NCBI GenBank assembly: GCA_023128035.1
Contig: JAGMES010000043.1
Span: 1-30,824, forward strand
Origin: Halanaerobiales bacterium
GTDB taxonomy: Bacteria > Bacillota_F > Halanaerobiia > DY22613
DNA length: 30,824 bases
Direction of reading: 5' to 3'
Numbering within the stretch: position 1 is the first letter of the stretch; every line of letters begins with the position of its first letter. Under the pieces are notes generated by a model that saw only the letters and a program-made list of their open reading frames with translations, was not told where the DNA came from and made no database searches. Below, piece by piece: positions 1 through 30,824 of this stretch. A program made the translations under genes and the position numbers.

Positions 1-3000
1 AGAATGCCCACCAATATCAAAGAAATTTTCAGTTATACCCACTTTCTCTATTTCGAGCACTTCCTGCCACATTCCTGCAATTTTCTCCTCAATTTCATTT
101 CGAGGTGTAATAAATTTTTTTATGTTTTTTCTATCAAATTCAAAATCTGGCAAAGCTTTATAATTTACTTTTCCACTTGGTGTCAATGGCAGATTAGCTA
201 AAAAGGCATAATTGTAAGGAATCATATAATCAGGCAAATACTCTTTTAGAAACATTTGAAGATTTGTCGAATCAATATACTCCCAGGAAAATGTTTCATG
301 ATCAAAAAATGAATGTTCTACCCAAATACATGGGTCGTAATATTCCCCGATACCTCTACTAAGATCTATTTTTATTGATTGCAAACTATCTTTTGTAAAA
401 TATTCACCAGATTGCGAAAACTTCATTCCAGTCCATTCTTTCCACTCTTCGACAGTACCAGAAATATACTGTGATTCTGTTGCGATTCCTAATACCTTTC
501 CTCCCAAACGCTCATGAATTCTTATCCAGTTATCCTTTGATAATCCATCACTCCGTTTTTCTTTACACCATTTTTCAAATGTCATTTCAGGATGTTGGGC
601 TTTACCAGTTGGTCTTACAGGAATAAGTACTTGATCTAAGTTAAAACCATGGGCAATCGTCTTAAATGCTTTTATGATTAAAGTACCTAATCCCTGATTC
701 TGATATTTTTCTCCTACAACTCCAGCTAATACCAATAATGTGTTTGGTTCTACATTGTTTGCTGCATCTCTAAACCCTTTTTCGACCGCACTATCCCAAC
801 CTTCTGGTAAATTCTCAACTGTACCATCCCAGTATATTGGCATAACATTACCTACCGCTACAACCTCATCTTTATTATTAAGCAATAAAACCTGATACTT
901 ACTGAATTCAACCATAATTTGATTCCAATACTGAAGATATGTTTTGTCTCCAATAAAGTATTCCGGCCAAGCAGCTGAATGAATCTGATCCAAGTCATCT
1001 TTCTTTTCCGGTAATTGGGATAAAGTATATAACTGATATTCCTCACCTGTTTTGCTGGTTAACGAATTAGATTTTTTATTTAATTCTACATATACAGTCA
1101 TTCGTTCTTCCCGATTTTCATCTTTTTTCATCACTACAGCTGATCTGCTTATACCTGGATGTGATCTAATCTTATTTTCAATCTCCTCTAGTTCAACACG
1201 ATTTCCTCGAATTTTTACCTGCCGATCTTTCCGACCGATAAATAGGATATTACCGTCATCTAAGTATTTTCCTAAATCACCCGTTTTATAAAGTCGAGAA
1301 TTTTTATCTTCAGAAAACGGATTTGGGATAAAGCTTTGTTGCGTTTTTTCCAGGTCTCCTAAATAACCTCTTGCCAAACCATGTGATTCAATAAAAATCT
1401 CGCCTGCTACGCCAATCGGTACTGGTTTTAGATTCTGGTCTAAAATATATATCTTCGTATTTGCCACAGGTTTTCCAATTGGAACAATATCACCTTCAAA
1501 ATGGTTTGAACAATCAAAAGTAATCGCATCAATTGTGGTTTCTGTTGGTCCATAATGATTGGAAAATCTACAGTTAAATAAACTATAAAACCGATCTCTT
1601 AACTTTCGAGTCAAAGTATGAGCACCACAAATGACATATCGTAAGGAATGAAGATGTGGGAACTCTTCATTCTCACAAGCATCTAAAAAGGCTTCTAACA
1701 TATCGGGTACAAATTGCAAAAATGTTATCTTATGTTGATATGCTAATTTTCCAATCATTACAGGATCTTTTCTTTCATCTTCCCTCGGAATAATAATCCT
1801 CGCTCCAGAAGTTAAAGGCCAGAAATACTCTAAAATAGAAGCATCAAAGGCGAACGATGTATTCAACAATGTCGAATCAGTATGAAATAATGGATATTCG
1901 TCCTGAATCCATTCAAATAAATTCACTGCTCCTTTATGTTCAATCTCAATTCCTTTTGGCGTTCCTGTTGTACCTGATGTAAAAATCACATAAGCTAAAT
2001 GATTTGAATAAACATCAACATCCGGATTATATGCTGGCATCTTCTCAATCTGCTCCCAATCAGAGTTCATAATAACAGTTCTGGTATCAATACCATTGAG
2101 ATTACGGTCAGAAACTACAACTTGGATACCAGCATTTTCTAAAATAAATCGTTGTCGAGCCTCTGGATATTCTGAACTGATTGGAATATACACTGCACCA
2201 GCTTTTAAAGCAGCCAGCATTGCAATGATCATATCCAGCGAAGGTTCAAACATAATTCCTACTTTATCTTCAACTCCAATATTAAGCATTCTTAGATAAT
2301 GTGCTAGTTGGTTTGCTTTTACGTTTAAATCTCTATAAGTAAGACTATTATCATTAAATATTAAAGCGATATGATCTGGATTCTTCTCTACCTGTCTTTC
2401 AAATTTATGATGAATACAGCTATGCTGATCAAATTCTCTTTCTGTATCATTGAATTCCATGATAATTTTATTTCTTTCATCTTCAGTCAACATATTATAT
2501 TCATCTAATAACTTATTTGAATTATTGATAACAACTTCCAATAATATAATATAACTATCAAGCATTCTCTTTGTTGTATTCTTTTTAAATAAATCTGTAT
2601 TATAAGTTAAAATGAAGGAAATCCCTTCTCCTGATTCATCTATCGCTAATGTGAGATCAAAATGGGATGTTTCTGAATTACTCTCTCCAAGCTCAAAGAC
2701 ATGTTGCAGATTATCAAAATAAATATCTAGTATTTCATCATTCTTCTTATTCATAAGTCCAAACATTACAGAAAACAGTTTCGAGCGTGATAAATCTGTC
2801 TGTAGATTCAATTCTTCAATTGCTAAATTAGATGGATATAAATGATTATCATATGCTTCAATAACCGTTTCTTTTATTTGGAGTATCAAATCCTGGAAGG
2901 TCATTTCTTCCTTAATTGTACAGCGTAAAAGCAATGCACAAGCAAAAAGCCCCAATAAATGTTCAAATTCGGTATGATTTCTGTTCACAAATGGAGTTCC

Positions 3001-6000
3001 AATGACAAAATCCTTTTGCTGGCTTAGACGGTACATTTGAAGATTAAATACAGAAAAAAGCAGCATATAAAGAGTTACGTTATTATTATCACAATATTCA
3101 TAGAGCCTGTCTTTCAACTCTTTACTGAAATTGCACTCAACATTTGATCCATTAAACGTCTGTATTGCAGGTCTTGGGTAATCGGTTGGCAAATCCAGTC
3201 CAGCTGGAATTGTCTTGAATTTATTTAACCAATACTGTCTTTGCTTTTCAAAAATACCTTTTGCAATTGAGTCATTCATCCAGTGAGCATAATCTATATA
3301 ATCAAACTTCAACTTAGGCACTTTAGGTTCTCTATTTTTTGCAAAAGCATTATCTATCTCCATAAACTCTCTTTGCAGATGAATCGTTGATGTTTCATCC
3401 CAGATAATGTGATGTACTACAAACAAAAACACATACCTATTATAACTAATTTGTATAATTTTAATACTAAAGAGCGGGCCAGTTTCAAAGTCGAAAATAG
3501 TATTGGCATGTGCACGAGATAATTTTTTCACCTCATCCATAACCCGGTCTTCATTTATATCTGTATAATCTACATAGATATCTTCAAGCTTAATCTCCAA
3601 CTTTGGATGTATTTTTTGGATTGGTTTTCCATCAATTTCATCAAAATAAGTCCGAAGAATCGAATGACGATCAACTAACGTTTGCCATACTTTTGTAAAA
3701 ACTTTCAGATCTAAGTTTTCATCGAACATAATTTCATGATTGATATTATAAAACGGACTTTCAGGCTCCAATTTATGCATATACCATTCTGGTAACTGAA
3801 CAGGTGCAAGATCGTAATATTTTTGCTCAGGTGCTTTCACAATTTTATTTTCTATAATATAATCTTTTAGTGACTGTTTTTCAGCAATATACTCTCCCAA
3901 ATCTTTAATTGTTGAATGGACAAAAATCTGTTCTAGAGAGATTTCAATATGGAACCCTTCTCTAACTCTATTCAAAATCTTCATCGCACTAATCGAATCT
4001 CCACCGATATCAAAGAAATTATCATTAACCCCAACCTTGTCAACTTCCAGTAGTTCTCGCCATATTTCTGCTAACTTTTCTTCAATTTCATTACCGGGTG
4101 CCTCATACCCTTCACGTGCTTTAATCTCAGGTCTAGGTAATGCTTTCCGATCAATCTTCCCATTTGGCGTTAATGGGATTTTATCCATTTGTACAAAATA
4201 AGATGGGATCATATAACCTGGCAACTGACCAGATAAATAATCTCTTAACTCAGATGTAGTCATATCTAACTCAGAAACCAAATATGCACATAGATATTTC
4301 TCATTTTTCTCAGAAGATTTGGGTTCCTGAAGACCCATTTTCTTCAAAAAGCTTTCATACCCCTTTTGGGTAACAGTACATTCTAAATCTTCTTTCACAT
4401 TTTCCAGACTGATATGACCTAACCGTTTTTCCCAACTTGTAGCACTCCCATAATAATGGTAACCCTTTGTTTGCAGATGACCATAATCTCCTACCTGCTT
4501 AAGTGGGCAATTTGTTGAATAAACCGCAAAATTCTTTCGACTATTCCAATATGAATCTTTATTGTTTAAGTAAGATATAATCTCTTCATTTGTAACATCA
4601 CAATAGCGATAGAAATCAATGAACTTGACTTGATTATATATAGTTCCATCATTGATCTCATCAATATCAAGATAGTTAAATATATTTTTATCAATATTCA
4701 TGGCACTTTTTTGCAGTTTCGCTACTTCTTTTTCCAATTCCTTTTCATCAAAAATGCCCAGTTGAAAAAACATATATAGTTTATTCTCAATAATTTGTCC
4801 ACGGGATAATGTAGCACCTACCACTGCAGGAATTCCATTTTTATAGGCATACTCACCTGCAATTGAAGACGATGCATGAAAACAACCCCTACAAACTGTA
4901 TGAGCTGATTTCAAACTTTCTTTTAAGATTTGATCTGAATTTTTATGAGTAAGTACAGCATGATCTACGCCTAATTTTGAAGTTGCCTTCTTGATATTTT
5001 CCAAATCAGACTTAGTAAAATATCCATTATCATAGGTCAATGCCAGAACGTTCAAACCCCTCTCTACCAAATGATATAACGCATAACCTGCTCCTTTTCC
5101 ACCATTGTAGAGAAGTAAACAATCATATTTTGCATTTTTATCCTGATTAGCATCGTTTATGGCGGTTTCCAAATTATCCATTGTTTTAAAATACTGTTCT
5201 GCATATTTTTTGTATTTATTCAAGTCCTGGCAAACCTCACAGATTCCCTCATCACTAATCTTAACCCCTGGGTAGTTAGATGTAATTCCACATTTTTTAC
5301 AAACTATAACCTCATCCTGCAATTCATTACTATCTTTCACAATCACTACACAATTATCAATATTTTCATGATTTAAAAGAGCTGTTTCAATCTCTCCAAG
5401 TTCAATTCGATATCCGCGAACTTTAACCTGCTCATCAATTCTACCCATAATCTCAATATTTCCATCCTCAAGCCATCTTCCAATATCACCTGTTTTGTAC
5501 AGTTTACCCGTACCAAATGGATTATCAATAAAATTTGCTTCTGTTTTTTCTCGATTATTGATGTAGCCTCTTACAACACTATCACCAGCAATACAAATTT
5601 CTGCTGCGATTTTAACTGGTACAGGTTGCAAATCTTTAGAAAGAATATAAATTTTATTATTGGCAACTGGTTTTCCAATAGGAACAACTTGGCGTGAATC
5701 ATCTCGCTCAAGATCATAATAAGTATTGTTAATCGTACATTCAGTAGGGCCATAGGTATTGACTATTTTTCCATCATAATAGGAGTAGAAGTTCTTCACT
5801 ACATCCATACTAATCGGCTCTGCTCCGATCAGCAACCATGGGAGTTTGAATCGAGGTTTAATATCTTTTTTGTTCAGAAAATATACCATTGCATTTACCA
5901 AAGTAGCTGGACAATACATCATGGTCAAGTCAGTCTCTTCAGCCATTAATTTAATCAAAAATTCGGCATCTTTACTTTGATAAGTAGTTAGAACTTTAAC

Positions 6001-9000
6001 ACTACCTCCAATATACAATGGCCAGAAAATCTCCCATACTGATGGGTCAAAAGTCAAATTTGTCCTTTGGACAATCACATCTTTTTCTGTCAAATTAAAT
6101 TTATCCTGCATCCAATTGATACAGTTGTTTACCTGCCTATGTTCAACCATAACCCCTTTGGGTTTACCAGTTGAACCTGAAGTATACATAACATATGCCA
6201 GATTATCTCCTTTTATCGTAAGGTCAAGATTAGATGAATCCTGCGTAGCTGTATAATCTGCAATTCGGTCAAGAAGCACTACTTCTCTTGAACATGATAT
6301 TTTATCAACATCCTCTACAAAAGCTATCCCATCAATCCCTCTTAAAACGTCATTTTCAGGAATTTCAAAACTATTCTCCAACATCTTTTCAATTAATTCA
6401 CCAAAGGTGTACTCACCTTCTCCTAAAACAACCAGTTTAACGTTCTTATCTCTCAAAATTGTATCATAATCACTTGCTGCATAAGGGCCACCAGCAATGA
6501 TTGGTGCATTAATCCCCCACTGTCTTAATAGTGAAACAGTTTCATGGAAAAATTCTTTAAAAAATGTTAACGTCCGGATGCCAATCAAATCTGGTTGATA
6601 TTCATCCACTAACTTTTTCATATCTTCAAAATTACTAAAATCAATTCCAGATTTATAAATTCGACCGTCAATCAGATCCCCAAATTGTTGGTTTAAGTAT
6701 GTTTGGAGATAAATCAAACCCAGTGGTTGTTCAGAAACATTATACAACATATTATCAGAAGCAAAGTGCTGGGATAAGTCAAGATACAGTATTTTTTTCG
6801 CATCTGGTTTTGGCTTTTGAACAACTGCTTTCCGATCAAAGATTGTATAGGTTATATCTTCTTTTTTCTGTCTAAAATCATTTGATAACCCCATATTATC
6901 TAGTTGAGCAAAGTTTATAATATCTTCTACAGATTTGATCTCAATAGGTAGATATGCATTGTATTTCTGAACAATAGCATCTTCGCTCAATATCTTCATT
7001 TGAATCGGAAGCACATGCATCAAACGTTCTTTTGATAAAAAGTATTCATTCATAAAGTTGGTCTGGTACTTTCTAGTAAAACTCTTCGGAAATGGTAACG
7101 TTTCTGGCAACTCGTGATATGCTCGACCCTTTGAAAGCATAATATCATTTTTGGAAATTCCATGAGCTAGGGCCAACTCTTCCATCTCAGTATTCGGATA
7201 TATTTTCAAAATATGAATATAAGGAAAATGAATCCAATTAATATCTTTAATGAAATCCAATGTCATCATTGCTTCTTCTTCTGTTTCAGTCGGAAATCCA
7301 TGCATTGTGGCAATTTCTAAAATAACATTCGGGTATGTTTTAGCAATATAATCTATAGCATTTTTGAATTTTGGAATATCCAAGTTCTTTTTAACCAATT
7401 TTTGTAATCTTGGTGAAGCTGTTTCTAAAGAAAGATTAATGTTACAGGTTCCCGCTTCTACCATTAAATCAATATAATCTGGTGTCAAAAGATCTCCCCT
7501 TAGTCCGTTGGGGAAAAAGATTTTTACGTCCAGTTTGTTTTTTATAATCATTTTAAACAATCTACTACTATTCTCTATATTCAAGTTAAAACAGTCATCA
7601 ATAAATGCAAAATTTGTCACGCCATTTTTATAGTAGTATTCAATTTCGTTATACATATTTTCTGCACTTCGAAAAACATGGTTTTTAGACCAGACTTTAT
7701 GACAATATACACATTTATATGGACAACCTCGTGTACTTTGCAGAGAAATGGAATTAGTTACACTTGCCATACCGATCTTATTTTTATAATTTTTAAAATT
7801 GATCAATTTTCGATCAGGCATTGGTAATAGATCAAATGCTTGAATATGTTTTCGGATATTAGTAACAACTACCTGGATATTCTGATTTCCTGCTAAATTC
7901 TGAAGAGAAGTGAACGGAATATCCTTTACAGCCTCACTATTGGCAAGAAGAAGTTTGGCTCTAGAGTCTTCAAGCATATAGAGTACCCGTTCCTGAGGTA
8001 ATTCAGGATCAATTGGCAAATATGCTCCCCCTGCTTTTAAGATTGCTAGCAAACTGATAATCAACTCTTCTGAACGTTCCATCATAATGCCGACGACAGT
8101 CTCAGAAGTAACTCCATTTTTTCTTAATACTCTTGCCACTTGATTTGCCTTTTCATTTAAATTTTGATATGTTAGCTTCTTCTCTTCACAGGTTACTGCT
8201 ACACGTTCTGGATTCTTCTCTACCTGTTCTTCAAATAATTTATGAATCGCTTTATTATTTAGGTACTCTGCATCTGTATTATTAAAATCTAATAACAGCT
8301 GAAACTTCTCTTCCACTGAAAGAATTTCTATACTTGTCTCTTTTATATTGATTTGATTCAGAGCTTGTAGCAATAGGTTCTCAAAATGAGATATAATCCG
8401 CTTGATCGTTGTTTTCTCATAAAGTGTAGTGTTGTACTCTAATTGGCCTTTGAGTAAATCATCTTTATGCACAAAGGAAAATACCATATTTGATTGAATA
8501 TGCTGAATATATCTTTTGTCATGAATATTTTCTAACAATAACACTATATCAAATAAGAAAAATTCATCTTCAGTTTCAGAAAAGCCTAACTGTTCTAACA
8601 ACATTTCAATCGGATAATCCTGATGTTTCGTTGCTTCAAACATCGTATCTTTTACCTGTAAAATCAAATCTTTAAATATCATATCCTCTTTCAATTGATT
8701 CCTTAATGTAATGATTGTATTGATAAATTCACCTTCAACATCTTGCTTATAAATCGGTGAGCCAATCATTATATCCTTATTGCCAGTATATTTATCAATC
8801 AGTACAACCAACCCTGCAACTAAAATCATATGCAGTCTATAATCTGAACCATTACTTAATTTCAATAATTTATAAGATAATTCATCAGAAAAGGTAAAGT
8901 TTACTGTATTTGAGAGATACTTGTTATTACCCTTTTTATAATCAGTGGGAAAACTGGTTTTAACCAGTTCTCCCGATAATTTATTTAACCAATAATCTCT

Positions 9001-9060
9001 CTCTTTGGTCTTTTGATTTGCAGCAGCAATAATTTTTCCTGATAAAGTTCTACTAATCAT
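1..9060 (-). CDS. NRPS-3, non-ribosomal peptide synthetase with embedded radical-SAM/B12-like, PP-loop and GNAT domains (3' end outside window)
   Basis: Third synthetase of the operon; 3020 codons are visible and the frame is open to base 1. Order by approximate residue: extra C-terminal condensation lobe 1-255; A domain from 267, interrupted at 405-915 (radical SAM, then B12-like) and at 1240-1580 (PP-loop), with its A3 motif at 956 and A10 at 1635; carrier with FFDIGGDSI (Ser 1689); condensation domain with HHIIWDE at 1883-1889; A domain from 2208, interrupted at 2650-2940 (GNAT-like); carrier FFDIGGHS ending on the last codon. Both A domains keep the A3, A5, A7 and A10 motifs and the A10 lysine, so adenylation should work. 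Pocket residues read DPWYLGTIN and DALQIGHID, which I cannot assign. ATG 9060 is preferred because AAGGAG lies 6 nt upstream; in-frame ATGs at 9066 and 9087 are poorly spaced. It starts 28 nt after NRPS-2. Confidence 0.95.
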   Translation of the reverse strand, partial: MISRTLSGKIIAAANQKTKERDYWLNKLSGELVKTSFPTDYKKGNNKYLSNTVNFTFSDELSYKLLKLSNGSDYRLHMILVAGLVVLIDKYTGNKDIMIGSPIYKQDVEGEFINTIITLRNQLKEDMIFKDLILQVKDTMFEATKHQDYPIEMLLEQLGFSETEDEFFLFDIVLLLENIHDKRYIQHIQSNMVFSFVHKDDLLKGQLEYNTTLYEKTTIKRIISHFENLLLQALNQINIKETSIEILSVEEKFQLLLDFNNTDAEYLNNKAIHKLFEEQVEKNPERVAVTCEEKKLTYQNLNEKANQVARVLRKNGVTSETVVGIMMERSEELIISLLAILKAGGAYLPIDPELPQERVLYMLEDSRAKLLLANSEAVKDIPFTSLQNLAGNQNIQVVVTNIRKHIQAFDLLPMPDRKLINFKNYKNKIGMASVTNSISLQSTRGCPYKCVYCHKVWSKNHVFRSAENMYNEIEYYYKNGVTNFAFIDDCFNLNIENSSRLFKMIIKNKLDVKIFFPNGLRGDLLTPDYIDLMVEAGTCNINLSLETASPRLQKLVKKNLDIPKFKNAIDYIAKTYPNVILEIATMHGFPTETEEEAMMTLDFIKDINWIHFPYIHILKIYPNTEMEELALAHGISKNDIMLSKGRAYHELPETLPFPKSFTRKYQTNFMNEYFLSKERLMHVLPIQMKILSEDAIVQKYNAYLPIEIKSVEDIINFAQLDNMGLSNDFRQKKEDITYTIFDRKAVVQKPKPDAKKILYLDLSQHFASDNMLYNVSEQPLGLIYLQTYLNQQFGDLIDGRIYKSGIDFSNFEDMKKLVDEYQPDLIGIRTLTFFKEFFHETVSLLRQWGINAPIIAGGPYAASDYDTILRDKNVKLVVLGEGEYTFGELIEKMLENSFEIPENDVLRGIDGIAFVEDVDKISCSREVVLLDRIADYTATQDSSNLDLTIKGDNLAYVMYTSGSTGKPKGVMVEHRQVNNCINWMQDKFNLTEKDVIVQRTNLTFDPSVWEIFWPLYIGGSVKVLTTYQSKDAEFLIKLMAEETDLTMMYCPATLVNAMVYFLNKKDIKPRFKLPWLLIGAEPISMDVVKNFYSYYDGKIVNTYGPTECTINNTYYDLERDDSRQVVPIGKPVANNKIYILSKDLQPVPVKIAAEICIAGDSVVRGYINNREKTEANFIDNPFGTGKLYKTGDIGRWLEDGNIEIMGRIDEQVKVRGYRIELGEIETALLNHENIDNCVVIVKDSNELQDEVIVCKKCGITSNYPGVKISDEGICEVCQDLNKYKKYAEQYFKTMDNLETAINDANQDKNAKYDCLLLYNGGKGAGYALYHLVERGLNVLALTYDNGYFTKSDLENIKKATSKLGVDHAVLTHKNSDQILKESLKSAHTVCRGCFHASSSIAGEYAYKNGIPAVVGATLSRGQIIENKLYMFFQLGIFDEKELEKEVAKLQKSAMNIDKNIFNYLDIDEINDGTIYNQVKFIDFYRYCDVTNEEIISYLNNKDSYWNSRKNFAVYSTNCPLKQVGDYGHLQTKGYHYYGSATSWEKRLGHISLENVKEDLECTVTQKGYESFLKKMGLQEPKSSEKNEKYLCAYLVSELDMTTSELRDYLSGQLPGYMIPSYFVQMDKIPLTPNGKIDRKALPRPEIKAREGYEAPGNEIEEKLAEIWRELLEVDKVGVNDNFFDIGGDSISAMKILNRVREGFHIEISLEQIFVHSTIKDLGEYIAEKQSLKDYIIENKIVKAPEQKYYDLAPVQLPEWYMHKLEPESPFYNINHEIMFDENLDLKVFTKVWQTLVDRHSILRTYFDEIDGKPIQKIHPKLEIKLEDIYVDYTDINEDRVMDEVKKLSRAHANTIFDFETGPLFSIKIIQISYNRYVFLFVVHHIIWDETSTIHLQREFMEIDNAFAKNREPKVPKLKFDYIDYAHWMNDSIAKGIFEKQRQYWLNKFKTIPAGLDLPTDYPRPAIQTFNGSNVECNFSKELKDRLYEYCDNNNVTLYMLLFSVFNLQMYRLSQQKDFVIGTPFVNRNHTEFEHLLGLFACALLLRCTIKEEMTFQDLILQIKETVIEAYDNHLYPSNLAIEELNLQTDLSRSKLFSVMFGLMNKKNDEILDIYFDNLQHVFELGESNSETSHFDLTLAIDESGEGISFILTYNTDLFKKNTTKRMLDSYIILLEVVINNSNKLLDEYNMLTEDERNKIIMEFNDTEREFDQHSCIHHKFERQVEKNPDHIALIFNDNSLTYRDLNVKANQLAHYLRMLNIGVEDKVGIMFEPSLDMIIAMLAALKAGAVYIPISSEYPEARQRFILENAGIQVVVSDRNLNGIDTRTVIMNSDWEQIEKMPAYNPDVDVYSNHLAYVIFTSGTTGTPKGIEIEHKGAVNLFEWIQDEYPLFHTDSTLLNTSFAFDASILEYFWPLTSGARIIIPREDERKDPVMIGKLAYQHKITFLQFVPDMLEAFLDACENEEFPHLHSLRYVICGAHTLTRKLRDRFYSLFNCRFSNHYGPTETTIDAITFDCSNHFEGDIVPIGKPVANTKIYILDQNLKPVPIGVAGEIFIESHGLARGYLGDLEKTQQSFIPNPFSEDKNSRLYKTGDLGKYLDDGNILFIGRKDRQVKIRGNRVELEEIENKIRSHPGISRSAVVMKKDENREERMTVYVELNKKSNSLTSKTGEEYQLYTLSQLPEKKDDLDQIHSAAWPEYFIGDKTYLQYWNQIMVEFSKYQVLLLNNKDEVVAVGNVMPIYWDGTVENLPEGWDSAVEKGFRDAANNVEPNTLLVLAGVVGEKYQNQGLGTLIIKAFKTIAHGFNLDQVLIPVRPTGKAQHPEMTFEKWCKEKRSDGLSKDNWIRIHERLGGKVLGIATESQYISGTVEEWKEWTGMKFSQSGEYFTKDSLQSIKIDLSRGIGEYYDPCIWVEHSFFDHETFSWEYIDSTNLQMFLKEYLPDYMIPYNYAFLANLPLTPSGKVNYKALPDFEFDRKNIKKFITPRNEIEEKIAGMWQEVLEIEKVGITENFFDIGGHS
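241..1113 (-). other. GNAT-like acyltransferase domain embedded in the A8-A9 region of NRPS-3
   Basis: Residues about 2650-2940 interrupt the second A domain after KIRGNRVELEEIE and before LPDYMIP and PSGKVNYK. The acetyl-CoA pyrophosphate-binding motif of GNAT proteins is clear (VVGEKYQNQGLGTLIIKAF, Q-x-x-G-x-G), preceded by a beta strand (TLLVLAGVV). About 290 residues is longer than a minimal GNAT of roughly 150, so there are flanking extensions. Possible roles are N-acylation of the loaded residue or a decarboxylase-type loading activity, as described for some polyketide-synthase GNATs; the sequence does not decide. Confidence 0.75.
4321..5343 (-). other. PP-loop (N-type ATP pyrophosphatase-like) domain embedded in the A8-A9 region of NRPS-3
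   Basis: Residues about 1240-1580 lie between A8 (KVRGYRIELGEIE) and A9/A10. A four-cysteine knuckle (VCKKC ... EGICEVC) resembles the start of N-acetyl-sugar amidotransferases (WbpG/PseA type). The P-loop position reads LLYNGGKGAGYALYHL, then LALTYDNGYF, LGVDHAV, VCRGCF and GATLSRGQI. The family motif is SGGxDS; here it is NGGKGA, so Ser, Asp and Ser are all replaced. PP-loop enzymes adenylate a carbonyl so that N or S can replace O, giving amidines, thioamides or amides. Whether this copy is active is uncertain. Confidence 0.82.
6316..6813 (-). other. B12-binding-like domain following the radical-SAM domain in NRPS-3
   Basis: Residues about 750-915 run KKILYLDLS, EQPLGLIYLQTYL, DLIGIRTL, PIIAGGPYA, LGEGEYTFGELI, GIDGIAF, the strand and turn signature of the cobalamin-binding fold found with radical-SAM enzymes. 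The DxHxxG motif that supplies the lower histidine ligand is not seen, as in many class B members. It is C-terminal to the radical-SAM domain, whereas the usual order is the reverse. The A3 motif resumes about 40 residues later. Confidence 0.8.
6991..7848 (-). other. Radical-SAM domain embedded in the A2-A3 loop of NRPS-3
   Basis: Residues about 405-690 follow the A2 motif (AGGAYLPIDPELP) and precede A3. They contain the LPMPD linker typical of B12-type radical-SAM enzymes and the cluster motif RGCPYKCVYC (C446, C450, C453, the CxxxCxxC that binds a 4Fe-4S cluster and SAM). Further on come the family-typical IDDCF, a SLETASP strand and HGFPTET. It resembles class B (cobalamin-domain) radical-SAM proteins. 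Such enzymes methylate unreactive carbons or carry out other radical chemistry; which reaction and which carrier-bound residue are unknown. Confidence 0.9.
8296..9060 (-). other. N-terminal half condensation domain of NRPS-3 (C-terminal lobe only)
   Basis: Residues about 1-255 begin at the YWLNKLSGEL element that normally follows motif C4 of a full condensation domain. They then show C5-like (KQDVEGEFINT) and C6-like (HQDYPIE) motifs. Motifs C1 to C3, including the catalytic HHxxxDG, are absent. The segment closely resembles the start of NRPS-2 in sequence and length. Because the upstream protein already ends with a complete C domain, this lobe is probably structural or for docking rather than catalytic (inference). 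Confidence 0.85.
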
Positions 9061-9066
9061 ATTCAT

Positions 9067-9072
9067 CTCCTT
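9067..9072 (-). promoter_or_regulatory. Ribosome binding site of NRPS-3
   Basis: AAGGAG lies directly against ATG 9066 but 6 nt from ATG 9060, which decides the start in favour of 9060. Confidence 0.8.
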
Positions 9073-9088
9073 CTTTCTTCTATCCATT

Positions 9089-12000
9089 TTAAAATGCAAA
9101 ATCACTTTCATCAGATAGTAGAACATCAGAAATTGTCGATAATAAGCCATGTGTAATTTGGATATCATTTAATTTACTATCAATATTTTCTGTGATGGCT
9201 GATACAATTTCTTTGAAGTTTCTTACATACATTTCGATTGTATCTTCCTTAAATAGTGCTGTACTATATTCAATAACAAAAATAAGTTTTTCATCTACTT
9301 CCATTCCTCTTAATTTCATGTCCATCTGAGCAGCATTTTTTTCATAATTATATGGTTTTAATTTCAAATCCGGAATTTCCATTTCTGTTATTCTCTCATT
9401 GTTTAAGACAAACATAACGTCAAATAGAGGATTTCGACTCAAATCTCTTTTTTTAACTACTTTTTCTACTAAATTTTCCAGTAAATAATCTTGATTTTCA
9501 TATGCCGCTAATGTTCTGTCCTGTACATCTTTCAAAAACTCTCTAAAAGTCATCTTTCCTACAGGCTTATTTCTCAATGCAAGCGCGTTAATAAACATAC
9601 CTACAATGTTTTGAAGGTCTGCATGTCTACGACCTGCAATTGATGTTCCGACTACGATATCTTCCTGACCACTCAATTTGGAGAGACACACATTATATAC
9701 CGCCAAAAGGACCATAAATAAAGTTGCATCTTCTTCTAATGCAATTCTCTTTAATGCTTCTGTCTCCTCATGACCAATCTCAAAGTTTATACCACTTCCA
9801 TCAAAAGTCTGGACAGGTGGTCTGGAATAATCAATCGGTAGGTTTAATACTGGAATATCACCTGCAAACTGCTGTAGCCAGAATTTTTCCTGCTTTTTCA
9901 TCTCATCTTTCTGTTTTTCACTACTCTGCCATGCAGAATAATCTTTATATTGAAGTCTTAATTTAGGCAATTTTTGACCAGCATACAATGCCATGAACTC
10001 TTTCATTAATATATCATCCGAAGTACCATCTGTTATAATATGATGCATATCTAACATGAGTATATGCCGATTTTTCCCCACTTTTATTAACCCTGCTCTA
10101 AAAAATGGAGCTTTACTAAGGTCAAATGGTCTTACAAAAGTATTTATTTTCTCTTCTGCTTTCTCTACACTTATTTCATCATATTCTACAGCAAACTCCA
10201 CACTCGCATGAATTTTTTGGATAGGCTCTTCATTTTGGAGAACAAACGAAGTTCGTAAACTTTCATGTCTCTCAATCAGCTTCTTAAAGATTTCTTCTAA
10301 CTTCTCCTTTTCAATCTCTCCTTCTAATATGACAACTTTTGGGGTATTATAACTGAGATTATCTGTTTGAAGTTGCTGAAGGAAATATAATCTTCTCTGA
10401 ACTGATGAAACAACATAATACTCTTTTTCTTCCACTGGCATAATCGTTATATATTCTTCTTTCCTTGCATCTTTGATCTTTTCTGCTAATCCTCTCACGG
10501 TCGATTGTTGAAATACATCCATAAGCGTGATTTTTATATTCCGTTCTTTATGTAGTTTTGAAATGAATGTCGTTGCTTTTAATGAATGACCACCCAGTTC
10601 AAAGAAATTAGCATCGATTCCTATAAGATTTTCTTCTATTCCTAAAACTTCAGACCAGAGCTCAATTAATGTCTTTTCGATTACACTTCGTGGTGCTATA
10701 TACTCTCCATCAAATTTGACAACAGGTGAAGGTAAAGCATTTCGATTAATCTTGCCATTTGGTGTTAAAGGAATCTTTTCTAACTGTACAAAATGAGATG
10801 GAATCATATAATCGGGCAAAATATTAGAGAGATATGTTTTTAGCTTCAATCCTTCTATCTCTTTTTCTGCAACAATATATCCACAAAGATATTTTTCACC
10901 AACTTGATCTAAGCGATCGAGTACAACTACCTCTTTAATCTCTTTATAATCCAATAAGTGCTTCTCTATCTCTCCTAGTTCTATTCTAAAACCTCTAATT
11001 TTTACCTGATGATCAATTCTACCTAAAAACTCAACATTTCCATCTAGTAACCATTTAGCTAGATCACCAGTCTTATACAGTCTTTGCCCTTTCTCAAATG
11101 GGTTTTCAATAAACCGCTCTGCTGTTAACTTAAGCCTATTCAAATAACCTCTAGAAACTCCATCTCCTGCTATATATAACTCTCCTGCAACACCGATTGG
11201 TACCACTTTTTGATCTTTATCCAATATATAAATCTTTGTATTATTGGCTGGGGTCCCTATAGAAACAGATTTCCCTTTATCGTTCTCAGGGTTAAATTTA
11301 TAAAGCATACATCCAACTACTGTCTCTGTTGGACCATATTCATTATAGATTTCAATATTTCCTCCAAATTTTTCACTAATATCTCTTGCTAATCTAGTTT
11401 CTAATTCTTCTCCACCAACTATGAAACGTCGAATATTGGATTGTTCAATCTTTTGATCTCTTATTACCTTTAAATGTGACGGAGTTAGCTTAATAACCTC
11501 AACTTGATTTTCTCTAATAATTTTTTCAATCAACAATTCTTTATCTTCTTCTCCATAAACAACAATTGTATTACCTGTAATTAATGGAGTAAAGATTGAT
11601 GTAACTGTCAAATCAAAGGAAATAGATGTATATAATGGAAATTTCACTCGTTCATTACGAACATAATTTTTTGTTGCCCACCAAATATAATTTACAGCTC
11701 CTTGATGTTCGATCATTACACCTTTCGGCTGGCCAGTTGTTCCAGACGTATAAATCATATAAATTAAATCTTTTGGGTTATTAATAATCTCTAAATTTGA
11801 ACTATCACCAGAATAAATACTCTGATCATCCACAAAGATTATCACTTTCAAACTCTCAATCTGTAATAAATCATTTTCCTCATCAACCAAATCTTTCTGC
11901 AAAAGCAAAATTTTTGCCTTACTATCTTCAAGTATAAATTTTTTCCTTGCATCTGGATAGTTAGGATCGATTGGTAAATATGCTCCTCCAGCTTTTAAAA

Positions 12001-15000
12001 TTGCAAGTATACTAATCACCAGATCTAAAGAACGTTTTTGCATAACTCCCACCATTGTGTCTGGTTTGACACCTATAGCCCTCAATAGATGTGCCAATTG
12101 ATTTGCCTTTTCATTCAGTTCCCTATATATCAACGACTTCTCTTCAAATATAACTGCTACGTCTTCTGACATCTTTTCTACCTGTTCTTCAAATAGCTGA
12201 TGCATAACCCGCTTCTTAGGATATTCTGATTCGGTCTGGTTAAAATTGCATAATATCTGCTCTTTTTCAACTTCATCTATGATTTCTATTTCAGATATTT
12301 TCTGCTCTGGATCATCGAGAATTAAATTCACTATCTTTTTAAAGTAGATTGCCATCCTTTGAATCGTCTGTTCTTTGAATAACTTTGTACTGTATTCAAA
12401 ACTTAAAGCCAGACCATTTTCATGCTCGTCTACTGACAATGTAAGGTCAAATTTTGATATTTTATTTTCAAATTCATATGGCCCTAATTTCAAACCTGAA
12501 ATTTCTCCTACAGGAACATCAAAGTTTTGCAGCATGAACATCACGTCAAATATTGAATTACGGCTCGTATCTCTTTTAACTTCCAATTTCTCCACCAGAT
12601 CTTCAAATTGATAGTCCTGATTTTCATATGCCTGTAATGTTCTATCTTTCACTTCTTTTAAAAATTCCTTAAATCTCTTTTCAGCTACTGGGTAATTTCT
12701 CAGGGCCAGCGTATTAACAAACATCCCTACGATCTCCTCTACATCTGAATGCCGTCTTCCAGCAACTGGAGTCCCGACTACAATATCTTCCTGACCACTC
12801 AGCTTAGAAAGCAAGAGATTATATGCTGCAAGCAATACCATATACAGAGTAGCGTCTTGCTCTTTTGCAAGCTTATTTAATGTCTCTGTTTTCTCTTTCT
12901 CTAACTCGAAAGTAAACATTCTGCCCTCAAAGCTGCGTATTAATGGTCTTGTATAATCGGTTGGCAAATTCAATACCGGGATTTCCCCTTCAAAATCTTT
13001 TAACCAATACTCTTCCTGCCGTCCGAACACTTCTTTAACCTTTTCACTATTATGCCATTCTGCATAATCTTTATATTGAAGTTTCAATTCAGGAAGTTCT
13101 TCATCTCCATAGAGTGCCATAAAATCTCTCATAAGAATTCCTTCAGAAACACCATCAGATATTATATGATGGGTATCCAGCATGAGTATATGTCTTTTCT
13201 CTCCGAGATTGATCAGACCAACTCTAAATAATGGTGCCTGACTTAAATCAAAAGGTCTGACAAAATTCCTTATAATCTCTCCAACTGTATCTTCATCTGC
13301 TTTATAATACTCCACCTCAAACTCGACGATTTCTGAATGAATCTTCTGTACAGGTTTTTCATCTACAATATCAATATATGTCCTTAAACTTTCATGCCTT
13401 TTGATTAACTTTCTGAAAGTCTCTGCAAATTTTCCTCTATCAAGTTCTCCTATCAATAATGCAACACCAGGCATATTATAGACAACACTTTCTTCTTCCA
13501 TCTGCTGTAGGATATATAATCTTTTCTGTGCTGATGATAATAGATAGTGTTCTTGTTCTCCTACTGGTTCAATTGAAAAATATGTGCTCTTCTTAGCACC
13601 ATTGATATATTCAGCAAGCTCTTTAATCGTTGACCTCTCAAAAAATTCGGCTAATGGAACTTCTACATTTAATTCTTTATGAATTCTCGCCAAAATAGTA
13701 ATTGCTTTCAAAGAATGGCCACCTAAATCAAAAAAGTTACCCTCAATTCCGATCTGATACCCATCTACACCAAGTACCTCAGACCAGATTGTTTCCAATT
13801 CCTTCTCTACTTGATCTCTTGGCGCAATATATTCCGGATTGGTTTGTTGATTAAACTCCTGATATTTTTCAAGAGATTTACGATCAATCTTACCATTTGG
13901 TGTTAATGGTATCTGATCTAACTGAATAAAATGTGCTGGAATCATATAATCTGGCAAACTATCTAATAGATATTCTTTAACCTCAGAAATATCCAATTCT
14001 TCATTTGCTACCAGATAAGCAGAAAGATACTTATTACCCAGTTCATCCTCTTGGTCAAGAACGACTGCCTCCTGAATCTTCATATGATCCACCAATTTAC
14101 TTTCAATCTCGCCCAATTCAATTCTAAATCCTCTAATCTTTACCTGATAATCTTTTCTGCCAAAAAATTCGATGACTCCATCTGGAAGCCAGCGCCCCAA
14201 ATCTCCAGTTTTATAAAGTCTAACTCCCTTCTCTTCCGCAAATGGGTCTTCTATAAATACATTCTTTGTCCGTTCCTCATCGTTTAAGTATCCTCTACCG
14301 ACTCCCACTCCAGCAACACAGATCTCGCCTTTAACTCCAATTGGACATAGTTTCATATTTTCATCAACGATATAAATTTTGAAATTCTGCAATGTTTTGC
14401 CGATTGGAACTTGTTCCATCTCTGGTGCATGATCCATGATGTGATGGGTTATATCATCAGAGGCTTCTGTAGGACCATACGCATTGACCATTTTGATCTT
14501 TGGATACATATCAAACCATCTCTTTACCAAATATGGTTTGATAGCCTCACCAGTCACCAGAAGATAATTCAAACTTTCAAATTTTCTGAAATTCAAATCT
14601 AAAGAATCTAACATGACTGATAAGTAAGAAGGAACAACTTCTAAAATTGTAATCTGATCTTCAATCACTTGATTGATAAATTGGTTTGGATTTAAAATCA
14701 ACTCATTTGAATAGATAACCGTCCCGCCTCCTACCATTAATGCTACCAAAAATTGCCATACAGAAATATCAAAACAATGAGAAGCGTTCTGAGCAACAAT
14801 GCTATTTTTATTGATTTGAAGTTCATTGATTTTGGCTTGAATATGGTTCATCATTCCAATATGTTCTACCATAGCACCTTTAGGATTGCCAGTAGAACCA
14901 GAAGTATAGATTACATATGCCAGATTCTCCGGCCTTGCCTGAATCGAGATATCTTCAGTAGAATATTTCTCCAAAGCTCTTACATCATGCTGTCGTTTAT

Positions 15001-18000
15001 GTTTTAAATCTTCTTTATTTACCTTGTTCTCTCTTTTATCTATTCTGATGAGAGTATCATAACGGAATTTTGTCAGCTCATTTTCGATCGTATAAAACTT
15101 TTTTGTAAACTCCACATCCAGAATTTCAGGAATTTCATATCTTAAATCTTCAAAGAAACGCTGCGAAACAAAGAGTTCTGTATTCCAATCGGTTTTCGTT
15201 TTATAGTCCTTATCTTTGTTAGCACATTTAAATTCGGTTAACTCTTCGATCAGGTTCTCTTTCTTATCCTGGTCCATTACATCCCCAATAAATAGATAAC
15301 CTTGGTCATTTAATAAATTGATTGCTTTTCGAATCCCTTTTCTAAGATAATTATGACCATGAAAATCTTGAATAACACTATTGATTATAATCAGATCAAA
15401 GTTTTTCTCATCCAGTTTATCAATCTCATGGAATGGCATGGAGGCCAGAGCGATATTTTGATGTCCTTCTTCTTTAACACGTCTTCTATTCTTTTCAATA
15501 ATCACTCTGGAAAGATCTGTTCCATAATAAAATCCTACATTTGGAGCAATCCGATACATAGTAATCCCTGAGGCACAACCGATCTCTAAAACTCTCATCT
15601 TTCTATGAAGAATCGGTCTTAGCTTTTTCAGAACATTATCTCCATACTCATCCATCTCTTCTTTAGATATCGGTTGCCCTGTATAACTGCTAATCCAACC
15701 CCCACCAGTAATCTCATCAGTAGCGGTCTCACCAATGTATTCCCACAGTTTTTCATCCATTGCTTCAATTTTTTCTGCCTCATCTTCCATATAAATGTTC
15801 ACACTATCTATACATAAGAAGATATCAAACTGTTCACATTCCCATTGAAGTCGGTTTAGAGTTCTAATATATCTCTTCTCTGATATAACAATTTGAACTT
15901 CTGCATCATTTAGCATCGCCTTGATTCGTTCTTCCGGATCAACTGGATTAATTGGAACATAAACAGCACCAGCTTTAAATATCCCCAAAATAGCTATCAG
16001 CATATTTTCCGAACGATTCATTAATATTCCAACTATTGTTTCAGGGGTAATCTTTTGTTCATGAATTAAATAATTTGCTACTTGATTAGACTTTTGATCT
16101 AACTCGTTATATGTAAGTTGACGATCTTTACATATCACTGCAATATCTAAAGGATTCTCCTCAACCTGTTCTCTAAAAAGATCCACGACGGTTTTTTCTT
16201 TTAGGAAATCAACCTTTGTTTGATTAAAGTCAAATAAAATCTGTTGCTTTTCCTCTCCTGACATGATGTCAATTTCCATCAACTTCATTTCTGGCTGATC
16301 TACAATCTGTTTTACAATATTTATATAATGTACAAGTAGCCTTTCGATAGTCTCTCTCCTGAAAAGCTTTGTACAATAATCTAGATTAAATATAATACTC
16401 CCATCTGCCTCGACTATATTAAATTCAAGATCAAATCTTGCAATTTTTTGTCCAAACTTATAAGGAGTAAAAGTCAAATGATTAACCGTTATATCAGGCA
16501 TACTCATATTGTGCAGATCAAACATTGTATTGAAGAGAGGGTTACTACTCAAATCTCTTGGTATATTCAATTTCTCAACAAGTTCTTCAAATTGATAATC
16601 CTGATTCTCATATGCCTTTAATGCACTTTCCTTAACACTTCCTAAGAATTCTTTAAATGTTTTCTGTCCTTCAGGATAGTTCCGCATTGCCAGAGCATTA
16701 ACAAACATACCGATAACATTTTCAAGTTCCAAATGTTGCCGTCCAGCTATTGAAGAACCGACGATAATATCTTTTTGACCCGTGTATTTGAACAATAATA
16801 CATTATAAGCAGCCAGTAATATCATGTATAGCGTAGTATCTGTCTCAGAGCTAAGTTTCTTTATCTTCTCCGTCAATACTGAATCAATCTCAAAAACAAT
16901 ACTATCTCCTTCAAAACTTTGAATCGGAGGTCTCGGATAGTCTGTAGGAAAATTTAAAACAGGAATTTCCCCTGAAAAAAGATCTAACCAATATCTTTCT
17001 TGTTGATCAATCTCACCTGAAAGAATCCATTCATTCTGCCATGCAGTGAAGTCCTTATAATGCACTTCTAATTCTGGCAAACTTTTACCTTCATACATAT
17101 CAATTAAATCTTGCATGAGAATGCTAAAAGAAGTTCCATCAGAAATAATATGATGCATATCTAACATCAGTAAATTCTTTTGATCTGCCAATCTTACTAA
17201 TTTTACTCTAAATAATGGTGCTTTAGAAAAATCAAAGAGCTGGATAAATTCTTCCATAATCTTTTCTACTTGATCTTCAACTGCTTCACCATATTTTACT
17301 TCAAAATCGACATAGCCATGTATCTTTTGTACGTAATCTCCATCCATAAAATCAAAGGATGTTCTAAATACCTCATGTCTTTCTACCAATTTCTTGAATA
17401 TTTCATTAAAACGTGGTTGATCAAGCTTACCCTCAAGCATCATCGCAAAAGGCATATTATAGCTTGTCCTTACTTCTTCAAATTTATCTATAATTAACAT
17501 CCTCTTTTGTGCTGAAGATATTGAATAGTATTCCTTTTTCTCTAAAGGTTTTATTGATGAATATGTATTCCCATCAATACTGTCTATATATCTTGCCAGT
17601 TCTTTTATCGTTGCTGCTTTAAAAATCTCTACAACTGGAACTTTTACATTCAAGAGTTTGTGAATCCTGGCTGCAAGTATGGTTGCTTTTAAGGAATGAC
17701 CGCCTAATTCAAAAAACTTATCATTGATTCCGATCTTCCGATTTACAGATAATATTTCTTCCCATAATTCTACTAATATCTTTTCTGTTTCAGTTTTTGG
17801 TGTTTCATATTCAACTTCTGTATTGAAACTCCCATCCGGCTCTGGTAACCTTTTTTTATCGATCTTACCACTTGGTGTCAATGGTAACTGATCCATCTGT
17901 ACAAAATTTGATGGAATCATATAGTTAGGTAATGTAGTAGCCAAATGATCAGCAAGCTCTGATACTGTTAGTTCTTTTTCAGCTGTAAAATATGCACATA

Positions 18001-20128
18001 AATATTTATCTCCTTTTTGATCTTCTCTTGCTATAACTTTTGCTTCTTTTATTGCTTCTTGTTTTAATAATTGATTTTCTACCTCACCAAGTTCTATTCT
18101 AAATCCCCTAACCTTTACTTGCTGGTCAATCCGTTCGATAAATTCAATATTTCCATCCGATAACCATCTTGCCAAATCTCCAGTCCGATACATTCTTTCC
18201 CCAGAAACGAACGGGTTCTCAATAAATTTTTCTGCTGTTAAGTCAAGTCTGTTGAGATAACCTCGTGTAACTCCTGCACCCGATATACATAATTCGCCAG
18301 GAACCCCAATTGGCTGCAGTTGGTTTGTTTTGTCTATGATATATGCTTTTATATTGGAAAGAGGTTTTCCAATTGGAATCGTTGTCTGATCGTGTAAATC
18401 TTTTAATGAATATCTGGTTGAATAAATGGTGGCTTCTGTTGGCCCATAAATATTTTCAAACTGTATATGAGTATTTAGCGCATTAAACTTATCAACCTGT
18501 TTTTTTGAAAGTGACTCTCCAGCAGAAAAAAGATATTTTAGACTACCAATCGATTTTTTATCTTTTTCAATTAAGAAATTTAAGAAGATTCCCAGAATTG
18601 AAGGAGTAAAGTTTATATGAGTAATTTTATATTTTTCTATTGTTTCCAAAATACCAACTGGATCTTTCTCTAAACCATTCTCCAAAATAACCAACTTACC
18701 ATTTCCAATGAACCATCCAAATAATTCAGTTACAGACACGTCAAAGGTATAGTTCGTCTTTAACAGATAAGCATCCTGATTTAATAAGGGATAATCATTT
18801 TGTAGTGTAAATAATATATTCAAAGCGTTATTATGCTGAACCATAACCCCTTTGGGCTTTCCAGTGGATCCTGAAGTATAGATCACATATGCCAGATTTT
18901 CTGAAGTATTGACACATTCTAAGTTACCTATATCTTTCTGATTAACACTCTTATCATTAATATTGATTGTTTCAATTTCAAAATCATTCCCCATCAAATG
19001 TTTCTGTGTTAATAAGAGTTTTGCCTGACTATCCTGTAAAATATATTTTATCCTTTCTTCAGGATAATCAGGGTCAATCGGCAGATAAGCTCCTCCCGCT
19101 TTCAGAATTGCCATTATTCCTATGAGCATCTCCAGTGAACGTTCTGTCATGATACCTACAATTGTATCTGGATTTACTTCTTTCTCTCTTAAAATGTAAG
19201 CCAATTGATTTGCTCTTTCGTTTAATTCCCTGTATGTCAGTTGCCTTTTTCCATCTACTACAGCGATCTTATCCTGATTTTCTTCTACCTGCTTCGTAAA
19301 TATTTCATGCAGTGTCTGGTCTGTTGGATAATCCACCTTTGTATCATTAAAAGCATACAATATTTGATGTTTCTCCGCAGCAGATAAAAGCTCAATTTTT
19401 TTTATCTCTAAATTTATATTACAAATACATTCTTTCAGGAATTGTGTAAACTGAACAACAATCCGTTCTATTGTTGCCTTGGCATAAAAGGATGAATTGT
19501 ATTCTAATACTGCTTCAATACTTTCATCTGTTACATTAAAAGAGAAAAACATATTTGGTTGAACTGACTGCATATAGTGTCTATCTTGAATATTTTCAAG
19601 TAAAATCGCCGTATCAAACAATGGAAAACCATCATCTAAAACCAGCATATTTAACTCATCTAATAATATTTCCATTGGGTAATTTTGATTTTCGATTGCT
19701 TCAGAAAGCGTATCTTTCACCTGCAATAATAGTTCTTTAAAAGTACTATTTTCGTTTAATTGATTTCTTAAAGCTAATACTGTATTAATGAATTCACCTT
19801 CAACATCCTGCCGATTAACAGGTGCTCCTACAATTATATCTTCATTCCCTGTATATTTATAAAGTAATACAACAACCCCTGTTATCAGGATCAAATACAG
19901 ACGGTGATAAGATTCATTACTAAGCCACATCAACTTCGAATATAATTCTCCAGATAATTGAAAGGATACCTTATTTATTTCAGGTTGATCATATCTTGTT
20001 TTTTTATAATCATAGGGGAAACTGGTTTTAAGCAGCTCACCCGATAACTTATTTAACCAATACTCTTTTTCTTTACCATATTGATTTGCTATTAACATTA
20101 GTTCACCTAAGTTTTTTTGATCTTGCAA
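9089..20128 (-). CDS. NRPS-2, three-module synthetase with a methyltransferase-interrupted A domain
   Basis: Second synthetase, about 3679 residues. Order by approximate residue: extra C lobe 1-262; A 268-755; T (FFELGGHSL, Ser 811); C with HHIISDG at 992; A 1310-2085, interrupted at 1435-1725 by a methyltransferase; T (FFDLGGHSL, Ser 2137); C with HHIISDG at 2320; A 2638-3125; T (FFELGGHSL, Ser 3180); C with HHIITDG at 3361; tail ending DESDFAF. Pocket residues: first A DVTNFAIIY (unassigned), second DIWELTADD (unassigned), third DLTKIGEVG, the asparagine code. The first A has ER instead of GR in A8 (IEFIERIDQQ). The TTG at 20128 is chosen over ATG 20143: GGAGG sits 8 nt before it, and the resulting N-terminus matches NRPS-3 in length. 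It begins 30 nt after NRPS-1 and is part of the same operon. Confidence 0.96.
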   Translation of the reverse strand: MQDQKNLGELMLIANQYGKEKEYWLNKLSGELLKTSFPYDYKKTRYDQPEINKVSFQLSGELYSKLMWLSNESYHRLYLILITGVVVLLYKYTGNEDIIVGAPVNRQDVEGEFINTVLALRNQLNENSTFKELLLQVKDTLSEAIENQNYPMEILLDELNMLVLDDGFPLFDTAILLENIQDRHYMQSVQPNMFFSFNVTDESIEAVLEYNSSFYAKATIERIVVQFTQFLKECICNINLEIKKIELLSAAEKHQILYAFNDTKVDYPTDQTLHEIFTKQVEENQDKIAVVDGKRQLTYRELNERANQLAYILREKEVNPDTIVGIMTERSLEMLIGIMAILKAGGAYLPIDPDYPEERIKYILQDSQAKLLLTQKHLMGNDFEIETININDKSVNQKDIGNLECVNTSENLAYVIYTSGSTGKPKGVMVQHNNALNILFTLQNDYPLLNQDAYLLKTNYTFDVSVTELFGWFIGNGKLVILENGLEKDPVGILETIEKYKITHINFTPSILGIFLNFLIEKDKKSIGSLKYLFSAGESLSKKQVDKFNALNTHIQFENIYGPTEATIYSTRYSLKDLHDQTTIPIGKPLSNIKAYIIDKTNQLQPIGVPGELCISGAGVTRGYLNRLDLTAEKFIENPFVSGERMYRTGDLARWLSDGNIEFIERIDQQVKVRGFRIELGEVENQLLKQEAIKEAKVIAREDQKGDKYLCAYFTAEKELTVSELADHLATTLPNYMIPSNFVQMDQLPLTPSGKIDKKRLPEPDGSFNTEVEYETPKTETEKILVELWEEILSVNRKIGINDKFFELGGHSLKATILAARIHKLLNVKVPVVEIFKAATIKELARYIDSIDGNTYSSIKPLEKKEYYSISSAQKRMLIIDKFEEVRTSYNMPFAMMLEGKLDQPRFNEIFKKLVERHEVFRTSFDFMDGDYVQKIHGYVDFEVKYGEAVEDQVEKIMEEFIQLFDFSKAPLFRVKLVRLADQKNLLMLDMHHIISDGTSFSILMQDLIDMYEGKSLPELEVHYKDFTAWQNEWILSGEIDQQERYWLDLFSGEIPVLNFPTDYPRPPIQSFEGDSIVFEIDSVLTEKIKKLSSETDTTLYMILLAAYNVLLFKYTGQKDIIVGSSIAGRQHLELENVIGMFVNALAMRNYPEGQKTFKEFLGSVKESALKAYENQDYQFEELVEKLNIPRDLSSNPLFNTMFDLHNMSMPDITVNHLTFTPYKFGQKIARFDLEFNIVEADGSIIFNLDYCTKLFRRETIERLLVHYINIVKQIVDQPEMKLMEIDIMSGEEKQQILFDFNQTKVDFLKEKTVVDLFREQVEENPLDIAVICKDRQLTYNELDQKSNQVANYLIHEQKITPETIVGILMNRSENMLIAILGIFKAGAVYVPINPVDPEERIKAMLNDAEVQIVISEKRYIRTLNRLQWECEQFDIFLCIDSVNIYMEDEAEKIEAMDEKLWEYIGETATDEITGGGWISSYTGQPISKEEMDEYGDNVLKKLRPILHRKMRVLEIGCASGITMYRIAPNVGFYYGTDLSRVIIEKNRRRVKEEGHQNIALASMPFHEIDKLDEKNFDLIIINSVIQDFHGHNYLRKGIRKAINLLNDQGYLFIGDVMDQDKKENLIEELTEFKCANKDKDYKTKTDWNTELFVSQRFFEDLRYEIPEILDVEFTKKFYTIENELTKFRYDTLIRIDKRENKVNKEDLKHKRQHDVRALEKYSTEDISIQARPENLAYVIYTSGSTGNPKGAMVEHIGMMNHIQAKINELQINKNSIVAQNASHCFDISVWQFLVALMVGGGTVIYSNELILNPNQFINQVIEDQITILEVVPSYLSVMLDSLDLNFRKFESLNYLLVTGEAIKPYLVKRWFDMYPKIKMVNAYGPTEASDDITHHIMDHAPEMEQVPIGKTLQNFKIYIVDENMKLCPIGVKGEICVAGVGVGRGYLNDEERTKNVFIEDPFAEEKGVRLYKTGDLGRWLPDGVIEFFGRKDYQVKIRGFRIELGEIESKLVDHMKIQEAVVLDQEDELGNKYLSAYLVANEELDISEVKEYLLDSLPDYMIPAHFIQLDQIPLTPNGKIDRKSLEKYQEFNQQTNPEYIAPRDQVEKELETIWSEVLGVDGYQIGIEGNFFDLGGHSLKAITILARIHKELNVEVPLAEFFERSTIKELAEYINGAKKSTYFSIEPVGEQEHYLLSSAQKRLYILQQMEEESVVYNMPGVALLIGELDRGKFAETFRKLIKRHESLRTYIDIVDEKPVQKIHSEIVEFEVEYYKADEDTVGEIIRNFVRPFDLSQAPLFRVGLINLGEKRHILMLDTHHIISDGVSEGILMRDFMALYGDEELPELKLQYKDYAEWHNSEKVKEVFGRQEEYWLKDFEGEIPVLNLPTDYTRPLIRSFEGRMFTFELEKEKTETLNKLAKEQDATLYMVLLAAYNLLLSKLSGQEDIVVGTPVAGRRHSDVEEIVGMFVNTLALRNYPVAEKRFKEFLKEVKDRTLQAYENQDYQFEDLVEKLEVKRDTSRNSIFDVMFMLQNFDVPVGEISGLKLGPYEFENKISKFDLTLSVDEHENGLALSFEYSTKLFKEQTIQRMAIYFKKIVNLILDDPEQKISEIEIIDEVEKEQILCNFNQTESEYPKKRVMHQLFEEQVEKMSEDVAVIFEEKSLIYRELNEKANQLAHLLRAIGVKPDTMVGVMQKRSLDLVISILAILKAGGAYLPIDPNYPDARKKFILEDSKAKILLLQKDLVDEENDLLQIESLKVIIFVDDQSIYSGDSSNLEIINNPKDLIYMIYTSGTTGQPKGVMIEHQGAVNYIWWATKNYVRNERVKFPLYTSISFDLTVTSIFTPLITGNTIVVYGEEDKELLIEKIIRENQVEVIKLTPSHLKVIRDQKIEQSNIRRFIVGGEELETRLARDISEKFGGNIEIYNEYGPTETVVGCMLYKFNPENDKGKSVSIGTPANNTKIYILDKDQKVVPIGVAGELYIAGDGVSRGYLNRLKLTAERFIENPFEKGQRLYKTGDLAKWLLDGNVEFLGRIDHQVKIRGFRIELGEIEKHLLDYKEIKEVVVLDRLDQVGEKYLCGYIVAEKEIEGLKLKTYLSNILPDYMIPSHFVQLEKIPLTPNGKINRNALPSPVVKFDGEYIAPRSVIEKTLIELWSEVLGIEENLIGIDANFFELGGHSLKATTFISKLHKERNIKITLMDVFQQSTVRGLAEKIKDARKEEYITIMPVEEKEYYVVSSVQRRLYFLQQLQTDNLSYNTPKVVILEGEIEKEKLEEIFKKLIERHESLRTSFVLQNEEPIQKIHASVEFAVEYDEISVEKAEEKINTFVRPFDLSKAPFFRAGLIKVGKNRHILMLDMHHIITDGTSDDILMKEFMALYAGQKLPKLRLQYKDYSAWQSSEKQKDEMKKQEKFWLQQFAGDIPVLNLPIDYSRPPVQTFDGSGINFEIGHEETEALKRIALEEDATLFMVLLAVYNVCLSKLSGQEDIVVGTSIAGRRHADLQNIVGMFINALALRNKPVGKMTFREFLKDVQDRTLAAYENQDYLLENLVEKVVKKRDLSRNPLFDVMFVLNNERITEMEIPDLKLKPYNYEKNAAQMDMKLRGMEVDEKLIFVIEYSTALFKEDTIEMYVRNFKEIVSAITENIDSKLNDIQITHGLLSTISDVLLSDESDFAF
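14954..15826 (-). other. SAM-dependent methyltransferase embedded in the A2-A3 loop of NRPS-2
   Basis: Residues about 1435-1725 interrupt the second A domain between its A2 region (AGAVYVPINP) and A3 (IYTSGSTGNPKG). The class I methyltransferase motif I is VLEIGCASG (about 1512), followed by YYGTDLS, NFDLIIINSVIQDF and GYLFIGDVMD. Interrupted A domains with methyltransferases are an established group and can methylate either the side chain or the backbone nitrogen; which applies here cannot be read from sequence. Position and size suit a catalytically complete domain. Confidence 0.88.
19343..20128 (-). other. N-terminal half condensation domain of NRPS-2 (C-terminal lobe only)
   Basis: Residues about 1-262 start at YWLNKLSGEL and retain C5-like (RQDVEGEFINT) and C6-like (NQNYPME) motifs and the LFDT element. 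C1 to C4 and HHxxxDG are absent. It resembles the NRPS-3 N-terminus closely. It is directly followed by an A domain whose condensation partner is the complete C domain at the end of NRPS-1. Confidence 0.85.
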
Positions 20129-20136
20129 TATATTCG

Positions 20137-20141
20137 CCTCC
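20137..20141 (-). promoter_or_regulatory. Ribosome binding site of NRPS-2
   Basis: GGAGG lies 8 nt upstream of TTG 20128 and overlaps ATG 20143, which itself has no upstream ribosome-binding site. This supports the TTG start. Confidence 0.75.
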
Positions 20142-20158
20142 ATTTACTTAGTCTACAT

Positions 20159-23100
20159 TTAGAATCTAAAATCACCTTCATCTTCAATCACGTTAACCTT
20201 TAGACTTATTAATTTATGAGCAATGTTAACATCCTTTAATAAAATATTTCTATTTTCTATAATCTGCTCTAAAATCTCAATATAGCGTTCTGCCATCTTC
20301 TGAACAGTAGATTGTTTAAACAATGCAGTAGAATATTCTAGAATTAGATCCATTGTTTTACCACTCTCAACAATTGTTAAAAACAAATCAAATTTAGCAA
20401 TCCTGTGTTCAAAATGATAAGGATACAATTTCAAATCACCAATCTGAATTTCCTTAATATTCATGTTCTGATATGCAAACATGGTATCAAATAGTGGATT
20501 TCGATTCAATTCTCTACGTAAGTCTAATTTTTCCACCAAATCGTCAAATGGATAATCCTGGTTTTCATATGCTTTCAATGCATTTTCTTTTACTCCCAGT
20601 AATAACTGATAGAACGTTTTTGTTTCATCGGGATGATTTCTCATCACTAAAGTATTTACAAACATTCCTATTATGTTTTCTGAATCTGCATGAATTCGAC
20701 CTGCGACTGGTGAGCCTATCAGTATATCTTTTTGCCCGGCATATTTGTAAAGTAATACATTATAAGCAGCTAGTAATACCATATAAAGAGTCACATCATT
20801 TTCCCTTGAAAAATCTCGGATTTGTTCTGCTAACTCCTCATCAATTTTAAAATCTATACTTTTTCCCTCAAAACTCTGCACTTCAGGTCTAAGATAGTCT
20901 GTTGGTAGCTTGAGTACTGGTACTTCACCTTTAAACCACGCTAACCAATACTCTTCTTGTTTTTTTAACTCATCTGTTTTCAGCATCTTCCACTGCCATA
21001 CAGAATAATCTTTATATTGGACTCTCAGTTCAGGAAGGTTTTCTCCCTTATATAGTTTCGAAAACTCATCGATTAAAATTCCAGTCGATACACCATCTGA
21101 TATGATGTGATGCATATCAAAGATCATTATATATTGATCCTTTGGAAGTTTAATCAGTCCAACCCTCAACAAAGGAGCGTTACTTAATTCAAATGGTCGA
21201 ATAAATCTCTCAATCGTTCCATCTATTTCTTTTTCTTCGACTTCTATATACTCAATCTTGAAATCCACATCTTTATATACTTTCTGCACAGGCTCATCAT
21301 TGATGATCTCAAAACCTGTTCTTAAAGACTCATGACGTTTGATTAACTGCCAAAATGCTTCTTCAAATCTTTGTTCATCAATATTACTCTCTACCTTCAT
21401 GGCTGAAGGCATATTATAACTTAAGCTCTCTTCCTCAAATTGGCTTAACACATAGATTCTTTTCTGTGCTGAAGATAAAGGATAGTATTCTTTCTCTTTT
21501 ACAGGTTCTATTGATGAATAGATGCTTATATTTGTATGATTGATATACTTGCCTGTACTTTTTATCGTAGGATTTTTAAAGAATTCTGTCAGCGGGAGTT
21601 CTATCTGAAACTCTTTATGGATTTTAGCTGTCAAAGTGGTTGCTTTTAAAGAATGACCACCCAGTTCAAAAAAGTTATCATTCACTCCAATTATTTCGTT
21701 TATAGATAATACTTCTTGCCATATTCCTACTAGAATCTCTTCTACCTCATTTTGGGGTGCTTCATACTCTCCTCCTATTTGCACCTTCTTCTCTGGCTCT
21801 GGTAATGCTTTTTTGTTAATCTTGCCATTTGGAGTAACTGGCATCTGATCTATCTGAATAAAATATGAAGGAATTATATAATATGGTATTCGAACAGATA
21901 ATTTCTCCCTCATCTCTGATAGTGAGAGTTCTTTCTCTGATACAATGTATGCACACAAATATTGTTCCCCATTATGATCTACCCGCTCCATTACTACTGC
22001 TTCTTTTATTTCTTTAATCTTTAATAACTGACTCTCGATTTCTCCCAGCTCGACTCTAAAACCTCTGATTTGTACCTGATGGTCAATTCTACCCATAAAC
22101 TCTATATTTCCATCAGATAGCCATCTTGCCATATCTCCTGTTCTATACATCCTTTCCCCTGGTACAAATGGATTCTCTACAAATTTTTCTGCTGTTAACT
22201 CTGCTCTATTTAAATAAGCTCTTGCCAATCCATCACCACTTATACAGAGTTCTCCAACAACTCCAACAGGTTGCAACTTATTATTTGAATCAACAATATA
22301 AACCCGTGTGTTTGCAATTGGCTTACCAATCGGAATATTGTCATATTGATCATCTAAAACAAAGCTCGTAGTGACAACTGTATTCTCTGTTGGTCCATAA
22401 TTGTTTATTATTTCATAGTTTTGCTTATTATAATATTTTAATTTATCTCCACCAGTCAGGAGTTTTCGCAATGATCGGTTTTTGATTTTCATAAACTGTT
22501 CACAGATTTGGGTAGGCAAAAAGCTAATCGTTATGCCCTTTGCTTCAAAGTATTGATTAAGTCTCTCTACATCTATTTTTATCTCTTCACCAATTATGTA
22601 TATGGACGCACCTACCATTAAATAGGGGAATATTTCCCAAACTGAAGCATCAAATCCAAAACCCGCATATTTTGTACTTCTATCAGTTTCATCAATCTGG
22701 TAGTATTTTTGATGCCACACAGATAAATTAACCAGTGACCTGTGTTCAATCATAGCTCCTTTTGGCTTGCCTGTACTACCTGAGGTGTAAATAATATATG
22801 CCAGATCCCATGGATGATTGATAATTTCCAGGTTACTGTGATTACCTTGATACAGTTTTTCATCATCCAGACAGACTATGCTATTATCAAATATAATCTG
22901 ATCCTTTAAATGTAATTGAGTCAATAAAATCTGAACCTGACTATCTTCCAAAATATATTTGATTCTCTCTGATGGGTAATCAGGATCAATAGGTAAATAT
23001 GCAGCTCCTGCTTTAAGGATTCCCATCACTCCTATGACCATCTCTAGAGAACGTTCAACCATAATCCCTACAATTGTATCTGGTCTAACCCCTTTTTCTC

Positions 23101-26100
23101 TTAACAATCTTGCCAACTGATTGGCTTTTTGATTCAGTTTCCTATAAGATAATTCATTGGTTTCAAATACGATCGCTATATTTTCCGGCATCTTTTCTAC
23201 CTGTTTTTCAAATAAATGATGTATCGTTTGGTCATTTGGGTACTCCGTAATCGTATTATTAAATTCATATAAGAGTTGGTTTTTCTCTTTAACTGTTAAT
23301 ATTTCAATTTCAAATAAATGAATTTCTGGATTAGCTACGACTTCTTCTAAGATTTTAATGAAATGGTAACCCAGCCTCTCAATCGTTTCTCTTTTGAATA
23401 ATTTTTTCTTATATTCTAAGGTGAAATTGACTTCTTTTTCAACCATTGTAACATTTAAAGTCAGATCAAATTTTGCAACTTGTTTCTCAAATGGGTATGA
23501 TAACATCGCAAAATCAGTTATTTCTATTTTTTTCATATCCATATTTTGGAATGCGAAAACTATATCAAACAATGGATTCCTACTTAAATCTCTAATAACC
23601 CCTAGCTTTTCAACCAGTTCATCATACTGATAATCTTGATTCTCATATCCCTGTAAAACATTCTCCTTAACTTCAAATAAAAAACTATCAAATTTTTTAT
23701 TTCCCCTCAGTTTATTTCTGAAAGGTAGCATATTGACAAACATTCCTACTATGTTCTGTACATCTTCGCGCTGTCTTCCAGCAATAGGTGAACCAACTAT
23801 CAGGTCTTCTTGATCTGAGTATTTATAAAGTAATATATTATATACTGCAAATAAAACCATATATACAGTTGCTTGATGGTTTTTTGCCAAACCCACTAGC
23901 TGATCTGTTAATTCTCTATTTATTGAAAACTCTATACCAGCACCTTCGAAATTTTGATATGGAAGTGGTACATGATCTGTTGGAAAATTCAATAATGGTA
24001 TTTCACCTTTAAATTGCTCAAGCCAATATTCTTCTTGCTGTTTAAATTTATTGTCAATTTTCATCTTTTCTTGCCAAACAGCATAATCTTTATATTGCAC
24101 CTTTAATTTTGGTAAATGAATTCCCTCATAAAGATTTGAAAGTTCACGGATTAAAATTTCGATAGAAAAACCATCAGATATAATATGATGTATATCAAAC
24201 ATAATGAATTGTGTACCGTTAGAAAGTCTCATAACTCTTGCTCTGAATAATGGTGCTTTACTTAAATCAAACGGGCGAATAAACTCTTTAATTTTTTCAT
24301 CAATTTCTATTTCATCTGCCTCTAAATATTCTATAGCAAATTCTACATCATTATTAATCTTTTGCACAGGTTCATCGCCTATTACTGCAAAACTCGTTCT
24401 TAGCGTCTCATGTCTTTCAATCAATTTTCTACATGACTTTTCAAATCGTTCCTGATCTATACTTCCCTTAATCTCCATAACAATTGGCATATTGTAACTA
24501 AGTCTATCTTTGTCCAATTCATTTAATATAAATAGTCTTTTTTGAGCAGATGACAAAGGATAGTACTCTTTCTCTTCAACAGGATAAATCAATGAACATT
24601 TACTTTTTTGGGCATGCTCTATATATTTTGCGAGGCTTTTTATAGTTGGCCTTTCAAACAGTTCCTGTAATGCTAACTCTACATCTAACTTTTTATGAAT
24701 TTTAGCTAAGAGAGTCATCGCCCTTAATGAATGACCTCCTAAGTCAAAAAAATTATCATTTACCCCTATTCTATTGTTAGTTTCCAGTACTTCTTGCCAT
24801 ATTTTTGCTAAACCCTTTTCTGTTTCCGTTTCAGGTACAATGTATTCAACTACTGTAGCAATATTTAAATCGAATTCGAGCAAAGCATTCCGATCAATTT
24901 TCCCATTTGGAGTGAACGGTATTTTCTCAATTCTCATAAAAAATGATGGGATCATATAAGATGGCATCTTTTGAGAAAGATATTCTTTAAGCTCAGTGAC
25001 CGTAAATTCTCTCCCAGAAACAATAAATGCACATAAGAAATTATTTCCGATTCCATCTTTTCTTGTTATTACAATAGTTTCCTTAATATCCGCATGCCTT
25101 AACAGTTGATTCTCAATCTCTCCTAGTTCAACTCTAAAACCTCGCACTTTCACTTGATGGTCTATTCTTCCAAGAAATTCGATATTTCCATCTGGTAGCC
25201 ATCTCGCTAAATCTCCTGTCTTATACATTCGTGTACCTAGTATGAATGGATTACTAACAAATTTTTCCGCTGTCAAATCAGCTTTGTTTAAATAACCCTC
25301 TGCCAAGCCTGCACCAGTAATACATAATTCTCCGACAGCTCTATAAGGTACAAGACGATGATTTTGATCTATAATATAAATTTGTGTGTTAGCTAAAGGT
25401 ATCCCAATTGGAACCTTTTTACCAGTCGATGGTTTTTGTCCATATTTATAAAATGTTGCACAAATTGTCGCTTCTGTAGGCCCATAACCGTTGATAATCT
25501 GCATTTTCGGATGTAAAGTTAAATAATCTTCCAAAATATAATCTTGAATTGGTTCTACCCCAACTAACATCTTATTTAGTTTAAGCTTTTCCTGACGTAA
25601 GTGTCCATATAGTTCCTTCAAAATTGTAGGTGGAATATAAGTAAAAGTAATTTCATCATCAATAATGGTTCTCGTCAGTTTTAAAATATCAGGAATCATC
25701 TCATTATTGAAAAGAACCAAAGTAGCACCGGAGGAAAGTGGTAGAAAAATTTCACAAACACTAACATCAAAAGAAATATTAGTTAAACTCAGGCAACGAT
25801 CTCCTATTCCTATACCGTCTTCAAATTGGTCTATAATATTGAATAAAAAATTGTTCAAAGCTCTATAAGGAACCATTACACCCTTTGGATTGCCAGTAGA
25901 TCCAGAAGTATAAATGATATAGGCTAAACTATCCATTTTATCTATTGAATCCAAAGTTCTTAAATTGGAATCTTCACCCATATATATACTTTTTTCTTCT
26001 AAAGCAATAACTTGTCCATTAAAAACAATAGTATTTGTCAAATATTCATGGGTTAATAAAAGATTTGCACCACTGTCTTCTAACATATATTTAACTCTTT

Positions 26101-27766
26101 CATTAGGATAGGCTGGATTAATAGGCAAGTATGCTCCGCCAACTTTCAAAATACCTAAGATACCTACAATCAGTTCAATAGACCGTTCTGCCATGATCCC
26201 TACTGGCTGATTTTTAGTAATCCCTATATTTCTCAAAGTTCTAGCTAACTGATTAGCCCGTTGATTTAATTGCATAAAAGTTATTTCTTCATTCATATAT
26301 TTTACTGAAATTTTATTAGGTATTTTTTCTGCCCAGTCTTCAAATAATCCACAGACATTTTTATCCTTCGGGAAAGATAGATTTTCCCTATTAAAATGAG
26401 TTAGTAAAAATTCTTTTTCTTCTTTTGAAAGCATCTCAACCTCTTCCAACTTGCCTTTCGGGTTTTCCAATACAGAAACCAGTAAGTTAGTAAAATGTTT
26501 TGCCAAACTTTGTATGCGTTTCTCATCAAACTTAAAAATATCATAAATAAAATGTACTATGATCTGATCGCCTAACTCTACAGCCAGGGTTAGATCAAAA
26601 TTTATTGTTTCTACTATGGTATCCACTTTTATCTTTAAATGGTTCATTTCGCTAGCAAGTTGTCTATCTAAAGGATAATTTTCAATAACCACAATAGAGT
26701 CAAAAATATCTTCTTTAGAATCAATTTCACTGCAGTTTTTAATCTCTACCAATGAAAAATTTTCATATTTGGTTCTTTCTTTGAGAACAAGATCAATATC
26801 CTGCAAAAGCGATATAATACTTTCCACTACAACCTTGTTTACTCGAAGTGGAATTGTATTGATAAATAATCCGACCATTTCTTCTAAATTTTCAATATTT
26901 GCGTTTCTTCCTGATACAGTTGTACCAAAGACAACATCCTGAGCATTATTGTACCTTTGAAGTAGCATCCCCCATAAACTATAAATTACAGTAGCAGTAG
27001 TGATATGATTCTCTATAACTAGTTCATTAATTCCACGAGTTAAACCTTGATCTATTGTGAGAGTAAAACGGTTTATCTCAGAATGCTCTTTTTCTATATC
27101 TAATGAAATCGGAAGTAAGGTTTTACTATCAAATCCAGCTAAATATTCAGTCCAATAGTTTTTTTGTTCATTTTTATTCTGTTTTTGTAGCCAGTTGATA
27201 AATTTCTTAAATGAATTTTTTGTAAGTTTTTCTAATCCAAGTCCATCTGACAACCTATTATAAGCTTGAAAAAGTTCTTTCAAAATAATTCCATTACTCC
27301 ATCCATCAAACAAAATATGATGATTACTTATTATCATCATAGACTCTTCAGCACTTAGGAAGATTAATATTACTCTGAGAGGCTCAGTAGAGATATCTAC
27401 TTTTTCCTTTTGAGCTTGTTCTTTAATCATCTTAAGTCTTTTTTCTTTTTCCAAATCATCTAAATTTGATAAATCATGACTTCTGATTGGTAATTGATAA
27501 GATTTTAATAAGATTTGCATAGGATTAGGGAGTTTCTCCCATACAAATACCGTTCTTAACAATTCATTTGATTCAACAACATGAGCCCATGCCGTTTTCA
27601 TCGTTTCCAAATTTAATTTCCCATGAATGGTCAAGCATAACTGTTCGAAATAATGTTTACTTTCTGGATTTTTCAAAAAATGAAACAATATTCCTTCTTG
27701 CATTGGTGTTAATGCAAGTATATCTTGTACATTTTGTTTTTCAATTTTTCCTTGCCGTTTATACAT
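20159..27766 (-). CDS. NRPS-1, first synthetase of the operon (C-A-T-C-A(Leu)-T-C)
   Basis: About 2535 residues. Order by approximate residue: C 15-450 with LTPMQEGILFH and HHILFDG (149-155); A 468-958; T (FFDLGGHSL, Ser about 1012); C 1063-1490 with HHIISDG at 1193; A 1513-1983; T (FFELGGHSL, Ser about 2038); C 2095-2525 with HHIISDG at 2219; tail ending DEGDFRF. First-A pocket residues read DVCYLGGIC (unassigned); the second reads DAWFLGNVV, the classic leucine code. Starting with a C domain suggests a starter C that loads an acyl group (lipopeptide) or receives a chain from another protein; no upstream NRPS is visible. Ending on C means module 3 is split across two proteins. ATG 27766 is chosen because AAGGGG lies about 7 nt upstream; an in-frame TTG at 27772 is too close to it. 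Confidence 0.96.
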   Translation of the reverse strand: MYKRQGKIEKQNVQDILALTPMQEGILFHFLKNPESKHYFEQLCLTIHGKLNLETMKTAWAHVVESNELLRTVFVWEKLPNPMQILLKSYQLPIRSHDLSNLDDLEKEKRLKMIKEQAQKEKVDISTEPLRVILIFLSAEESMMIISNHHILFDGWSNGIILKELFQAYNRLSDGLGLEKLTKNSFKKFINWLQKQNKNEQKNYWTEYLAGFDSKTLLPISLDIEKEHSEINRFTLTIDQGLTRGINELVIENHITTATVIYSLWGMLLQRYNNAQDVVFGTTVSGRNANIENLEEMVGLFINTIPLRVNKVVVESIISLLQDIDLVLKERTKYENFSLVEIKNCSEIDSKEDIFDSIVVIENYPLDRQLASEMNHLKIKVDTIVETINFDLTLAVELGDQIIVHFIYDIFKFDEKRIQSLAKHFTNLLVSVLENPKGKLEEVEMLSKEEKEFLLTHFNRENLSFPKDKNVCGLFEDWAEKIPNKISVKYMNEEITFMQLNQRANQLARTLRNIGITKNQPVGIMAERSIELIVGILGILKVGGAYLPINPAYPNERVKYMLEDSGANLLLTHEYLTNTIVFNGQVIALEEKSIYMGEDSNLRTLDSIDKMDSLAYIIYTSGSTGNPKGVMVPYRALNNFLFNIIDQFEDGIGIGDRCLSLTNISFDVSVCEIFLPLSSGATLVLFNNEMIPDILKLTRTIIDDEITFTYIPPTILKELYGHLRQEKLKLNKMLVGVEPIQDYILEDYLTLHPKMQIINGYGPTEATICATFYKYGQKPSTGKKVPIGIPLANTQIYIIDQNHRLVPYRAVGELCITGAGLAEGYLNKADLTAEKFVSNPFILGTRMYKTGDLARWLPDGNIEFLGRIDHQVKVRGFRVELGEIENQLLRHADIKETIVITRKDGIGNNFLCAFIVSGREFTVTELKEYLSQKMPSYMIPSFFMRIEKIPFTPNGKIDRNALLEFDLNIATVVEYIVPETETEKGLAKIWQEVLETNNRIGVNDNFFDLGGHSLRAMTLLAKIHKKLDVELALQELFERPTIKSLAKYIEHAQKSKCSLIYPVEEKEYYPLSSAQKRLFILNELDKDRLSYNMPIVMEIKGSIDQERFEKSCRKLIERHETLRTSFAVIGDEPVQKINNDVEFAIEYLEADEIEIDEKIKEFIRPFDLSKAPLFRARVMRLSNGTQFIMFDIHHIISDGFSIEILIRELSNLYEGIHLPKLKVQYKDYAVWQEKMKIDNKFKQQEEYWLEQFKGEIPLLNFPTDHVPLPYQNFEGAGIEFSINRELTDQLVGLAKNHQATVYMVLFAVYNILLYKYSDQEDLIVGSPIAGRQREDVQNIVGMFVNMLPFRNKLRGNKKFDSFLFEVKENVLQGYENQDYQYDELVEKLGVIRDLSRNPLFDIVFAFQNMDMKKIEITDFAMLSYPFEKQVAKFDLTLNVTMVEKEVNFTLEYKKKLFKRETIERLGYHFIKILEEVVANPEIHLFEIEILTVKEKNQLLYEFNNTITEYPNDQTIHHLFEKQVEKMPENIAIVFETNELSYRKLNQKANQLARLLREKGVRPDTIVGIMVERSLEMVIGVMGILKAGAAYLPIDPDYPSERIKYILEDSQVQILLTQLHLKDQIIFDNSIVCLDDEKLYQGNHSNLEIINHPWDLAYIIYTSGSTGKPKGAMIEHRSLVNLSVWHQKYYQIDETDRSTKYAGFGFDASVWEIFPYLMVGASIYIIGEEIKIDVERLNQYFEAKGITISFLPTQICEQFMKIKNRSLRKLLTGGDKLKYYNKQNYEIINNYGPTENTVVTTSFVLDDQYDNIPIGKPIANTRVYIVDSNNKLQPVGVVGELCISGDGLARAYLNRAELTAEKFVENPFVPGERMYRTGDMARWLSDGNIEFMGRIDHQVQIRGFRVELGEIESQLLKIKEIKEAVVMERVDHNGEQYLCAYIVSEKELSLSEMREKLSVRIPYYIIPSYFIQIDQMPVTPNGKINKKALPEPEKKVQIGGEYEAPQNEVEEILVGIWQEVLSINEIIGVNDNFFELGGHSLKATTLTAKIHKEFQIELPLTEFFKNPTIKSTGKYINHTNISIYSSIEPVKEKEYYPLSSAQKRIYVLSQFEEESLSYNMPSAMKVESNIDEQRFEEAFWQLIKRHESLRTGFEIINDEPVQKVYKDVDFKIEYIEVEEKEIDGTIERFIRPFELSNAPLLRVGLIKLPKDQYIMIFDMHHIISDGVSTGILIDEFSKLYKGENLPELRVQYKDYSVWQWKMLKTDELKKQEEYWLAWFKGEVPVLKLPTDYLRPEVQSFEGKSIDFKIDEELAEQIRDFSRENDVTLYMVLLAAYNVLLYKYAGQKDILIGSPVAGRIHADSENIIGMFVNTLVMRNHPDETKTFYQLLLGVKENALKAYENQDYPFDDLVEKLDLRRELNRNPLFDTMFAYQNMNIKEIQIGDLKLYPYHFEHRIAKFDLFLTIVESGKTMDLILEYSTALFKQSTVQKMAERYIEILEQIIENRNILLKDVNIAHKLISLKVNVIEDEGDFRF

Positions 27767-27792
27767 ACACAATCCCCTTTCACAGCAAAATC

Positions 27793-27821
27793 TTTATACC
27801 TAATAATTTATATATTTCCAA
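27793..27821 (-). promoter_or_regulatory. Putative sigma-A promoter of the NRPS operon
   Basis: On the minus strand TTGGAA (27816-27821) is separated by 17 nt from TATAAA (27793-27798), a reasonable -35/-10 pair. It would start transcription about 20 nt before the ATG of NRPS-1. The region is very AT-rich, so chance matches are possible. Confidence 0.45.
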
Positions 27822-28013
27822 TATTTTATATAATATAGAATACTCTCCTTCTTAGATTGATTATATTTGGAACAATTTCTTTCCATAATAATAGTTTAAT
27901 TCGTCAACATTTCCAAAATTCCTTTGTTTTTTTTAGTTTCCCAGTTATGCCAAAAAAATTTTAGCGTATAACGCTGGTGATATATATAATATTTAATAAA
28001 ACTGATAAATAAT

Positions 28014-28055
28014 AAAACAAAAAGATCTCTGAGTATCCAAAGACCTTTTTGTTTT
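28014..28055. terminator. Long A/T-flanked hairpin, possible bidirectional terminator
   Basis: Two 15-nt arms, 28014-28028 and 28041-28055, pair with a single mismatch around a 12-nt loop. The arms carry A-runs on one side and T-runs on the other, as in bidirectional intrinsic terminators. It lies upstream of the NRPS promoter and would insulate the operon from readthrough. The rest of 27822-28100 shows nothing else convincing. Confidence 0.5.
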
Positions 28056-28099
28056 ATGCCCTTTCTCACCTTTTTCTTTATCTTTTGAGATAAGACCCC

Positions 28100-28143
28100 C
28101 ACTGAAGCCCCAATGTTCAGCTTTAGCTGAACGAGTTCACTCC
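28100..28143. mobile_element. Possible insertion-sequence end remnant with subterminal hairpin
   Basis: A perfect 7-bp stem with a 4-nt loop (GTTCAGC-TTTA-GCTGAAC, 28115-28132) sits beside a GGGGGTC/GGGGC tract (minus strand). This resembles the subterminal hairpins of IS200/IS605-type ends. No transposase is present, so the call is tentative. Confidence 0.25.
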
Positions 28144-28151
28144 AGATAATA

Positions 28152-28376
28152 ATGCCTCTTCGCTATATCACCAGTCGTTTAAAACTCGCTGGTGTTTCTG
28201 AACCTCTTTTTACAGAAGATGCCTTAGAACACATTCATTCCAGTTTAAATGAGCTTATTCGTCGAATTAATTCTCTTGTTAGATTAACTCTATTATCTGC
28301 AGCAAAAGAAAAGCTTAAAGCCATAGATTCTGAATTCATCTTTAAAGCTCATAATGAACTCGAAATCAACGTCTAA
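28152..28376 (+). pseudogene. C-terminal fragment of an ExeA/TniB-like AAA ATPase (transposition helper)
   Basis: The 74 residues match the C-terminal lid region of ExeA/TniB-like ATPases: YITSRLKLAG, EPLFTEDALEHIH, RRINSLVRLTLLSA, then an acidic C-terminal helix and a normal stop. The Walker A and B regions are missing, and the frame upstream closes at a TGA (28128-28130). It is therefore a truncated remnant. Such ATPases usually accompany a DDE transposase, which is not in the window. It is the only recognisable plus-strand coding sequence here. Confidence 0.6.
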
Positions 28377-28397
28377 ATTTGTATTCACATTTAAGTT

Positions 28398-28540
28398 TCA
28401 GGATACGACGATAAGAACCTCTTCTTCTTTAGAGGGGATAGGGCTCTGCAAAGATGCAACCCGAGCACTCTAAAGACCCGAGAGTTAAATCTCTCTAATG
28501 TAGAAGGGATACTTAAAGTGGTATCCTGATTTTATTTTAT
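28398..28540 (+). ncRNA. Candidate structured RNA or element end: three hairpins inside an inverted repeat
   Basis: TCAGGATAC (28398-28406) and GTATCCTGA (28521-28529) form a perfect 9-bp outer stem. Inside are CCTCT/AGAGG (28418-28435), a nested GCTC-TGCA/TGCA-GAGC stem (28443-28466) and GAGAG/CTCTC (28480-28495). GGATAC at 28507-28512 competes for the same 3' arm, forming a short hairpin followed by a T-rich run, like a terminator. I do not match it to a known riboswitch, and no plus-strand gene follows. It may belong to the mobile element represented by the ATPase fragment. Confidence 0.35.
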
Positions 28541-28770
28541 TTTAACTTTTGGGTAAGTTACAAAGCGATAAATCTTGGGATTTTCAAAACCTGCTGAAGT
28601 TAAAAGCAAATTGTTCATATTAATTCACTCCAATATGTCGGAGAACGTTGTTGCATGGGAGACGTTTCAAAGACTTGGCTTAATCTTTGAAATGTGTGCT
28701 GGTCTGTTCCAGAGCCCAACCCTCGCCAGTACGAGCACGAAGACATTTCCCCAAATCATATCTAGCTCTT
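28541..28770. other. Non-coding stretch with one strong hairpin
   Basis: No convincing gene. A perfect 9-bp stem, TTTCAAAGA (28665-28673) with TCTTTGAAA (28684-28692), encloses a 10-nt loop. TTCACTCCA occurs at 28624-28632 and also at 28136-28144, a direct repeat that brackets the ATPase fragment and the hairpin cluster. Confidence 0.4.
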
Positions 28771-29214
28771 CTATTTCAATTGCATATATAAGGTATTCGG
28801 ATAGAATTCAAGCTTTTTATAAAACCATATCGTAGATTCATTCTCTTGGGATACTGTTACCCCAATCACTTTACAATTCTTTTCTTTCATCCATTCTATA
28901 TGTTTAATTACAAGTTTCTTCCAAATTCCATTCCCTCTATTAGTCTCATCAACATGCAGTGATTCAAGCTCTCCCTTCCCATCAATTATCGTTGATATAC
29001 AATATCCAATATACTCATCATTGCTTATGGCGACAGTTATTTTCATTGTCTCCTCATTAAACACACCGAAAGCTTTGATTCTCTGATCAAAACTAATAAA
29101 ACGGTATGATTCCTTGAAGTATTCTGAACTATTCTCATGATACTGTCTATTTTTTTCCCAAAGGCTCTTGATGACTGCAATTTCATCATAAGAAATATCA
29201 AAGATCTCATTCAC
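28771..29214 (-). CDS. GNAT family N-acetyltransferase
   Basis: 147 residues, a normal size for a single-domain GNAT. The central strand GELESLHVDE is followed by the acetyl-CoA-binding motif NRGNGIWKKLV (R-x-x-G-x-G variant, with N before G) and a typical C-terminal part, NESTIWFYKKLEFYPN. It transfers an acetyl group from acetyl-CoA to an unknown amine, in the cytosol. The start is GTG 29214; its ribosome-binding site is weak. It is separated from the next minus-strand gene by about 190 nt holding a palindromic repeat, so it may be transcribed on its own. No link to the NRPS operon is evident. Confidence 0.8.
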   Translation of the reverse strand: MNEIFDISYDEIAVIKSLWEKNRQYHENSSEYFKESYRFISFDQRIKAFGVFNEETMKITVAISNDEYIGYCISTIIDGKGELESLHVDETNRGNGIWKKLVIKHIEWMKEKNCKVIGVTVSQENESTIWFYKKLEFYPNTLYMQLK

Positions 29215-29309
29215 GATTATCTATCTCTTCATAATTTTTTTCTACGCACACAGACGGAAGCCAGCGCGTAAATTTATTCATATATAGTTTAGCATTGCTG
29301 CACATATAA

Positions 29310-29378
29310 GGCATAAACGAAGTTCCTGGGACGTAGTGGAGGGAATTTGGGCGAAGCGATAGCATCCTCGTTTATGCC
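29310..29378. repeat. Imperfect palindromic intergenic element with 11-bp arms
   Basis: GGCATAAACGA (29310-29320) is the exact reverse complement of TCGTTTATGCC (29368-29378), enclosing 47 nt that are G-rich and compositionally unlike the neighbours (GGGACGTAGTGGAGGGAATT region). It looks like a dispersed intergenic repeat or a foldable recombination-type site. It lies between two minus-strand genes. The remaining bases of 29215-29402 show nothing else. Confidence 0.5.
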
Positions 29379-29402
29379 ATGTTAAGTGTAGTTGGACGGT
29401 CT

Positions 29403-29810
29403 TTAAAGTTCTAAAATTTTCGTTTCATCTGATTTCTGTAATCTTTTCTTTTTGGATGGAAGATAATAATTTGTCGAATATGATTCTTCAATTTTTTGAT
29501 TTCCTGATTTGCTAAAACGTAAATTAATTTTCTTCCCTTTCCCCCACTTTTTATATACCTTTAATGATGGGTTCAATTTGCTATCCTTAGCAAACTTCTT
29601 TAATTCCTTCATAATCACTGTTAATTTTGATAAATTTCCTTCACAGACTCTTTCTAAATATGGAATCCTTCCATGACGCCAATCCTCATAATTCTTCTGA
29701 GAAAGTCTATTCATCTTGATTAATAAGTCAACTGCACTCACATATCCATTTTCAGATACTAACGCTCCAGCTGTTTCTCTTACTTTCTTCTTTAATTGCT
29801 CTCTATTCAC
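29403..29810 (-). CDS. Conserved hypothetical protein with WRxGRxPYLE and LSKL motifs
   Basis: 135 residues, basic, without signal peptide or membrane segment. Recognisable blocks are YEDWRHGRIPYLERVC, GNLSKLTVIMKELKKFA and LRFSKSGNQKIEESY. I recall similar small proteins in Bacillota but know no function. The K/R-rich composition would fit nucleic-acid binding, which is only a guess. The start is GTG 29810, with TGGAG about 10 nt upstream lying in the stop region of the preceding GNAT gene. The 16-nt gap suggests co-transcription with that gene. Confidence 0.75.
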   Translation of the reverse strand: MNREQLKKKVRETAGALVSENGYVSAVDLLIKMNRLSQKNYEDWRHGRIPYLERVCEGNLSKLTVIMKELKKFAKDSKLNPSLKVYKKWGKGKKINLRFSKSGNQKIEESYSTNYYLPSKKKRLQKSDETKILEL

Positions 29811-29826
29811 ATTTATTCATCTCCAG

Positions 29827-30276
29827 TTATCTCAGGTGATATATCATATGTATGTTATCCTTCTCTTTGAATCCCAATTTTTTATAGTAACCCAAAGCTT
29901 GTCTATTCGTTGGAGTCACTTCCAGACTAAATGCTGATACTTTATTACAATATACATTGAATATATAGTCAAAAAATTTTGTAGCAATTCCTTGATTCCT
30001 ACTAGTTGGACTTACAAATAATTCATCAATATTTAAGATATCTCCACCATATTCATTACTCCAATAAAAAATCAAAATTGCATAACCTACTATTTGTGCA
30101 TTTTCTTCAAATACAATAATCTTGCCTTTTTCAGGATGTGAAGACAATTCATTAATTGTTTTGTCAACCTTCTCCTGAGTAATAACTTCACCTTCTGGAT
30201 CTTCATGATATAAAGCAAAAATCATATCGATTATTTCCGAATAATCTCCCGATTTATAGTTTCTAAAAATTATCAT
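29827..30276 (-). CDS. GNAT family N-acetyltransferase
   Basis: 149 residues with a complete GNAT fold signature: DILNIDELFVSP (beta 4), SRNQGIATKFFDYI (acetyl-CoA loop R-x-x-G-I-A), SLEVTPTNRQALGYYKKLGF (beta 5 and helix 4). It is a cytosolic acetyl-CoA-dependent acyltransferase of unknown substrate. Its ATG overlaps the TGA of the upstream DUF6429-like gene by 4 nt (ATGA), implying translational coupling. It shows little similarity to the GNAT at 28771-29214 beyond family motifs. Confidence 0.88.
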   Translation of the reverse strand: MIIFRNYKSGDYSEIIDMIFALYHEDPEGEVITQEKVDKTINELSSHPEKGKIIVFEENAQIVGYAILIFYWSNEYGGDILNIDELFVSPTSRNQGIATKFFDYIFNVYCNKVSAFSLEVTPTNRQALGYYKKLGFKEKDNIHMIYHLR

Positions 30277-30530
30277 ACTGTCTCTTCCTCTGAAACGATA
30301 CTAAGATATTTTCTTACCAATTCTTGTGCTTTTGCAACACCTTCTTCAGTTATATATACTGATTTTGATCGATTACTTCCTTTAATATATCCTTCTTCGC
30401 TCAATTCATCTAAAATTTCATACGGGTAACCTTTCCAACTTCTCTGTAATTCACCCAAGAATCTATCTTTTTCATTCCATGATGTTAGATACAATAAAAG
30501 TAAAGATAATTCCTTGATTTTTTCTTCCAT
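30273..30530 (-). CDS. DUF6429-like small winged-helix-type protein
   Basis: 85 residues: ELSLLLLYLTSW, then RSWKGYPYEILDELSEEGYIKGSNRSKSVYITEEGVAKA. This pattern matches what I know of the DUF6429 family, and the alternating helices with a final beta wing (KSVYITEEG) resemble a winged-helix fold. DNA binding is possible but unproven. AAAGGAG precedes the ATG at a slightly long spacing of about 11 nt. It lies 48 nt downstream of the topoisomerase gene, overlaps the next GNAT gene by 4 nt, and is probably in one transcript with both. Confidence 0.78.
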   Translation of the reverse strand: MEEKIKELSLLLLYLTSWNEKDRFLGELQRSWKGYPYEILDELSEEGYIKGSNRSKSVYITEEGVAKAQELVRKYLSIVSEEETV

Positions 30531-30578
30531 AAAAAGTACATCTCCTTTTTTTTGAAAGCCTTATAGAGTCTGTTTCCC

Positions 30579-30824
30579 TTACTCAAATTCAAACTTAACC
30601 TTTAGATTCTCGTCAAGAATCAGTCGTGCCTGATACTTCTTCCCCGTCTTTTTAGACTTAAAACCTTTAAGTATCGCAGTTCTTCTCTTTTTCAGGAGAG
30701 TATTCACTTGGTTAGGGGTCAGCGTCTTACCACCAATCACCTTAAAAATGCTGAAATCACATTTCTTTTGCGGATGATTCCAGTTTGGGCAACTAAAAGA
30801 TCTCTTTGTTTCAATGAGTGGGGC
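30579..30824 (-). CDS. topB: DNA topoisomerase III-type protein, C-terminal fragment (5' part outside window)
   Basis: 81 codons plus TAA are visible and the frame is open to the window edge. The segment starts with an imperfect zinc-knuckle stretch (FSCPNW ... KKCDFSIFKVIGGK) followed by LTPNQVNTLL, ILKGFKSKKTGKKYQARLIL and KFEFE. This is the repeat that closes many bacterial topoisomerase III (type IA) proteins. The catalytic toprim and tyrosine regions would lie beyond the edge, so a shorter protein carrying only this repeat cannot be excluded. Confidence 0.65.
   Translation of the reverse strand, partial: APLIETKRSFSCPNWNHPQKKCDFSIFKVIGGKTLTPNQVNTLLKKRRTAILKGFKSKKTGKKYQARLILDENLKVKFEFE

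Follow-up and report, generated by a model that had tools for sequence, protein, structure and literature searches.

Our analysis reveals an NRPS adenylation (A) domain that is interrupted twice, once by a radical-SAM enzyme joined to a B12-fold domain in permuted order and once by an AANH/PP-loop domain. It is encoded in the window, by which we mean the whole stretch of 30,824 nucleotides that was analysed, a contig of a Halanaerobiales bacterium. The interpretation that we favor, and which we hold to be evenly balanced between right and wrong, predicts an in-cis cobalamin-dependent radical C-methyltransferase that acts on a carrier-bound residue, with the AANH domain as its ATP-independent FeS/Zn partner. 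Beneath this prediction lie features that the analysis established: the anatomy of the domain, its conservation, a common specificity code, the loss of an ATP-activating Asp and a predicted fold.

There are three NRPS genes within the window, all on the minus strand. The interrupted A domain is the first in the third gene (protein P0001) and the sixth overall when one counts through the three genes in order, which agrees with the module 6 placement given in a first-pass annotation of the same DNA. The features of the gene are as follows, with the limits of both inserts estimated.

1..9168, minus strand: third NRPS gene, P0001, 3056 codons; open frame with Condensation, AMP-binding and PP-binding matches, running off the contig edge
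8005..8034, minus strand: motif A2 of the interrupted A domain, AGGAYLPIDP, residues 379-388
6214..7929, minus strand: first insert, permuted radical-SAM plus B12-fold unit between A2 and A3
7249..7737, minus strand: radical-SAM domain, residues 478-640 (PF04055, E 4.1e-20)
7702-7731, minus strand: CxxxCxxC motif RGCPYKCVYC in the P0001 open frame, residues 480-489
6394..6729, minus strand: B12-binding-fold domain, residues 814-925 (PF02310, E 1.5e-9)
6154..6186, minus strand: motif A3 of the interrupted A domain, YTSGSTGKPKG, residues 995-1005
5386..5445, minus strand: motif A8 of the interrupted A domain, GRIDEQVKVRGYRIELGEIE, residues 1242-1261
4315..5313, minus strand: second insert, AANH/PP-loop domain between A8 and A9, residues ~1286-1618 (TIGR03573)
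3994..4023, minus strand: motif DNFFDIGGDS of the T (carrier) domain downstream of the interrupted A domain

The true start codon of P0001 may sit some codons further downstream than 9168. After the AANH insert come A9, A10 and then the T domain.

The first-pass annotation had read A2, RGCPYKCVYC, GFPTET, GGPYA, GEGEYTF and A3 in one uninterrupted frame and had taken the four inner motifs for a cobalamin-type radical-SAM enzyme lodged in an A domain. All six were recovered in the single minus-strand frame that spans 9168 to 1, with GFPTET at residues 624-629 and both GGPYA (893-897) and GEGEYTF (916-922) within the B12-fold domain. A2 and A3 are 616 residues apart in the interrupted A domain versus 73 in the next A domain of P0001 (starts 2323 and 2396), so that about 543 residues have been inserted. 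Family searches, one of the checks that had been suggested, placed both parts of the insert above their Pfam cut-offs (73.1 bits versus 29.5 for PF04055; 38.2 versus 32.1 for PF02310), and the insert matches PDB entries 6fd2 and 9ccb by sequence. Furthermore, CxxxCxxC is kept in all 253 radical-SAM/B12 units compared. None of the 23 NCBIfam models listed for B12 radical-SAM families (PhpK, BchE, KedN5, and others) reached its curated cut-off; PhpK scored best (95 bits versus a cut-off of 600), and BchE and ApyD were among the top-scoring models.

Structure prediction, likewise suggested earlier, returned a normal A core that closes around the insert (pLDDT 86.8, pTM 0.87) and superposes on 1amu over 412 residues at 2.4 A. 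Fold searches with this large model gave only A domains among the matches listed and matched the radical insert to no solved structure. The motifs of the A domain thus flank a catalytic-domain insert in one frame, as in an interrupted A domain. Pfam matches, conservation, and the closed core together support the insert that had been proposed. That picture was nevertheless incomplete, having missed the permuted domain order, the second (AANH) insert, and other inserts in the window. The interrupted A domains of TioS AMA4 (PDB 5wmm), TioN, and KtzH carry methyltransferase inserts, whereas here we find a radical-SAM/B12 unit instead of a Rossmann methyltransferase, along with an AANH insert in the same A domain. 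Bacterial interrupted A domains were reportedly surveyed in RSC Chem. Biol. in 2020. The available part of a 2024 review (PMC11355689) names methyltransferase, oxidase, and ketoreductase inserts of A domains and has zero occurrences of the word "radical." Within the accessible open-licence PMC literature, searches on interrupted A domains and on C-terminal B12 domains found no description of a radical-SAM unit so placed in an A domain, in agreement with the earlier remark that no such A domain has been characterised. Earlier sightings are possible, since a figure legend in the accessible part of PMC6772006 refers to rSAM in clusters that contain CtaC homologues.

The arrangement recurs well beyond the window. 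When residues 405-985 were searched against about 5.8 billion proteins (E 0.001 or better), there were 819 matches among 4429 candidates. The best 120 of the 819 were inspected, one of them (P0006) being the window's own protein. Radical-SAM and B12 parts were found in all 120 of these NRPS-length matches, answering an earlier call for a database search for like A domains, and an AANH part followed the first radical unit in 103 of the 120. Among the organisms named as sources are Ruminiclostridium cellulolyticum, Acetivibrio cellulolyticus, Clostridium tagluense, Halanaerobiales, Candidatus Aminicenantes, and Omnitrophota. In R. cellulolyticum the copy is chromosomal, on a contig of 4,068,724 bases. 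In searches of genome sets, 2 of 391, 4 of 58, and 1 of 22 genomes had the arrangement, which makes five distinct genomes overall. With many sources but few genomes per set, its distribution is widespread yet patchy. No match was obtained in 396 genomes from the phylum of genome G441, nor with the separate-protein query in 392 genomes from the order of G001, searches in which at most three candidates were scored per genome and misses are possible. The 80 loci retained, out of at least 427, from a contig scan with two generic radical-SAM patterns all match at 37% identity or less, and none of these 80 was taken as a family member. Similarly, a plasmid search yielded 32 records, all of them below 80% query coverage (best, 34% identity over 41%). 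The large size of the family suggests a sizeable unexplored set of products, and copies in culturable genomes such as that of R. cellulolyticum make the prediction experimentally accessible.

The radical-SAM part precedes the B12 part in the window protein and in 119 of the 120 matches listed from a second search, which also brought in separate proteins; the remaining one had no B12 match. According to the available portions of PMC13331322, cobalamin radical-SAM enzymes are grouped by domain order, and a five-stranded B12 fold with a C-terminal hairpin is a trait of class 1. Our predicted model has five strands in the B12 part (500-506, 542-549, 570-574, 599-602, and 621-623, in model numbering) and a hairpin at 657-674. 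In these respects and in CxxxCxxC the unit resembles the class 1 enzymes OxsB, TokK, and TsrM, but their B12 domain is N-terminal to the radical-SAM domain, while here it is C-terminal and inside an A domain. Class 2 (Mmp10 and DUF512 proteins) shares the C-terminal B12 domain, but its B12 fold is four-stranded (PMC13331322, as far as accessible). Mmp10 is described in the accessible text of PMC13331322 and PMC8828468 as the sole characterised enzyme with a C-terminal B12 domain; an Mmp10-type fold was dropped for our unit because the model has five strands, not four. A B12 domain of class 1 type therefore appears joined to the order of class 2, and judging from the model, this looks like a circular permutation. 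The KedN5 profile makes the permutation visible: its positions 149-366 match residues 8-223 of P0231, while its match at the C-terminal end of P0129 (residues 401-537) is to positions 21-156 and that of P0150 (residues 403-539) to positions 17-152. These split matches place the permutation break close to where B12 domain and linker meet. The result would be a third arrangement beside the two classes distinguished in the available part of PMC13331322.

P0129, P0150, P0231, and their kin have the same domain order as the insert but are separate proteins, with 46-54% identity to it (23 aligned). An acidic, DLENE-like C-terminal tail occurs in 30 of the 83 separate permuted radical-SAM/B12 proteins among the matches listed from the second search (e.g., P0150 and P0160), and may serve in docking to NRPS partners.

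The second insert matches TIGR03573 (N-acetyl sugar amidotransferase; E 4.6e-24) at 85.5 bits, below the curated cut-off of 203.2. Its PP-loop is degenerate (NGGKGA), and seven of its cysteines are conserved. We compared 105 embedded AANH domains, a number in which the window is counted twice. All seven cysteines, four of them N-terminal (CxxC) and three in a CxxC/C pattern, are kept in 105 of 105, among them the FeS-type positions equivalent to C154, C157, and C284 of CtaC, an AANH enzyme of R. cellulolyticum that thioamidates carrier-bound chains (PMC6772006, available in part). In contrast, the PP-loop Asp (D77 of CtaC) is present in none of the 105, being replaced by G (87), V (15), A (2), or S (1). 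The accessible text of PMC6772006 reports that D77A and S78A abolished CtaC activity and that cysteine mutants lowered it. R. cellulolyticum protein L106 has D77, S78, C154, C157, and C284 as published there and was for this reason taken as CtaC. Its identity to our insert is 24%, and the likeness to CtaC and other AANH enzymes (TIGR03573, TtuA) lies in fold family and cysteine pattern; the differences are the missing Asp and the location inside an A domain. A working amidotransferase was accordingly dropped as an identity for the second insert. A weak structure model of the AANH domain (four sequences, pLDDT 62.7), used for fold family only, was nearest to a Legionella sugar amidotransferase, TtuA, NcsA, LarE, and YcfA, with TM-scores of 0.2 to 0.5.

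The Asp is kept in CtaC, in L100-L105 (six further AANH proteins, from three genomes), and in L099. The last of these, L099/L107 (G411:C1:1948389-1949411), is an A domain with only an AANH insert, between A8 and A9, and has an intact SGGKDS loop and a different specificity code. A search for separate AANH proteins among relatives of 193-616 residues found 18, none of which was a separate AANH protein at the sensitivity of the search; 17 had NRPS domains and one was a 218-residue fragment. Nine of the 18 had a readable PP-loop. It is GGRG in six of them, NGGRSA in P0257, and SGGKDS in both P0256 and P0258 (37 and 33% identity), either of which could be with or without a radical insert. Among the sequences compared, loss of the PP-loop Asp appears to accompany the radical insert.

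A common specificity code sets the doubly interrupted domains apart. From 121 A domains that follow a B12 part, eight short ones were dropped, leaving 94 with an AANH insert (the window twice, as P0001 and P0006) and 19 without. All 94 have essentially one code, DP[WF]Y[ILFV]GT[IV]N (DPWY in 92, DPFY in two). DPWY also occurs in three of the 19, namely P0090 and P0126, which look cut short, and P0098, from which the AANH domain has been deleted with a short remnant left. The remaining 16, with a radical insert only, have varied codes, several of which look like those for Pro (DVQFIAHVV), Ile (DGFFLGVVY), Val (DAFWLGGTF), and Thr (DFWQIGMVH). In a quick FastTree tree of the 253 radical-SAM/B12 units, 104 AANH-bearing units lie in one set of 112 rows with support of 100; the other eight rows comprise four unclassed and two cut-off units together with P0098 and with P0116, whose code differs (DVWFFSLVD). 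With 52 unlabelled rows left out, the AANH label changes three times on the tree versus a shuffled mean of 67.3. The common code and the missing Asp are sharp, checkable clues to function.

We infer that the unit likely uses cobalamin, acts on the T-bound residue, and methylates carbon, and that the AANH domain likely serves as an FeS/Zn partner. The A domain would activate one particular amino acid and load it onto the T domain, after which the radical-SAM domain would generate a 5'-deoxyadenosyl radical to abstract a hydrogen from the residue so tethered. Methylcobalamin on the B12-fold domain would then give its methyl group to an unactivated carbon. The AANH domain, lacking the ATP-activation Asp but retaining its cysteines, may act without ATP in an electron, sulfur, or binding role. 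Such a unit would place functionalisation of unactivated C-H bonds inside the loading domain, in cis. C-methylation by the radical unit is plausible, yet several points count against the favored reading as a whole: some cobalamin radical-SAM enzymes do not methylate, and BchE, one of these, is among the best-scoring models; the radical insert matched no solved structure by fold; methylation alone leaves the AANH domain unexplained; P0098 keeps the code without an AANH domain; and P0116 lies in the AANH clade with a different code.

Alternatively, the substrate radical could receive sulfur from an FeS site of the AANH domain in an ATP-free step that would leave the loaded residue with a C-S bond. 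The pairing of invariant AANH cysteines with a universally absent Asp would fit radical sulfur insertion, as would TtuA, NcsA, and LarE, all sulfur transferases, among the nearest folds of the weak model; ThnL is a cobalamin radical-SAM enzyme that forms thioethers (PMC13331322, available in part). Yet radical units, embedded or separate, also occur without an AANH domain, P0098 keeps its code after losing it, and the FeS cluster is putative, so we consider sulfur insertion unlikely. We rank next, as unlikely too, another cobalamin radical-SAM reaction of the loaded residue, such as ring formation, ring contraction, or dehydrogenation. Nonmethylating members exist, including OxsB, AlsB, ThnL, and BchE (accessible part of PMC13331322), and BchE and ApyD stand near the top of the scores, but the varied codes beside the radical insert argue for a general chemistry that is not bound to one substrate. 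A larger claim, which we rate below both of these as doubtful, is that of a self-contained radical tailoring station, in which a single NRPS module would choose, load, and radically thiolate (or both methylate and thiolate) one recurrent building block with the AANH domain as an ATP-free sulfur source. If so, that building block recurs across many anaerobic bacteria.

Distinctly improbable is a pair of classic reactions, radical C-methylation together with thioamide or amidine formation by an AANH domain that still activates the carbonyl with ATP despite its altered loop. CtaC offers a precedent on carrier-bound chains, and L099, without a radical insert, keeps SGGKDS, but the inactivity of the D77A and S78A mutants (as given in the part of PMC6772006 available) sits poorly with an Asp absent throughout. 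Finally, an artefact or a dead insert carried along is scarcely credible: the window is one contig end and the AANH loop is degenerate, but the frame is open throughout, the cluster cysteines are invariant, PF04055 matches, and the fusion recurs on many separate contigs and on the R. cellulolyticum chromosome, which excludes the assembly artefact that the first-pass annotation had named as a risk.

In R. cellulolyticum, A. cellulolyticus, and G411, the gene adjoins an NRPS of ~1500 aa, a beta-lactamase-family protein, and PKS-like genes. The R. cellulolyticum cluster, for which a search of the partly accessible literature found no assigned product, also contains a stand-alone gene for a B12 radical-SAM protein of 630 aa; in G411, a stand-alone AANH gene lies near the homologous NRPS. 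The beta-lactamase-family neighbor matches PF00144 in R. cellulolyticum and has BLAST homologues in A. cellulolyticus and G411. It lies at L089:14260-15801, with homologues in L091 and L093, beside the homologous NRPS, and is reminiscent of prodrug peptidases in other NRPS clusters.

Other A domains in the window are interrupted as well. The second A domain of P0001 has a third insert between A8 and A9 (289-1071) with a weak match to GNAT acetyltransferases (PF00583, E 0.0037, below cut-off); a PDB sequence search with it gave a single match at chance level. A methyltransferase insert is the classic kind in interrupted A domains, and one lies between A2 and A3 in the second A domain of P0002 (14939-15856; PF13847, E 4.1e-13). 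Upstream of the NRPS genes, positions 28771-30824 encode, all on the minus strand, two GNAT proteins, a DUF6429 protein, and the C-terminal part of a topoisomerase (PF13342).
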